Of a stretch of 58,161 nt of DNA, positions 1 to 58,161 are shown piece by piece; within the stretch, counting starts at the first letter, position 1, and every line of letters begins with the position of its first letter. Under the pieces are notes generated by a model. That model had not been told where the DNA came from. It did no database searches and saw only the letters and a program-made list of their open reading frames with translations. The position numbers and the translations under genes were made by a program. The DNA is from an uncultured Prevotellaceae bacterium (GTDB lineage Bacteria; Bacteroidota; Bacteroidia; Bacteroidales; Bacteroidaceae), in the NCBI GenBank assembly GCA_902776195.1, contig CACYPF010000010.1, forward strand, positions 1-58,161, read 5' to 3'.

Positions 1-79
1 CCCATTCCGAACAGAGAAGTTAAGCCCGCCTGCGCCGATGGTACTGCAATGCAATGCGGGAGAGTAGGAGGCCGCCACT
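1..79 (+). rRNA. rrf: 5S ribosomal RNA, 3' part
   Basis: The first bases (CCCATTCCGAACAGAGAAGT) are the conserved loop B/helix III region of bacterial 5S rRNA. They are followed by the typical GCCGATGGTACTGC and GGGAGAGTAGG segments of loops A/E and helices IV-V. The 5' third lies outside the window, so an rRNA operon ends here. The exact 3' end is uncertain by a few bases. Confidence 0.93.
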
Positions 80-90
80 TTTCAATGATG

Positions 91-126
91 AAGCCCTGAG
101 GATATACAATATCTTCGGGGCTTTTT
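91..126 (+). terminator. Intrinsic terminator after the rRNA operon
   Basis: A long stem pairs AAGCCCTGAGGATAT with ATATCTTCGGGGCTT around a 3-nt loop and is followed by a T run. It lies directly downstream of the 5S gene and just upstream of the next start codon at 141. Confidence 0.85.
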
Positions 127-140
127 CGTTTTATATCTGT

Positions 141-818
141 ATGAAAGTACTTTACGAAGATAACCATATTATTATTGTCTACAAGGAGAGTGGTGAGATT
201 GTTCAAGGCGATAAAACTGGTGACACACCGCTAGTGGAGAAAGTGAAGGCATATATTAAGGAAAAATATGCCAAGCCAGGTCTTGTGTTTTTGGGTGTAG
301 TGCATCGTTTAGATCGTCCTGTCAGTGGTGTTGTAATGTTTGCGCGTACTTCTAAGGCTTTACGCCGTTTAAATGATATGTTTAGGAATGGTGAGATACA
401 TAAAACCTATTGGGCATTGGTTCAGGAAAGGCCTGAGGAGGACGAGGCAACGTTGGAGCACTGGATGGTGCGTAATGAGAAGCAAAACAAGAGTTATGCC
501 TATTACCACGAAGTACCAGGTTCAAAAAAATGCCTGCTGCATTACAAGCTGATAGGGCAGTCCGATCATTATTTTTTATTAGAGATTAATCTGATGACGG
601 GTCGTCATCATCAGATACGCTGTCAGTTGTCTACAATAGACTGTCCTATTAAGGGAGATTTGAAATATGGTGCCCGACGGAGTAATCCAGATGGTGGTAT
701 CTCATTATTGGCATATCGTATAGAGTTCATTCATCCTGTATCTAAGGAGCAGGTTGTTGTGGTGTCCCCTTTACCTGTGGATAATATTTGGAAAAACATT
801 AAATTTCTTGGTAAATAG
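141..818 (+). CDS. RluA-family 23S rRNA pseudouridine synthase
   Basis: Predicted to isomerise specific uridines of large-subunit rRNA to pseudouridine in the cytoplasm. The catalytic signature HRLDRPVSG is at residues 55-63, with Asp58 as the expected catalytic aspartate, and the later segment LMTGRHHQIRCQL matches the RluA-family RTGRxHQIR motif. At 225 residues it is a compact form with no N-terminal S4 domain. I chose the ATG at 141 because the frame upstream runs through the 5S gene and terminator. The position next to an rRNA operon fits the role but proves nothing. Which uridine is modified cannot be read from the sequence. Confidence 0.88.
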   Translation: MKVLYEDNHIIIVYKESGEIVQGDKTGDTPLVEKVKAYIKEKYAKPGLVFLGVVHRLDRPVSGVVMFARTSKALRRLNDMFRNGEIHKTYWALVQERPEEDEATLEHWMVRNEKQNKSYAYYHEVPGSKKCLLHYKLIGQSDHYFLLEINLMTGRHHQIRCQLSTIDCPIKGDLKYGARRSNPDGGISLLAYRIEFIHPVSKEQVVVVSPLPVDNIWKNIKFLGK

Positions 819-819
819 T

Positions 820-849
820 TTTGTATTTCCGATATTTTTACTTACTTTG
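820..849 (+). promoter_or_regulatory. Bacteroidota-type promoter for tamB-tamL
   Basis: TTTG (820-823) is followed after 19 nt by TACTTTG (843-849), one base short of the TAnnTTTG consensus. Transcription would start about 855, just before the start codon at 864. Confidence 0.6.
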
Positions 850-863
850 CAACAGATTTTGCA

Positions 864-3800
864 ATGTTATTGGACATGAAGAAAGCATTATGGTGGATAT
901 TAGGAATACTTTTGAGTCCTATTCTACTATTTTTGATTCTGACGATGCTGCTTTATTTTCCTCCTGTACAGAACTGGGCGGTAGATAAGGTGGCAGCTAT
1001 TGCATCGGATAAAACTGGAATGCAAATCACCGTCAATCATGTAGACCTTTCTTTCCCCATGGACTTGGGAATTGACGGCTTTCATATTATCCAAAAAACA
1101 GATACTATTGCTGATGTGGAACGTATGGTGGTTGATGTACAGTTATTGCCACTACTGGAAAGTAAGGTCATTATCAATACCTTAGATGTTAACAATGTAC
1201 AGTTTAACACAGCACAGTTTGTGGATGTCGCACGTGTGAAAGGGCGGTTTAAACGTCTTGCATTATCTAGCAAGGGAATAGACCTTGATAAACAGTCCAT
1301 GGAAATAAATGGAGCAAGATTGGAAGATGCCATGATAGACATTGCTCTTAAAGACAGTGTTCCAGAGGATACCACAACCTCAGACAACCGCTGGAAAATC
1401 TTTGCGGACAGTCTTCGTATTCTCCGGTCGGACGTTGTAATCCACCAGCCTGGTGACACGATGAGCATCAAGGCTCATTTTGGTCGCTTGATTGCAAAAG
1501 AAGGAGACATAGACCTTGGTATGCAGACTTATCAGATTACCTCCATAGATTGGAACAATGGCAGTCTTCAGTATGACCAGAACTATGACCCCCGTATTGA
1601 GGGGCTGGACTATAACCATATAGACCTCAGTCATATAGATATAGGGGTGGACTCTGTATATTACCATGATCCAACAGCGCGACTGGTCATGCGCTCTGTT
1701 CAATTAAAAGAGAAGAGCGGTCTGCAAGTCGTTGACCTCACAGGTTATGTAGCGATGGACAATGGTAAGATTAAGTTGCCCCAACTGCATCTGAAGACCC
1801 CCGACTCAGATGTGGAGATGGAGTTGGACATGCCTCTTTCCTTGATGGATAAAATAGCACCAGGTAAGATGCGCATGAGGATGAACGCCCAGTTGGGTAA
1901 GCAAGATCTGCTGCGTTTCTTGGGAGGGATGTCCCAGACGTTCCAACAGCGTTGGCCCAATTATCCATTGAGTGTAAAAGGTTCTGTGAATGGTAATATG
2001 GACTATATGGAGTTTGATGGACTGGATGTCTCCTTACCCACAGCATTTCATGCTACCGCTACAGGTTTTGCCGCTAATCTGACTGATCCAGAGCGGTTGC
2101 GTGCCAAGGTCGATTTTAAGGCAAGGACAGAGAACATGGGATTTGTGACGGGGATGTTGCCCAAGGACATGCAACGTAACTATCGCATTCCTCATGGAAT
2201 TACAGCCCAAGGGCTTGTCAAGGCTGATGGTGCCCACTATTTCGCTGATGTTGTAATGCATGAGGGAAAGGGTGTTGTAAAGGCAAAAGGAAACTTCAAT
2301 GCCCATGCCATGCGATATGATGCCAATATCCAAGTGCGTGATTTAAATATTCATCATTTCATGCCCAGAGACTCTGTCTATACATTCTCCGCGGATATTG
2401 CGGTAAAAGGGCAGGGGACAGACCCCTTCTCTCCCCGCACGACCCTGCAGGCTGATGCAAAGATACACCAGTTAATATATGGTACCTATAATCTGAATGA
2501 CATAACAGCAACGGCAGATATTAAGAATGGTCGTGCCTTAGCTCAAGTAACAGGTGACAACCAGCTGCTTAACGGTACCATCATCATGGATGCATTGATG
2601 AGCAAGAAAAAGATGAACGGTACTATCACTGCTGATATGTCACAGTTAGATCTGTACCATCTCCGTTTGGTTGATAAGCCCCTGACCATTGGACTTTGTG
2701 GGCATGTGGATATTAGTTCCGACCTGAACAAGACACATTATGCCAGTGGTCTTTTCTCTGATTTGACTATACGTGACTCTGTAAAAGTATACCGTCCGGA
2801 AGATTTGGGGCTGTTAATCAATCTCCGTGCTGACACTACCTATGCCCGTATCCAGAGTGGTGATTTCATTGTGAAGGTAGATGCCAGTGGACATTATGAG
2901 CATCTTCTGAGTCAGTTGACAGTGTTAAGTGACTCGGCGATGGCGCAGTATGACAAGAAAGTCATTAACCAGCCTGCTCTCCGCAGACTCCTGCCTACTA
3001 TGAGACTCCATGTGGAGAGTAAGAAAGACAATCCCATTGCAACCCTCTTGAAGAGTGGGCAGAATATAGATTTTAAAGACATGCTTATCGACCTGTCAAC
3101 CTCTCCAGAAACTGGCGTGAATGGCAATGGCTATATCCATTCCTTAGAATATGATGGGACGCGTCTGGACACGATTAATTTCCGCCTGACACAACGCAAG
3201 GAGCATCTTAGTTTTGGCGGTCAGATACGTAATAATAAACGAAATCCTCAATTTGTGTTCAATGCCCTCTTTGATGGAGTATTACAAGAGCGTGGTGCTA
3301 CCATGGGTGTTCGGTATTACGACTCTGATAATAGATTGGGAGGTCGTATTGGAGCTCAAGCTGAGATGGTGGATAGTGGCTTGAATATCCATTTGATTCC
3401 TAACCGCCCGACCTTAGGATATAAAGAGTTCGTATTGAATAGCGATAATTACATTTTCTTAGGAGCCAACAAGAAGGTCAAGGCAAAGGTTGATTTGATA
3501 GCCGATGATAAGACTGGTGTGAAAATCTATTCAGAAGAGAGCGACCCGACCGCCCAACAAGATATTACCATCAGTCTGCACCGTTTCAACTTGGGTGAGA
3601 TTACCTCTGTCCTGCCGTATGTACCCCGTATGACCGGTTTCCTGGACGGTGATTACCATGTCGTGCAGGATGCCGCAGGTCAGATATCTGTCGTGAGTGA
3701 CATGGCAGTACAGGATATGACCTACGAGAAAAGTCCGATAGGTAATGTGAGCACCGAGTTGGTTTATTTGCAGAAAGAGGGCGATGCCCATGCCGTAGAA

Positions 3801-5516
3801 GCCCGTCTGTTACGGGATGATGTGGAGATAGGTTTGTTGAATGGTACCTATTACAATGCGGGAAAAGGGGCTCTGGATGCCAAATTGTTGTTAACCCGTT
3901 TTCCTTTAGAACTTGTAAATGGTTTCATTCCCGACCGGTTAGTTGGGTTGGAAGGTCTCGGTGAAGGAGAATTGACAATAAAAGGAGCTCTCAAGACTCC
4001 CCAGGTAGATGGTGAGGTATATCTCGACTCCTCCTATCTCGTCAGTGAGCCCTATGGTATGCGTCTGCGTTTCGACAATGACCCAGTCCGTATAGTCGGT
4101 TCAAACTTGCTGTTTGAGAATTTCTCCCTTTATGCCTATAATGATAATCCCTTGGCGTTGATGGGCAGTATCAACTTTGCCGACCTCGACAATATCCTGG
4201 TAGATCTGCGAATGCGTGCCCGTGATTATCAAATCATTAGTGAGAAAGAGAATCCCAATAGTGTAGCCTATGGTAAAGCCTTTGTGGATTTCTTTGGTAG
4301 GTTGCGAGGGTCATTGTATAATTTGAATATGCGAGGGCGGCTGAATGTCCTTGGATCAACAGATATGAGTTATGTATTGCGTGATACACCTCTGTCAAAT
4401 GACAACCATATGGAGGAACTGGTGAAGTTCACCGATTTCAATGATACTATCCAGGCAGTTGTCAAACGCCCGGCGTTGACGGGTATGAATATGGACCTGA
4501 CTGTGGACGTGTCAAAGGGAGCCCATATCATGGCTTACCTGAATGCAGACCACTCCAACTATATTGATCTGATGGGTGGCGGTACCCTTCGTCTGCGTTA
4601 TACACCAGTGGAGAATCTCCAGTTGACAGGCAGGTATACGCTGAGTAACGGTGAGATGAAATACTCATTGCCCGTCATCCCACTGAAGACCTTTACGATA
4701 CAAGATGGTTCCTATATAGAGTTCACAGGTGAACCGATGAACCCAACGCTGAATATAGCAGCTGCAGAGCGTACTAAGGCTGCCGTGTCGAACTCAGGTG
4801 GAGTAGGGCGTATGGTGGAGTTTGACTGTGGTGTGCTGATTACCCGCACATTAAATGATATGGGACTGGAGTTCACGCTCGATGCACCAGAAGACATGCA
4901 GTTGCATAGTGAGTTGCAGGCAATGGGTAAGGAACAGCGTGGTAAACTTGCTGTCTCGATGTTGACGACGGGTATGTATCTTGCAGATGGCAATACTGGT
5001 TCCTTCTCGATGAACACAGCCCTCAGCGCCTTCCTGAACTCAGAGATTAACAGCATCACAGGTAATGCACTTCGCACCCTTGACCTCTCGTTTGGTATGG
5101 ACAACTCCACAGATGCGACAGGAGCGATGCACACCGATTATTCCTTCAAATTTGCCAAGCGTTTCTGGGACAACCGGTTAAAGGTTATAGTAGGTGGTAA
5201 GGTGTCATCTGGTGCTGAGATTCAAAACCAGAACAAGTCCTTCTTTGACAATGTCACTTTCGAATACCGTTTGGATAATACGGCAAATAAGTATGTCACG
5301 TTGTTCTATCAAAACAACTCCTACGACTGGCTCGACGGTTACACCCAGAAATATGGTGCCGGTTTCGTGTGGCGCCGTACGGTATCCAGTTTCAGCGACC
5401 TGATCCATTTCCGCAGTGGCAGAACGAAGATGCCACAGCGTCCCATTAATTCTGGCAATCCTATGAAAGGTGTTCCCGGTGATTCCTTAAAAACGAAAGA
5501 AAATGAAGCGAAATAA
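864..5516 (+). CDS. tamB: Translocation and assembly module inner-membrane protein TamB (DUF490)
   Basis: A giant AsmA/TamB-like protein of 1550 residues, predicted to be anchored in the inner membrane by one N-terminal helix (about residues 11-32). It would span the periplasm as a long beta structure, as known for TamB/YhdP-type bridges that move lipids or help outer-membrane assembly. The body is repetitive beta-rich sequence. The C-terminal 350 residues carry the DUF490 pattern, including 'LMGGGTLRLRYTP' and 'GRYTLSNGEMKYSLPVIPLKTFTI'. It overlaps the next gene, a TamA homologue, by 14 nt, which is the classical pairing. An alternative start is the ATG at 876, giving a protein beginning MKKALWW. 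Confidence 0.88.
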   Translation: MLLDMKKALWWILGILLSPILLFLILTMLLYFPPVQNWAVDKVAAIASDKTGMQITVNHVDLSFPMDLGIDGFHIIQKTDTIADVERMVVDVQLLPLLESKVIINTLDVNNVQFNTAQFVDVARVKGRFKRLALSSKGIDLDKQSMEINGARLEDAMIDIALKDSVPEDTTTSDNRWKIFADSLRILRSDVVIHQPGDTMSIKAHFGRLIAKEGDIDLGMQTYQITSIDWNNGSLQYDQNYDPRIEGLDYNHIDLSHIDIGVDSVYYHDPTARLVMRSVQLKEKSGLQVVDLTGYVAMDNGKIKLPQLHLKTPDSDVEMELDMPLSLMDKIAPGKMRMRMNAQLGKQDLLRFLGGMSQTFQQRWPNYPLSVKGSVNGNMDYMEFDGLDVSLPTAFHATATGFAANLTDPERLRAKVDFKARTENMGFVTGMLPKDMQRNYRIPHGITAQGLVKADGAHYFADVVMHEGKGVVKAKGNFNAHAMRYDANIQVRDLNIHHFMPRDSVYTFSADIAVKGQGTDPFSPRTTLQADAKIHQLIYGTYNLNDITATADIKNGRALAQVTGDNQLLNGTIIMDALMSKKKMNGTITADMSQLDLYHLRLVDKPLTIGLCGHVDISSDLNKTHYASGLFSDLTIRDSVKVYRPEDLGLLINLRADTTYARIQSGDFIVKVDASGHYEHLLSQLTVLSDSAMAQYDKKVINQPALRRLLPTMRLHVESKKDNPIATLLKSGQNIDFKDMLIDLSTSPETGVNGNGYIHSLEYDGTRLDTINFRLTQRKEHLSFGGQIRNNKRNPQFVFNALFDGVLQERGATMGVRYYDSDNRLGGRIGAQAEMVDSGLNIHLIPNRPTLGYKEFVLNSDNYIFLGANKKVKAKVDLIADDKTGVKIYSEESDPTAQQDITISLHRFNLGEITSVLPYVPRMTGFLDGDYHVVQDAAGQISVVSDMAVQDMTYEKSPIGNVSTELVYLQKEGDAHAVEARLLRDDVEIGLLNGTYYNAGKGALDAKLLLTRFPLELVNGFIPDRLVGLEGLGEGELTIKGALKTPQVDGEVYLDSSYLVSEPYGMRLRFDNDPVRIVGSNLLFENFSLYAYNDNPLALMGSINFADLDNILVDLRMRARDYQIISEKENPNSVAYGKAFVDFFGRLRGSLYNLNMRGRLNVLGSTDMSYVLRDTPLSNDNHMEELVKFTDFNDTIQAVVKRPALTGMNMDLTVDVSKGAHIMAYLNADHSNYIDLMGGGTLRLRYTPVENLQLTGRYTLSNGEMKYSLPVIPLKTFTIQDGSYIEFTGEPMNPTLNIAAAERTKAAVSNSGGVGRMVEFDCGVLITRTLNDMGLEFTLDAPEDMQLHSELQAMGKEQRGKLAVSMLTTGMYLADGNTGSFSMNTALSAFLNSEINSITGNALRTLDLSFGMDNSTDATGAMHTDYSFKFAKRFWDNRLKVIVGGKVSSGAEIQNQNKSFFDNVTFEYRLDNTANKYVTLFYQNNSYDWLDGYTQKYGAGFVWRRTVSSFSDLIHFRSGRTKMPQRPINSGNPMKGVPGDSLKTKENEAK

Positions 5517-7842
5517 CCTCCTGCTATTATTGTCTGTCGTTCTGCTTTGTTCCTGTAGTATGACGAAAAATATCCCTGAGGATGACAAACTCTTCACGGG
5601 ACTGACGAAGATCACCTATGATGAATATGAGAAAAACGATCATTTCATAACGACCCAGGAGGAAGTAGAGGCAGCCCTTGCCACAGCTCCCAATGGTGCT
5701 ATCTTTGGAAGTAGCTATTACCGCATGCCCTTCTCCATCGGTCTGTCCATCTGGAATGCCTATTCCGGTAGTGACAGTAAGTTTGCCAAATGGATGACTA
5801 AGTCCTTCGGTAAACAGCCTGTCCTGATGTCATGGGTGAACCCAGAGTTACGTGCCGCCGTTGCTAAGAGTGTATTGCGCAATAACGGTTATTTCCATGG
5901 CAATGTAGATTATAAGATTGTACCACAAAAGAATCCGAAGACCTCTAAGATAGGTTATCATGTCAGTCTAGGACATCTCTTTACCCTCGACAGTATTGAA
6001 TACCTTCGCTTTCCCATTGCCGCCGATACCTTGATACAAGCAGCGTCATCCGAGACGCTGCTGCATAAGGGCGATCCCTTTGTAGTGTCAAAATTGGATG
6101 CGGAGCGTAACCGTATCAGCAGTTTGCTGCGTAACAATGGTTTCTATTATTATCAACCAGGTTATGCCTCCTATTTGGCAGACACCTTTGCTGTGGCAGG
6201 AAAGGCGCAATTACGTTTTCAGATGGCAGATGATGTACCTGTTCAAGCCCAGCATCCCTGGTATATCGGTCGTATCAACATCAATATGCGCAAGTCCTTC
6301 CAGGAGCAGTATACCGACTCCACCGTGCGTCGTTTCTTCACGGTGCGCTATCATGGGAAAAGACCGCCCTTGCGCCCCCGTGTCATCATGGCAGACCTGA
6401 AGGTCCGTCCCCGCCAGGCATATAGCTACGAGAACTATCTGGAGTCGGTCAGTAAGATGAATGTCATGGGGCTTTTCTCGATGGTTGACTTCGCCTTTAC
6501 CCCTCGTGACACCACCGCAGCATGTGACACGCTTGATCTGACGATCAATTGTACTTTTGAAAAGCCATGGGACACCTATATTGAGACAAATTTCAATGCC
6601 CGCACCATTGGACGTATGGGACCGGAGCTACGACTTGGCGTCACTCGTCGTAATGCCTTCCGTGGAGGTGAGAAGATTGACATAAACGTGCACGGCTCTT
6701 ACGAATGGGCGACGAGTGGTGGCTCCAGCATGAATAACTACGAGTATGGTCTCGATGCGTCTATTGAGTTCCCCCGTATCATTGCCCCCTTCTTTGGTGG
6801 AAACAGGGTACGTCGTGACAGTAATGGTCGTCGTATTCGCCGTCGTCGGTTCTATAGTACTCCCATCACCCTTGCCAAGGTGTCAACCAATATTATCTAT
6901 CGTCCCAGCTATTATAAGATGCATGTGGTGAGTGGAGAGTGGACCTATCGGTGGCAATCTTCTGCCCAGAGTCGTCACGAGTTCTCGCCCTTGACATTGA
7001 AGTATCAGTTTATGAACAGTCATACGGCAGCCTTTGACTCCATCCAGAAGGTGAATCCCTATCTGCGGGTGTCCATGCAAGACTATTTCATCCCACAGAT
7101 GCGCTACACCTATTTATATAACAGTCCGGCTGGTACGCTGAATCCTATCCGTTGGGAGACGACGATTGCCGAGTCAGGTAACATAACCTCCTTGGGAATG
7201 ATGATTGCCGGCAAGAAATGGAATGAGAAAGACAAGAAGCTCTTTAAGAATCCCTATTCTCAGTTCTTGAAGATAGAGACCGATTTCACCAAGACCTGGA
7301 CATTGAGCAGCCATTCCCAGTTGGTGGGACATGTCAATGCCGGTGCTATATGGAGCTATGGTAACAGTAACTGGATTCCTAACTCAGAACTTTTCTATGT
7401 GGGTGGTGCCAATAGCATCCGTGCCTTTTCTGTCCGTAGTATCGGTCCGGGCAGTTTTGCAGGTTTCTCTGACAATGCGATGTCATATATCTTCCAGAAT
7501 GGTGACTTGAAACTGGTGGGTAACCTGGAATACCGTCATCAGCTTTTTGGTAGTCTGCAGGGTGCTGTATTCATCGATGCCGGTAATGTGTGGAATATCC
7601 ATGAGCGTTCTGACGTAGATGGTAACATTCTCTCCGAAAAGTTCCAATTTAAGAATTTCTTACGTGAGATAGCTGTTGGTACTGGTATTGGTCTACGTTA
7701 TGATCTTGATTTCCTTGTGCTGCGTCTTGATTGGGGTATAGGACTTCATGTTCCTTATGAGACAAGTAAGAGTGGGTTCTTTAATACCGACGGTTTTAAG
7801 AAGAATCAGACCCTCCACTTTGCTATTGGTTATCCGTTCTAA
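5503..7842 (+). CDS. tamL: Lipidated outer-membrane TamA-like barrel protein (TamL)
   Basis: An Omp85/BamA-superfamily protein of 779 residues, partner of the upstream TamB. The N-terminus is a signal peptide with a lipobox, LLCSC, placing the lipid-bearing Cys at residue 18. The classical TamA of Proteobacteria has no lipid anchor, whereas the lipidated form typical of Bacteroidota is called TamL. POTRA-like segments occupy roughly residues 40-340, and the C-terminal half is the 16-strand surface-antigen barrel, with the family segment GGANSIRAFSVRSIGPG near 645-660. The C-terminus ends in an aromatic residue (HFAIGYPF), as usual for outer-membrane barrels. It is translationally coupled to tamB. 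Confidence 0.88.
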   Translation: MKRNNLLLLLSVVLLCSCSMTKNIPEDDKLFTGLTKITYDEYEKNDHFITTQEEVEAALATAPNGAIFGSSYYRMPFSIGLSIWNAYSGSDSKFAKWMTKSFGKQPVLMSWVNPELRAAVAKSVLRNNGYFHGNVDYKIVPQKNPKTSKIGYHVSLGHLFTLDSIEYLRFPIAADTLIQAASSETLLHKGDPFVVSKLDAERNRISSLLRNNGFYYYQPGYASYLADTFAVAGKAQLRFQMADDVPVQAQHPWYIGRININMRKSFQEQYTDSTVRRFFTVRYHGKRPPLRPRVIMADLKVRPRQAYSYENYLESVSKMNVMGLFSMVDFAFTPRDTTAACDTLDLTINCTFEKPWDTYIETNFNARTIGRMGPELRLGVTRRNAFRGGEKIDINVHGSYEWATSGGSSMNNYEYGLDASIEFPRIIAPFFGGNRVRRDSNGRRIRRRRFYSTPITLAKVSTNIIYRPSYYKMHVVSGEWTYRWQSSAQSRHEFSPLTLKYQFMNSHTAAFDSIQKVNPYLRVSMQDYFIPQMRYTYLYNSPAGTLNPIRWETTIAESGNITSLGMMIAGKKWNEKDKKLFKNPYSQFLKIETDFTKTWTLSSHSQLVGHVNAGAIWSYGNSNWIPNSELFYVGGANSIRAFSVRSIGPGSFAGFSDNAMSYIFQNGDLKLVGNLEYRHQLFGSLQGAVFIDAGNVWNIHERSDVDGNILSEKFQFKNFLREIAVGTGIGLRYDLDFLVLRLDWGIGLHVPYETSKSGFFNTDGFKKNQTLHFAIGYPF

Positions 7843-7876
7843 ACAGATTTCCAATGCAAAATAAATCTTAATTTTT

Positions 7877-7907
7877 TTTGCATTTTGCTTACTTAATCGT
7901 ATCTTTG
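7877..7907 (+). promoter_or_regulatory. Bacteroidota-type promoter
   Basis: TTTG at 7877-7880, a 19-nt spacer, then a perfect TAnnTTTG (TATCTTTG, 7900-7907). The predicted transcript starts near 7913 and would carry the lipoprotein gene and probably glmS, since no second -7 box is visible before glmS. Confidence 0.7.
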
Positions 7908-7927
7908 CATCGTCAAATAAGGAAATA

Positions 7928-8398
7928 ATGAAGAAAGTAACTTTTTTATTCGTGGTGATGACAGTGTTGATGGGCTGCTCGAAGAGTGAGAAACCTTTCA
8001 ACTATCGTGGACTCCCTTTGTCTATGACGACAGCACAGTTTGTTGACTCCATGCAGGCTCGTGGCTTTGCCATCGACAGTGCCGCTTCTGACAGCGGACG
8101 TACGGTAGTCTTTGCAAGTACCGCGGAGAAATACCGCGTGCTGATGGCGTTCAGCGGCGAGAAGATAGCTGCCGTTCAAGAGAACTACGCCTTCTCCACG
8201 AATGACAGTACCCGCCAGTTATGGCAGGAGATCCGTGACGGACTGGAGAAAGAGTTGGACGCATGGCCCGACTGTCCTATCCTGAAGGATGACCATAAGG
8301 TTGCCAACTTCGACGCTTCGGACGGTTTGATTGCCGTGATCCTGGAGAACACCTACAAACCCACGTTGTCTGTCAAGTACACACCGAAGAAAAAATAA
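7928..8398 (+). CDS. Small predicted lipoprotein of unknown function
   Basis: A 156-residue protein with a signal peptide and lipobox VLMGC (Cys17), so probably a membrane-anchored periplasmic or outer-membrane lipoprotein. The mature part, about 139 residues, is rich in short beta segments ('GRTVVFASTAEKYRVLMAFSGEKIAAV') and ends in a basic tail. I recognise no catalytic motif. It sits 49 nt upstream of glmS in the same direction and has its own good promoter. The link to amino-sugar synthesis is positional only. Confidence 0.75.
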   Translation: MKKVTFLFVVMTVLMGCSKSEKPFNYRGLPLSMTTAQFVDSMQARGFAIDSAASDSGRTVVFASTAEKYRVLMAFSGEKIAAVQENYAFSTNDSTRQLWQEIRDGLEKELDAWPDCPILKDDHKVANFDASDGLIAVILENTYKPTLSVKYTPKKK

Positions 8399-8447
8399 AA
8401 TAAGAGAGATACAACAACACAACACAAACTTACGAGAGAGAAACATT

Positions 8448-10292
8448 ATGTGCGGAATAGTAGGATATATCGGAAAGAAGGACGCTTTCCCTATTCTGAT
8501 TAAAGGTTTGCGACGCCTGGAGTATCGTGGTTACGACTCTGCAGGTGTCGCATTGATTAATGACAATGGTAACCTGAATGTCTGCAAGGCGAAAGGAAAG
8601 GTAGACAATCTGGTGGAATATTGCAGTGACAAGGATGTCAGCGGTACTGTCGGTATCGCACATACCCGATGGGCGACCCATGGTGAGCCCTCTGCCGTCA
8701 ATGCGCATCCTCATTATTCGGAATCGAAGAATCTTGCCATTATCCATAATGGTATCATCGAGAACTATGCTGACCTGAAGGCTAAGCTCCAGTCGAAAGG
8801 AGTGACGTTCCGCTCTGACACCGATACCGAGGTGCTCGTGCAACTCGTGGAGTATATCATGGAGCGTAAGGAACTCGACCTGCTGACTGCCGTTCAGGTA
8901 GCTCTCTATCAGGTGATAGGTGCTTACGCCATCGCTATCATTGACAAGCGTCACCCCGACCAGATCATTGCGGCTCGCAAACAGAGTCCGTTGGTGGTGG
9001 GTATCGGTGATGATGAGTTCTTCCTCGGCTCAGATGCCAGTCCTATCGTGGAATATACCGATAAGGTGGTCTATCTGGAGGATGGCAATATCGCCGTGAT
9101 CCGTCGCGGTGAGGACCTCAAGGTTGTCAGCATCCTCGGTGAGGAGCAGGAACTTGCCATCAAGAAGGTGGATATCAACCTCGGACAGTTGGAGAAGGGC
9201 GGTTTCCCGCACTTCATGCTGAAAGAGATTTTCGAGCAGCCAGACTGTCTGACCAACTGTATGCGTGGTCGTGTCAATGTAGATACCGACAACGTGGTGC
9301 TCTCCGCCGTCATCGATTATAAACAGCAGCTGCTGAGTGCCAAGCGCTTCATCATCGTTGCCTGCGGTACCTCCTGGCATGCCGGTCTGATCGGTAAGCA
9401 GATGATAGAGCAGCTCTGCCGCATCCCTGTGGAGGTGGAGTATGCTTCCGAGTTCCGTTATCGTAACCCGGTCATCACCAAAGAAGATGTGGTGATTGCC
9501 ATCTCACAGAGTGGAGAGACAGCGGATACCCTCGCCGCCGTGCAGTTGGCAAAAGAGGCTGGTGCCTTTATCTATGGTATCTGTAATGCCATCGGTTCCA
9601 GCATCCCCCGTGCCACCGATACTGGTTCCTATATCCATGTGGGACCGGAGATTGGTGTCGCCTCCACGAAGGCGTTCACAGGACAGGTGACCGTCTTGAC
9701 GATGCTTGCCCTTGCCCTTGCCAAAGAGAAAGGGACGATCTCCAGTGACGACTATATGCATATCGTCAAGGAACTGCATGAGATACCTGCTAAGATCAAA
9801 GAGGTGTTGAAACTCAACGACCGTATCGCAGACCTGAGCCGTATGTTCACCTATGCCCGCAACTTCCTCTATCTGGGTCGTGGCTTCAGTTATCCGGTTG
9901 CTCTGGAGGGAGCCTTGAAACTGAAAGAGATATCCTATATCCATGCCGAGGGCTATCCTGCCGCTGAGATGAAGCACGGACCTATCGCCCTCATAGACTC
10001 TGACATGCCAGTGGTCGTCATTGCCACCCATAACGGCATGTATGAGAAAGTGCTCTCCAATATCCAGGAGGTGAAAGCACGTAAGGGTAAGGTCATTGCC
10101 GTGGTCAGCCAGGGTGACAACACTATCAGCAGGATTGCCGACGAGGTCATCGCGCTGCCCGACACGATAGAGTGTCTGGAACCACTGTTGGCAACGATAC
10201 CCTTGCAGATGCTTGCCTATCACGTCGCTGTTTGCAAAGGTCTCAACGTCGACCAACCGAGAAACCTTGCTAAGAGCGTTACCGTTGAATAA
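8448..10292 (+). CDS. glmS: Glutamine-fructose-6-phosphate aminotransferase (isomerizing)
   Basis: Makes glucosamine-6-phosphate from fructose-6-phosphate and glutamine, the entry step to UDP-GlcNAc for peptidoglycan and lipid A. The protein starts MCGIVGYIG, so Cys2 becomes the N-terminal glutaminase nucleophile after Met removal. The class-II glutamine amidotransferase domain covers about 1-225, with RGYDSAG and HTRWATHG motifs. Two SIS isomerase domains follow (CGTSWHAG near 305 and SQSGETADT near 350). The canonical C-terminal tail DQPRNLAKSVTVE is intact. The length of 614 is normal. I see no glmS ribozyme or obvious leader upstream. Confidence 0.97.
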   Translation: MCGIVGYIGKKDAFPILIKGLRRLEYRGYDSAGVALINDNGNLNVCKAKGKVDNLVEYCSDKDVSGTVGIAHTRWATHGEPSAVNAHPHYSESKNLAIIHNGIIENYADLKAKLQSKGVTFRSDTDTEVLVQLVEYIMERKELDLLTAVQVALYQVIGAYAIAIIDKRHPDQIIAARKQSPLVVGIGDDEFFLGSDASPIVEYTDKVVYLEDGNIAVIRRGEDLKVVSILGEEQELAIKKVDINLGQLEKGGFPHFMLKEIFEQPDCLTNCMRGRVNVDTDNVVLSAVIDYKQQLLSAKRFIIVACGTSWHAGLIGKQMIEQLCRIPVEVEYASEFRYRNPVITKEDVVIAISQSGETADTLAAVQLAKEAGAFIYGICNAIGSSIPRATDTGSYIHVGPEIGVASTKAFTGQVTVLTMLALALAKEKGTISSDDYMHIVKELHEIPAKIKEVLKLNDRIADLSRMFTYARNFLYLGRGFSYPVALEGALKLKEISYIHAEGYPAAEMKHGPIALIDSDMPVVVIATHNGMYEKVLSNIQEVKARKGKVIAVVSQGDNTISRIADEVIALPDTIECLEPLLATIPLQMLAYHVAVCKGLNVDQPRNLAKSVTVE

Positions 10293-10296
10293 TACA

Positions 10297-10333
10297 AAGG
10301 GCGATTCGTCATTGACGTTTCGCCCTTCTTTTT
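10297..10333 (+). terminator. Intrinsic terminator after glmS
   Basis: AAGGGCGA pairs with TCGCCCTT, with an inner CGTC/GACG stem, followed by CTTTTT. It lies between glmS and carA. The carA start is only 6 nt further, so carA needs read-through or a promoter I cannot see. Confidence 0.85.
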
Positions 10334-10338
10334 AAGAT

Positions 10339-11436
10339 ATGATGCAAATACAAAATAAGATGAAAGATGTAACATTGGTCCTGGAAGACGGGACCACATT
10401 TAAGGGAAAGAGTTTTGGATATGACGCACCCGTTGCCGGTGAGGTGGTGTTCAACACGGCGATGATGGGATATCCAGAGTCGCTGACAGACCCATCGTAT
10501 GCCGGACAGCTGATGACGCTTACTTATCCGCTGGTAGGTAACTACGGCGTACCCCGTTTCTCCTTTGAGGAGAACGGGCTGCCGACCTTTATGGAGAGTG
10601 ACAAGATCTATGCCTCTGCCATTATCGTCAGTGACTATAGTGAGGAGTACAGTCACTGGAATGCCCATGAGAGTCTTGCCGACTGGTTGAAGCGGGAGAA
10701 AGTACCTGGTGTGACAGGTATTGACACCCGGCAGTTGACAAAGGTGCTGCGTGAACACGGTGTGATGATGGGCACTATCAAACCGATAGACGCTATAGAT
10801 ACTATGGAAACGATAGAAGACTATAGTACCATCAACTGGGTAGACCGTGTCTCCTGCAAAGACATTATTAAATATAATGAGGGGGCAGGAAAGAAAGTCG
10901 TCCTCGTGGACTGTGGTGTCAAGGCAAACATTATCCGCTGTCTCATCAAGCGTGGGGTAGAGGTTATCCGTGTCCCCTGGAACTATGACTATACCGATAT
11001 GGACTTTGACGGACTCTTCCTTGCCAATGGTCCTGGCGACCCGGATATGTGTGAGGACGCTGTGAACATTATCCGCAAACAGATGTCACAGAGCCGCAAG
11101 CCCATCTGTGGTATCTGCATGGGTAACCAGTTGCTGGCAAAGGCTGGTGGTGCCACTATCTACAAGCTGAAATATGGTCACCGCTCCCATAACCAGCCTG
11201 TCCGTGAGGTAGGCACCAACCGCTGCTATGTGACCAGTCAGAACCATGGCTATGCCGTGGATGCCGCCACCTTGGGAAAGGAGTGGCGTGAGTTGTTCGT
11301 GAATATGAACGACGGCTCGAATGAGGGTATTCGTCATCAGACAAATCCCTGGTTCTCGAGTCAGTTCCATCCTGAGGCTTGTTCAGGTCCTGTAGATACC
11401 GAATTTATGTTTGACCGTTTTATTGAAGCATTATAA
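10339..11436 (+). CDS. carA: Carbamoyl-phosphate synthase small (glutaminase) subunit
   Basis: Hydrolyses glutamine and passes ammonia to CarB for carbamoyl phosphate, the precursor of arginine and pyrimidines. The N-terminal CPSase small-chain domain (about 10-150) carries GxVVFNTAMMGYPESLTDPSYAGQ. The class-I amidotransferase domain has the nucleophile Cys260 in CGICMGNQ and the His344/Glu346 pair in QFHPEACSGP. It is 365 residues. An alternative start at the ATG at 10360 (MKDVTLVLEDG) matches the usual family N-terminus better. It lies 1 nt upstream of carB. Confidence 0.96.
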   Translation: MMQIQNKMKDVTLVLEDGTTFKGKSFGYDAPVAGEVVFNTAMMGYPESLTDPSYAGQLMTLTYPLVGNYGVPRFSFEENGLPTFMESDKIYASAIIVSDYSEEYSHWNAHESLADWLKREKVPGVTGIDTRQLTKVLREHGVMMGTIKPIDAIDTMETIEDYSTINWVDRVSCKDIIKYNEGAGKKVVLVDCGVKANIIRCLIKRGVEVIRVPWNYDYTDMDFDGLFLANGPGDPDMCEDAVNIIRKQMSQSRKPICGICMGNQLLAKAGGATIYKLKYGHRSHNQPVREVGTNRCYVTSQNHGYAVDAATLGKEWRELFVNMNDGSNEGIRHQTNPWFSSQFHPEACSGPVDTEFMFDRFIEAL

Positions 11437-11437
11437 G

Positions 11438-14400
11438 ATGAAATACAATCATATCAAGAAAGTCCTGCTGCTGGGTTCAGGTGCCCTGAAGATAGGAGAG
11501 GCAGGTGAGTTTGACTATTCCGGTTCGCAGGCACTGAAGGCTTTGCGTGAGGAAGGGGTGAAGACGGTACTTATCAACCCGAATATCGCGACGGTGCAGA
11601 CCTCGGAGGGTGTTGCCGACGAGATCTATTTTCTGCCCGTACAACCTTACTTTGTGGAACGGGTGATCGAGAAGGAGCATCCGGATGGTATCCTGCTGTC
11701 GTTTGGAGGACAGACTGCCCTGAACTGTGGTGTGGAACTCTATAAGAGTGGGGTACTGGAGAGATATGGCGTACAGGTGTTAGGTACTCCTGTCCAGGCT
11801 ATTATGGACACGGAAGACCGTGAGCTCTTTGTGGAGAAACTCAATGAGATTGACGTGAAGACCATCAAGAGTGAGGCATGTGAGACCATCGAGCAGGCGC
11901 GTCAGGCAGCCAAGGACTTAGGCTATCCTGTCATTCTCCGTGCCGCTTATGCTCTGGGCGGTCTGGGCTCTGGCTTCTGTGATAATGAAGAGGAGTTGGA
12001 TAAGTTGGCAGAGAAGGCGTTCTCGTTCTCTCCGCAGGTATTGGTGGAGAAGTCGCTGAAAGGATGGAAAGAAATAGAGTATGAGGTGGTGCGTGACCGT
12101 TATGATAACTGTATCACCGTATGTAACATGGAGAACTTCGACCCGCTGGGCATCCATACGGGAGAGTCTATCGTCATCGCTCCCTCACAGACCCTCACAA
12201 ACTCAGAGTATCACAAGCTGCGTGCCCTTGCCATCAAGATCATCCGGCATATCGGTATCGTAGGAGAGTGTAACGTGCAGTATGCCTTCGACCCGCAGTC
12301 AGAAGACTATCGTGTCATTGAGGTGAACGCACGACTGAGCCGTTCCTCTGCTCTTGCCTCCAAGGCAACGGGTTATCCGCTTGCCTTTGTCGCTGCCAAA
12401 CTGGGAATGGGCTATGGACTGTTTGAACTGAAAAACTCAGTGACGAAGACGACCAGTGCGTTCTTTGAGCCAGCCCTCGACTATGTGGTATGTAAGATAC
12501 CCCGTTGGGACCTCTCTAAGTTCCATGGTGTCGACAAGGAGTTAGGGTCGTCCATGAAGTCGGTCGGTGAGGTGATGGCTATCGGCAGAACCTTTGAGGA
12601 GGCTATTCAAAAGGGACTGCGCATGATCGGTCAGGGCATGCATGGCTTTGTGGAGAACAAGGAACTGGAGATTGCCGACGTGGATGCCGCTCTGCGTGAA
12701 CCTACCGACAAGCGTATCTTTGTCATCTCGAAGGCGATGCATCTGCCACAATATGATATAGAGCGTATCCATGAGTTGACAAAGATAGACAAGTGGTTCC
12801 TCTATAAATTGAAGAATATCATTGATATTGACGAAAAATTGAAAAGTTTAAGAATGGAAGAATTGAAGTCCGGAACTTCAGCTCTTCAATCCTTGAATCC
12901 TACAATTCTAAGAGCGGCGAAGGTCTATGGCTTTACGGATTTCCAGATAGCCCGTGCTATCGGTCTGGAAGGTAAGATGGGGAATATGCATCAGGCGATG
13001 CTGGAAGTGCGCCGCATCAGGAAAGAGATGGGTATCCTGCCTGTCGTCAAACAGATTGACACGCTCGCCGCTGAGTATCCCGCACAGACCAATTACCTGT
13101 ATGTGACCTATAGCGGTACTGGTTCTGATATTCCTTTTGAGCATGACGGCAAGAGTATCATTGTGTTGGGCTCCGGAGCCTACCGCATCGGGTCGAGTGT
13201 GGAGTTCGACTGGTGTGGCGTGCAGGCACTGAACACCATCCGCAAAGAAGGGTGGAGGAGTATCATGATAAACTACAATCCTGAGACGGTGTCCACAGAC
13301 TACGACATGTGCGACCGCTTGTATTTCGACGAGCTGACCTTTGAGCGGGTGATGGATATCATCGACATGGAGCAGCCACATGGAGTCATCGTCTCTACAG
13401 GAGGACAGATTCCTAATAATCTGGCGGTAGCGTTGGATGAGCAGCATGTCACCATTCTTGGAACATCGGCACAGGATATCGACGGTGCGGAAGACCGTGC
13501 GAAGTTCTCACAGATGCTGAACGAGATAGGAGTGAACCAACCGGAATGGAGTGCCCTGACCTCCATGCAGGATATTGATGCCTTTGTGGAGAGGGTGGGC
13601 TTCCCCGTCCTGGTACGTCCGTCTTATGTCCTCAGCGGAGCAGCGATGAATGTTTGCTCTAACAAGGAGGAGTTGGAGCGCTTCCTCCAGCTCGCTGCCA
13701 ATGTGAGTGAGGATCATCCTGTCGTCGTGTCTAAATTCATCGAGCATGCCAAGGAGATTGAGATGGACGCTGTGGCGAAGGACGGTGAGATTCTTGCTTA
13801 TGCCATTTCGGAGCATATCGAGTTCGCTGGCGTACATTCCGGTGATGCCACCATCCAGTTCCCACCACAAAAACTGTATGTGGAGACCGTACGCCGTATT
13901 AAGCGTATCAGCCGGCAGATTGCCAAGGCATTGCATATCAACGGACCGTTCAATATCCAATATATGGCACGTGATAATGACATCCTCGTCATAGAGTGTA
14001 ACTTACGTGCTTCCCGTTCGTTCCCCTTTGTGTCAAAAGTGCTGAAACTGAACCTGATAGAGCTGGCGACAAAAGTAATGCTTGGACTTCCTGTAGAGAA
14101 GCCCCATAAGAACCTTTTCGACTTAGACTATGTGGGTATCAAGGCGAGTCAGTTCTCTTTTAACAGACTGCAGAAAGCAGACCCTGTCCTTGGTGTGGAC
14201 ATGGCATCTACTGGTGAGGTGGGCTGCCTGGGTGACAATACCTCCACGGCATTGTTGAAGTCGATGCTGAGTGTGGGGTATCGCATTCCCAAGAAGACCG
14301 TTTTGCTGTCAACAGGTAGTGCCAAACAGAAAGCGGAGATGCTCGATGCCGCACGGATGCTGGTGGAGAATGGGTATGAGCTGTATGCCACTGGTGGAAC

Positions 14401-14698
14401 GTCCAAGTATCTGTCTGACAATGGTATAGCAAACACCCTGGTACACTGGCCCAGTGAACCGGAACAGCAGCCACAGGCATTGGACTTGTTGCATGACCAT
14501 CAGATAGACATGGTGGTGAATATCCCCAAAGACCTGACCACTCATGAGTTGACAAACGGCTATAAGATCCGTAGGGCTGCCATTGACCTGAATGTCCCTC
14601 TGATTACTAATAGCCGTCTCGCTTCCGCATTCATTAATGCTTTTTGCACCGTGAAACTGGATGCAATAGGTATTAAGTCATGGAGTGAGTACAAATAA
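11438..14698 (+). CDS. carB: Carbamoyl-phosphate synthase large subunit
   Basis: Synthesises carbamoyl phosphate from bicarbonate, ammonia and two ATP. Two homologous ATP-grasp halves are present: the first starts KKVLLLGSGALKIGEAGEFDYSG, the second KSIIVLGSGAYRIGSSVEFDWCG. A C-terminal MGS-like allosteric domain follows, from about residue 960 ('YATGGTSKYLSDNGI'). I took the ATG at 11438, two bases after the carA stop, giving 1086 residues. An unusual stretch of about 10-20 residues (472-491) in the linker between the first ATP-grasp half and the second is encoded by a palindromic DNA element, described separately. The catalytic motifs look intact, so the enzyme should work. Confidence 0.97.
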   Translation: MKYNHIKKVLLLGSGALKIGEAGEFDYSGSQALKALREEGVKTVLINPNIATVQTSEGVADEIYFLPVQPYFVERVIEKEHPDGILLSFGGQTALNCGVELYKSGVLERYGVQVLGTPVQAIMDTEDRELFVEKLNEIDVKTIKSEACETIEQARQAAKDLGYPVILRAAYALGGLGSGFCDNEEELDKLAEKAFSFSPQVLVEKSLKGWKEIEYEVVRDRYDNCITVCNMENFDPLGIHTGESIVIAPSQTLTNSEYHKLRALAIKIIRHIGIVGECNVQYAFDPQSEDYRVIEVNARLSRSSALASKATGYPLAFVAAKLGMGYGLFELKNSVTKTTSAFFEPALDYVVCKIPRWDLSKFHGVDKELGSSMKSVGEVMAIGRTFEEAIQKGLRMIGQGMHGFVENKELEIADVDAALREPTDKRIFVISKAMHLPQYDIERIHELTKIDKWFLYKLKNIIDIDEKLKSLRMEELKSGTSALQSLNPTILRAAKVYGFTDFQIARAIGLEGKMGNMHQAMLEVRRIRKEMGILPVVKQIDTLAAEYPAQTNYLYVTYSGTGSDIPFEHDGKSIIVLGSGAYRIGSSVEFDWCGVQALNTIRKEGWRSIMINYNPETVSTDYDMCDRLYFDELTFERVMDIIDMEQPHGVIVSTGGQIPNNLAVALDEQHVTILGTSAQDIDGAEDRAKFSQMLNEIGVNQPEWSALTSMQDIDAFVERVGFPVLVRPSYVLSGAAMNVCSNKEELERFLQLAANVSEDHPVVVSKFIEHAKEIEMDAVAKDGEILAYAISEHIEFAGVHSGDATIQFPPQKLYVETVRRIKRISRQIAKALHINGPFNIQYMARDNDILVIECNLRASRSFPFVSKVLKLNLIELATKVMLGLPVEKPHKNLFDLDYVGIKASQFSFNRLQKADPVLGVDMASTGEVGCLGDNTSTALLKSMLSVGYRIPKKTVLLSTGSAKQKAEMLDAARMLVENGYELYATGGTSKYLSDNGIANTLVHWPSEPEQQPQALDLLHDHQIDMVVNIPKDLTTHELTNGYKIRRAAIDLNVPLITNSRLASAFINAFCTVKLDAIGIKSWSEYK
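12851..12909 (+). repeat. In-frame imperfect palindromic element inside carB
   Basis: The core TGAAGT-CCGGA-ACTTCA (12864-12880) is a perfect inverted repeat with a 5-nt centre. It is flanked by further weaker complementarity built from GAATTGAAG/CTTCAATC-like words, with AGAAT at 12851 and ATTCT at 12905. The stretch is read as carB residues 472-491 and is poorer in G+C than the surrounding carB. Confidence 0.6.
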
Positions 14699-14705
14699 AT
14701 AATTC

Positions 14706-14745
14706 AGCAAATATTTGGCGATTCGCCAAATATTTGCTACTTTTG
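14706..14745 (+). promoter_or_regulatory. 33-bp perfect palindrome overlapping a perfect promoter
   Basis: AGCAAATATTTGGCGA and its exact reverse complement flank a single T (14706-14738). Within it lies TTTG (14714-14717), followed after exactly 20 nt by TACTTTTG (14738-14745), a perfect -33/-7 pair driving the sensor gene at 14776. The palindrome covers the -33 box and the whole spacer, as an operator would. It could also act as the carB terminator, but no T run follows directly. Confidence 0.75.
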
Positions 14746-14775
14746 CAGATAAATAACTAAAGAACTGCAAATAAA

Positions 14776-15924
14776 ATGGAGTTTGGAGATACCTTTGAAT
14801 CTAAGATAAACCGTAGTGATTACAAGATTCTCATCGTTGATGACGTTGTCAGTAATGTCTTGTTACTTAAGATATTGTTGACGAATGAGAAGTTTCAGGT
14901 ATGTACTGCCTCAAATGGTAATACCTGTATTGAGCAGGCAAAGAAAGAACATCCTGACTTGATCTTGTTGGACGTGATGATGCCTGACATCAGTGGTTTT
15001 GACACAGCGGTGATTCTGAAGAAAGATCCTGAGACTTTGGATATTCCTATCATCTTCTTGACAGCCTTGAATAACCCCAGCGATTTGGTTCATGGTTTCC
15101 AAGTAGGCGCCAATGACTTCTTGACTAAACCATTTAATAAAGAAGAACTGGTGATGCGTGTGATGCACCAAATTAGTCTTGTGGCAGCTAAGCGTATTAT
15201 CATACAACAGAATGAGGAGTTAAAACGTACTATTTCTAACCGTGATAAGATGTATTCGGTGATTGCTCATGACTTACGTTCACCTATGGCATCTATCCGT
15301 ATGGTGTTGAACTTAGCTGTGAATGTGGTTTCACCGGAGACTGTAGGCGAGGAGATTTTCGGATTATTGGACAAAGCTAACCGGGAGTCCGAGGAAACTC
15401 ATGATTTGCTGGATAATCTGTTGAAGTGGACCAAAAGTCAGACGGGGCGCCTTAATGTGGTTTATCAAGACATTGACTTGGATGATATCGTTCCTGGTGT
15501 CGTCGATATCTTCAATATGATTGCAGAGATGAAGAAGATCAATCTTCAGTATCTTCCTAATGAAGAAAAACTGATAGTCCATGCGGATAATGATATGATC
15601 AAGACCATTATCCGTAATTTTATATCTAACGCCATCAAGTTTACTCCAGAAGGCAAGGGAATCGAAGTGTTCTGTAAAAAAGAAGGTGACTTTGCCAAGA
15701 TCAGTGTTCACGATCATGGCGTGGGTATTGCACCTGAACGATTGGAGACCATCTTCCATAAAGGAGAGACAACCTATGGTACTGGTGGTGAGGAAGGATC
15801 AGGACTGGGATTGCAGCTCTGTCAGGACTTTGCGAAGAAGAATGGTGGTGATGCCATGGTAGAGTCTGTATTAGGTGAAGGCTCTACGTTCAGTGTGTTG
15901 ATACCATTGAAGAAAGAAGAATAA
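14776..15924 (+). CDS. Receiver-domain histidine kinase (hybrid response regulator/sensor kinase)
   Basis: A soluble 382-residue signalling protein with the order receiver first, kinase second. The receiver domain (about 17-135) has the phospho-acceptor Asp66 (LILLDVMMPD), acidic pair near 22-23 and Lys118 (LTKPF). The HisKA helix has His165 in VIAHDLRSPMAS. The HATPase domain has the N-box FISNAIKFTPEG, DHGVGIAP and GSGLGLQLC. There are no membrane segments, so the input must come as phosphate from another kinase or as a cytoplasmic signal. No DNA-binding output domain is present. The gene stands alone behind the palindromic promoter, which suggests dedicated control. The partner is unknown. 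Confidence 0.9.
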   Translation: MEFGDTFESKINRSDYKILIVDDVVSNVLLLKILLTNEKFQVCTASNGNTCIEQAKKEHPDLILLDVMMPDISGFDTAVILKKDPETLDIPIIFLTALNNPSDLVHGFQVGANDFLTKPFNKEELVMRVMHQISLVAAKRIIIQQNEELKRTISNRDKMYSVIAHDLRSPMASIRMVLNLAVNVVSPETVGEEIFGLLDKANRESEETHDLLDNLLKWTKSQTGRLNVVYQDIDLDDIVPGVVDIFNMIAEMKKINLQYLPNEEKLIVHADNDMIKTIIRNFISNAIKFTPEGKGIEVFCKKEGDFAKISVHDHGVGIAPERLETIFHKGETTYGTGGEEGSGLGLQLCQDFAKKNGGDAMVESVLGEGSTFSVLIPLKKEE

Positions 15925-15941
15925 ATCTATATAAAAAGGAA

Positions 15942-16979
15942 ATGAAACAAAAAATACTTGTGACGGGTGGTACAGGCTTTATTGGCAGCCATACTACCGT
16001 TGAATTACAAAATGCCGGTTATGAGGTTGTGATTGTTGACAATCTCTCCAACTCTAATGAAAATGTGATTGACGGAATTGAGAAAATAACGGGTATACGT
16101 CCTGCTTTTGAGAAAGTGGACTGTTGTGATATAGCAGCAATGGAAGGGGTGTTTAAGAAATACGCAGGCATCCAGGGCATCATTCACTTCGCAGCTTCCA
16201 AGGCTGTCGGTGAGAGTGTGGAGAAACCATTGCTTTATTACCGTAATAATATTGTCAGTCTGGTGAACCTGCTGGAACTGATGCCTAAATATGATGTAAA
16301 AGGTATTATTTTCTCATCCAGTTGCACGGTATATGGTCAGCCTGATCCAGAGAACCTGCCTGTGACAGAGGACGCACCCATTAAGCCGGCAGAGAGTCCT
16401 TATGGTAATACCAAACAGATTAATGAGGAGATTATCCGTGACGATATTAACAGTGGTGCTCCCATTAAGGCTATCCTGTTGCGTTACTTCAACCCGATAG
16501 GGTCTCATCCGTCTGCCATTATCGGAGAGTTGCCGAATGGTGTTCCCATGAACCTGATTCCTTATGTGACACAGACGGCGATGGGCATTCGTGAGCAGCT
16601 GAAAGTATTCGGCAACGACTATGACACACCTGACGGTACTTGTATCCGTGACTATATCTATGTCGTTGACCTTGCCAAGGCTCATGTGAAAGCTATGGCG
16701 CGTGTGCTGGATACGGATAGTGACAAACTGGAGGTCTTTAATGTGGGAACCGGTCATGGTTGCAGCACCAAAGAAATCGTTGATGCTTTCCAGAAAGCAA
16801 CAGGTGTAAAACTTAATTGGGCGTACGCTCCTCGTCGTGCAGGTGATATTGAGAAGGTATGGGCTAATCCGGAAAAGGCTAACAAGGTGTTAGGATGGAA
16901 AGCTGAGACTTCTCTTGAGGATACATTGAAGAGTGCCTGGAACTGGCAGAAGAAATTACGCGAGGAAGGTATTCAATAG
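15942..16979 (+). CDS. galE: UDP-glucose 4-epimerase
   Basis: Interconverts UDP-glucose and UDP-galactose (Leloir pathway and polysaccharide precursor supply). It is an extended short-chain dehydrogenase with the NAD-binding motif GGTGFIGS at 9-16, a Ser-rich segment SSSCTVYG at 125-132 and the catalytic Tyr154-x3-Lys158 in SPYGNTK. The length of 345 is normal for GalE. It lies 17 nt after the kinase gene and may be co-transcribed. Activity on N-acetylated sugars cannot be excluded. Confidence 0.94.
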   Translation: MKQKILVTGGTGFIGSHTTVELQNAGYEVVIVDNLSNSNENVIDGIEKITGIRPAFEKVDCCDIAAMEGVFKKYAGIQGIIHFAASKAVGESVEKPLLYYRNNIVSLVNLLELMPKYDVKGIIFSSSCTVYGQPDPENLPVTEDAPIKPAESPYGNTKQINEEIIRDDINSGAPIKAILLRYFNPIGSHPSAIIGELPNGVPMNLIPYVTQTAMGIREQLKVFGNDYDTPDGTCIRDYIYVVDLAKAHVKAMARVLDTDSDKLEVFNVGTGHGCSTKEIVDAFQKATGVKLNWAYAPRRAGDIEKVWANPEKANKVLGWKAETSLEDTLKSAWNWQKKLREEGIQ

Positions 16980-17034
16980 TATAGACCTATAACCAGTCAA
17001 TAATCGACTGTGTTTATTTTGTGTTTGTGTTGTT

Positions 17035-17064
17035 ATGAGCCCCCGATGCGAATCGAGGGCTCAT
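17035..17064 (+). repeat. Stable hairpin between galE and the helicase gene
   Basis: ATGAGCCCCCGAT pairs with ATCGAGGGCTCAT (13 bp, one mismatch) around the tetraloop GCGA, a GNRA-type loop. No T run follows, so it is either a weak terminator for galE or a structured 5' leader element for the helicase mRNA. Its presence argues against a start codon upstream of 17077. Confidence 0.65.
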
Positions 17065-17076
17065 TCTATCCCAAAA

Positions 17077-19377
17077 ATGATGATGATGAACGAGAATCTG
17101 TTAGAACAACTGAATGATGGTCAGCGTGAGGCTGTCACCTATTGTGAAGGACCCCAGCTGGTCATCGCTGGCGCAGGGTCTGGCAAGACACGTGTGCTGA
17201 CTTATAAGATAGCATACCTGCTACAGCAGGGCATGAATCCTTGGAATATCCTTGCTCTGACATTTACGAATAAAGCGGCACGTGAGATGAAGGAGCGTAT
17301 CGGCAGACTGGTGGGAGTGGAGCGTGCCCGCTATCTCCAGATGGGTACCTTCCATTCGGTGTTCGCAAGGATATTACGGGCGGAGGCTGATGCGCTGGGC
17401 TTCCAGTCGAACTTTACGATTTACGACCAGAGTGACTCCCGTTCATTGGTGAAAAATATCATCAAGGAGATGCAGTTGGATGACAAGACGTACAAACCCG
17501 CTTCTGTTGCTGACCGTATCTCGATGGCTAAGAATCATCTCCTGTTACCTCATGCCTATGCACAGAGTGACTGGGCAAAGGATGACGCACAGCATAAGCG
17601 TCCAGCCTTGAAGGATATATATATAAGGTATAGTGAGCGTTGCAAGCAGGCGAATGCCATGGACTTTGACGACTTGCTGGTATATACCTATATGCTGCTG
17701 AGGAATCATGAGGATATCAGACAGAAATACATCGAACGCTTCCAGTATGTGCTGGTGGATGAGTATCAGGACACCAACTATGCGCAACAGGAGATCGTGG
17801 TGTTGCTAACGAAAGAGCATGGGCGTGTGTGTGTCGTCGGTGATGACGCGCAGAGTATCTATAGCTTCCGTGGTGCCAATATTGACAATATCCTGAACTT
17901 CCAGAGAGAGTATGACGGGACGAAACTCTCGAAACTTGAACAGAACTATCGTTCCACCCAGTTGATCGTAAAAGCGGCGAACAGCCTGATTCGTCATAAT
18001 GAGCGTCAGATACCCAAAGATGTGTTCAGCGAAAATGAACATGGGGAGAAATTGATGCTCAAACCAGCCTATAGTGATAAGGAGGAGGCGATTATCGTAT
18101 GCAATGACATCAAGCGGATAAAGCGACAGGACCAGTGTCGCTTCAGTGACTTTGCCATTCTGTATCGTACGAACTCCCAGAGCCGTTCTTTCGAGGAACA
18201 GATGCGGAAAGACGGAATCCCTTATCGTATCTATGGAGGACTGAGTTTCTATCAGCGTAAGGAGATCAAGGATGTGATAGCCTACTTCCGGGTAGTCTCT
18301 AATCCCAATGATGAGGAGGCACTGCGCCGTATCATCAATTATCCGACTCGTGGTATAGGAGATACGACGGTCAATAAGATTGTTGAGGTAGCGAACACCC
18401 ATGGGGTAAGTCTGTGGACGGTTATCTGTCAACCCATGGTGTTCCAGCTGTCATTGAACAAAGGTACAGCGTCAAAGATAGAGGCTTTCCGCCAGTTGAT
18501 AGAAGGGTGGACTGCTCGTTTGGATAAGGAGGATGCCTATGAGTTAGGACACTCGATCATCATGGAGAGTGGTATCAGTAAAGAGATATACAGTTCCAAC
18601 AACCCGGAGGACTTGTCCCGTCAGGAGAACCTGGAGGAGTTCTTGGGTGGTATGCAGGATTTTGTGGAAAGCAGAAAAGAGGAAGACATGGAGGAGCAGG
18701 TCTATCTCTCAGACTTCCTGCAGGAGGTTGCCTTATTGACAGACCTTGACAGTGACAATGGGGATGAGGATGATAAGGTGACGCTGATGACCATTCATAG
18801 TGCCAAAGGACTGGAGTTCCCGACCGTTTTTGTAGTAGGACTGGAAGAGAATATCTTCCCGTCTCCTATGTGTACCAACTCTATGCGTGAGTTAGAGGAA
18901 GAGCGCCGGTTGCTTTATGTGGCGATCACCCGTGCAGAGAGGCATTGTATCTTGACTTGTGCACAGAACCGTTGGCGCTATGGCAGAATGGAATACGATA
19001 CGCCATCACGCTTTATCAAGGACATCGACCCCAGCCTGTTGCAGGTGGAGTCGGAGAGGGGAGGCTCGTTCTCTTCTGCGACGATAGTCAAGCGCCCGGT
19101 ATCCAGGATGCAGAATCCCCGTCCTGTTGCCACACAGTTTATGGCTGACCCCAAGCCCCGACTGATTCCCGTACGCCAGGAGTCACCGAGACCTCAGTCC
19201 GCCATTGGTGATATTGGCTTAAGAGAGGGAAATGTCATCGAACATCAGCGTTTTGGTGTCGGGACAGTAATCAAGATAGAGGGGACTGGTGAGAATACGA
19301 AAGCAACAGTAGCGTTCAAGAATGCTGGTACCAAACAACTATTGTTGAAGTTCGCGAAATATACGATTATCAAGTAA
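17077..19377 (+). CDS. UvrD/PcrA-type superfamily 1 DNA helicase
   Basis: An ATP-dependent 3'-5' DNA helicase of the UvrD/PcrA/Rep group, active in nucleotide-excision and mismatch repair and in clearing replication blocks. From the ATG at 17077 it has 766 residues. Motifs in order: Q-motif LNDGQREAV, Walker A GAGSGKT (32-38), motif Ia LTFTNKAAREMKERI, Walker B VDEYQDTNYAQ, motif III VVGDDAQSIYSFRGA, motif IV LEQNYRS, motif V VTLMTIHSAKGLEF and motif VI EERRLLYVAITRAE. A C-terminal Tudor-like tail ('VEHQRFGVGTVIKIEGTGENTKATVAF' type) is seen in PcrA. Four consecutive ATGs at 17077-17088 leave the exact start open. Confidence 0.94.
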   Translation: MMMMNENLLEQLNDGQREAVTYCEGPQLVIAGAGSGKTRVLTYKIAYLLQQGMNPWNILALTFTNKAAREMKERIGRLVGVERARYLQMGTFHSVFARILRAEADALGFQSNFTIYDQSDSRSLVKNIIKEMQLDDKTYKPASVADRISMAKNHLLLPHAYAQSDWAKDDAQHKRPALKDIYIRYSERCKQANAMDFDDLLVYTYMLLRNHEDIRQKYIERFQYVLVDEYQDTNYAQQEIVVLLTKEHGRVCVVGDDAQSIYSFRGANIDNILNFQREYDGTKLSKLEQNYRSTQLIVKAANSLIRHNERQIPKDVFSENEHGEKLMLKPAYSDKEEAIIVCNDIKRIKRQDQCRFSDFAILYRTNSQSRSFEEQMRKDGIPYRIYGGLSFYQRKEIKDVIAYFRVVSNPNDEEALRRIINYPTRGIGDTTVNKIVEVANTHGVSLWTVICQPMVFQLSLNKGTASKIEAFRQLIEGWTARLDKEDAYELGHSIIMESGISKEIYSSNNPEDLSRQENLEEFLGGMQDFVESRKEEDMEEQVYLSDFLQEVALLTDLDSDNGDEDDKVTLMTIHSAKGLEFPTVFVVGLEENIFPSPMCTNSMRELEEERRLLYVAITRAERHCILTCAQNRWRYGRMEYDTPSRFIKDIDPSLLQVESERGGSFSSATIVKRPVSRMQNPRPVATQFMADPKPRLIPVRQESPRPQSAIGDIGLREGNVIEHQRFGVGTVIKIEGTGENTKATVAFKNAGTKQLLLKFAKYTIIK

Positions 19378-19379
19378 TC

Positions 19380-19511
19380 TTATAAAGCTTCATCCTCCGG
19401 ACGTTCGGGAAGATGAAGCTTTATCTTTGGAAGATGTTTTTTCTTACGGAGGTAGGCTGCCTTTCGGACTTGGTAATCCTCATAATGCCTTTCGAGGAAA
19501 TTGTCAGCCAT
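19380..19511 (-). CDS. 43-residue highly charged small protein
   Basis: A short gene starting 1 nt after the DUF4270 stop: MADNFLERHYEDYQVRKAAY, then a basic stretch LRKKKHLPKI and an acidic end ERPEDEAL. The start ATG reads from 19511 and the TAA from 19382. It resembles in composition and pattern a family of about 45-residue proteins found widely in Bacteroidota genomes and often mislabelled 'dehydrogenase'; this is from memory and unverified. It has no membrane segment or signal peptide and is probably a helical cytoplasmic or nucleic-acid-associated protein. Unusually, its last 12 codons form the stem-loop of the terminator at 19384-19422. Confidence 0.68.
   Translation of the reverse strand: MADNFLERHYEDYQVRKAAYLRKKKHLPKIKLHLPERPEDEAL
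19384..19422. terminator. Bidirectional terminator between convergent genes
   Basis: AAAGCTTCATC (19384-19394) pairs with GATGAAGCTTT (19412-19422), with further pairing TCC/GGA in the loop region. On the plus strand it follows the helicase stop by 6 nt. On the minus strand it lies inside the 3' end of the 43-residue gene. Confidence 0.8.
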
Positions 19512-19512
19512 A

Positions 19513-20997
19513 CTACTTGTTCTTATTGTATATCACACTAATCTTAATAGGATCTCGCGGGTTGTTAGGGCCACCGACAAGTCGGGAACTGGTTATGGAC
19601 ATCTCGTTATTTACCGCACTAATTGACGACGATGTACTATTGTATGATGTTGATGTCGCAGTTGAAGTCTGTACAGGAATCAGAACTACTTTATTCCAGT
19701 TGGGGTGCTCTGTGGTATAGTTGGCTCCGCCACTCTTCTTCCTATCGTATAATACATTGATTAATGTTGAGATGTTATTGAAGGTGTAAGAGTTATAGGA
19801 TGAGTTTAATGTTGCCAGATAAGAAGTTACATTGTCAGGAATCTGGTGTTTCTCAAAGAAACCAGAAAGACTGTCCTTTGGAACCATCAGAAGTGTAGTG
19901 GGGTCTTGAAGTAATTTCTCTGCCAGATCTGTTTTGTCGTTCATCTTATGGAATACCACTTTCGCTGATGACAAGGTGTCTGTCTCATGATTCAGCTTAA
20001 TGTCGTCAATGGGAAGTGTTACTTCAGTATAGATACCTGCAGGAGTTTTCAAATAAGTACAATCAGTTTCTGAAGCCATCTCTGAGATACGAGTCTCATC
20101 ATTGGTGATATGAGTCGTCTGTAAAACTTCTTCAGTGCTATAGAAAAATGTGTTATCAACATATACCACATCTTTATCATCTTTGTTCACGTGTTTGTAA
20201 TATACACCAATACGAGTAGCCATTATCTCCGACATGACACCTACGCCATCCGTAGTTTTAAAATAAAAACCAGGAAATACATTCTTGTTAAAGGAATATG
20301 AATTCTTGAAATATTCTGGATGCTCGTAGTAAGTACGTAATATATATGTACCAAAGTTATTATATTCTTTATTGTTCTTGTCTTTATATGGCTTGTCTAA
20401 AAGTATTCTGACAGACAGCTCGCTTGAGTTAGCTTTTCTGGTGCTGTCATTATCTTGCATATCAGTAATGCTGTAAACTATATTTTGTTTTAGTCCATTA
20501 GTTCTAATATAACCTTCTGCTTCAGGGTCAAAGTTTGTATAATAGTTCTTTCCTTCCTCAACAGGTCTGTCCAACTCATACATGGTCATTTTCATGGCAG
20601 CCAATGAGTCGCCAACAAACTTATTTAGTAATAGGGTTATGACACATGAATCGGCAATAACTTCATTGTTCTCATCAAGACTGACAATATACTCTTTTGG
20701 GTAGAAAATGCTATCTTTTGCATTCTCCAATATGGCAAACTGCGTCATGTAGTCTGCTGTTATGTATGCGCTGGTCTCCGGGTCTTTGATACGTCCCAAG
20801 TAAGTATAATTACTATGTGATAGTACTGCGTCTATCGCAATGGATTGGGTAGTGACATCAAAAGTGTCAGTCTCAATGGTAAATAGGTCAACGTTACTTG
20901 TCAATGTCTTGCCTATTCCTACAGTATCTTCATCACATGAAGAGATTGTAAGCATCGTAACTGCTACAATCCCTATCAGAAATATTTTTTTCATCAT
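19513..20997 (-). CDS. DUF4270-family lipoprotein
   Basis: A 494-residue cell-surface or periplasmic lipoprotein. The signal peptide ends in the lipobox TISSC (Cys21) and is followed by DEDTVGIG. The mature part matches the DUF4270 pattern known in Bacteroidota: an N-terminal 'DTFDVTTQSIAIDAVLSHSNYTYLGRIKDPETSAYITADYMTQF' block, then long beta-rich sequence. Function is unknown for the family. It is downstream of the GlgA-like gene (42-nt gap) and upstream of the 43-residue gene, so the three probably share a transcript. Base composition is slightly richer in A+T than the flanking helicase gene. Confidence 0.85.
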   Translation of the reverse strand: MMKKIFLIGIVAVTMLTISSCDEDTVGIGKTLTSNVDLFTIETDTFDVTTQSIAIDAVLSHSNYTYLGRIKDPETSAYITADYMTQFAILENAKDSIFYPKEYIVSLDENNEVIADSCVITLLLNKFVGDSLAAMKMTMYELDRPVEEGKNYYTNFDPEAEGYIRTNGLKQNIVYSITDMQDNDSTRKANSSELSVRILLDKPYKDKNNKEYNNFGTYILRTYYEHPEYFKNSYSFNKNVFPGFYFKTTDGVGVMSEIMATRIGVYYKHVNKDDKDVVYVDNTFFYSTEEVLQTTHITNDETRISEMASETDCTYLKTPAGIYTEVTLPIDDIKLNHETDTLSSAKVVFHKMNDKTDLAEKLLQDPTTLLMVPKDSLSGFFEKHQIPDNVTSYLATLNSSYNSYTFNNISTLINVLYDRKKSGGANYTTEHPNWNKVVLIPVQTSTATSTSYNSTSSSISAVNNEMSITSSRLVGGPNNPRDPIKISVIYNKNK

Positions 20998-21039
20998 TGA
21001 AGTATTTAAATCTTAATGATATTATCCTTAAATTATCTA

Positions 21040-21846
21040 TTATTCTGTACAAATCTGGTTATAAAACTCTTCATATGCGGAACCAAAATCATCTCCTGGA
21101 TATGCCAATGTCGGTACATTGTTTGATTGTGCATATTTTAATAAATTCTCATTGACATCTTTGTGTGCTGCAATAACACCGTCACTATAGTCAATGGCAA
21201 GCTTTCCTAATTCCTCAAAGTCAAAATTGTCATTATATTTGTTCAGTAAGTCTGCTTTTGCTTCCCGGAATTCAACACATTTCTTGAAATTATCCCCTAA
21301 GTCAGATTTCAAACTCTTCGTAAAGAGAGAAGTTACAACTTTCACATTGGCAAAAGAAGGCTCCTCATGATAGGCTGTCTTAATATAAAGAGGAACAACG
21401 GCACCCATCCATCCTTGTATATGAATGATATCTGGAACCCAGCGTAGTTTCTTGACAGTTTCAAGAACACCACGTGCAAAGAAAATTGCACGTTCTCCAT
21501 TGTCTGGATAATCCACTCCTTTTTCGTCAACAGTCATTTGACGTTTGGAAAAATAATCTTCATTGTCTATGAAATAGACTTGAATACGAGTCTGTGCAAT
21601 AGATGCTACTTTAATAATAAGGGGATGATCAGTGTCATCAATGATAAGATTCATGCCAGAAAGGCGTATTACCTCATGTAATTGTCCACGACGCTCGTTT
21701 ATTATACCCCATTTGGGCATAAACGTGCGAATTTCATGTCCGTTCTCCTGCATTGTTTGCGGAAGAGCTTTACCCATCAGCGATAGATCACTATCAGGTA
21801 CATAAGGAATAATCTCTTGGTTAATGAACAATATCTTCTTTGCCAT
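21040..21846 (-). CDS. Stand-alone glycogen/starch synthase catalytic N-domain protein (GT5-like)
   Basis: At 268 residues this is only the N-terminal (GT5) Rossmann half of a GlgA-type synthase. It starts MAKKILFINQEIIPYVPDSDLSLMGKALPQTMQENGHEIRTF, where real GlgA has the ADP-glucose-binding KTGGL motif; here the corresponding position reads SDLSLMGKALP, so the KTGG lysine is not seen. 'PDIIHIQGWMGAVVPLYIK' corresponds to GlgA 'PDVVHAHDWHT'. The C-terminal nucleotide-binding half is missing altogether. It is therefore unlikely to make glycogen alone. The start at 21846 was chosen because the frame upstream runs into the -7 box. Confidence 0.8.
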   Translation of the reverse strand: MAKKILFINQEIIPYVPDSDLSLMGKALPQTMQENGHEIRTFMPKWGIINERRGQLHEVIRLSGMNLIIDDTDHPLIIKVASIAQTRIQVYFIDNEDYFSKRQMTVDEKGVDYPDNGERAIFFARGVLETVKKLRWVPDIIHIQGWMGAVVPLYIKTAYHEEPSFANVKVVTSLFTKSLKSDLGDNFKKCVEFREAKADLLNKYNDNFDFEELGKLAIDYSDGVIAAHKDVNENLLKYAQSNNVPTLAYPGDDFGSAYEEFYNQICTE

Positions 21847-21866
21847 GTTGCTTTCTTTAATCAATG

Positions 21867-21874
21867 CAAAGTTA
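21867..21874 (-). promoter_or_regulatory. -7 box for the GlgA-like/DUF4270 operon
   Basis: Read on the minus strand this is TAACTTTG, a perfect TAnnTTTG, about 21 nt upstream of the start codon at 21846. No TTTG is found at the expected 19-21 nt distance. An A/T-rich tract lies there instead. Confidence 0.5.
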
Positions 21875-22019
21875 CGAAAAAAAATTCACAAAAACACATA
21901 TTCGTGCATATTTAAGGATTTTTAGTCTTGAATTTGGCATATTTTCACGATATTTTTTCCTTATTTGCCAAAAATGTTGTTATTTTGCACTCGATTTGCT
22001 TATAACGCATAAGAAAAAG

Positions 22020-22874
22020 ATGAAAGTATTCAATAAAATTGTCGATCTACAGAATCAGCTTTTTGAGGATCGCAAGAAAGGAAAAGAGATTGGTCTTGTG
22101 CCCACTATGGGGGCCTTACATGAAGGACATGCTTCACTGGTAAAACGGAGTGTGAAGGAGAATGGTGTAACAGTAGTTTCCGTCTTTGTTAACCCTACTC
22201 AGTTTAATGACAAGAACGATCTGAAGAACTATCCTCGCACATTAGAGGCAGACTGTGAGTTGTTGGAAAAATGCGGTGCGGATTATGTGCTGGCTCCTTC
22301 TGTGGAGGAGATGTATCCGACACCTGATACCCGTCAGTTTGAGTATCCTCCCGTGTCTACTGTCATGGAGGGTGCACATCGTCCCGGGCATTTCAATGGT
22401 GTCTGTCAGGTCGTTAGCCGTCTGTTCTATATCGTGAAGCCTACACGTGCTTATTTCGGTGAGAAAGACTGGCAGCAGATTGCTGTTGTGAAAGCAATGG
22501 TCCGTCATCTGGGAATAAATGTTCAGATTGTGGAGTGTGATATTATCCGTGATAAGGATGGACTTGCCAAAAGTTCACGCAACACCTTGTTGACAGATGA
22601 GGAAAGAGCCATTGCCCCCACTATCTATAAAGCATTGAAGGATAGTTTGAAATATGCTAAGAGTCACACGGTTAAGGAGACTCACGACAAGGTCGTTAAT
22701 GACATCAACAGTGTGGACGGCTTAGACGTGGAGTATTTCTCAATTGTTGATGGCAATACGTTGCAGGACGTTCAGGATTGGGAGGATTCTCCATACGTTG
22801 TTGGATGTATTACGGTTTATTGTGGTAAGACTCCTATTCGTTTAATTGATCACATTAAGTACAAGGAATCATGA
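22020..22874 (+). CDS. panC: Pantothenate synthetase (pantoate-beta-alanine ligase)
   Basis: Condenses pantoate with beta-alanine using ATP to give pantothenate, the coenzyme A precursor. The HIGH-type nucleotide-binding motif is HEGH (34-37) within [13 protein letters not shown]. 'VFVNPTQF', '[16 protein letters not shown]' and 'YFGEKDWQQ' are family signatures, and the KMSKS-like loop is KSSRNTLL. The ATG at 22020 gives 284 residues, the normal length. It overlaps panD by 4 nt, coupling synthesis of pantothenate with production of its beta-alanine substrate. The upstream region has TTATTTTG (21980-21987), one base from the -7 consensus. Confidence 0.96.
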
Positions 22875-23215
22875 TGATAGAAGTGATGAAATCCAAGCTC
22901 CATTGTGTGACGGTTACGGAAGCCAATCTCAATTATATGGGGAGCATCACCATTGACGAGGATTTGATGGATGCTGCTAACCTCATTGCCGGTGAGAAAG
23001 TGCAGGTCGTGGACAATAATAATGGAGAGCGTTTTGAGACCTATATCATCAAGGGCGAGCGGGGCAGTGGTTGTATCTGTCTGAATGGTGCCGCTGCTCG
23101 CAAGGTGTTGCCAGGTGATACCGTTATTATCATCTCCTATGCTTTGATGGATTTTGAGGAGGCTAAGACGTTCCAGCCTACTGTCGTGTTCCCTAAAGCA
23201 GGTAACAGTCTGTAG
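22871..23215 (+). CDS. panD: Aspartate 1-decarboxylase (pyruvoyl enzyme precursor)
   Basis: Makes beta-alanine from aspartate for PanC. It is a 114-residue proenzyme that cleaves itself at Gly24-Ser25 (NYMGSITID), Ser25 becoming the pyruvoyl cofactor. Lys9 and the motif LNGAAAR, which stabilise the active site in the family, are present. The start is at ATGATG overlapping the panC stop, so either 22871 or 22874 could be used. The downstream gap carries the 22-bp repeat array. Confidence 0.96.
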
Positions 23216-23319
23216 CAGAATAGAAACCTTACTTTCATTGGTCGACTTAGGCTCAGCCGCTCGTTAGGATGCTTTTAACGATTGAAAACCAAGGGACTTC
23301 TCAATGATAACAAAGGCTT

Positions 23320-23423
23320 TAATCGGTTGTCGACTCCAGTCGACAAGGCTGCTGACTCCAGTCGACAAGGCTACTGACTCCAGTCGACAAGGTAGCTGAC
23401 TCTAAGTCAACAGGTAGGCTGAC
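23320..23423 (+). repeat. Four-unit array of a 22-bp palindromic repeat (copy A)
   Basis: After the leader TAATCGGTTG (23320-23329) come units starting at 23332, 23354, 23376 and 23398, each beginning GACTC; the first three are GACTCCAGTCGACAAGG plus a variable 5-mer. The last unit is a variant, GACTCTAAGTCAACAGG, one base longer. Unit 1 is the centre of a 20-bp perfect palindrome, TTGTCGACT/CC/AGTCGACAA. The array lies in the 277-bp gap between convergent panD and the biotin-carrier gene. A degenerate inverted copy of the last unit lies at 23241-23258. Confidence 0.85.
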
Positions 23424-23492
23424 GGGATGTTCTTTTGAAAGAAAAAAGAGGATGCAAACGCATCCTCTTATCTTATTGTCACGTCAAGACGT

Positions 23493-23924
23493 TTACTCAA
23501 TGACAACCAGTGGGTCGTCTTCCATGACGGTCTGACCAGGCTTTACACAGATGGCAGTAATCTTACCGTCTTTCTCAGCCTCGATATTATTAGCCATTTT
23601 CATAGCTTCCAATACAACTACGGTGTCGCCAGCCTTCACCTCGTCGCCTTCATTGACACAAATCTCAGTAATCACACCAGGCAGTGGAGCCTTAACAGCA
23701 TTGTTGCTATTTACTTTGGCAGAAGATCCTGCTTCTGTACTTCCGGTACTTTCCACAGCGACAGGCTTACGTACAACGACCTTTTTCTCCTCTGCTGGCT
23801 CAGGTTCCATTTCAACCTTATACTCCTCACCGTTGACAGTCACGGTTGCAGTGTTCTCTATGATATCACCAATGGCGACTTCATATTTGTTGCCATTGAT
23901 AGTATACTTATACTCTTTCTTCAT
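23493..23924 (-). CDS. Biotin carboxyl carrier protein of a decarboxylase/carboxylase complex
   Basis: The 143-residue biotinyl subunit that carries CO2 between active sites. The C-terminal lipoyl/biotinyl domain (about 75-143) has the biotinylation motif EAMKM with target Lys109. An N-terminal module (1-40, 'YKYTINGNKYEVAIGDI') is typical of the gamma subunit of methylmalonyl-CoA or oxaloacetate decarboxylases. A Pro/Glu/Ala-rich flexible linker spans 40-75. It is the last gene of the mce-mmdA operon. Confidence 0.92.
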   Translation of the reverse strand: MKKEYKYTINGNKYEVAIGDIIENTATVTVNGEEYKVEMEPEPAEEKKVVVRKPVAVESTGSTEAGSSAKVNSNNAVKAPLPGVITEICVNEGDEVKAGDTVVVLEAMKMANNIEAEKDGKITAICVKPGQTVMEDDPLVVIE

Positions 23925-23936
23925 AACGATTTCTTT

Positions 23937-24086
23937 TTATGGATGTTCGGTCATAGTCTGAGCATATCCATTCCATTGAGTATGCTTCTCCAGAATAGTG
24001 ATGATTCCAGGCTCCTTGTCGTGGACATTGTTGCCCTTGAACTCATGAAGAGCCAGAGCTATGGCTGCATAAATTTCGTTCTTCAT
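23937..24086 (-). CDS. 49-residue protein between mmdA and the biotin carrier gene
   Basis: Reads MKNEIYAAIALALHEFKGNN then VHDKEPGIITILEKHTQWNG and ends TMTEHP. The pattern A-IA-AL-E--G--VHD-E-GIITI---W-----M resembles the soluble C-terminal tail of OadG-like subunits of sodium-pump decarboxylases in Bacteroidota. The transmembrane helix that normally precedes this tail is absent. It starts 53 nt after mmdA and ends 12 nt before the carrier gene, which strongly suggests a real small subunit. The likely role is as an assembly or docking piece of the carboxyltransferase complex, by inference from position. Confidence 0.72.
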   Translation of the reverse strand: MKNEIYAAIALALHEFKGNNVHDKEPGIITILEKHTQWNGYAQTMTEHP

Positions 24087-24139
24087 AACTACTTTGTTTA
24101 GAGGGAGTCCTGAATACTACATTCAGAACTCCTATTTAT

Positions 24140-25705
24140 TTACATCGGGATGTTACCATGTTTCTTCGCAGGCAAAGCATCACGCTTGGTGGCAAGCTGC
24201 GCCAGTGCGCGACAGATGCGGAAACGCGTATTGCGTGGTTCTATGACATCGTCGATATAGCCGTACTTGGCTGCTTGATATGGATTGGCAAAGAGTTCGT
24301 TGTACTCTTCCTCTTTCTCTGCGATAAATGCCTTTACATCTTCTCCTGCCTCCTTCTTTGCCTTTGCTTCCTTTGCATAGAGCACTGCAGCGGCACCTGA
24401 GGCACCCATCACAGCAATCTCCGCAGAGGGCCATGCGTAGTTGAGGTCGGTATGCAGCTGCTTAGAACCCATCACAATGTGAGAGCCACCGTATGACTTA
24501 CGCAGGGTAACTGTAATTTTGGGAACGGTAGCTTCTCCGTATGCATACAGCAACTGGGCACCATGCAGGATGACAGCGTTGTACTCCTGACCTGTACCAG
24601 GAAGGAATCCTGGTACGTCAACCAAAGATATAATAGGAATATTGAAGGCATCGCAGAAACGGACGAAACGGGCACCCTTACGAGATGCGTTTACATCAAG
24701 TACACCGGCATAGCAAGAAGGCTGGTTGGCAACGATACCTACGCTCTGACCATTGAAACGGGCAAAACCTACGATGATGTTCTTGGCAAACTTAGGCTGT
24801 ACCTCGAAGAACTCATTATCGTCAACGATGGCACTGATAACCTTATACATGTCATATGCCTCGTTGGGATTCTCAGGAATAATCTCATTCAGGGAATCCT
24901 CCAAGCGGTCGATGGGGTCTGTGCACTGCTTGCGTGGAGCCAGTTCCATGTTGTTAGAAGGAATGTAGCTTAACAGGGTTTTCAGCATCTCCACAGCTTC
25001 TTCCTCAGTTTTAGCAGTAAAGTGAGTGACACCGCTTTTAGAAGCATGAACACTTGCACCACCCAGATGTTCCTGATCGATATCTTCACCAGTAACGGTC
25101 TTTACTACTTTTGGACCTGTCAAGAACATGTATGACGTACCCTCCATCATAAGGGTGAAGTCTGTGAGGGCAGGGGAGTATACAGCTCCACCAGCACATG
25201 GACCGAAGATACCGGAAATCTGGGGTATCACACCAGAAGCGAGGATGTTACGTTCGAAAATTTCAGCATACCCAGCAAGTGCGTTGATTCCTTCCTGAAT
25301 ACGGGCACCGCCAGAGTCGTTAATACCAATAACGGGGGCTCCCATCTTCATTGCCATATCCATCACCTTACAAATCTTTTGGCTCATAGTCTCAGAAAGA
25401 GAACCGGCATGTACGGTGAAATCTTGGGCGAAAATAAAAACCAGACGACCATCAATCGTACCACTACCAGCCACAACACCATCACCAAGGAACTGCTTTT
25501 TCTCCATACCAAAGTTATGGCAACGGTGCTCCTTGAACATGTCGTATTCTTCAAATGAGCCTTTGTCGAGCAACATTTCAATTCGTTCACGTGCTGTGTA
25601 TTTACCTTTGTCATGCTGTTTTTGAATAGCTTTCTCACCACCACCGAGGCGAGCTTGTTCGCGCTTCTCAATCAGCTGCTTGATTTTCTCTAATTGTTTT
25701 GACAT
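24140..25705 (-). CDS. mmdA: Acyl-CoA carboxyltransferase (methylmalonyl-CoA decarboxylase alpha / propionyl-CoA carboxylase beta)
   Basis: A 521-residue biotin-dependent carboxyltransferase that moves CO2 between methylmalonyl-CoA and biotin in succinate-propionate metabolism. It has the crotonase-like double fold of the family. '[19 protein letters not shown]' and '[16 protein letters not shown]' form the N-domain acyl-CoA oxyanion region. '[28 protein letters not shown]' and '[13 protein letters not shown]' form the C-domain. Its neighbours, methylmalonyl-CoA epimerase and a biotin carrier, support methylmalonyl-CoA as substrate. No biotin carboxylase or OadB sodium-pump subunit is nearby, so direction and coupling cannot be decided here. 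Confidence 0.93.
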
Positions 25706-25727
25706 AATTTATTTCTTTTCCTATATA

Positions 25728-26132
25728 TTAATGTTCGCAAAGTTCTGTCAGCACACCTGCTGTTGATTTCGGATGCAGGAAAGCAATGTTCAGGTTCTCT
25801 GCACCTTTACGAGGTTTCTCGTCAATCAGACGAACCCCTTTCTCGCTAACCTCTGCAAGAGCATTAGTTACACCATCCTCAATGCAGAATGCAACATGGT
25901 GCACACCCTTGTTGCCTTTGTCAATCCATTTCTGGATTGTGCTCTCAGGAGACGTAGGCTCCAATAGTTCGAGTTTAACCTCACCACACTTCAAGAAGGC
26001 GGTCTTAACTTTCTGATCCTCTACCGTCTCAACGGCATAACACTTCAAGCCTAAAACATTCTCAAAGAATGGAAGGCTTTCTTCAATGCTCTGGACAGCT
26101 ATGCCCAGATGCTCAATGTGTGAAATTTTCAT
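25728..26132 (-). CDS. mce: Methylmalonyl-CoA epimerase
   Basis: Interconverts (R)- and (S)-methylmalonyl-CoA between the B12-dependent mutase and the carboxyltransferase. It is a VOC/glyoxalase-fold protein of 134 residues, the normal size. Metal-ligand candidates are His8 (IEHLGIAV), the His pair in GVHHVAFCI and the Glu in VKLELLEPT, and the C-terminal 'FLHPKSTAGVLTELCEH' is a family signature. It is the first gene of the operon with mmdA 22 nt downstream. Confidence 0.94.
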   Translation of the reverse strand: MKISHIEHLGIAVQSIEESLPFFENVLGLKCYAVETVEDQKVKTAFLKCGEVKLELLEPTSPESTIQKWIDKGNKGVHHVAFCIEDGVTNALAEVSEKGVRLIDEKPRKGAENLNIAFLHPKSTAGVLTELCEH

Positions 26133-26166
26133 ATTGTAAAAAATTGAGTTTTATCTTACTAAGATG

Positions 26167-26174
26167 CAAAGGTA
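26167..26174 (-). promoter_or_regulatory. -7 box for the mce-mmdA operon
   Basis: The minus strand reads TACCTTTG, a perfect TAnnTTTG, 35 nt upstream of the mce start. No TTTG lies at the usual distance. Confidence 0.5.
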
Positions 26175-26222
26175 CAACTTTTAATTGAAAACAGTGCATC
26201 TGGTGTTGATAATTAACGCTAA

Positions 26223-28604
26223 TTAAAACTCAACTATCACTTTTCCGTTAATTTGCCTGCCAGTAAGATAGTTAGGTACAGCATATTGCTGGCTGGTCAC
26301 GTCAGTTACCCAATAATAGCTGTTGACATTCGATATTCCAAAGATATTGAGTCCTTCCACACTGAGCCAGATGCGGCGCAGGCCGAAATTGCTACGTTGT
26401 TCATTTTGGTAGGCAAGGAAACTCATTCCGATATCGGCACGTTTATACGCTGGAGCGCGGAATTGCTGATATTCTAGTCCGCGGTGTGGGGCACCGAAAG
26501 GTAGTCCGTCGGCTATGGCAAGGCGCAATGTCATCTTCCAACGTTCAGTACCTGGGAAATAGTCTGTGAAATGCAAATTGACGCCCCATCGCTGATCTGT
26601 AGGCATCGGGATACTGACACCATTGATTTTCTGACGGGTACTCATAATGGAGAAGGTCAACCATGAGTCTGTGCCTGGTACAAACTCCCCATAGAGCTTC
26701 AGGTCCAGTCCGGCAGCATAGCCTTTTGCGAGGTTCTCGCCATAGTACACGACCTTCATGTTCTGTACATTATACGGGATGAGATTGTTCATAATCTTAT
26801 AGTAAGCCTCTGCCGTAAAGCGGAAAGGACGGTTTGCCATGCGGAAGCGATAGTCAAAAGCACCTACAATATGGATAGACCGTTGACTTTTAATATCATT
26901 ATTCAAGGTTACGATTGTTCTTCCGTTAATTGTTGTCGTGTCACGCAGTTCTTTATAGAATGGAGCCTGATAGTAAAGTCCTGTAGAGAGACGGAAAGTC
27001 ATATTCTCATTGAAGCCAGGTATCATCGCCAGCGACACACGCGGAGAAATAATCGTTTCTTTATTATAGTTCCAGTTGGCTAGTCTGACTCCCATGTTCA
27101 GCGTCCACAGGTTAGGTCTCTCAGCGTTACCGGTCTGGAACCGGTAAGTATCTTGCATATAAGCCTCCAGTCTTGTAGAAGACATTTTCTGTTTCGAGGC
27201 AAGAGAGTAGATCATGTCCAAACGCTTTCCTGTATGAGGAATACTGTATCCACTGGAGTCACGCATTTCATATTCTCTGGCGTTCTCCTCAATCTCTTCC
27301 CATTTCATCGTCAGACCACCTTCTATGTCATGTCGCTTAGCCTTGTGGTTGACTGTCAGTTTCGCACTTGCCACATTAGCGGTGAGGTAGTTGCGTGCAT
27401 GCTCCATATAGGTTCCAACCCCTAGATTCTCAGATGTCTGTGTGTCATCCAGCCAGTATTGTCCTTGAATGTCGTATGTCTCCTGTTCTTTGGTATGGAA
27501 GGCTGCGGCTTGTAATTTCACATGTGTTTTCTCTGTAGGGTGATAGGTAATAGACGCCGTACCGAACAAGGTGCGGAAGATGTCCTTCTCTTGTCCGTCG
27601 AAATAAACCTTAAAAGATTTTACGTCCTGCATGGTACCAAAGGATGTCTCACGGTCGCTCGGTGAGAAATTGTAGTGATTCTCCGATATATTTCCAATCA
27701 GCTCTAAGTCCCATCGCTTATTGGGGCTCCATGTGATATAGGTCTGATAATCGAGGAAATTAGGTCTGTACTCTCCTTTCGTCTCTAAGGACCCTAATAA
27801 GTAGCGGTTTGTTTTATAACGCACACCATGGCTCATGGAAAATTTCTTGTTGCCATAACCCACAAACACACTGCCTCCTAGAAGCGAAGCCTGTATGTTA
27901 CCTTCTAATCGGGTAGGCTTGCGGTACTGGATATCCAAGGCACTAGACATCTTGTCTCCGTATTTCGCTTCAAAGCCACCAGACGAAAACCCGATTTTCT
28001 CTACCATGTCGCTGTTGATGACTGACAGTCCTTCTTGTTGACCACTGCGGATGAGCAGGGGACGATATACCTCCGTTCCATTGATATAGACCGAGTTTTC
28101 GTCGAAAGACCCACCGCGCACATTATATTGGCTTGACAACTCGTTATGAGTCGATACGCCGGCCTGTTGCTGTACCAATTCCTCTACGGCATTACCTGTT
28201 GTCGAGGGAGTATTTCTTAGGTTTTTGGCATCCAGCTGATCTGTGCCAGTTGTCTGTCTGCGTTTCTCTGTCACTACCACTTCGTCGAGTTCTTTCATGG
28301 GATATAATGTGACAAGTAATCGTTGCTTACCTTTTGGATTATGGAGCACACGGGTGCGAGTCTGAAAACCCACCATTGAGAATTTTACAACTACCGAATC
28401 TGCTGATTTCAGATTCAGTGAATATTCACCTTTGAGGTTTGCGACGGTCACTGCACCTTGGTCCAGGCAGCTCACAGTGGCAAGTTCAATGGCATTGCCT
28501 TCTTCATCACTTATAACACCTGAAAGTGTAAACGATTGTGCATGCAATATCATGCTACCGAAGAGTAGCATATATAATGTCAGAATATGAAATTGTCGAC
28601 TCAT
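26223..28604 (-). CDS. TonB-dependent outer-membrane receptor with carboxypeptidase-like N-domain
   Basis: A 793-residue TonB-dependent transporter. A signal peptide (MSRQFHILTLYMLLFGSMIL, cleaved after HAQ) is followed by a carboxypeptidase-regulatory-like beta domain ('FTLSGVISDEEGNAIELATVSC'). Then come a TonB box-like ELDEVVVTE, the plug domain ('NTPSTTGNAVEELVQQQAGVSTHNELSSQYNVRGGSFDENSVYING') and a 22-strand barrel ending in KVIVEF. The substrate is unknown; no SusD partner is present, so glycan import of the Sus type is unlikely. The frame extends upstream to 28664 only through a non-ATG start, so I chose the ATG before the signal peptide. It is downstream of the GNAT-like gene on the same strand. 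Confidence 0.88.
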   Translation of the reverse strand: MSRQFHILTLYMLLFGSMILHAQSFTLSGVISDEEGNAIELATVSCLDQGAVTVANLKGEYSLNLKSADSVVVKFSMVGFQTRTRVLHNPKGKQRLLVTLYPMKELDEVVVTEKRRQTTGTDQLDAKNLRNTPSTTGNAVEELVQQQAGVSTHNELSSQYNVRGGSFDENSVYINGTEVYRPLLIRSGQQEGLSVINSDMVEKIGFSSGGFEAKYGDKMSSALDIQYRKPTRLEGNIQASLLGGSVFVGYGNKKFSMSHGVRYKTNRYLLGSLETKGEYRPNFLDYQTYITWSPNKRWDLELIGNISENHYNFSPSDRETSFGTMQDVKSFKVYFDGQEKDIFRTLFGTASITYHPTEKTHVKLQAAAFHTKEQETYDIQGQYWLDDTQTSENLGVGTYMEHARNYLTANVASAKLTVNHKAKRHDIEGGLTMKWEEIEENAREYEMRDSSGYSIPHTGKRLDMIYSLASKQKMSSTRLEAYMQDTYRFQTGNAERPNLWTLNMGVRLANWNYNKETIISPRVSLAMIPGFNENMTFRLSTGLYYQAPFYKELRDTTTINGRTIVTLNNDIKSQRSIHIVGAFDYRFRMANRPFRFTAEAYYKIMNNLIPYNVQNMKVVYYGENLAKGYAAGLDLKLYGEFVPGTDSWLTFSIMSTRQKINGVSIPMPTDQRWGVNLHFTDYFPGTERWKMTLRLAIADGLPFGAPHRGLEYQQFRAPAYKRADIGMSFLAYQNEQRSNFGLRRIWLSVEGLNIFGISNVNSYYWVTDVTSQQYAVPNYLTGRQINGKVIVEF

Positions 28605-28638
28605 ACTCTTATAACGGAAAAAAAAGGGAATTATTACA

Positions 28639-29619
28639 TTACTCCCTCCACCACCATGAAGCAAGGGCGTTAACCCAGCGTATGCTGATGCGGAACCAGC
28701 GGAATGCCGTCACTTCTTTACCTCCGAAGCTGAGAATAAAGTCACGGTACGGATTACGTCTGAACGGCAGTCCTACGTCCACGAAGCGGAAATGTTGCAT
28801 TCCCTCGGTGTGAGCGTGTTTCATGGCATTCCATATAGTGGTGGCATTAGGATGTAGCATGGCAAAACTCTTTCTTCTGGATGCGGAATACCAGAAATAC
28901 ATATCACCGTCAGAATGGACACAGGCGCAGCAGCCTATAACCCTCTCGTGGTATTTCGTGATAAACAAGCGGCATCGCTGGCTGTCCATCATCCCTCGGA
29001 AGAAGTCGTCAACAGGAAGGTAGCGTCGTGGTTTTAACCAATTATGTCGACGTAACAGTTTGGAGAATTCCCTAAACTCCTCGTCTGTTTCCACTATTTT
29101 GGTGATAGCACCGCGCTCCCGCGCTGCTTCAATATGTTTCATCTGTCGTTCTGTGATACGTTCCTCCGGGGTATGGGAATGCAGTGAATTGTGAATGTTC
29201 ATCCATTTCACGTGGAAAAACCCCATGCGTCTTAGTTCTTTATAGCCGAACATCTTCTGAGAGAAATGACTGAACTCAATATATAATGCTTTGTTCTGCA
29301 TCCGTTCCGTGATGGCCTCTGCCATCAGCCCGAACAATTGTTGTTCGTTGTGTTCCTCGTCTTTGAGATGATAGACACCTTCGCTCATCACCCTGACATT
29401 TATATATATATAAGGTGGAAGCCACGACCTTCTGTAATAGATGAGGGCAAGCATGTGAGCCGCCACTTCACCGTTCTGTGTCACCACAGCCATCAATGGT
29501 TTTTGGCGAGGTGTACGCTCACAGAGTTCCATTAGTTCAGGACTATGGAAATAGTTGCCTTCAGGAATGTCCGGCAACTCTTTGGCATGCTCATAGATGG
29601 TTACTTTCAGCTCTCTCAT
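28639..29619 (-). CDS. GNAT/FemAB-like acyltransferase
   Basis: A 326-residue protein with two GNAT-like halves of the Acetyltransf_6/FemAB type. 'GNYFHSPELMELCERTP' is at the N-terminus, as in FemAB-like proteins. 'ITKYHERVIGCCACVHSDGDMYFWYSASRRKSFAMLHPNATTIWNAMKHAHTEGMQHFRFVDVG' has the typical second-half pattern of strand-turn-strand followed by a long helix. It has no signal peptide or membrane helix. The substrate is unknown; peptidoglycan or surface-lipid modification is a guess from the family. It sits immediately upstream of the TonB receptor gene. Confidence 0.72.
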   Translation of the reverse strand: MRELKVTIYEHAKELPDIPEGNYFHSPELMELCERTPRQKPLMAVVTQNGEVAAHMLALIYYRRSWLPPYIYINVRVMSEGVYHLKDEEHNEQQLFGLMAEAITERMQNKALYIEFSHFSQKMFGYKELRRMGFFHVKWMNIHNSLHSHTPEERITERQMKHIEAARERGAITKIVETDEEFREFSKLLRRHNWLKPRRYLPVDDFFRGMMDSQRCRLFITKYHERVIGCCACVHSDGDMYFWYSASRRKSFAMLHPNATTIWNAMKHAHTEGMQHFRFVDVGLPFRRNPYRDFILSFGGKEVTAFRWFRISIRWVNALASWWWRE

Positions 29620-29661
29620 GGGGTGTAAAGATACAAAGTTTATAGATAAAAACCAAATTTA

Positions 29662-29693
29662 TTTGTGAATTTCATCAGAAATACTTATATTTG
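29662..29693 (+). promoter_or_regulatory. Perfect Bacteroidota promoter for the SH3-domain gene
   Basis: TTTG (29662-29665), exactly 20 nt, then TATATTTG (29686-29693). The predicted transcription start is near 29699, giving a leader of about 22 nt to the ATG at 29722. Confidence 0.8.
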
Positions 29694-29721
29694 CAATGTC
29701 AAACATCAATCTTAAACGCTT

Positions 29722-30219
29722 ATGAAACGAATATTCTTTTCCTTTTGTCTGTTTTTTGTAAGTATTACTCTATGGTCGCAGAATGAGTTGATTGTGTGTT
29801 ATGCAGTCTCCGATGATGGCTTTCTGAATGTACGTGCCGAGCCTTCTAGTAAGGCTGACGTGTTGACGACACTGCCTATGATGTTCCATGGGTTAGGACG
29901 TGGCATACTGTTGGAGTATGGTAAGCGGTGGAGTAAGGTCAGAGTTGAGAATACTGTAGGCTGGGTATATACCAAATATATGGGTACTCAAGGATGGTAT
30001 ACACATAATGGCAAGCCCCGTCTGGTCGCTAAGAAAGAGATCACGTCCTTATATACCGATAATTATGCCGATGAAGGTCCCAAATATATTCCCTATGGGT
30101 TCGTGGAGAAAGGTATTGTCATCGCCGATGAGTATGAGCTGTTGAAAGACGGCTATTACGTTCTCAAGACAGGGCATGATTATCTTTTTATTAATAAGGA
30201 TGATGTCATCGTGGAATAA
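29722..30219 (+). CDS. Secreted bacterial SH3-domain protein
   Basis: A 165-residue exported protein. The signal peptide is MKRIFFSFCLFFVSITLWSQ. A bacterial SH3 (SH3b) domain follows at about 25-92: 'DGFLNVRAEPSSKADVLTTLPMMFHGLG...WSKVRVENTVGWVYTKYMG'. Such domains usually bind peptidoglycan or cell-wall peptides. The C-terminal 70 residues ('YVLKTGHDYLFINKDDVIVE') have no motif I recognise. No enzyme domain is attached. Its end overlaps the convergent sugar-kinase gene by 14 nt. Confidence 0.83.
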   Translation: MKRIFFSFCLFFVSITLWSQNELIVCYAVSDDGFLNVRAEPSSKADVLTTLPMMFHGLGRGILLEYGKRWSKVRVENTVGWVYTKYMGTQGWYTHNGKPRLVAKKEITSLYTDNYADEGPKYIPYGFVEKGIVIADEYELLKDGYYVLKTGHDYLFINKDDVIVE

Positions 30220-31255
30220 ATTCACCCAGTACTTCCTCCATGGTATCCAGCACTTCCTGCTCTGTCAGTAGGTTGAAGTCTCCCATGATGGTGTTTTTCA
30301 TGGCAGAGGCTGTCAGTGCGTAGTTCAGATGTTTCTGGTGCTCACCATGCCAGCGGAAGTGGGCATGCAGATAGGCGGCGATAAAAGCATCACCGACACC
30401 TATCGGGTCCAGTACGGGATTGATGTCTACAATACCGGTGTGGTATAGTTTCCCTTCCGCATAGAGCATTCCTGTCAATAGGTGATGGCTGGCAGACACG
30501 ACATGGCGGATGCCCATGATGAAGTACCTTCCTTTAGGTAGCATCTCCTGAGTACGTTCGAAATATTTCCTGTAAGCCTCCACGTCTAACTCAAACGATG
30601 TGTCCTTAGGGTCAAAGGGTGGAGGAGTCATTCCTGTAATGAGTTTCCATTCTCCTGTGTCTCCAAAAATGATATGACTTGCTTTGAGAGCGGGCAGCAG
30701 CACGTCACGGGCTTCTTGTCCGTATTTCCATAAGTTCTTTCGGTAATTGATGTCGCAAGAGATATACATACCTTTCCGTAATGCCTCGTCCAATCCGTCA
30801 AAAGTAGCGTCACTGGCTCCCTCCGACAGTCCGCAGGTAATGCCTGTCCAATGGAACACGTCTGCGTCTTTCAGGATATCCTTCCAGTCAAGCATGTGGG
30901 GATGTAGTGTCATCATCGATGAGTGTTCTCTATCGTATGCGATACTGGAGCCACGGAGCGACGCAGCCTGCTCATAGAAATATTTTCCTACCCGTGACCC
31001 TCCCCAGATGATATGATTTGTGCCTACCTGGTAGCGTCGCAATTCATTACGGCATGACACGCCCAGCATGTTATTCGGGAGGCGCGTCACATACTCTACG
31101 TCATCTCCCATCATGGCAAGTGATACGGCAACATTCGACTCACTGCCTCCATAGAAGCCATCTATCTTGTTTCCCTGTATGATACGTTGGTAGTCTGGTC
31201 GGGTCATGCGTAGCATGATCTCGCCCATCGTTACAAACTTTGTCTTTTTCTCCAT
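30206..31255 (-). CDS. kdgK: PfkB-family sugar kinase, probably 2-keto-3-deoxygluconate kinase
   Basis: A 349-residue ribokinase-fold enzyme. The N-terminus MGEIMLRMTRP, followed by the GGSESNVAVSLAMMG glycine-rich region, matches KDG kinases. The C-terminal PfkB signature is DPIGVGDAFIAAYL, with the catalytic Asp in GVGD, where the canonical sequence is GAGD. KDG kinase phosphorylates 2-keto-3-deoxygluconate from uronate (pectin) breakdown; no uronate genes are adjacent and the partner aldolase is not next to it. The alternative is a related sugar kinase of the same family. Confidence 0.8.
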   Translation of the reverse strand: MEKKTKFVTMGEIMLRMTRPDYQRIIQGNKIDGFYGGSESNVAVSLAMMGDDVEYVTRLPNNMLGVSCRNELRRYQVGTNHIIWGGSRVGKYFYEQAASLRGSSIAYDREHSSMMTLHPHMLDWKDILKDADVFHWTGITCGLSEGASDATFDGLDEALRKGMYISCDINYRKNLWKYGQEARDVLLPALKASHIIFGDTGEWKLITGMTPPPFDPKDTSFELDVEAYRKYFERTQEMLPKGRYFIMGIRHVVSASHHLLTGMLYAEGKLYHTGIVDINPVLDPIGVGDAFIAAYLHAHFRWHGEHQKHLNYALTASAMKNTIMGDFNLLTEQEVLDTMEEVLGEFIPR

Positions 31256-31281
31256 TCTTCTCGCTTCTTAATCTGACTTTG

Positions 31282-31313
31282 CAAATTTAGTAAAATCCTC
31301 GCATACAGCCAAA
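31282..31313 (-). promoter_or_regulatory. Perfect Bacteroidota promoter for the sugar kinase
   Basis: On the minus strand, TTTG (31313-31310), 20 nt, then TAAATTTG (31289-31282). The predicted start is near 31276, about 21 nt before the ATG. Confidence 0.8.
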
Positions 31314-31350
31314 TCTATCGCATTTTTTCTCTTTATTAAAAAAAATGTTG

Positions 31351-31358
31351 TATCTTTG
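31351..31358 (+). promoter_or_regulatory. -7 box for the TrmH-family gene
   Basis: TATCTTTG is a perfect TAnnTTTG. The position expected for -33 reads TTCT, so the upstream box is weak. Transcription would begin around 31364-31365, which decides against the GTG at 31364 as start codon unless the mRNA is leaderless. Confidence 0.55.
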
Positions 31359-31375
31359 CGGACGTGAATAAGCAA

Positions 31376-32149
31376 ATGATATCGAGTACTCATAATCCGG
31401 GAATCAAACAATTGTTGCTCTTACAGCAGAAATCCTCGGAACGTCGCAAACAGGGTGTGTTTGTGGTGGAGGGACAACGTGAGTTTCAGCATTGTCTGGA
31501 GGGGGGCTGCGAGGTGGTGACCCGTTTCATCTGTCCTGCGTTGTATCAGGACGAAGTGCCTGGTGATGCTGTCCTCGTGACTCCAGCCGTTTATGAGAAA
31601 ATTGCTTATCGGGGAACGACCGAAGGCATCGTGGCGATTGTCCGTACCCAGTCGAAAACATTGGATGACTTGCAGTTGCCGACTCACCCGTTGCTGATGA
31701 TATTGGAGAAGGTCGAGAAGCCTGGTAACCTGGGTGCCATCCTTCGATCTGCCGATGCCGCCAAAGCTGATGCGGTCATCGTCTGCGATCCCTTGACCGA
31801 CCTTTACAATCCCAATCTGATACGCAGCAGCATTGGTGCCGTTTTTACAGTCCCAACTGTCGCTTGTTCTTCAGAGGAATGCATCCGTTTCCTGCAAGAG
31901 CGTAACATCCAGATCCTGACTGCTCAGTTGCAGGACTCCAGTCTTTATTACGACCAGGACATGCGGAGAGGTACAGCCATAGTCATGGGCACAGAGGCTA
32001 CCGGACTGACCGATCAGTGGCGTGAGGCTGCAACTGCCCATATCCGCATCCCGATGTTGGGCAGACTCGACTCCTTGAATGTCAGCGTCTCTGCCGCCAT
32101 CTTATTATTTGAGGCAGTCCGCCAGCGAACCGGTGCTCATACTTTATAA
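31376..32149 (+). CDS. TrmH/SpoU-family RNA 2'-O-methyltransferase
   Basis: A SPOUT-class enzyme that methylates ribose 2'-OH in rRNA or tRNA using S-adenosylmethionine. The N-terminal substrate-binding domain (about 1-95) has 'RRKQGVFVVEGQREFQHCL'. The catalytic domain has the three SPOUT motifs: EKVEKPGNLGAILRSADAA, VMGTEATGL and IPMLGRLDSLNVSVSAAILLFE. I chose the ATG at 31376 (257 residues) because the predicted transcript starts at about the GTG at 31364. The target nucleotide cannot be inferred. The 167-bp gap downstream carries repeat array B. Confidence 0.88.
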   Translation: MISSTHNPGIKQLLLLQQKSSERRKQGVFVVEGQREFQHCLEGGCEVVTRFICPALYQDEVPGDAVLVTPAVYEKIAYRGTTEGIVAIVRTQSKTLDDLQLPTHPLLMILEKVEKPGNLGAILRSADAAKADAVIVCDPLTDLYNPNLIRSSIGAVFTVPTVACSSEECIRFLQERNIQILTAQLQDSSLYYDQDMRRGTAIVMGTEATGLTDQWREAATAHIRIPMLGRLDSLNVSVSAAILLFEAVRQRTGAHTL

Positions 32150-32278
32150 TCCCTGTGACTCCACTTCCACGAGACAGGTTCTTGGCGATAATTTTGATTG
32201 CATACTTGCTTACTTGCAGTTGTATGTGTCAGTGTAAGCGATGTGAAGTGCCATCCTTCGCAGGTGTTAGAATCATCC

Positions 32279-32372
32279 TAATCGGTTGCTGACTCCAGTC
32301 AACAGGTCTGCTGACTCTAGTCAACAAGCTTTTTGACTCCAGTCAACCGACTTTTTGACTCTAAGTCAACCA
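32279..32372 (+). repeat. Four-unit array of the 22-bp palindromic repeat (copy B)
   Basis: The leader TAATCGGTTG (32279-32288) is identical to copy A. Units start at exactly 22-bp spacing: 32291, 32313, 32335 and 32357. They read GACTCCAGTCAAC, GACTCTAGTCAAC, GACTCCAGTCAAC and finally the variant GACTCTAAGTCAAC, the same variant last unit as in copy A. The palindrome TTGACT-CC-AGTCAA centres unit 3. The array overlaps the 3' end of the minus-strand EFR1 gene; its stop codon lies in unit 2. As in copy A, the flanking genes are convergent. Confidence 0.85.
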
Positions 32373-33117
32373 TCACATACTGTCCTCTTTTCATCTTACC
32401 CCAATGGATGGCATGCTTAGGACAGTGGTGATAACAGGCAAGACAGTTTGTGCAGGAACCGTCGTGTTTCCATTGGGGTGGGGTACCTTCGATGTCATCT
32501 ACAGGACAGAGTTTGGCACATAAGCCACACTGGATACATGCCTCGTTATCCACCCAGAAATGCTGGTCGGTGATAAGGTGCTTGTTGTAATAGCCGCCGA
32601 TGACATAAGTATATGTGTATGGAATCGCTCCCTTGACGAGTTCCTCCACACCACATTGACGGTCGGTGACCACCTGGCAGATATGCTGCATACGCAGTCT
32701 TGCCGCTTCAATCTTCTGACGTTCACGTTCAGGGGTATCCAGATGCAGAAAAGAAAAGCAGACATTTGACTCGGGCATCACCACGGCGAAGGTCGCGTCG
32801 GTATGGAGTCCTTGTCGCCCTAACTCCTTATTGAAGATACGCATGGCATGTCCCATATTGTCACCACAGGTCGTCAATGCATAAATATAAGAGGTGGAGC
32901 GGAATGTCGCCTTGCGGATAAACTCACGTACGATGCGAGGCGGTTGCCAACCATGAGTAGGAAAGCAGAATCCCAGCCGTTCCCCTTCCTGTAGACAATA
33001 TTCGCAAGAGTCCTTTTTTAGCTCCTCAGGAATATAAAGCAACTGCTCACCCGTCGACCGAGCTAGTTGTTCTGCCGCCCATTTGGTATTTCCTGTTCCG
33101 GTAAAATAAAAGATCAT
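32317..33117 (-). CDS. EFR1-type flavodoxin/ferredoxin protein
   Basis: A 266-residue fusion of an N-terminal flavodoxin-like domain (FMN phosphate loop YFTGTGNTKWAAEQLA at 4-19) with a C-terminal 2x[4Fe-4S] ferredoxin. The cysteine motifs are CIQCGLCAKLCP and CTNCLACYHHCP. It is a cytoplasmic one-electron carrier of anaerobes whose partners are unknown. The last 17 residues, from VDLESKSRLTG onward, are encoded entirely by the repeat array, and the TAG stop is formed by a base change in repeat unit 2. The natural C-terminus before the insertion was probably close to 'KMKRGQYVMV'. It overlaps the sensor-like gene upstream by 4 nt. Confidence 0.88.
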   Translation of the reverse strand: MIFYFTGTGNTKWAAEQLARSTGEQLLYIPEELKKDSCEYCLQEGERLGFCFPTHGWQPPRIVREFIRKATFRSTSYIYALTTCGDNMGHAMRIFNKELGRQGLHTDATFAVVMPESNVCFSFLHLDTPERERQKIEAARLRMQHICQVVTDRQCGVEELVKGAIPYTYTYVIGGYYNKHLITDQHFWVDNEACIQCGLCAKLCPVDDIEGTPPQWKHDGSCTNCLACYHHCPKHAIHWGKMKRGQYVMVDLESKSRLTGVKKLVD

Positions 33118-34604
33118 GAGTGCAGGTCAAGAACGAAACGGGTTCCTTTGGTGAACTCGGGGTCGATCTCGAGGTCGCCATTCATTTTTAATGCCATCTG
33201 TTTGCAGATAGGCAGTCCGAGACCATCACCCTTTGTGAGATCGCGGATCTCAAGGAAGGGTTTAAAGATATCCTCGCGCTTCTCCTCAGGAATACCGCAA
33301 CCAGTATCGGAAATGATGAACTGGTGGGTGTGCGCACTGCGTTTCTTGTATTCCAACCAGATAGTGCCACCCTCAGGGGTATACTCTGCGGCATTGGTCA
33401 GCAGGTGGAGCAAAATATGAGAAACATACTCCTTATTCATTTCCATCGTCATCTTAGGAGCATTGACCTTCAATGTGACATCCTGCTTGACCTTGTCCCG
33501 AATCTGATCCATCAAGCCCTCACAGAAGGGAGGAATCTGCACATCCTCTTTCTCTATCTCGTCAGAGGAGTTCTCCAACTGGGAGAGCGTCTGAATATGC
33601 TCAGAGAAATTGAGAAGTGCCTTCACCTCGGGTTTCGTGCTGTCAAGTTTTTCCAAGGTGGGATCCAACTGGGCAGAAATGTTGCTGATGAACTTAGCTT
33701 TCAGTGCGTTATTGTCTTTCTCCAGATTGATAATCTTCTTCTGCTTACGAGTCTGGAGGATAAAACGGAGCAAGATAACGCCGCCAACCACCAAAGCTGC
33801 CGCCAGGGCACCGGCAAGGATCAGGAGTCCCACGATAATCACCCAACGAGTAGTCAGCGAACTGTCTTTCTCCTCAATAGCAGCCTCATTGTCGGCAATC
33901 TGTTTCTTCAGACCGGCAATCTCATCGGCATGCTTCAAGGCATTGGTTGAATCTTTCCAGGCAATGTAGTTGCTGTATGACTGTGCCACCATGTTTGCAT
34001 TATTACTCTTGCGGCCATTTGCTATCAACTGTTTGTAAACTTCGTCCACCTTATCGTATTCTTTCGAGGCAGTCAGTTTGTTTGCCATCTCCTTGAAGAC
34101 AGCGTCCCCCTGGGCGTTCAGACCGAAGGTATAATAATAGATAGCCTTACTATAGAGCAAGTCATCCTTCACTTTCTCATCGTTTGATGTGTTGGCAAGC
34201 GTCTCCATCACCTTCAGTTGCTCTTTGGCGCTGTCAGGTTTGCGGAATTTCATATACATCTGCAGGCGTTCTTTCGTCACATAGTAGTGGAATCCTGCAG
34301 CACTGACTCCTTGTACCTTGCTGTTGATAGTCTGGTCAATACCGCGTAGCAGTTCGAAAGCTTCTTTATGGAGACCGTCTTTGGAATAGAGTGATGCCGC
34401 TTTGGCACCACACTCCACAGCTTGCTGCAATTGTCCCTTGCCGGCATAATCCTCATAAGCACGTATATATTCATAGCGTGCGGCTGGAACTGTCTGCGCA
34501 GCCTCCGCTTTTTTCTGCAAGTCACTTTTTTGTACCTCTTGTGCGTTGATGGATGTGCAACACAGAGAAAGGCTAAGTACTAAAATAGATACTTTCTTAT
34601 TCAT
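33114..34604 (-). CDS. Membrane sensor with kinase-type ATPase domain but no phospho-acceptor His
   Basis: From the ATG at 34604, 496 residues. A signal peptide (ends CCTSINAQ) is followed by a periplasmic helical-repeat, TPR-like region to about residue 250, one membrane helix (about 255-283) and a short coiled coil. Then comes the position of the HisKA helix, which reads FISNISAQLDP. Typical kinases have F-SNISHELRTP here, so Ala (residue 311, or 315 from the 34616 start) replaces the phospho-accepting His and the Pro region is altered. The HATPase part looks complete: N-box LLHLLTNAAEYTPEG, DTGCGIP and GDGLGLPI. It is translationally coupled to the EFR1 gene. Confidence 0.82.
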   Translation of the reverse strand: MNKKVSILVLSLSLCCTSINAQEVQKSDLQKKAEAAQTVPAARYEYIRAYEDYAGKGQLQQAVECGAKAASLYSKDGLHKEAFELLRGIDQTINSKVQGVSAAGFHYYVTKERLQMYMKFRKPDSAKEQLKVMETLANTSNDEKVKDDLLYSKAIYYYTFGLNAQGDAVFKEMANKLTASKEYDKVDEVYKQLIANGRKSNNANMVAQSYSNYIAWKDSTNALKHADEIAGLKKQIADNEAAIEEKDSSLTTRWVIIVGLLILAGALAAALVVGGVILLRFILQTRKQKKIINLEKDNNALKAKFISNISAQLDPTLEKLDSTKPEVKALLNFSEHIQTLSQLENSSDEIEKEDVQIPPFCEGLMDQIRDKVKQDVTLKVNAPKMTMEMNKEYVSHILLHLLTNAAEYTPEGGTIWLEYKKRSAHTHQFIISDTGCGIPEEKREDIFKPFLEIRDLTKGDGLGLPICKQMALKMNGDLEIDPEFTKGTRFVLDLHS

Positions 34605-34640
34605 AGTATATGTCAATTATTTTGTTTTCCAAATTGAATG

Positions 34641-34672
34641 CAAAAGTATGAAATTATTTCATTTTCTCCAAA
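34641..34672 (-). promoter_or_regulatory. Perfect Bacteroidota promoter for the sensor/EFR1 operon
   Basis: Minus strand TTTG (34672-34669), 20 nt, then TACTTTTG (34648-34641). The predicted start is near 34635. Confidence 0.8.
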
Positions 34673-34687
34673 TAAAGTGACGATTTA

Positions 34688-34719
34688 TTTGGTAGTTGGG
34701 TGAAAATAGTGTAATTTTG
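34688..34719 (+). promoter_or_regulatory. Perfect Bacteroidota promoter of the leu-btu gene string
   Basis: TTTG (34688-34691), exactly 20 nt, then TAATTTTG (34712-34719). The predicted start is near 34725, so the leader before leuA (34770) is only about 45 nt. That leaves no room for a T-box, cobalamin riboswitch or leucine attenuator. It lies back to back with the minus-strand promoter at 34641-34672. Confidence 0.82.
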
Positions 34720-34769
34720 CAACCAATTTAATAGGAAAAGGAATAACATTATTTAGTATAAGGAAGACT

Positions 34770-36266
34770 ATGAGTGACAGATTGTTTATTTTCGATACAA
34801 CACTCCGTGACGGCGAGCAAGTCCCCGGATGTCAGTTGAATACGGTGGAAAAGATTCAGGTAGCTAAGGCTCTCGAACAGTTGGGTGTTGACGTGATTGA
34901 GTCAGGTTTCCCAATCAGTAGTCCAGGTGACTTTAATTCTGTGATAGAGATATCGAAGGCTGTGACATGGCCAACGATTTGTGCACTGACACGTGCCGTC
35001 GAGAAGGATATCGATGTGGCGTATGAGGCATTGGTATATGCCAAGCACAAGCGTATCCACACAGGTATCGGAACCTCAGACTCACATATTAAGTATAAGT
35101 TCAACTCCACCCGTGAGGAGATTATTGAGCGTGCTGTAAGGGCTACGAAGTATGCCAAGAAATATGTGGAGGATGTGGAGTTCTACTGTGAGGATGCCGG
35201 ACGTACGGAGAATGAATATCTGGCACGTGTCGTGGAAGCTGTTATCAAGGCTGGTGCCACTGTAGTGAATATCCCAGACACTACCGGTTACTGTCTTCCT
35301 CAGGAGTACTATGAGAAAATCAAATATCTTAAAGAGCATGTGGATTGTATCGACAAAGCGATAATCTCCACACACTGTCATAACGACCTCGGTATGGCTA
35401 CCGCCAACACTTTCAATGGTGTGATGGCTGGTGCCCGTCAGGTGGAGGTCACCATCAACGGTATTGGTGAGCGTGCCGGTAACACTTCCTTGGAGGAGAT
35501 TGCCATGATACTCAAATGCCATAAGCATCTGGGCATTGATACCAATATCAACACCACCAAGATTTATCCTACGAGCCGTATGGTGTCGAGTCTTATGAAT
35601 ATGCCTGTACAGCCTAACAAGGCTATTGTCGGACGTAATGCCTTTGCCCATTCATCTGGTATCCATCAGGATGGAGTCTTGAAGAATGTGCAGACCTATG
35701 AGATCATCGACCCGAAGGATGTGGGTATCGAGGATAACAGCATCGTATTGACAGCACGCAGTGGTCGTGCCGCCCTGAAATACCGTCTGAGTGTGAATGG
35801 AGTGGAACTGTCTGACGAGAAGCTCGACAAGGTATATGAGAAGTTCCTGCAGTTGGCTGACCAGAAGAAGGAGGTGACCGATGCCGATGTGCTGATGCTC
35901 GCTGGTGCCGACACTGCTGAGGCTCATGCTGTGAAGCTCGATTTCCTGCAGGTTACTACCGGTAAGGGTGTGAAGAGTGTGGCAAGTATCGGTCTTGACA
36001 TTAGCGGTCAGAAGTTTGAGGCTGCCGCCAGCGGTAACGGTCCTGTCGACGCTGCCATCAAGGCTCTGAAGAAGATTATCATCAAGCAGATGACGTTGAA
36101 GGAGTTCACCATACAAGCTATCTCCAAAGGCTCCGACGATGTGGGTAAGGTACACATGCAGGTGGAGTACGACGGAAGTCTGTACTATGGATTCGGTGCT
36201 AACACTGATATCGTAACAGCATCTGTCGAGGCATATATTGACTGTATCAATAAGTTCAAGAGATAA
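34770..36266 (+). CDS. leuA: 2-isopropylmalate synthase
   Basis: The first committed enzyme of leucine synthesis: acetyl-CoA plus 2-ketoisovalerate to 2-isopropylmalate. The HMGL-like TIM barrel begins with TTLRDGEQ (10-17), with the metal-binding '[39 protein letters not shown]'. A LeuA dimer/allosteric domain (about 370-498) is present ('[40 protein letters not shown]'), so leucine feedback is expected. The length of 498 is normal. It starts the gene string and leuC follows after 2 nt. Confidence 0.95.
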
Positions 36267-36268
36267 TT

Positions 36269-37663
36269 ATGAATACACTATTTGATAAAATATGGGACAA
36301 GCATGTCGTCCAGAACATAGAGGACGGTCCCACCCAGTTGTATATCGACCGTATGTATTGCCATGAGGTGACATCGCCGCAGGCTTTCGACGGGATGAGG
36401 GCACGCGGACTGAAGTGCTTCCGTCCTGATCACATCTATTGTATGCCCGACCATAACACACCGACGCACGATCAGGACAAACCTATTGAGGACCCTGTAT
36501 CAGCCAAGCAGGTGAGCACCTTGGCACAGAATGCTAAGGACTTTGGGTTGACTCACTATGGTATGATGAATCAGTCGAACGGTATCATTCATGTGGTAGG
36601 TCCCGAGAAAGGACTCTCCCTGCCAGGTATGACGATTGTGTGTGGTGACTCCCATACCTCTACGCATGGTGCCATGGGTGCCGTTGCTTTCGGTATAGGT
36701 ACCAGTGAGGTGGAGATGGTGATGGCATCACAGTGTATCCTCCAACAAAAACCCAAGTCCATGCGTATCAGTATCAACGGGAAACTTGCCAAAGGGGTGA
36801 CGGCAAAAGATGTCGCTCTCTACCTGATGAGCCAGTTGACGACCTCAGGTGCTACGGGCTATTTCGTGGAGTATAGTGGTGATGTGGTGAAGGACTTGTC
36901 CATGGAGGGACGACTGACACTTTGTAACCTCTCTATCGAGATGGGAGCCCGTGGCGGTTTCGTGGCTCCTGACGAGACAACCTTTAATTATATAAAAGGT
37001 AAGGAGTTTGCTCCCAAGGGTGAGGAATGGGACAAAGCTGTTGCTTATTGGAAGACACTGAAGAGTGGTGACGATGCCGTATTCGACAAGGAACTTGTCT
37101 TTGATGCCAAGGATATCGAGCCCCGTATTACCTACGGAACAAATCCAGGTATGGGTATCGGTATCACAGAGCCGATTCCAGCAAATGCTGCTCAGGCAAA
37201 ATCGCCCGAGCAGGGTTTTGAGAAGGCGCTGAACTATATGGACTTCAAGGCTGGTGAGAAATTACTCGGCAGGAAGATTGACTATGTGTTCCTCGGTGCT
37301 TGTACCAACGGACGTATTGAGGACTTCCGCGCCTTTGCCTCTATCGCAAAAGGTCGTCAGAAAGCTGATAACGTCATCGCATGGCTGGTTCCCGGTTCCT
37401 GGGCTGTTGACCGTCAGATCCGTGAGGAGGGACTTGACAAGATTCTGGAGGCTGCAGGTTTCGAGATTCGTCAACCTGGCTGCTCTGCCTGTCTGGCGAT
37501 GAATGACGACAAGGTTCCCGCCGGCAAGTATTGCGTATCTACCTCTAACCGTAACTTCGAGGGCCGTCAGGGACCAGGCAGTCGTACCATCCTCTGCTCG
37601 CCTTTAGTTGCTGCCGCAGCAGCTGTCACTGGAGTAATCACTGATCCAAGAACATTATTATGA
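36269..37663 (+). CDS. leuC: 3-isopropylmalate dehydratase large subunit
   Basis: An aconitase-family [4Fe-4S] enzyme subunit that, with LeuD, isomerises 2- to 3-isopropylmalate. Cluster ligands are the Cys in [13 protein letters not shown] and the two in GCSACLAMN. '[32 protein letters not shown]' and '[15 protein letters not shown]' are family signatures. The length of 464 is usual for bacterial LeuC. It overlaps leuD by 4 nt. Confidence 0.95.
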
Positions 37664-38256
37664 AACAGAAATTCAACGTTATAACATCTACTTGTGTACC
37701 TCTCCCATTGGAGAATGTAGACACTGACCAGATCATTCCTGCTCGTTTTCTGAAGGCGACCACCCGTGAGGAGAGTTTCTTCGGTGACAATCTTTTCCGC
37801 GACTGGCGTTATCATGCCGACGGTACGGTTAATAAGGACTTTGTGTTGAATGATCCCACCTATGGTGGCTGTATTCTCGTTGCAGGTAAGAACTTTGGTA
37901 ACGGTTCCAGCCGTGAGCATGCCGCATGGGCTATTGCCGGCTATGGCTTCCGTGTGGTCATCAGCTCTTTCTTCGCTGATATCCATAAGAACAACGAGTT
38001 GAATAACTTCGTTCTTCCCGTCGTTGTGTCAGAGGAATTCCTCGCCGAGCTCTTCGAGAGTATCAAGCAGAATCCGAAGATGGAAGTGGAGGTAGACCTT
38101 CCTAACCAGACGGTCACCAACAAAGCGACAGGCAGACAGGAGAAGTTTGAGATTAACAGTTATAAGAAACACTGTCTGATCAATGGATTGGACGATATCG
38201 ATTTCCTAATAGAGAATAAGGAGAAAATCGAGCAATGGGAACAGCAGAACGCATAA
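37660..38256 (+). CDS. leuD: 3-isopropylmalate dehydratase small subunit
   Basis: The swivelling domain that completes the active site of LeuC. The 198 residues show '[14 protein letters not shown]', '[24 protein letters not shown]' and '[16 protein letters not shown]', all typical of LeuD. It overlaps the next gene by 22 nt, which implies coupled translation. Confidence 0.95.
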
Positions 38257-39809
38257 ATGCTTCTCAACGTACTCTTCCTTACGTCGAGATAATGGACTCG
38301 ACACTCCGTGATGGCGAACAGACCAACGGGGTGTCGTTTCTGCCTCATGAAAAGCTGATGATGGCACGTATGCTATTAGGTGAGGTCAATGTCGACCGCA
38401 TCGAGGTGGCATCGGCTCGTGTGTCGGAGGGTGAGAAGGAGGCTGTGAGGATGATCTGCCGTTATGCGGAACAGATCGGCAAACTGGAGAAGGTTGAAGT
38501 ACTTGGCTTCGTTGACGGACATGCCTCTGTCGACTGGATTGCTGAATGTGGCGGTAAGGTGATTAATCTGCTTGCCAAAGGCTCCCTCAAACACTGCACC
38601 CATCAGTTGCATAAAACTCCCCAAGAGCATATTGACGATATAAAGGAGACGGTGGAATATGCCTTCTCACAAGGACTGGCTGTCAACCTCTATTTGGAGG
38701 ACTGGAGCAATGGTATGAAGGACTCTCCTGGCTATGTCTATCAGTTGATGGATGAATTAACGTTATTTTCTCCATCCTCCATTAAAAGATTCATGCTTCC
38801 AGATACGTTAGGAGTGATGAATCCCTTACAGGTCATTGAGTATTTCCGTAAGATGATAAAACGGTATCCTGAGACCCATTTCGACTTCCATGCCCATAAC
38901 GACTATGACCTTGCCGTCAGTAACTCGTTAGCTGCAGTCCTGAGTGGTGCCAAAGGACTGCATGTGACTGTCAACGGACTGGGTGAGCGCTGTGGAAACG
39001 CCCCTATGGCAAGTGTGCAGGCTATCCTTAAGGACCAGTTCCATGCCAAGACGGGTATCAAGGAGAACAAGCTCAATGGTATCAGTCGTCTGGTGGAGGG
39101 ATATAGCGGTATTGCGGTGGCCCCCAACCAGCCTATCGTCGGTGAGAATGTGTTTACACAGGTGGCTGGTGTCCATGCTGATGGCGACTCGAAAGATAAG
39201 CTTTATTATAATGAGCTGATGCCTGAACGCTTCGGTCGTAAGCGTGAGTACGCCCTGGGGAAAAACAGCGGTCGTGCGAATATTGCCAAGAACTTGGAAG
39301 AACTGGGGCTTGAGCTAACTCCTGAGCAGACACGCCGTGTCACTCAACGTATCACAGAACTCGGTGATAAGAAGGAGATCGTGACACAGGAAGACTTACC
39401 CTATATCGTCAGTGATGTGCTGAAACATGATGCACCAGAGGATAAGGTAAAACTCATAAGCTACGTTGTCTCAACAGCTTATGGATTGAAACCAGGAGCA
39501 AATATTAAGGTGGAGATCAATGGGAAGCAATATGACGGCAGTGCGGTAGGTGACGGTCAGTATGACGCTTTCGTCAAGGCTTTACGGTATATCTATAAGA
39601 AATATCTCAACCGCACTTTCCCTATCCTTGCCAACTATCAGGTGTCTATTCCTCCCGGTGGACGTACCGATGCCTTGGTGCAGACGGTCATCACCTGGCA
39701 CTATAACAACGGACTCCTCCGTACCCGTGGACTGGATGCCGACCAGACGGAAGCCGCCATCAAAGCAACTTTTAAAATGCTGAATATCGTAGAGAGTAAC
39801 TTAGTATAG
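38235..39809 (+). CDS. Second LeuA-like synthase (isopropylmalate/citramalate synthase type)
   Basis: A 524-residue HMGL-like synthase with a LeuA dimer domain. It has 'IMDSTLRDGEQTNGVSF', the metal motif 'HFDFHAHNDYDLAVSNSL' and 'HVTVNGLGERCGNAPMASV'. The C-terminal allosteric domain (about 390-524) includes 'GQYDAFVKALRYIYKKYL'. It is distinct from the upstream LeuA. Bacteroidota leu operons commonly hold such a second copy. It may use pyruvate (citramalate for isoleucine) rather than ketoisovalerate, but substrate choice cannot be read off with certainty. The first good ATG is inside leuD, and the conserved sequence starts around residue 15. Confidence 0.87.
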   Translation: MGTAERINASQRTLPYVEIMDSTLRDGEQTNGVSFLPHEKLMMARMLLGEVNVDRIEVASARVSEGEKEAVRMICRYAEQIGKLEKVEVLGFVDGHASVDWIAECGGKVINLLAKGSLKHCTHQLHKTPQEHIDDIKETVEYAFSQGLAVNLYLEDWSNGMKDSPGYVYQLMDELTLFSPSSIKRFMLPDTLGVMNPLQVIEYFRKMIKRYPETHFDFHAHNDYDLAVSNSLAAVLSGAKGLHVTVNGLGERCGNAPMASVQAILKDQFHAKTGIKENKLNGISRLVEGYSGIAVAPNQPIVGENVFTQVAGVHADGDSKDKLYYNELMPERFGRKREYALGKNSGRANIAKNLEELGLELTPEQTRRVTQRITELGDKKEIVTQEDLPYIVSDVLKHDAPEDKVKLISYVVSTAYGLKPGANIKVEINGKQYDGSAVGDGQYDAFVKALRYIYKKYLNRTFPILANYQVSIPPGGRTDALVQTVITWHYNNGLLRTRGLDADQTEAAIKATFKMLNIVESNLV

Positions 39810-39811
39810 TC

Positions 39812-41776
39812 ATGTATATGAAGTCACTGATCGCAGTTCTGGTTATGTTAAGTGGTGCTGTCGATGCCTTGGCACAGACAGATACCATTACAGGACGTGT
39901 GCATCAGTTAGAGGAGGTTACTGTCACAGAGACGCTAAGAAAACATACCATCAGCAGCTCATCACCATTGCGTCTGTTAGACCGTCTGGATATGCGGACG
40001 ATGGGGGTGACGGATATTGCTGATGCCATGCACCGTATGCCGGGTATCACCTTGCGTGACTATGGTGGGGCAGGGGGAATGAAGACGGTTTCCGTACGTG
40101 GTTTCGGAGCCAAGCATACAGGGGTGAGCTATGACGGTGTGATGCTCTCGGAATGTCAGAGTGGAGAGATAGACCTCTCCCGTTACTCCTTGGATAATGT
40201 TGAGCACCTCTCTCTGGTCATCGGTGATCATGACGATATCTTTCTGCCTGCCCGTCAGGCATCCACTCCTGCCGTGCTGAATATTCAGACCCTGCGAATG
40301 CCCACAGAGGATGTGAAGCCTCATCTGACCACTCAGGTGAAGTTCGGCTCTTTCGGTTATATCAGTCCTTTCGTCCGTTATGAGCAGAATCTCTCCAACC
40401 GTTTCGCATTCAGTGCGGTAGCTGAGTATATATACGCAGAGAACGACTATCCGTATACTCTACAGAATATGACTGTCAAACAGCATGACCGTCGTACGAA
40501 CAGCCGGATGAACAGCGGTCATGGTGAACTGAACTTCCTGTGGAGCATCAATGCTTTCAACCAGTTGGGCGGTAAGGTCTATTATTATGACAACGACCGT
40601 CAGCTTCCCGGACAGGTACATTATTACACCAACCTCTGCAAAGAGACGTTACGAGACCGTAACTTCTTCGGACAACTGAACTATCAGACCCGTTGGGGCG
40701 ACCGCTTATCCCTGAAATGGTTAGGGAAATTCAACTGGTATTCCTCTTCCTATCGTGACCCTTTATATCAGGGTGGGGTAAACGATGCCGACTATTGGCA
40801 GCGCGAGGCTTATACGGCATTGGCATTGTTATATACCCCCAACAGCAAATGGGCGTTTGACTATTCTGCTGATTATTCCTTCAACAACCTTAACGGCAGT
40901 TCTCAAAGAACAGTGGTAGGACATCCCCGTCGTCATACCGTCCTGCAGTCGGCAACGGCGAAATATAAAGATGACCGCCTGACGGTTCTTGGCAGACTGC
41001 TGTTCTCACTTTACCTGAATGAACCGTCAAGGAATTTCCATCGTCTCTCTCCCTCCGTGTCATTATCCTATCAGCTACTGGAGAATACTGACTGGTATGT
41101 GCGTGTCTCTTATAAGAACATCTTCAGGGCGCCGACGTTCAATGAGAACTATTACTACCACTATGGCAGTCCTGACCTGAAACCGGAGAGTACCCATCAG
41201 GTGAATATCGGTACCACCTATGGCAACGATTTCCTGCAACTGACACTGGACGGCTATTATAACCAGGTCCGTGACAAGATTGTCGCCGTACCCTATAATA
41301 TGTTCGTATGGCGTTGTGTCAATGTGGGGAAAGTAGAGGTGCTGGGTGCGGATGCCACCATCCGTTACGTGCAGCACTTGACGGAGGAGCATTTGTTATC
41401 CCTGACGAGCAGCTACTCCTATCAGAGTGTCAAGGACAAGACCATGGAGGGTACGTCCACCTATGGCAACCAGCTTGCCTATACTCCAGCACATACCTTC
41501 AGCGGCTCGTTGAGTTATGAGAACCCATGGGTTAACCTGGCGGTACATACCACAGGAATGTCCATGCGATGGGCGAATAATGAGCATTATGAGGACACAG
41601 ATATCAATGGTTATCTGGAGTTCGGACTCACTGTCTGGCGGAAGTTCTGTTTTGGCAGTCATCAACTGGAAGGACGCTTCGACTTGAAGAATCTTTTCAA
41701 CCGTCAATATGAACTGGTACGGTTCTACCCCATGCCAGGAAGAAGTTATCAAATGACAATCAATTATAAATTTTAA
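39812..41776 (+). CDS. BtuB-like TonB-dependent receptor
   Basis: A 654-residue outer-membrane transporter. The signal peptide ends GAVDALAQ, the TonB box region is LEEVTVTE and the plug has 'MGVTDIADAMHRMPGITLRDYGGAGGMKTVSVRGFGAKHTGVSYDGV'. The barrel ends in QMTINYKF. It lacks the long N-terminal carboxypeptidase domain of Sus-type receptors, as in BtuB. The downstream BtuG-like protein and BtuF/BtuC-type genes make cobamide import likely; siderophore or haem import is the alternative. It starts 2 nt after the LeuA-like gene, with no promoter or riboswitch between. Confidence 0.82.
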   Translation: MYMKSLIAVLVMLSGAVDALAQTDTITGRVHQLEEVTVTETLRKHTISSSSPLRLLDRLDMRTMGVTDIADAMHRMPGITLRDYGGAGGMKTVSVRGFGAKHTGVSYDGVMLSECQSGEIDLSRYSLDNVEHLSLVIGDHDDIFLPARQASTPAVLNIQTLRMPTEDVKPHLTTQVKFGSFGYISPFVRYEQNLSNRFAFSAVAEYIYAENDYPYTLQNMTVKQHDRRTNSRMNSGHGELNFLWSINAFNQLGGKVYYYDNDRQLPGQVHYYTNLCKETLRDRNFFGQLNYQTRWGDRLSLKWLGKFNWYSSSYRDPLYQGGVNDADYWQREAYTALALLYTPNSKWAFDYSADYSFNNLNGSSQRTVVGHPRRHTVLQSATAKYKDDRLTVLGRLLFSLYLNEPSRNFHRLSPSVSLSYQLLENTDWYVRVSYKNIFRAPTFNENYYYHYGSPDLKPESTHQVNIGTTYGNDFLQLTLDGYYNQVRDKIVAVPYNMFVWRCVNVGKVEVLGADATIRYVQHLTEEHLLSLTSSYSYQSVKDKTMEGTSTYGNQLAYTPAHTFSGSLSYENPWVNLAVHTTGMSMRWANNEHYEDTDINGYLEFGLTVWRKFCFGSHQLEGRFDLKNLFNRQYELVRFYPMPGRSYQMTINYKF

Positions 41777-41778
41777 GG

Positions 41779-42924
41779 ATGAAAATGAAAAAACAATTAT
41801 GGAGTTTGGCAGTGATGAGCGTAGCACTCTTCTCTGCGTGTGTATCAAACAATGACAACAGATCAAACGACCCCTATCCCGTGGTCATGACCAATGGTGT
41901 CTTTGTGATTGGTTCAGGTAATCAGAGTAATAGTATTCCCGGCAGTCTGTCGTATTATGACTATACTTCCCAGACTGCTACAAAAGACATCTTCAGCAGC
42001 TTGAATGGACAGAGTCTGGGCATGACAGCCAATGACGTGCTCCGTTATGGCGATAAGGTCTATGTAGTGGTTGACGGTGAGAATTCTGTATTCGTGCTGA
42101 ATGCGAAGACGTTGCGCCTGCTTCACCGTATCAATATGACAGATATATTAATGTTAGGAGAGGAGAAAGGTGTGAGCCCGCGTCGTGTCACAGCTGACGG
42201 AGATAATATCTATGTCTCCACGTATGGAGGCTATGTTGCTGCTATTGATACCGTCAGCTTCCAGAAGAAAGATGAGTATAAAGCAGGTTCCTATCCCGAG
42301 GGTGTAGCCGTCAACAGAGGATATCTTTATGTGGCAAACTCCGATTATGGAAATGGCAATGCCTCTATCTCGGTGATTAACCTCAGTACCAAAGCCACTA
42401 CGGAGATTAAGAATGAGAATATCCGTAACCCGCAAGAGATTGCCGTGGCAGGCTCTGACATCTATTATCTGGACTGGGGAGCATACGGACCTGCTCCCAC
42501 CTATGCGCAAGAGCATGCTGGTGTATACCTTATCTCAGGTGATAATATCAAGCAGATTATTCCCAATGCAACGGGTATGACCTGCTATAATACCAAGATA
42601 TATACCTTCAACGACCCCTATGGTGCGACCGGAGGAGCCAGCTATACGGTTTATGACATCTATTCTGGTATCTCCATACCCATCGATTTGAAAGACATAG
42701 ACAGCCCTGCTGCTATCGGCATCGACCCGGTAACAGACTATCTGTTTGTTGCCTCCCGCCAGATGGACACCACAGAGTGGGGCACATTCCCCAGCTACAC
42801 CAAGGACGGTTACGTCAACTTCTACGATTCCTCCTTCACCAAGAAAGGCTCGTTCACTTGTGGTGTCGGTCCAACCCGTATCGCTTTCAATACTGGTGTA
42901 GAATACGTAAGAACTAATTATTGA
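41779..42924 (+). CDS. BtuG-like surface beta-propeller lipoprotein
   Basis: A 381-residue protein with lipobox FSAC (Cys21). The body has six to seven repeats of a 40-50-residue beta pattern ('GDKVYVVVDGENSVFVLNAKTLRLLHRIN', 'GDNIYVSTYGGYVAAIDTVSFQKKDEY', 'RGYLYVANSDYGNGNASISVINLSTKAT'), that is, a YncE/DUF5074-like propeller. In Bacteroides the propeller lipoprotein BtuG caps BtuB and binds cobalamin very tightly. This gene has the right place, size and fold to be its equivalent. It lies 2 nt after the receptor. Sequence alone does not prove corrinoid binding. Confidence 0.78.
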   Translation: MKMKKQLWSLAVMSVALFSACVSNNDNRSNDPYPVVMTNGVFVIGSGNQSNSIPGSLSYYDYTSQTATKDIFSSLNGQSLGMTANDVLRYGDKVYVVVDGENSVFVLNAKTLRLLHRINMTDILMLGEEKGVSPRRVTADGDNIYVSTYGGYVAAIDTVSFQKKDEYKAGSYPEGVAVNRGYLYVANSDYGNGNASISVINLSTKATTEIKNENIRNPQEIAVAGSDIYYLDWGAYGPAPTYAQEHAGVYLISGDNIKQIIPNATGMTCYNTKIYTFNDPYGATGGASYTVYDIYSGISIPIDLKDIDSPAAIGIDPVTDYLFVASRQMDTTEWGTFPSYTKDGYVNFYDSSFTKKGSFTCGVGPTRIAFNTGVEYVRTNY

Positions 42925-44045
42925 TGCGTAAACTCCTCCTATTGGGAATAACGGTCGTGTGGCTGTCTTCTTGTGGGAACCGTACTGGTTTCTCACAGGA
43001 AGACGGTGACACGCTGCATCTGAAATACTCCACCTTATTATCTATTGTCCGTCATGACGGCTATACGGAGGTAAACATCCGCAACCCCTGGAAAGAGGGG
43101 ATGCTGTTACATTCCTATATTCTCGTACCCAAAGACGGAGAGATTCCGGAACAGCTGCCACACGGTTCTATTATCCGCACACCGGTTGAGCGTGCCGCCG
43201 TGTTTACCACCGTTCATTGCTCTTTGTTAAACACACTGGGTCATGGTGGAAACATCGTAGCTGTTGCCGACCTGAAATACATCAAGATTCCTTTTGTCCA
43301 AGAGCAGGTGAGGAAGGGCAAGATTGCCGACTGTGGCAATGGGATGAGTCCTGTGGTCGAGAAGATTATGGATGTCAAGCCAGACATCATCATGCTGTCT
43401 CCCTTTGAGAACAGTGGCGGATATGGTAAACTGGAGGATATAGATATTCCTTTGGTGGAGTGTGCGGAATATATGGAGAGCTCCCCGCTGGCACGTGCAG
43501 AATGGATGAAGTTCTATGGGATGCTGTTCGGTGAGGAAGTACAGGCAGACAGTCTGTTTGCGGTCGTCGACGACAACTACCAGCAACTGAAATCGCTGGC
43601 AAGAGATGCGGGTGAGGGACGTTCTGTCCTCATCGACAAGATGGTGGGCTCCGTCTGGTATGTGCCAGGTGGCAAGAGTACCATCGGACAGATGGTGCAG
43701 GATGCCGGAGGTCTTTATCCTTGGGCTGACGATGAGCATAGCGGCAGCCTTTCCCTGCCTTTCGAGACCGTCCTGGAGAAGGGAGGCAGTGCGGAGGTGT
43801 GGCTGTACCGTTACAGCAGTGACCATCTGCAGACCTATCAGGAACTGTTAAGTGAGTATCGTGGCTACCGGCAGTTGCAGCCTTTCGCAGACAGGACCGT
43901 CTATGGCTGTAATGTCGAGAAGACCCTCTTCTATGAGGAGTCGCCATTCCGTCCTGACTGGTTGTTGAGTGATTTCATCCAGATACTCCATCCGGACAAG
44001 AAGCCCCAGTCCCCCTTACGCTATTATCAGAAGCTGAATGAATAA
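42924..44045 (+). CDS. ABC transporter substrate-binding lipoprotein (BtuF/FecB type), first copy
   Basis: A periplasmic binding lipoprotein of 373 residues with lipobox WLSSC (Cys17). The BtuF/FecB fold is recognised by 'RTPVERAAVFTTVHCSLLNTLG', 'PVVEKIMDVKPDIIMLSPFE' and 'DDEHSGSLSLPFETVLEKG'. It hands cobamide, or an iron complex, to the permease. I use the ATG at 42924; the reading frame begins one codon earlier with a TTG. The start overlaps the previous stop by 1 nt. Confidence 0.85.
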   Translation: MRKLLLLGITVVWLSSCGNRTGFSQEDGDTLHLKYSTLLSIVRHDGYTEVNIRNPWKEGMLLHSYILVPKDGEIPEQLPHGSIIRTPVERAAVFTTVHCSLLNTLGHGGNIVAVADLKYIKIPFVQEQVRKGKIADCGNGMSPVVEKIMDVKPDIIMLSPFENSGGYGKLEDIDIPLVECAEYMESSPLARAEWMKFYGMLFGEEVQADSLFAVVDDNYQQLKSLARDAGEGRSVLIDKMVGSVWYVPGGKSTIGQMVQDAGGLYPWADDEHSGSLSLPFETVLEKGGSAEVWLYRYSSDHLQTYQELLSEYRGYRQLQPFADRTVYGCNVEKTLFYEESPFRPDWLLSDFIQILHPDKKPQSPLRYYQKLNE

Positions 44046-45045
44046 AGGAACGTTATACTGCCTCTTGCTGACAATGGTCATCGCACTCCTCTTCATCCTT
44101 AATCTGGTGATGGGGTCTGTCGACATTCCCGTTGGTGACACTCTCCGCATCCTGTTGGGGGAGGAAAGTCAGAGACCCTCATGGCAGTATATCATCCTGC
44201 AGTCACGTCTGCCCCAGGCATTGACGGCAATCCTCTGCGGTGCCTCCCTGGCAGCCAGTGGACTGATGCTGCAGACCGCTTTCCGCAATCCCTTGGCAGG
44301 ACCCAGCATCTTCGGTATCAACAGTGGTGCGGGGTTGGGTGTCGCCTTGGTGATGCTGTTCCTTGGCGGTAGTATCTCTGCTGGGTCTGTCAGTCTCACC
44401 GGTTTTGTCGCTGTCCTGACGGCGGCATTTGTCGGTGCCATGGCAGTGATGGCACTCATCTTCTTCTTCTCTACGATAGTCCGCAACCATGTGATGCTGC
44501 TGATTATCGGTATCATGATCGGCTATATCGCCAACTCAGCCATCTCCCTGCTGAACTTCTTTGCGACAGACGAGGGTGTCCGCTCCTATATGGTATGGGG
44601 ATTAGGCTCCTTTGGCGGGGTGTCGATGAAGATCATGCCGGTCTTCGCTGGTGTCACGCTACTGGGACTGACGGGCAGTCTGTTGCTCATCAAACCTCTG
44701 AATGCCTTGATGTTAGGTGACAGTTATGCCGAGAACTTAGGAGTCAACATCATCCGGACACGCAACTGGCTGTTGATAGTGACGGGCATCCTGACCGCCA
44801 TCACCACCGCTTTCTGCGGTCCCATCGCTTTTATCGGTCTTGCCGTCCCGCATATCACCCGTCTGTTGCTGACGACAGACAACCACCGTTCCCTGTTGCC
44901 TGCGACGATGCTGATGGGTGGTGTGATAGCCTTGTTCTGTAATCTCATCACCATCCTTCCCGGTGAGGACGGGGTCATCCCTTTGAATGCGGTGACACCG
45001 ATGATAGGTGCACCCGTCATCATCTATGTAATCATTAAACGCTGA
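44038..45045 (+). CDS. ABC transporter permease (BtuC/FecCD family), first copy
   Basis: A 335-residue inner-membrane permease with about ten hydrophobic helices. Family motifs are 'RLPQALTAILCGASLAASGLMLQTAFRNPLAGPSIFGINSGAGLGV' in the first third and 'FCGPIAFIGLAVPHITRLLLTTDNHRSLLPATMLMGG', which includes the coupling helix that contacts the ATPase. It overlaps the binding protein by 8 nt. Confidence 0.92.
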   Translation: MNKGTLYCLLLTMVIALLFILNLVMGSVDIPVGDTLRILLGEESQRPSWQYIILQSRLPQALTAILCGASLAASGLMLQTAFRNPLAGPSIFGINSGAGLGVALVMLFLGGSISAGSVSLTGFVAVLTAAFVGAMAVMALIFFFSTIVRNHVMLLIIGIMIGYIANSAISLLNFFATDEGVRSYMVWGLGSFGGVSMKIMPVFAGVTLLGLTGSLLLIKPLNALMLGDSYAENLGVNIIRTRNWLLIVTGILTAITTAFCGPIAFIGLAVPHITRLLLTTDNHRSLLPATMLMGGVIALFCNLITILPGEDGVIPLNAVTPMIGAPVIIYVIIKR

Positions 45046-45050
45046 AAGAA

Positions 45051-46196
45051 ATGAAAAAACAGGTATTGTTGCTATTGTCACTCCTCTTGTTAGTGGCATG
45101 TGGTGGAAAGAAAAACGCAAAGGTGTCCGGTGAGGGAACACTCCATGACTCAGCGGCACTGGTCAAGCCCCAGTATGCCAAAGGTTTCACGGTGAGATAC
45201 CTGGAGAATGGTGTCCGTCTGGTAGACGTGGAGGACCCGCAGAAGGACGAGGACAAGATGCCGGTGAGTTACCAGTTTGCCTTGGTGGAGAAGGGTAGTG
45301 ACGCAGAGGTCCCTGAGGGATATACCAAGGTGGAGGTTCCTGTGCAGCGTACCATCGTGATGACGATGCTGCAACTCTCTAACTTCACGGCACTGAAAGC
45401 CCACGACATCGTAAAGGGTATCACAGGCACCAAGAACCTTTTCAATAAGGATATCAGGAAACGGGTGAAGGATGGCAGCATCGTGAAGATAGGTATGGAG
45501 GGTAACTTCGATACCGAACTGATCCTTGCAGCAAATCCTGAGGTTATCTTTATATCTCCCTTTAAGCGTGGCGGTTATGATGCCATCAAAGAGACGGGTA
45601 TCACCCTCATTCCCCATCTGGGTTACAAGGAACTCAACCCCCTCGGACAAGCAGAGTGGGTGAAGTTCGTAGGACTGTTTATCGGTAAGGAGAAAGAGGC
45701 GAACGACCTCTTCAAGGGTATCGAGCAACGCTATAACGAGGCGAAGGCACTTGCCGCTGATGCGAAGCCACGTCCCACCGTTTTCAGTGGTGAGATGCAT
45801 GGGGGCAACTGGTATGCCGTGGGTGGTAAGAACTTCCTTGCCCAACTGTTCCGTGACGCTGGTGCCGACTATGTCGTGAAGAACGAGGACACTGGCGGCT
45901 CCAATATCGAGTTTGAGCAGATGTATGCCATGGCAGCGAATGCAGACTACTGGCGCATCCTCAACAGTTATCCCGACACTTTCAGCTACGATGCCTTGAA
46001 GGCTTCGGAACCCCGTAACGACCTCTTCAAGGCGTTCAGGGAGAAGCATGTCATCTATTGTAATATGAAGCAGACGGCTTATTACGAGACGACTCCCGTA
46101 GAGCCTGACGTGTTGCTGAAAGACCTGCTTGCCATCTTCCATCCGGAGTTGGTGGAGAAGGATTACAAACCTAAATACTATCAGTTGCTGAAATGA
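45051..46196 (+). CDS. ABC transporter substrate-binding lipoprotein (BtuF/FecB type), second copy
   Basis: 381 residues with lipobox LLVAC (Cys17). It is paralogous to the first copy: 'PVQRTIVMTMLQLSNFTALKA', 'ILAANPEVIFISPFKRGGYDAIKETG', 'LGQAEWVKFVGLFIG' and the C-terminal 'YYETTPVEPDVLLKDLLAIFHPEL' all match the layout of copy one ('LARAEWMKFYGMLFG', 'LFYEESPFRPDWLLSDFIQILHPD'). The copies are well diverged, so the duplication is old. It overlaps the second permease gene by 4 nt. Confidence 0.85.
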   Translation: MKKQVLLLLSLLLLVACGGKKNAKVSGEGTLHDSAALVKPQYAKGFTVRYLENGVRLVDVEDPQKDEDKMPVSYQFALVEKGSDAEVPEGYTKVEVPVQRTIVMTMLQLSNFTALKAHDIVKGITGTKNLFNKDIRKRVKDGSIVKIGMEGNFDTELILAANPEVIFISPFKRGGYDAIKETGITLIPHLGYKELNPLGQAEWVKFVGLFIGKEKEANDLFKGIEQRYNEAKALAADAKPRPTVFSGEMHGGNWYAVGGKNFLAQLFRDAGADYVVKNEDTGGSNIEFEQMYAMAANADYWRILNSYPDTFSYDALKASEPRNDLFKAFREKHVIYCNMKQTAYYETTPVEPDVLLKDLLAIFHPELVEKDYKPKYYQLLK

Positions 46197-47230
46197 GAAA
46201 CCGTACTGTCTCCAATACCGTCCTTTTGCTGTTGAGCATCATCCTGCTGTTTGTGCTTAACCTGCTGCTTGGTACTGTCAGAATACCTGTCGCAGAGGTC
46301 GTTGCCACCCTGATGGGGAGTCACGAGGTATCGGAGATCCATCGTAACATCATCTGGAGCTCACGGGTGCCCCAGGCTTTGACGGCGATGGTGGCAGGGG
46401 CAGGACTGGCGGTAAGCGGTCTGCAGATGCAGACGGTATTCCGCAATCCCTTGGCAGGTCCCTCTGTATTGGGTATCTCCAATGGTGCCTCCTTGGGAGT
46501 TGCCTGTGTGGTATTGATGTCTGGTTCATTGGGAGGAGTCGCTTTGAGTCGTCTGGGGTATATCGGTGATGTTGCCATGTCCGTGGCAGCCATTGTGGGT
46601 TCTCTTGCCGTGATGGCACTCATCCTTTATGTCTCACAGAAAGTAAAGGGGAATGTCACCTTATTAATCATCGGTGTGATGATCGGGTATCTTGCCACTG
46701 CCATCATCGGGGTGCTGAAGTTCTTCTCTGCTGAGGAGGACATCAAGGCGTATGTGGTATGGGGACTGGGTTCTTTTGCCCGTGTCTCTGGTAATCAGAT
46801 GATTCTCTTCGTTGTCCTGATGACGATCCTCCTGCCGTTGAGCATGCTGCTGGTGAAGACGATGAACCTCTTGCTGTTGGGTGACGGCTATGCCCGCAAC
46901 TTAGGGTTGAATATCCGCAGGGCACGCATGCTGGTCATCCTGTGCTCGGGTGTCTTGGTTGCCATTGTCACTGCTTATTGCGGACCTATCATGTTCATCG
47001 GACTTGCCGTCCCTCATCTCTGCCGTGCCCTTTTCCGCAGCAGCGACCATCGTGTGCTGATGCCCGGTACGTTACTTGCCGGTGCCGCCTTGGCGCTCTT
47101 GTGCAATCTCATCGCCCGTATGCCTGGTTTCGAGGGCGCTTTACCCGTCAACAGCGTAACGGCATTAGTCGGCGCACCCGTTATTGCAAGTGTATTATTC
47201 CGTCGCCATCAAGGTGAAGTAGGGGAGTAA
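46193..47230 (+). CDS. ABC transporter permease (BtuC/FecCD family), second copy
   Basis: A 345-residue permease paralogous to copy one: 'RVPQALTAMVAGAGLAVSGLQMQTVFRNPLAGPSVLGISNGASLGV' and 'YCGPIMFIGLAVPHLCRALFRSSDHRVLMPGTLLAGA'. The two may form a heterodimer, as FecC/FecD do, or belong to two separate transporters. No ATPase gene follows. It ends within the 3' end of the convergent CbiJ-CbiD gene (22-nt overlap). Confidence 0.92.
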   Translation: MRNRTVSNTVLLLLSIILLFVLNLLLGTVRIPVAEVVATLMGSHEVSEIHRNIIWSSRVPQALTAMVAGAGLAVSGLQMQTVFRNPLAGPSVLGISNGASLGVACVVLMSGSLGGVALSRLGYIGDVAMSVAAIVGSLAVMALILYVSQKVKGNVTLLIIGVMIGYLATAIIGVLKFFSAEEDIKAYVVWGLGSFARVSGNQMILFVVLMTILLPLSMLLVKTMNLLLLGDGYARNLGLNIRRARMLVILCSGVLVAIVTAYCGPIMFIGLAVPHLCRALFRSSDHRVLMPGTLLAGAALALLCNLIARMPGFEGALPVNSVTALVGAPVIASVLFRRHQGEVGE

Positions 47231-48978
47231 TGGAATATATTCCCTTCATCATCAATCAATAGGATTGTCAGTTGTGCGGCAGGCACTAATCGGCTGCAAT
47301 GCCTGTCGCAATGGTCGATAACAGTGTTCGCGAAAGCCTGCAGACAGGTGCTGGGAATCCTTTCCCACAGCTCTCTGGCAAGGGTAAGGTCCGTCAGGTC
47401 GATGGGACAGCCTGCCTCCTGGAGCATGGTGGCGATAAACGCTTTGTCCATCACCGTCCTCTTACTGTGCGTGTCGAGGTTGCCGGCGGCAAGTTTGACA
47501 GCCTTCCCCAGCATCACTCCTAAGGTGATTTTCCTGAAACCCAGTTCATTGGCTATCTTGAGGGTCTCACCGATATAGTTGCCATACTCCACGAAAGCCT
47601 GCAGGGGCAGGGTGGGATAGTATGCCTTGACAAACCGCTCGCTCTTCGCTCCGCTGTTGATGACCACCCGTTCCGTGCCACTCGCCTTCGCCACCTCCAG
47701 ACATTTCCGGATACTTTGTATGAAGGCATCCTCAGAGAAGGGCTTGACGATACCGCTGACCCCGATAATCGAGATACCCCCTTCAATGCCTAAGCGGGGA
47801 TTGAAGGTGCGTCGGGCAATCTCCTCACCGCCGGGTACGCTGATGGTGACACGGAGAGGTGAGAGGTGAGAGGTAAGAGGTGAGAGATTCTGACGGATCA
47901 TCTGCCGTGGTGCCTTGTTGATGGCAGCCTCCCCGGGAGGATAGTCGAAGCCGGGGAGGGTGAATCTTCCGACACCCTCACCACCTTCTATCACTATTTG
48001 CTCACCACTCACCGCTGACCTCTCACTTCTTACCTCAGCCCTGATCTCCACACCATCCGTCACGTCAGGGTCGTCACCCGCTTCTTTGATGCAGTATGCG
48101 TCACCATCACCATAGCCCACCGCGACATGGATGGTCTCCCCGTTGGGCAGGATGACAGGAACCTCGGCGGGAGTCTCACCGCTGTACCGTTGCAGGACGG
48201 CAGCGACAGCCGCTGCCGTGGCACACGTCCCCGTCGTCAGTCCACTATGCAGTGGATAGAAATCGGGCAACAGCTTCTCCACCATCCTGCGCAGTCCGTG
48301 GGGACCGTTGACGGTATGGAAGATGACAGGTATAGTAGGGCGTTTGAGTATGATGACCTGCATTCCCTTCGCCTTTGCAGCTTCCACTTTCTCTTGAAAG
48401 CCACCTGATAGTCCGCTCTCTTTCAATAAGATAGCATCAGCATTCACGTCTATTGTCTTGCTGTCCTCGTAATAGAGAAGTTGTTGATCGGAAGCCCCTT
48501 GAGCCTTTGCCAATGCGATGGATGACTCACGGGGCAGAATGCGATAATACACTTCGATGCCCTTCGCCTCCAAAGGTTTCAGTTTCGCAATCGACTGTAC
48601 CCCTGTAGTGGCAAGTAAGGAATGAATATCTGTAGGAACCTGTGAATAGTCGTCAATCCACGTCAGACTGCTGTCCCTTTCCGGGAAGATACGCTCATAG
48701 CGGATGGCAGGCAGTCGCAACTCCTCTGCCACATCTGCGACAGTGCCGTGCAGCTGTTGGGCAAAAGGATGGGCGGCATCAACGAGGAGTCGGATGTCAT
48801 GCTCCCTACAGAAAGCAATCATCGCTTGATGGTCTAACGCTCCATGCAGTCGTATGCCATGGTGCAAAGCCACATCCTGCTCCTCCGTCTTGGTAGAGTA
48901 GTAAAAAGGAGTGCCGGCTTCCTCCAGCACCTCCACCGCCTTACGTCCTTCCGTCGTTCCTCCAAATACCAGTATCAT
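47209..48978 (-). CDS. CbiJ-CbiD fusion: precorrin-6A reductase and cobalt-precorrin-5B C1-methyltransferase
   Basis: A 589-residue bifunctional enzyme of anaerobic corrin-ring synthesis. The N-terminal part (1-240) is CbiJ/CobK, with MILVFGGTTEGRKA and DAAHPFA. The C-terminal part (243-589) is CbiD, with 'LTTGTCATAAAVAAVL', DDPDVTDG (303-310), 'GGEGVGRFTLPG' and 'TISVPGGEEIARRTFNPRLGIEGGISIIG'. Two variable loops, residues 315-326 and 364-375, are encoded by inverted heptamer arrays (see repeats). Its promoter puts the transcription start about 2 nt before the ATG, so the mRNA is probably leaderless. It converges on the uptake genes. Confidence 0.93.
   Translation of the reverse strand: MILVFGGTTEGRKAVEVLEEAGTPFYYSTKTEEQDVALHHGIRLHGALDHQAMIAFCREHDIRLLVDAAHPFAQQLHGTVADVAEELRLPAIRYERIFPERDSSLTWIDDYSQVPTDIHSLLATTGVQSIAKLKPLEAKGIEVYYRILPRESSIALAKAQGASDQQLLYYEDSKTIDVNADAILLKESGLSGGFQEKVEAAKAKGMQVIILKRPTIPVIFHTVNGPHGLRRMVEKLLPDFYPLHSGLTTGTCATAAAVAAVLQRYSGETPAEVPVILPNGETIHVAVGYGDGDAYCIKEAGDDPDVTDGVEIRAEVRSERSAVSGEQIVIEGGEGVGRFTLPGFDYPPGEAAINKAPRQMIRQNLSPLTSHLSPLRVTISVPGGEEIARRTFNPRLGIEGGISIIGVSGIVKPFSEDAFIQSIRKCLEVAKASGTERVVINSGAKSERFVKAYYPTLPLQAFVEYGNYIGETLKIANELGFRKITLGVMLGKAVKLAAGNLDTHSKRTVMDKAFIATMLQEAGCPIDLTDLTLARELWERIPSTCLQAFANTVIDHCDRHCSRLVPAAQLTILLIDDEGNIFHYSPTSP
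47854..47888 (+). repeat. Five tandem heptamers inside cbiD (array 1)
   Basis: Units of 7 bp: GAGAGGT three times, AAGAGGT, GAGAGAT. The array lies in the coding sequence and gives residues 364-375 (LSPLTSHLSPLR region). Its heptamer, rotated as AGGTGAG, is the reverse complement of the CTCACCT unit of array 2. Confidence 0.85.
48001..48035 (+). repeat. Five tandem heptamers inside cbiD (array 2, inverted to array 1)
   Basis: Units CTCACCA, CTCACCG, CTGACCT, CTCACTT, CTTACCT. It is the inverse complement of array 1 with more divergence, 112 bp away, and encodes residues 315-326 (EVRSERSAVSGE region). The two arrays could fold the mRNA into a long stem. Confidence 0.8.
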
Positions 48979-48985
48979 GCAGCTA

Positions 48986-49017
48986 CAAAGGTAGCGAAAT
49001 TCAGAGAAAAAGCCAAA
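48986..49017 (-). promoter_or_regulatory. Perfect promoter for cbiJ-cbiD, leaderless
   Basis: Minus strand TTTG (49017-49014), 20 nt, TACCTTTG (48993-48986). The predicted start is near 48980 and the ATG is at 48978. I find no cobalamin riboswitch because there is no leader. Confidence 0.8.
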
Positions 49018-49021
49018 ACTA

Positions 49022-49053
49022 TTTGTTTTTTTCTTCTCTTATTCTTATCTTTG
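49022..49053 (+). promoter_or_regulatory. Perfect promoter for the orphan membrane-protein gene
   Basis: TTTG (49022-49025), 20 nt, TATCTTTG (49046-49053). It stands back to back with the cbiJ-cbiD promoter; the two -33 boxes are 4 nt apart. Confidence 0.8.
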
Positions 49054-49089
49054 CAAAAATAATAGTAGTTATTAACTATCTGTAGAATT

Positions 49090-50478
49090 ATGATGACAAA
49101 AAAGGAAATAGCCTCCATAATATGCTTATTATTGTCAATAGGGATATTTATTATTGTTTTTCAATTAGAGAAAGGAGATTTACGTAGTTTTTGTTCTTTG
49201 TTTGGAATTTTTTTTCTAGTATTTTCCATGGATCCGTCATTTTCTTTTTTTAAGAGAAAAGGAGTGGGGAAAAACACTCAGAAGCCAGTCATAGAGCGGA
49301 CACCTCTTTCTTCAGAGGAGCCATTGGATGACGTAGATATCCACAACACAGATATCTATTTAGTGATTCAAGAGTCTTATTCTGATGAATTCCTATGCTG
49401 TCATTATGTGGACGGAAGTGTTAGTAAGGATGAAATATATGTGACCTATCCGGATAAGACCTATTACCGTTTAGACATAGATGAATTACCAGAGTTTTAC
49501 TTGAATTTGTGCGATGTGGCTGAGGAGAAGAATAACGGTAATATTGATTACTTATGTTCTATTTCTTCCACTGACTTTGAGCATGTAAGGAATGGGTTTC
49601 TTGACTCAAAGATAGAGGAAAAGGAAAATGCAATACGGAAATCCAGAGACAATTCTAATAGAATTGCAAGATTTGTTGTTAACTTAATGGTATTCTTGAC
49701 TTTTATTTCACTAATGGTTGGGTTGGAGATTTTTATAGAATCATTTATTCCATACCATGATGGTAAAACCTATATTGTGATCTTTGTATTGATGACGATA
49801 GTATGCTTGTCTGCACTATGTTATTCCTTTACTGACAGGGCATGGATTGCTCGGCGTAGTAAATGGATAGGGGAAAATCTTCATGTAAAGAAGATGAAGT
49901 GGACGGACGGTGTTACTTTATATGTAGCAGATAATGACAACAATCCTACATATTTCATGTATTACCAAGAGAAACATTTGTTCTTTTATTATCATACAAT
50001 AGAATTCCCCATAACAAAGGAAGTTCAATTATTGCCCGTGCAAATGATGAAGATGGAGAAATGGGTAAAGGATAATGACTATATTATTGATTATGACATT
50101 TCCAATCAGAATTATCTTGGGCGTTTTACGTATCAATTCGGCATGGCAAGAGAGCAAGCCACAAAAGCGCACTTGCTTGAGATAAGGGAATGGCTGGAAA
50201 CACAAGCCGCCAACAAAGATTCCTCGTTTTTACTTTTCCAACTTTCAAATGGCGATTATTATGTTGAGTATGGTCAGCGAATGATTAAGCGGATCATATA
50301 TATTGATAAAGACGGAAACAAAGAAAAAGCATGTTTTGATGAACATGACAATGACTTGCATGATGGATTGTCAATAAATACCAAGCGATTCTTGATTGAC
50401 TTTTTCGACCATCATGCCCAAAATGCTTCCTCTTATCATATTCTGACGCAAGAGCATTTCCTCGAAATATGGGAATGA
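49090..50478 (+). CDS. Orphan membrane protein of unknown function
   Basis: 462 residues. Two hydrophobic segments lie at the N-terminus (about 8-24 and 32-47), and a hairpin of two helices is near 196-247 ('FVVNLMVFLTFISLMVGLEIFIE', 'YIVIFVLMTIVCLSALCYSF'). Between and after them are soluble acidic parts. The C-terminal segment 'YLGRFTYQFGMAREQATKAHLLEIREWLETQ' precedes a beta-rich domain. I recognise no family. The coding sequence is visibly richer in A+T than its neighbours and is isolated between divergent and convergent genes, which fits horizontal acquisition. It has its own strong promoter, so it is probably expressed. Confidence 0.7.
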   Translation: MMTKKEIASIICLLLSIGIFIIVFQLEKGDLRSFCSLFGIFFLVFSMDPSFSFFKRKGVGKNTQKPVIERTPLSSEEPLDDVDIHNTDIYLVIQESYSDEFLCCHYVDGSVSKDEIYVTYPDKTYYRLDIDELPEFYLNLCDVAEEKNNGNIDYLCSISSTDFEHVRNGFLDSKIEEKENAIRKSRDNSNRIARFVVNLMVFLTFISLMVGLEIFIESFIPYHDGKTYIVIFVLMTIVCLSALCYSFTDRAWIARRSKWIGENLHVKKMKWTDGVTLYVADNDNNPTYFMYYQEKHLFFYYHTIEFPITKEVQLLPVQMMKMEKWVKDNDYIIDYDISNQNYLGRFTYQFGMAREQATKAHLLEIREWLETQAANKDSSFLLFQLSNGDYYVEYGQRMIKRIIYIDKDGNKEKACFDEHDNDLHDGLSINTKRFLIDFFDHHAQNASSYHILTQEHFLEIWE

Positions 50479-50536
50479 CTTAATGGACACCAAACAGGTT
50501 TGAATCGGCATTATGATAAATAGGAATCTTTTAATA

Positions 50537-51157
50537 TTATTCGCCTTTCAGCGTTGGAAGTGACAAATGGAATTTGACGGCAAGGAATCTTATCAGGCAA
50601 GTGACACAGAAAGAAGATATAATGGTAACTTCCAATGGAAGCTGCAGAACATCCAATCCCCAAAAAGTTATGCCACCAAGTATGGCAGCCATGGCATATA
50701 TTTCTTTATGGAATATGACAGGCTCATTATTTAAAAGAATGTCTCTGATGACACCGCCAGCAGCACCTGTAATACAACCCATGATAATTGCCACCCAGTA
50801 CGGTTGGCCAAAAACCAATGATTTCTGAATTCCGGCTATATTAAACAAAGCAAGCCCCAATGTGTCAAATACGAACCACGTGTTATGGAGTCTTTCCAAA
50901 TGGCGGGCAAATATAATGACAAATACCAAGGCGAAAGCAGTACAAATGATATAAAAAGGATTTGTCATCCAGAATGGTGTCGTTCCTAACATCAAATCAC
51001 GTATGGTTCCGCCACCGATTGCCACAGCAATGCCACAGACATAGCCACCGAACCAATCGAAATGCTTGGCAGCAGCATGTCGTATACCAGAGATGGCAAA
51101 CGCAAAAGTCCCCAAGAATTCAATAAGTTGCTGTAATAAAGTATCGTATTCCATCAT
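50537..51157 (-). CDS. TRIC/YicG-family (UPF0126) membrane channel protein
   Basis: A 206-residue protein with seven hydrophobic helices in two internal repeats. Each repeat carries the family glycine motif: 'IAVAIGGGTIRDLMLG' and 'TGAAGGVIRDILLNN'. Bacterial TRIC homologues are trimeric cation channels. The physiological role here is unknown. It overlaps the stop of rarA by 1 nt and is probably co-transcribed with it. Confidence 0.88.
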   Translation of the reverse strand: MMEYDTLLQQLIEFLGTFAFAISGIRHAAAKHFDWFGGYVCGIAVAIGGGTIRDLMLGTTPFWMTNPFYIICTAFALVFVIIFARHLERLHNTWFVFDTLGLALFNIAGIQKSLVFGQPYWVAIIMGCITGAAGGVIRDILLNNEPVIFHKEIYAMAAILGGITFWGLDVLQLPLEVTIISSFCVTCLIRFLAVKFHLSLPTLKGE

Positions 51158-52434
51158 TAGTCCTTGTATCTGTCTCCCCAGTAATTAACCATTCTTTCAT
51201 ATAATTTCTCTTCAGCAGGAGAATGCTGTCCGTGCCAAAGTCTCTCGTTAACGAGGGCATCCGGTAGGTATTGCTGAGGAGTGAAATGTCCAGGAAAATC
51301 ATGTGGGTATAGATATCCGTCATGATAGCCTAAGTCTTTCATCAGTTGTGTCGGTGCATTACGGATGGGAAGCGGAACTGGTTGGTTTCCACTTCGTTTC
51401 ACCAACCCTAAAGCTGCGTCGATGCCCAGATAAGCAGAGTTGCTCTTTGGTGAGGTGGCAAGATAGACCGTTGCCTCTGCCAATGGTATCCTACCCTCCG
51501 GCCACCCTATCTTCTGTACTGCATCAAAAGCTGCATTAGCCAACAATAACGCATTAGGATTGGCAAGTCCGATATCCTCGGAAGCTGATATAACCAGCCG
51601 TCGCGCAATAAACTTCGGGTCTTCCCCACCCTCAATCATCCGTGCCAGCCAATATAGAGCGGCATCAGGGTCAGACCCTCTGATACTTTTGATAAATGCC
51701 GAGATGATGTCATAATGCATCTCACCATCCTTGTCGTATGCCAGCGGATTCTGTTGGAGTTGCTCAGCTACAAACTGATCGGTAATGACAATAGGGTCAT
51801 TTGTCCCGGCTGCCTCTACAACCAGTTCCAGAATGTTCAGCAACTTCCGTGCATCTCCCCCACTATACCTTAACAAAGCCCCAGTCTCTTTCAGTTCTAT
51901 TTGGCGTTCCTTCAAGAAAACATCTTCAGTGATAGCACGTTTCAGCAGCCCCAGTAGGTCATCTTTTCCCAATGGGTTTAAAATGTATATCTGACAGCGT
52001 GACAGTAAAGGTCTGATAACTTCAAACGAGGGATTCTCCGTAGTGGCACCTATCAAGGTGACAATACCTTTTTCCACAGCCCCTAACAGCGAGTCCTGCT
52101 GTGATTTCGAGAAACGGTGAATCTCGTCAATAAATAAAATAGGTGAAGCCTCATTGAAGAACCTGCTTTTCTGCGCTTTCTCGATGACCTCCCTCACATC
52201 TTTCACGCCACTGGTCACTGCAGAGAGCGTATAGAAAGGAGTCTCCAACCTGTGGGCAATGATTTGTGCCAGTGTCGTCTTCCCGACTCCAGGAGGTCCC
52301 CATAATATAAAAGAGGAAATACGCCCTGCGTCAATCATCTTACGCAAGACGGCTCCCTCACCAACCAGATGCTGCTGACCGATATAGTCATCCAGTGTAC
52401 GGGGTCTCAGTCTTTCTGCTAAAGGTTCTGCCAT
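51157..52434 (-). CDS. rarA: Replication-associated recombination protein A (MgsA/RarA AAA+ ATPase)
   Basis: An AAA+ ATPase of 425 residues related to clamp loaders, acting at stalled replication forks. Walker A is GPPGVGKTT (46-54), Walker B is ILFIDEIHRF, sensor 1 is IGATTENPSFEV and the arginine-finger region is LLSRCQIY. The C-terminal MgsA tetramerisation domain has 'DGYLYPHDFPGHFTPQQYLPD'. I took the ATG at 52434 because the -7 box (52451-52444) overlaps the ATG at 52446. The predicted transcript starts about 4-5 nt before it. Confidence 0.95.
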   Translation of the reverse strand: MAEPLAERLRPRTLDDYIGQQHLVGEGAVLRKMIDAGRISSFILWGPPGVGKTTLAQIIAHRLETPFYTLSAVTSGVKDVREVIEKAQKSRFFNEASPILFIDEIHRFSKSQQDSLLGAVEKGIVTLIGATTENPSFEVIRPLLSRCQIYILNPLGKDDLLGLLKRAITEDVFLKERQIELKETGALLRYSGGDARKLLNILELVVEAAGTNDPIVITDQFVAEQLQQNPLAYDKDGEMHYDIISAFIKSIRGSDPDAALYWLARMIEGGEDPKFIARRLVISASEDIGLANPNALLLANAAFDAVQKIGWPEGRIPLAEATVYLATSPKSNSAYLGIDAALGLVKRSGNQPVPLPIRNAPTQLMKDLGYHDGYLYPHDFPGHFTPQQYLPDALVNERLWHGQHSPAEEKLYERMVNYWGDRYKD

Positions 52435-52443
52435 ATTCCACGA

Positions 52444-52475
52444 CAAAGGTAGTGCTTTTTGAGGAAATTAACAAA
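52444..52475 (-). promoter_or_regulatory. Perfect promoter for rarA, nearly leaderless
   Basis: Minus strand TTTG (52475-52472), 20 nt, TACCTTTG (52451-52444). It decides the rarA start codon. Confidence 0.8.
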
Positions 52476-52492
52476 AAAATATATGAGAAATA

Positions 52493-52524
52493 CTTGTATA
52501 TAGATACTTTTTACATTAACTTTG
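52493..52524 (+). promoter_or_regulatory. Promoter for the acidic protein gene and hppA
   Basis: CTTG (52493-52496, one base off TTTG), 20 nt, TAACTTTG (52517-52524). Divergent from the rarA promoter. No separate -7 box is seen before hppA. Confidence 0.72.
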
Positions 52525-52553
52525 CAGCCATAATCATTAAAAGTACATAAATT

Positions 52554-53345
52554 ATGAAAGAAGCAGCTTCGAAACAAGCACTTAGCATTAAGAACTTAAA
52601 CAAGAGTTCTATATGGGATGTTCAGGAGAATGATGTCTATAGAATGCTCAGCAGTGGCAGTAAGGATGCGGAGGTAAAGGACAATCTCCGCCATTATGTT
52701 GATATTATCCGTTCTGCTTTTACTATTGAGGAGTTGAAGGAAGACACCCCTGCCATTCGCAAATCCTATGAGAAACAAGGATATAAGGTTGGACAGGTTT
52801 CTTTGGACGAGAGCACTAAGGTGTTATGGGCTATACGTAAACGACCCATTATGCGTGTCACCGATTTGACATACGAGAATATCCGTCATATCACCGCCAG
52901 CAAGCTGGTGGAGGTCCTGGAACGCAACTTCGGTGGTGGTTGGGATTCCCTCTCCCAGTCTATTCAGGATATCATAGAGAGTGGCTTTGACATTTCCACC
53001 ACTACCCTTCCCAAAGACCGTCTGCATAAGAAGGGGGGCATGTATGAGAAGAAGATTGCCGATGGCTATGAGGTACTTGAGGTTCCCAAAGGAACATGGG
53101 TAGAGGCTATCTTTGCCAAGCTGAAGCCTGAGACCATCAAGCCACGTATGAAGTTTGACAGCATTGATGAAGACGATGAGGATACAGAGATCGAGGACAA
53201 TTATGTCAGTCACGACGAGGAGGACGAGATGGACGAGTTCAATGAGGACGAGATGAACGAGGACAATTACCGTACAACCTTCGAGATTGAAACAGACCCA
53301 GACGAAGAGGCAGGTGAACTCTCAGACTTCTCCGTTGACGAATAG
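52554..53345 (+). CDS. Protein of unknown function with very acidic C-terminal tail
   Basis: 263 residues without signal peptide or membrane helix. The N-terminal 190 residues are mixed helix/strand ('WAIRKRPIMRVTDLTYENIRHITASKLVEVLERNFGGGWDSLSQSIQDIIESGFDIS'). The last 60-65 residues are mostly Asp/Glu (FDSIDEDDEDTEIEDN onward), reminiscent of the charged tail of the RNA polymerase delta subunit or of histone-like chaperones. I do not recognise the family. It is 53 nt upstream of hppA and probably shares its transcript. A nucleic-acid-related or calcium/magnesium-binding role would be speculation. Confidence 0.75.
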   Translation: MKEAASKQALSIKNLNKSSIWDVQENDVYRMLSSGSKDAEVKDNLRHYVDIIRSAFTIEELKEDTPAIRKSYEKQGYKVGQVSLDESTKVLWAIRKRPIMRVTDLTYENIRHITASKLVEVLERNFGGGWDSLSQSIQDIIESGFDISTTTLPKDRLHKKGGMYEKKIADGYEVLEVPKGTWVEAIFAKLKPETIKPRMKFDSIDEDDEDTEIEDNYVSHDEEDEMDEFNEDEMNEDNYRTTFEIETDPDEEAGELSDFSVDE

Positions 53346-53398
53346 TTGTATCTATCTTCAGACACAATAACTAAGAACTTAAAACTTTATTAATCGAT

Positions 53399-55588
53399 AT
53401 GAATATACCAAGTGTTTTTTGGCTCGTTCCCATTGCCTCCGTAGTGGCTTTGGGAATGGCTTGGTACTTCTTCAAAACTATGATGAAGTACGATGAGGGA
53501 ACCCCTCGGATGCGTGAGATTGCGGAGTATGTACGAAAAGGTGCCATGGCTTACCTGTGGCAGCAGTACAAAGTTGTGATCATGGTGTTTGCCGTTCTGG
53601 TCATCCTTTTCGCCTTTATGGCGTATGGTCTGAACGTGCAGAACCCGTGGGTGCCATTTGCTTTCCTGACGGGAGGATTCTTCTCCGGACTGGCAGGTTT
53701 CTTTGGTATGAAGACAGCTACTTATGCTTCCGCCCGTACAGCCAATGCCGCCCGTCACAGCTTAGATGCAGGATTGAAGATTGCTTTCCGCTCTGGTGCT
53801 GTTATGGGATTGACTGTTGTAGGTCTTGGCTTGTTGGACATCGCCATCTGGTTTGTTGTTCTCAGTCGTTTTGATGCCGATGGACTTATCTCTATCACGA
53901 CGACCATGCTGACCTTTGGTATGGGTGCATCCACACAGGCGTTGTTTGCCCGTGTTGGTGGTGGTATTTACACCAAAGCGGCAGACGTGGGTGCTGATAT
54001 CGTAGGTAAGGTGGAGGCGGATATCCCTGAGGATGACCCCCGGAATCCAGCCACCATCGCTGATAACGTTGGCGATAATGTAGGTGATGTCGCAGGTATG
54101 GGTGCCGACTTGTACGAGAGCTATTGCGGTTCTGTACTATCTACTGCGGCTCTTGGTGCCTCCGCTTTTGCGGCAAGTGCAGCAGACGGTATGCAGTTGA
54201 AAGCTGTTATCGCCCCGATGATTATCGCTGCCGTGGGTTTGTTCCTCTCTTTGTTGGGTATCTTCCTGGTTCGTACCAAAGAGGGAGCAACAATGAAAGA
54301 CCTGCTCCACTCTTTGTCGTTGGGAACGAATGTCAGTGCCATTCTGATTGCCATTGCCACTTTTGTTATATTATATTTATTAGGTATAGAGAATTGGTTA
54401 GGTCTGTCCTTCTCCGTTATCTCTGGTCTTGCGGCTGGTGTGATTATCGGACAGGCTACCGAGTACTATACTTCTCACAGTTACAAACCCACACAGAAAA
54501 TCTCTGAGGCTGGTCTTACAGGTTCTGCCACAGTAATCATCAAAGGTATTGGTACGGGTATGATATCCACTTGTATTCCTGTGCTTACCATTGGTGTCGC
54601 TATCATGTTGAGTTATCTCTGTGCCAACGGCTTCGATCTCAGTATGAGTTCCAGCAGTCTTGCCCATGGACTCTATGGAATCGGTATCGCTGCAGTAGGT
54701 ATGCTGTCAACATTAGGTATCACTCTTGCAACGGACGCCTATGGTCCCATCGCTGACAATGCCGGTGGTAATGCGGAGATGAGCGAGCTCGGTGAGGATG
54801 TCCGTCATCGTACGGATGCCCTTGATGCATTGGGTAACACCACCGCAGCTACTGGTAAGGGATTCGCTATCGGTTCTGCTGCATTAACCGCACTGGCACT
54901 CCTCGCCTCTTACATTGAGGAGATTAAGATTGCGATGACTCGTGCTGAGGTGATGATGCAGAATGTACAAGGTGAGATGATCAAAGCTACTGATGCCACT
55001 ATACCAGACTTCATGAACTACTTCCAGGTTAACCTGATGAACCCGAAAGTCATCGTAGGTGCCTTCATTGGTGCCATGGCAGCTTTCCTTTTCTGTGGTC
55101 TGACGATGGAAGCCGTCGGACGTGCCGCCCAGAAGATGGTGGTAGAGGTACGCCGTCAGTTCAAGGAGATAGCAGGAATCTTAGAGGGGACAGGTACACC
55201 AGACTATGGCCGTTGCGTGGAAATCTCTACCCGTGCGGCACAGCATGAGATGATATTCCCCTCTATCCTCGCCATCATCATCCCCATCATCGTGGGTTGC
55301 GTACTGGGTGTTGCAGGTGTGTTGGGTTTGCTGGTCGGCGGTCTTGCCAGTGGCTTCACCCTTGCCATCTTCATGGCGAATGCCGGTGGTGCATGGGACA
55401 ATGCCAAGAAGAATGTCGAGGAAGGCAATTTCGGTGGTAAAGGCTCATTTGCCCATAAGGCTACCATTGTCGGTGATACAGTCGGTGATCCGTTCAAGGA
55501 TACCAGTGGTCCGTCCTTGAATATTCTCATCAAACTGATGTCAATGGTTAGCATTGTGATGGCAGGTCTGACGATTGCTTTTATGTAA
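53399..55588 (+). CDS. hppA: Membrane-bound pyrophosphatase ion pump
   Basis: A 729-residue integral membrane pump with about 16 helices that couples pyrophosphate hydrolysis to Na+ (or H+) export. The catalytic signature [19 protein letters not shown], preceded by EADIPE, is intact, as are '[16 protein letters not shown]' and the C-terminal '[22 protein letters not shown]'. The segment [18 protein letters not shown] has Ala where K+-independent enzymes carry Lys, pointing to the K+-stimulated subfamily. Na+ rather than H+ transport is likely for this group but not proven from sequence. It is followed by a strong terminator. Confidence 0.94.
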
Positions 55589-55612
55589 AAAAGTACTTAA
55601 TAACACGAATTT

Positions 55613-55645
55613 AAAGGCTCTGAACGTGAGATTCAGAGCCTTTTT
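55613..55645 (+). terminator. Intrinsic terminator after hppA
   Basis: AAAGGCTCTGAA pairs perfectly with TTCAGAGCCTTT (12 bp) around a 7-nt loop and runs into T residues. Confidence 0.93.
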
Positions 55646-55686
55646 CTGTCTTTTTCCCTCTTTTTTTGAAAAAAGTCGAAGAAAAG

Positions 55687-55718
55687 TTTGTTGGTTTCAA
55701 AAATAGTTCGTACCTTTG
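55687..55718 (+). promoter_or_regulatory. Perfect promoter for tRNA-Lys
   Basis: TTTG (55687-55690), 20 nt, TACCTTTG (55711-55718), 22 nt before the tRNA. Confidence 0.8.
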
Positions 55719-55739
55719 CAACCGCAAAACCAAAAGGAT

Positions 55740-55812
55740 GCGCTTGTAGCTCAGTTGGTAGAGCACCTGACTCTTAATCAGGGTGTCCAGGGTTCGACCC
55801 CCTGCAGGCGTA
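55740..55812 (+). tRNA. tRNA-Lys (anticodon CTT)
   Basis: The cloverleaf is complete. The D-arm is GCTC-AGTTGGTA-GAGC, the anticodon stem CCTGA/TCAGG encloses the loop CTCTTAA (anticodon CTT, Lys codon AAG), and the T-arm is CAGGG-TTCGACC-CCCTG. The acceptor GCGCTTG pairs with CAGGCGT using two G-U pairs, with discriminator A. CCA is not encoded. The gene stands alone between hppA and the Dcu carrier. Confidence 0.95.
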
Positions 55813-55860
55813 CGAAGGAAGAGGTAAACGAAAGTTTATCTCTTTTTTCTTGGCAAATTT

Positions 55861-55891
55861 TTTGTCATGCAAAATAAAAACACTACCTTTG
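55861..55891 (+). promoter_or_regulatory. Promoter for the Dcu-type carrier
   Basis: TTTG (55861-55864), 19 nt, TACCTTTG (55884-55891). The predicted start is near 55897 and the leader about 26 nt. Confidence 0.78.
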
Positions 55892-55922
55892 TCTCTCATA
55901 ACAATAACTTAGATTTAAGACT

Positions 55923-57368
55923 ATGAGTTTAGTAATGATTCTTCAGCTCCTCATCGTGTTGGGAGCATTATGGGTGGGCAGCCGTTATGGCAGTCTTGCC
56001 CTCGGTGCTATTTCGGGTATCGGACTGGCACTTCTGGTTTTTGGTTTTGGTTTGAAACCAGGCAATCCTCCTACAGATGTGATATACATTATCATCGCGG
56101 CAGTTACCTGTGCAGGCATCATGCAGGCTTCCGGAGGTATGGACTGGTTGATACAGATAGCAGAGAAGATGCTTCGTAAGCACCCCGACCGTATCACGTT
56201 CCTGGCACCGCTGACAACATTCTTCCTTACGGTATTGGTGGGAACAGGTCATGTCGTATATACGCTGATGCCCATTATATGTGATATCGCCCTGAAGAAA
56301 GGAATCCGTCCTGAGCGTCCTTGTGCTGTTGCTTCTATTGCTTCACAGGTCGGTATCACCTGTTCCCCTATCGCTGCAGCCGTTGTTGCCTTTGTGAGTA
56401 TTTCTAATGCTAACGGTTTTGACATTACCATCCCTGGTGTATTGATGATATCTATCCCTGCCAGTATCTGTGGACTGATGGCTGCCGCTGCTGCAAGCTA
56501 CCACCGTGGTCTTGACTTGGATAAAGACCCGCAGTTCCAGGAGAAATTGAAGGATCCTGCTCAGTATGAGTATATCTATGGTGGTGATGCTACTACCCTG
56601 GACAAAGAGATACCCCAGTCGGCTAAGAATGCTGTGTTTATTTTCCTCGGTGCCCTTGCTGTCATCGTTTTCTTCGCTGTCTTCCAGAATGCACTCCCTG
56701 CCTATGATACGCTGAGAGGTATTAAAGGCACCGATCCGCTGGTCATCAATGACCATCTGACCCTAACCGCAGACCAGTTGGTAAAGGCTAAAATCCATGT
56801 TGACGGTATGACGGAGTTCTTTCCCAAGCCTCTTGCTATGAACCTCGTTATTCAGATTGTGATGATTGCTGCTGCTGCTTTGATGATTATTTTCTGCAAG
56901 GCATCCCCTAAGAAAGCTGTGGCAGGTCCTGTATGGCAGTCTGGTATGGTTGCCGTTGTTGCTATCTATGGCATCGCATGGCTTGCCGATACCTATTTCT
57001 CAAACTATCTGGATGTCATACAGACGTTATTGACAGATATTGTGAAAGAATACCCATGGTCTATAGCCTTCGTATTCTTCCTGGTATCTGTGCTCATCAA
57101 CTCACAGGGTGCTGTGGTCGTTTCGATGCTACCCCTCGCCTACTCTTTGGGTATTGCCGGTCCTGTACTGCTGGGAGTTTTGCCCAGTGTCTATGGCTAT
57201 TTCTTCATCCCCAACTATCCCTCTGATATCGCTACGGTCAACTTCGACCGTTCTGGAACGACCGTCATTGGTAAATACCTGCTCAACCACTCGTTTATGA
57301 TGCCCGGTCTGGTCAGTATCATCACCTCGACCATCATAGCCTATATCCTCTCAAGTATCATCTACTAA
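55923..57368 (+). CDS. Anaerobic C4-dicarboxylate transporter (DcuA/DcuB family)
   Basis: A 481-residue carrier with 10-12 helices that exchanges fumarate, malate or aspartate for succinate in anaerobic fumarate respiration. Family signatures include 'GTGHVVYTLMPIICDIALKKGIRPERPCAVASIASQVGITCSPIAAAVVAF' and 'FIPNYPSDIATVNFDRSGTTVIGKYLLNHSFMMPG'. DcuA and DcuB cannot be told apart here with confidence. It fits the succinate/propionate metabolism implied by mmdA and mce elsewhere in the window. Confidence 0.93.
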   Translation: MSLVMILQLLIVLGALWVGSRYGSLALGAISGIGLALLVFGFGLKPGNPPTDVIYIIIAAVTCAGIMQASGGMDWLIQIAEKMLRKHPDRITFLAPLTTFFLTVLVGTGHVVYTLMPIICDIALKKGIRPERPCAVASIASQVGITCSPIAAAVVAFVSISNANGFDITIPGVLMISIPASICGLMAAAAASYHRGLDLDKDPQFQEKLKDPAQYEYIYGGDATTLDKEIPQSAKNAVFIFLGALAVIVFFAVFQNALPAYDTLRGIKGTDPLVINDHLTLTADQLVKAKIHVDGMTEFFPKPLAMNLVIQIVMIAAAALMIIFCKASPKKAVAGPVWQSGMVAVVAIYGIAWLADTYFSNYLDVIQTLLTDIVKEYPWSIAFVFFLVSVLINSQGAVVVSMLPLAYSLGIAGPVLLGVLPSVYGYFFIPNYPSDIATVNFDRSGTTVIGKYLLNHSFMMPGLVSIITSTIIAYILSSIIY

Positions 57369-57390
57369 TCAAAACTAATATCTACTTAGT

Positions 57391-57423
57391 GCGAGGCATT
57401 CCTGTTGGAATGCCCCGCTTTTT
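57391..57423 (+). terminator. Intrinsic terminator after the Dcu carrier
   Basis: GCGAGGCATTCC pairs with GGAATGCCCCGC (one mismatch) around TGTT, followed by five T residues. Confidence 0.9.
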
Positions 57424-57451
57424 GTTTTATTCCAGTATTTGTTGGAACGTC

Positions 57452-57830
57452 CTATTCAATTCCCTTCTTTGCTTCTTCAATTATCTGATGATGCTTAATG
57501 ACTTCTTGCTCTATGGAATGAATGGCATCATTATTGTCTGTCTTGCTCTTATCCATTTGTTTCCTCTCACGCTGATAAGCATCTAAGTCTTCGTCTGTAA
57601 TATCCATCATCTGCTTACACTGCGTGAATTGTTGCATACATGTCGTACATCACCATCATCACAATCTCACGTTTCTCTTTCTGCTTCTTATTGTTTTCGA
57701 TAATCGCTGCCGTACCAAACGTCAAGGCGATCGAGACACTGGTTGCCACGATGGAAAGCAGGAATTGTTTCAGCGTAGACAGTCCACTGCCCATTTTCAG
57801 ACTTTTCGGGGTGTGTAACTTAATATTCAT
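57452..57830 (-). pseudogene. Frameshifted remnant of a small membrane-anchored protein gene
   Basis: Two overlapping reading frames on the minus strand look like halves of one protein. The first (from the ATG at 57830; the -7 box TATCTTTG at 57856-57849 excludes the ATG at 57851) has a membrane segment 'FLLSIVATSVSIALTFGTAAII' followed by ENNKKQKEKREIVMMVMYDMYATIHAV. The second takes over at 57637 with MQQFTQCKQMMDITDEDLDAYQRE and ends in EEAKKGIE at 57452. The switch lies in 57615-57637. The original protein was probably a small DUF6090-like membrane protein, which is uncertain. No slippery sequence is obvious. Confidence 0.55.
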
Positions 57831-58022
57831 ATCATTATAATTTGAGAGCAAAGATATGAATAATTATCTAAAGAGATGCAAGATAAACAGAAAAAGTTAC
57901 TTCCTCAAGCTTTGTGAAAGACAAATTTTGCAGACACAAAGTGTCTCTATCTGGTCAATTGGTCTAATACGAATGATCACTAGAACCGACCCCATGATTC
58001 CTTATATTATATATGGTTTCAA

Positions 58023-58161
58023 TTATCCAAATGCCAAGGGCTGCGACACTTCAAAGCGAAGACCAAGGGCGCTGAGGATTCTGAGGAACATACCTGCACC
58101 AGGCTCCACGCTGCCATTCTCTATGCGAGAGATATACGACTTATTGGTTCCCACACGCTGA
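58023..58161 (-). CDS. XRE-family HTH protein, C-terminal end
   Basis: Only the last 45 residues are in the window; the gene continues past the right edge. The sequence includes 'GTNKSYISRIENGSVEPGAG', the recognition-helix half of a Cro/CI-type helix-turn-helix, and then 'FLRILSALGLRFEVSQPLAFG'. HTH proteins of this size and ending are commonly antitoxins of the HigA type, often following a HigB toxin gene. That partner would lie beyond the window, so this is only a suggestion. Confidence 0.8.
   Translation of the reverse strand, partial: QRVGTNKSYISRIENGSVEPGAGMFLRILSALGLRFEVSQPLAFG

What the first reader, a model, noticed from the sequence alone, without database searches (positions are those of the whole stretch)
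23320..32372. A dispersed four-unit palindromic repeat array with conserved ends, in two convergent intergenic gaps
Arrays at 23320-23423 and 32279-32372 share the leader TAATCGGTTG, the same 2-nt gap before the first GACTC, a period of 22 bp (exact in copy B; 22, 22, 22, 23 in copy A), four units, and a last unit with the same extra base (GACTCTAAGTCAAC). The repeats are palindromic (TTGACT-CC-AGTCAA, or TTGTCGACT-CC-AGTCGACAA). The within-array differences (GTCGAC in A, GTCAAC in B) run through three units of A together, as expected of copies that homogenise within each array. Such defined boundaries make this an element, not random satellite. Both copies sit where two genes converge, as REP/BIME elements do in enteric bacteria. 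I know of no described element with this unit. Role as terminator, gyrase or protein site, or a transposase-mobilised REP-like element is open.
Basis: partly seen in the sequence, partly recalled or inferred. Interest (0 to 1): 0.78.

Follow-up and report, generated by a model that had tools for sequence, protein, structure and literature searches.

The report
Phased 22-bp repeat arrays in Prevotella
The two short repeat clusters are copies of a dispersed, non-coding DNA element found in rumen Prevotella, one of many unrelated-looking arrays in this genus that share a strict 22-base rhythm and often sit just upstream of genes for HU-type DNA-binding proteins, so they are probably protein landing strips rather than random repeats.

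Summary
The arrays are real. The own genome has 7 such arrays (unit pattern: 18 hits, reversed control 0); another 70 rows come from other genomes, mostly rumen Prevotella.

The element is about 180 bp: a second 22-bp repeat, a leader, then usually four units. One copy is absent from an otherwise 95-98% identical locus. Array B has overwritten the end of its neighbour gene. No REP transposase fits, no Rfam family, and hairpin co-variation is not supported.

The larger finding is a class. In sampled intergenic DNA of the genus, 22 bp is the commonest tandem period, with unrelated units; sampled sister families have none. Such arrays lie within 300 bp upstream of 28 of 69 genes matching HU-HIG (PF18291), against 9 of 737 control genes; after merging relatives 14 of 37, p = 1e-14. 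In this genome a second, more numerous family has one array directly upstream of an HU-HIG gene.

Best reading: phased binding-site arrays for HU-like proteins, dispersed like REP or MITE elements. The window family's own protein was not found.

The parts
23332..23411 (+). array A: four 22-bp B units (GACTCC-AGTCGAC type; last unit GACTCTAAGTCAAC)
23310..23331 (+). leader of array A (ACAAAGGCTTTAATCGGTTGTC)
23285..23309 (-). A-type 22-bp-period repeat of copy A, in inverted orientation
   Evidence: sequence; compare L063, L086, L102, L112
23240..23284 (-). remnant of an opposite-facing leader plus one degenerate B unit, i.e. B'-A-B symmetry
   Evidence: read by eye; the same symmetry is complete in L063, L086, L102
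23216..23437 (.). stretch absent from the 95-98% identical panD/biotin-carrier locus of genome G035
32291..32370 (+). array B: four 22-bp B units (GTCAAC type; last unit GACTCTAAGTCAAC)
32266..32290 (+). leader of array B (GTTAGAATCATCCTAATCGGTTGCT)
32210..32265 (+). A-type 22-bp-period repeat preceding array B
32317..33117 (-). 4Fe-4S (flavodoxin-like by eye) gene whose last codons and stop lie inside array B
22871..23215 (+). panD (aspartate decarboxylase), left neighbour of copy A
23493..23924 (-). biotin carrier protein gene, right neighbour of copy A; a terminator-like hairpin is at 23446-23469
31364..32149 (+). SpoU-type RNA methyltransferase, left neighbour of copy B

Best explanation
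The window holds two copies of a dispersed non-coding element (family 1) built on a 22-bp grid: A units, a leader, and usually four B units with a palindromic core. Family 1 belongs to a genus-wide class of 22-bp-phased arrays. The class most likely consists of double-stranded DNA binding-site arrays for HU-HIG proteins (HU domain fused to wHTH, Ig or Gly-rich parts, by the Pfam description): dimers bind each site, and the two-turn phasing puts them on one face so that they assemble into a nucleoprotein patch. Copies spread and settle mainly beyond stop codons, where they act as architectural or insulating sites and perhaps as junctions for rearrangement. SHOWN: copies, anatomy, period, presence/absence, array B at the end of the 4Fe-4S gene, position bias, statistical link of the class to sites upstream of HU-HIG genes. 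INFERRED: that HU-HIG proteins bind the arrays, that dimers sit in phase, how copies move, and what dispersed copies do. NOT FOUND: the protein that would bind family 1.
For: Period: among 59 intergenic tandem arrays (lags 8-45) in 40 stretches of other genus members, lag 22 is the commonest (16), then 23 (6); own genome 5 of 10; sister families 0 of 8; composition shuffles gave no arrays. Units look unrelated between arrays. Upstream of HU-HIG genes: 28 of 69 against 9 of 737 control genes, odds ratio 55, p = 2.7e-25; downstream no excess, 1 of 69 against 21 of 737. After clustering the 69 genes by similarity, 14 of 37 clusters (first member) still have one, p = 1.4e-14. A second batch, scored by distance to the domain centre: 7 of 26 in the genus. 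14 of 28 upstream arrays have a palindromic consensus at p<=0.05. PF18291 matches number 2-30 per listed genus genome and 1-6 in 18 of 19 sister-family genomes, 17 in G183. In the own genome the best PF18291 gene (C28) has a family-2 array 39 bp upstream of its called start, and family 2 has 92 + 92 strand hits genome-wide, control 0. Stem positions of family 1 show no energetic co-adaptation, which points to double-stranded DNA.
Against: No HU-HIG gene with a GACTC array upstream was found in the 110 HU-HIG loci scanned, which include four of the own genome; the copy beside an HU-HIG gene (C4 and counterparts) lies after its stop, not upstream. Many HU-HIG genes lack a detectable array: 41 of 69, 19 of 26, and in G183, whose matches are among the strongest, 12 of 14. 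PF18291 also rings in 9 of 14 control genomes, so weak matches may be ordinary HU. Half of the HU-HIG-linked arrays are not significantly palindromic, and the palindrome excess of the class over other lags is weak (11 of 33 against 3 of 23, p = 0.08). Arrays near two other own-genome HU-HIG genes (L422, L423) had no second copy in the own-genome loci held; only family 2 shows both an HU-HIG gene and dispersal. Orthologous genes inflate raw counts. No binding data.
Confidence: 0.5

Rival explanations
1. A REP/BIME- or MITE-like mobile repeat family with no dedicated host protein: copies are moved in trans by an unidentified transposase and are tolerated beyond stop codons.
For: Dispersed copies; a panD/biotin-carrier site without the element in G035; array B at the end of the 4Fe-4S gene in two genomes, against four orthologues that end without it; convergent bias. 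A leader and short tandem units resemble BrickBuilt of P. gingivalis (PMC4596501: abstract and passages seen).
Against: No common terminal inverted repeat or target duplication was recognised by eye; no Y1 transposase in 10 of 14 carriers. It does not explain why unrelated families share the 22-bp period or why arrays sit upstream of HU-HIG genes.
Confidence: 0.25
2. RNA element: tandem hairpins in 3' untranslated regions acting as terminators or mRNA stabilisers.
For: Array B folds far better than shuffles as RNA on both strands (z -4.9 and -5.0); 30 of 50 genes that point at the B end stop within -9 to +38 nt of it. A-C cells slightly exceed every shuffle (0.193 against a maximum of 0.189), as G-U pairing on the other strand would give.
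Against: Array A is not significant (z -1.2, -1.5). Own half-arrays pair no better than swapped ones (z -0.37, +0.83) and single units likewise (z 0.88, 0.14); Watson-Crick cells are within the shuffles. No terminator is called inside either array, and copy A lies beyond a terminator-like hairpin of its right neighbour. No Rfam match. A fixed 22-bp period has no obvious reason in RNA.
Confidence: 0.1
3. Ends of a minimal Tn7- or Mu-like transposon: these have several ~22-bp transposase sites per end (recalled).
For: 22-bp units, usually four; B'-A-B copies with two outward-facing B arrays (L063, L086, L102).
Against: Units are palindromic; most copies show a B array on one side only. Neither terminal TG..CA nor a TnsB/MuA-type gene was searched for.
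Confidence: 0.08
4. Neutral minisatellite generated by slippage.
For: Unit number varies from 1 to 5 between copies.
Against: Leader, four-unit mode and period are kept across species; composition-shuffled sequence has no such arrays; strong placement upstream of HU-HIG genes.
Confidence: 0.05

Closest known systems
REP/BIME palindromic repeats (GTAG- and CGTC-tagged; PMC3733652, passages seen)
   Same: Short palindromes, dispersed, extragenic, mostly beyond coding regions; CGTC REPs also lack a dedicated transposase
   Different: No GTAG or CGTC tag seen at the unit ends of family 1; tandem on a 22-bp grid with leader and second repeat; no Y1 transposase in 10 of 14 carriers
BrickBuilt MITE of Porphyromonas gingivalis (PMC4596501, abstract and passages seen)
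   Same: Bacteroidota, intergenic, tandem short repeats (23 nt) between a leader and a tail
   Different: BrickBuilt has terminal inverted repeats and up to 18 full repeats in one copy; ours has 22-bp palindromic units, usually four, a second phased repeat, and no recognised terminal inverted repeat
Plasmid iterons (recalled)
   Same: Direct repeats about two helical turns apart bound by an initiator protein next to its gene
   Different: Here the arrays are chromosomal and dispersed, and the linked genes are HU-HIG, not Rep
REPtrons (RAYT gene flanked by its REPs; PMC3733652, passages)
   Same: A protein gene with its repeat family beside it and further copies elsewhere (own-genome family 2 and its HU-HIG gene)
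   Different: The protein is an HU-type DNA binder, not a Y1 transposase; the array is upstream only
HU-HIG, Pfam PF18291 (Pfam description seen; I recall a 2017 survey of HU/IHF clades that named it, not seen here)
   Same: The class of arrays lies upstream of these genes
   Different: No cognate tandem sites for HU-HIG turned up in the listings; 'hu-hig' had 0 occurrences in the ten papers listed (of 271 found)

Membership tests
REP / RAYT-mobilised repeats | GTAG (or CGTC) tag at one end of the palindrome | tested here: not met
   No such tag seen by eye in the units or at their ends; tags from PMC3733652
REP / RAYT-mobilised repeats | RAYT (Y1_Tnp, PF01797) in the genome | tested here: not met
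   0 in own genome, G035, G150, G151; 4 of 14 array-bearing genomes have any, among them the family-1 carriers G153 and G160. CGTC REPs are also reported without one, so this excludes only the RAYT type
REP / BIME | Many dispersed extragenic palindromic copies near gene 3' ends | tested here: met
MITE | Terminal inverted repeats and target-site duplication | tested here: inconclusive
   Neither was recognised by eye at full and empty sites; no formal search was made
MITE | Presence/absence at orthologous sites | tested here: met
   panD/biotin-carrier gap in G035; C22 copy absent in G157
Structured RNA | Compensatory base-pair change | tested here: not met
   a faint A-C excess is the only sign for it
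22-bp-phased HU-HIG-linked array class (proposed) | 22-bp period with palindromic core | tested here: met
22-bp-phased HU-HIG-linked array class (proposed) | Array of the same family upstream of an HU-HIG gene | tested here: not met
   Met for own-genome family 2; for family 1 none among the 110 HU-HIG loci scanned for GACTC arrays; not all HU-HIG genes of the carriers were fetched
22-bp-phased HU-HIG-linked array class (proposed) | Binding by the HU-HIG protein | not testable with these tools
   Needs EMSA or DAP-seq
BrickBuilt | 23-nt unit with BrickBuilt terminal inverted repeats | tested here: not met
   Unit is 22 bp; the BrickBuilt terminal repeat printed was not seen by eye in the aligned copies

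The most novel reading that the evidence does not exclude
Prevotella carries an expanded family of HU-type proteins, many with a private DNA code: a 22-bp-phased array, often of palindromic sites, upstream of the gene. At least one code is copied to tens of places in the genome. Together these would be several parallel, sequence-addressed chromatin-like systems in one bacterium. The window arrays are sites of one such system whose protein is not yet known.
Probability: 0.35. Interest if true: 0.88.

Novelty: new variant of a known kind. Interest (0 to 1): 0.75.

Why it matters
HU proteins are usually regarded as sequence-neutral DNA benders. A genus in which HU-fusion genes have multiplied, many with a distinct phased array upstream and at least one with matching arrays scattered over the chromosome, would offer a direct handle on how sequence-specific bacterial chromatin evolves. 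It would also give a role to a large share of intergenic tandem repeats in major gut and rumen bacteria. The window's own family shows such elements settling at gene ends and perhaps at places where gene order changes.

Tried and rejected
RAYT/REP (PF01797 search): not supported. Rfam on 10 loci at E up to 1: nothing. Hairpin co-variation within units and between half-arrays: not supported. Viral contigs with the two-unit pattern: no hit. Clean target-site duplication from full/empty pairs: not obtained; the G157 and G035 versions of the C22 gap differ by more than one event, and G035 has a different array type there (GGCTCCAGCC/GGCTATAGCC units behind a related leader). Exactly four units as a law: rejected; copies with 1, 2, 3 and 5 units exist, and the set was picked by two adjacent units. 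Convergent placement as a rule for all families: rejected; family 2 in the own genome is 19 co-directional, 4 divergent, 3 convergent of 26, and over all lag-22/23/44 arrays the convergent share (13 of 33) is not clearly above that of other-lag arrays (6 of 31, p = 0.07). Arrays less conserved than flanks: only 4 of 12 pairs. The HU-HIG gene beside the C4 copy as the cognate of family 1: not supported; the upstream regions of the three loci reached before the script stopped (L001, L060, L088) have neither a GACTC unit nor a 22-bp array. Synteny test (counted by hand): element gaps keep both flanks adjacent in 1 of 9, control gaps in 8 of 11 (p = 0.0098). Of 18 G150 elements 11 were entered and 2 of those had no flank found; one of the 9 (L065) is at a contig end; 3 of 14 controls had no flank found. 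Other adjacent pairs are known outside the test (L107/L347; L064/L068). Controls were co-directional or divergent, with mostly shorter gaps, so this is only suggestive.
Full report
WHAT IS IN THE WINDOW. Array A lies in the gap between panD (22871-23215, +) and a biotin carrier gene (23493-23924, -); array B lies between a SpoU-type methyltransferase gene (31364-32149, +) and a 4Fe-4S gene (32317-33117, -). Each has four units with GACTC starts exactly 22 bp apart. The lag-22 signal is unique: 66 window positions pass 70% identity at lag 22, none at lags 15-21 or 23-30.

COPIES IN THE OWN GENOME. The pattern GACTCYAGTCRAC has 18 hits in 2.97 Mb and none for the reversed control, in 7 arrays on contigs C4, C6, C7, C10 (two), C14 and C22. 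TAATCGGTTG alone is not diagnostic (6 hits, control 5).

COPIES ELSEWHERE. One scan of the species-genome collection for two adjacent units gave 90 stretches, mostly rumen Prevotella genomes (RGIG3792, RGIG4438, RUG11506, RUG037, tf2-5, UBA2755, UBA4339 and others), with unlike sets in a Verrucomicrobia MAG (UBA3214), in Xylanibacter brevis ATCC 19188 and in two other Prevotellaceae MAGs (SRR873608_bin.26, RUG13095). In a sample of the window's own genus (150 genomes including itself) 15 have the unit pattern at all, and besides the own genome only G035 and G110 show adjacent units. Viral contigs: none.

ANATOMY. In 60 aligned copies homology starts about 89 bp before the first B unit: left end near RATGCCATCC, A units (AAGTGCCGTTGTAATCGATGTG type) in the same 22-bp register, the leader GTTRSAAGCATCCTAATCGGTTG, then the B units, ending about CAGGT. 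In the selected set 63 of 77 rows read as four units, 9 as three (L001 and L070 visibly have a fourth), 5 as five. Three loci have two outward-facing B arrays around one A repeat (L063, L086, L102), and array A of the window keeps a one-unit remnant of that second arm. Of 30 loci from a leader search, 23 have an array, 4 do not and 3 were undetermined; units number 1 to 5, and four loci carry a sister type with GGCTCCAGCC/GGCTATAGCC units.

INSERTION. G035 has the panD/biotin-carrier locus at 98% and 95% identity without 23216-23437. Ten further genus members with an intact convergent pair show no family-1 element there, several with other repeats instead (for the three gaps longer than 330 bp only the first 330 were printed, but those genomes lack the unit pattern altogether). 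UBA2755 (L112) has it, so G035 may have lost it. The 4Fe-4S protein ends in GQYV plus 3 to 11 residues in four orthologues without the array, but reads on into the array in the window and in L058/L182 (one contig). G157 lacks the C22 copy.

PLACEMENT. With a simple codon-usage gene caller, of 77 main rows (7 from the own genome; 12 Verrucomicrobia loci, unlike sets, duplicates and arrays under three units left out; three double elements counted twice, orthologues kept) the gene on the B side points at the array in 50 of the 74 with a called gene, and in 30 of those 50 its stop is -9 to +38 nt from the array end. Convergent to divergent is 22 to 5, against 44 to 82 for intergenic gaps of at least 120 bp in sampled stretches (p = 1e-5).

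NOT A HAIRPIN FAMILY. Positions next to the core vary as Y or R largely independently: Watson-Crick 0.612 observed, 0.594 after shuffling partners, maximum 0.624; A-C cells, 0.193, slightly exceed the shuffle maximum of 0.189. Own half-arrays pair no better than swapped halves, and single units no better than swapped arms, on either strand. Array B folds well (z about -5) but array A does not (z -1.2 and -1.5). Rfam has nothing for the 10 loci given.

THE CLASS. In 40 stretches (up to 20 kb) from other genus members (92.7 kb intergenic) there are 59 tandem arrays with lags 8-45; lag 22 leads with 16, then lag 23 with 6, lags 44 and 14 with 5 each. In 20 own-genome stretches 5 of 10 arrays have lag 22. 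In 20 stretches from 15 sister-family genomes (40.4 kb) none of 8 does. Composition-shuffled sequence gives no arrays. Units look unrelated, for example TTATACACGTCTGTATAATTGG, GTATCATTAGGGTGATACTGGA, CAAAATCATAGGTTTTGGAGCT. Of 33 arrays with lag 22, 23 or 44 in called gaps, 11 have a palindromic consensus at p<=0.05, against 3 of 23 with other lags of at least 12 (p = 0.08); 13 of 33 are convergent against 44 of 319 gaps (p = 6e-4) but 6 of 31 other-lag arrays (p = 0.07). The own genome has a second family, GTAAWTCAAWTTGATTTAC: 92 hits on each strand with up to one mismatch (the unit is nearly self-complementary), control 0. Of 26 such loci examined, 13 have four units, 10 three, and one each five, six and one; spacing is always 22, with a leader and tail of its own kind.

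THE HU-HIG LINK. The gene before the family-1 copy at own-genome C4 has counterparts in L060, L088, L091 and L095; the L088 protein, the only one scanned, is HU-HIG (PF18291, E 1e-12). That led to a search for the family in 40 chosen genomes: 2-30 matches in each listed genus member, 1-6 in sister families except G183 with 17. The model also rings in 9 of 14 control genomes, so weak matches may be plain HU. I then fetched HU-HIG loci. In the first 70 (30 returned by the tool, 40 chosen mostly from the top of the list, before their arrays were known), 30 have a lag-22/23/44 array nearby, against 52 of 600 random 3.4-kb windows (p = 4e-12). Oriented on the gene, 28 of 69 (one had no callable gene; 13 were called by longest frame) have the array within 300 bp upstream of the start and 1 of 69 within 300 bp downstream; control genes 9 and 21 of 737 (p = 2.7e-25 upstream, no excess downstream). 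Clustered by similarity the 69 make 37 groups, of which 18 have an upstream array in any member and 14 in the first (p = 1.4e-14). Nine of those loci are not named in the listing (L396-L404) and have none. A further batch, scored by distance to the domain centre, gave 7 of 26 in the genus (mostly weaker matches; p = 2e-7 against the 9 of 737, though the two criteria differ) and 2 of 14 in G183, whose matches are strong. Fourteen of the 28 upstream arrays are palindromic at p<=0.05. One cluster (L383, L387, L388, L421) has arrays in all four members, family 2 in the first two and another unit in the others. In the own genome the best HU-HIG gene (C28, L383) has a family-2 array 39 bp upstream of its called start, with a likely TATCTTTG promoter element (motif recalled) between array and gene. 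Arrays near two other own-genome HU-HIG genes (L422, L423) had no second copy in the own-genome loci held.

WHAT FOLLOWS. The class is best read as phased double-stranded binding arrays of HU-HIG proteins. Two helical turns of spacing and often palindromic cores fit dimers side by side. For family 1 this is by analogy: none of the 110 HU-HIG loci scanned has a GACTC array, and the three C4-type loci read had no array upstream.

REARRANGEMENT. Between G150 and G151, element gaps kept both flanks adjacent in 1 of 9 cases with a flank found, control gaps in 8 of 11. L345 keeps part of the A repeat, the leader and the last unit beside a different left gene. The controls were not convergent, so this is only a hint.

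LITERATURE. The listings showed no description of a 22-bp array class in Prevotella nor of cognate arrays for HU-HIG; the library holds open-licence papers only, and each listing shows only the best-ranked papers. PMC4596501 (abstract and passages), PMC3733652 and PMC5771137 (passages) were looked at; the rest only as search listings.

Noticed in passing
L034, L036, L039, L045, L059, L069, L074, L079, L082, L083, L098, L114: A Verrucomicrobia MAG (UBA3214) has 22-bp-period arrays with the same GACTCCAGTC core but 4-10 units and unrelated flanks; transfer or convergence is unresolved.
   Followed up: no
L037, L042, L043, L049, L050, L053, L080, L085: One Prevotellaceae MAG (SRR873608_bin.26) has a sister set with GACTTAAGTCAATAG units and its own flanks; six of the eight loci read as four units, two as two units at a contig end.
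   Followed up: partly
L071, L095, L110: The sequence GTAGTTTAACGATTTTAGTTGACTACTTGTAGTC (or its complement) lies beside elements in three loci of one genome; it looks like another small repeat or insertion end.
   Followed up: no
L055, L026, L047 and many G151 places: A further dispersed repeat, GTGAGGAGGCTG with about 21-bp period, lies right after several B arrays.
   Followed up: no
window 32317-33117: The 4Fe-4S protein gains an array-encoded tail of about 17 residues in place of its native end.
   Followed up: yes
L046: A contig labelled Clostridia (Rumen_Coassembly_mag_626) carries a Prevotella-type element and is probably binning contamination.
   Followed up: no
L225 (G016:C1:1300001-1320000), 2753-3445: 41-bp tandem repeats in another genus member; 41-nt repeats are also reported in P. 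gingivalis (PMC4596501, passage).
   Followed up: no
L375, L470, L482 (G183): A genome of another family with 17 PF18291 matches also has 22-bp arrays upstream of a few of these genes.
   Followed up: partly
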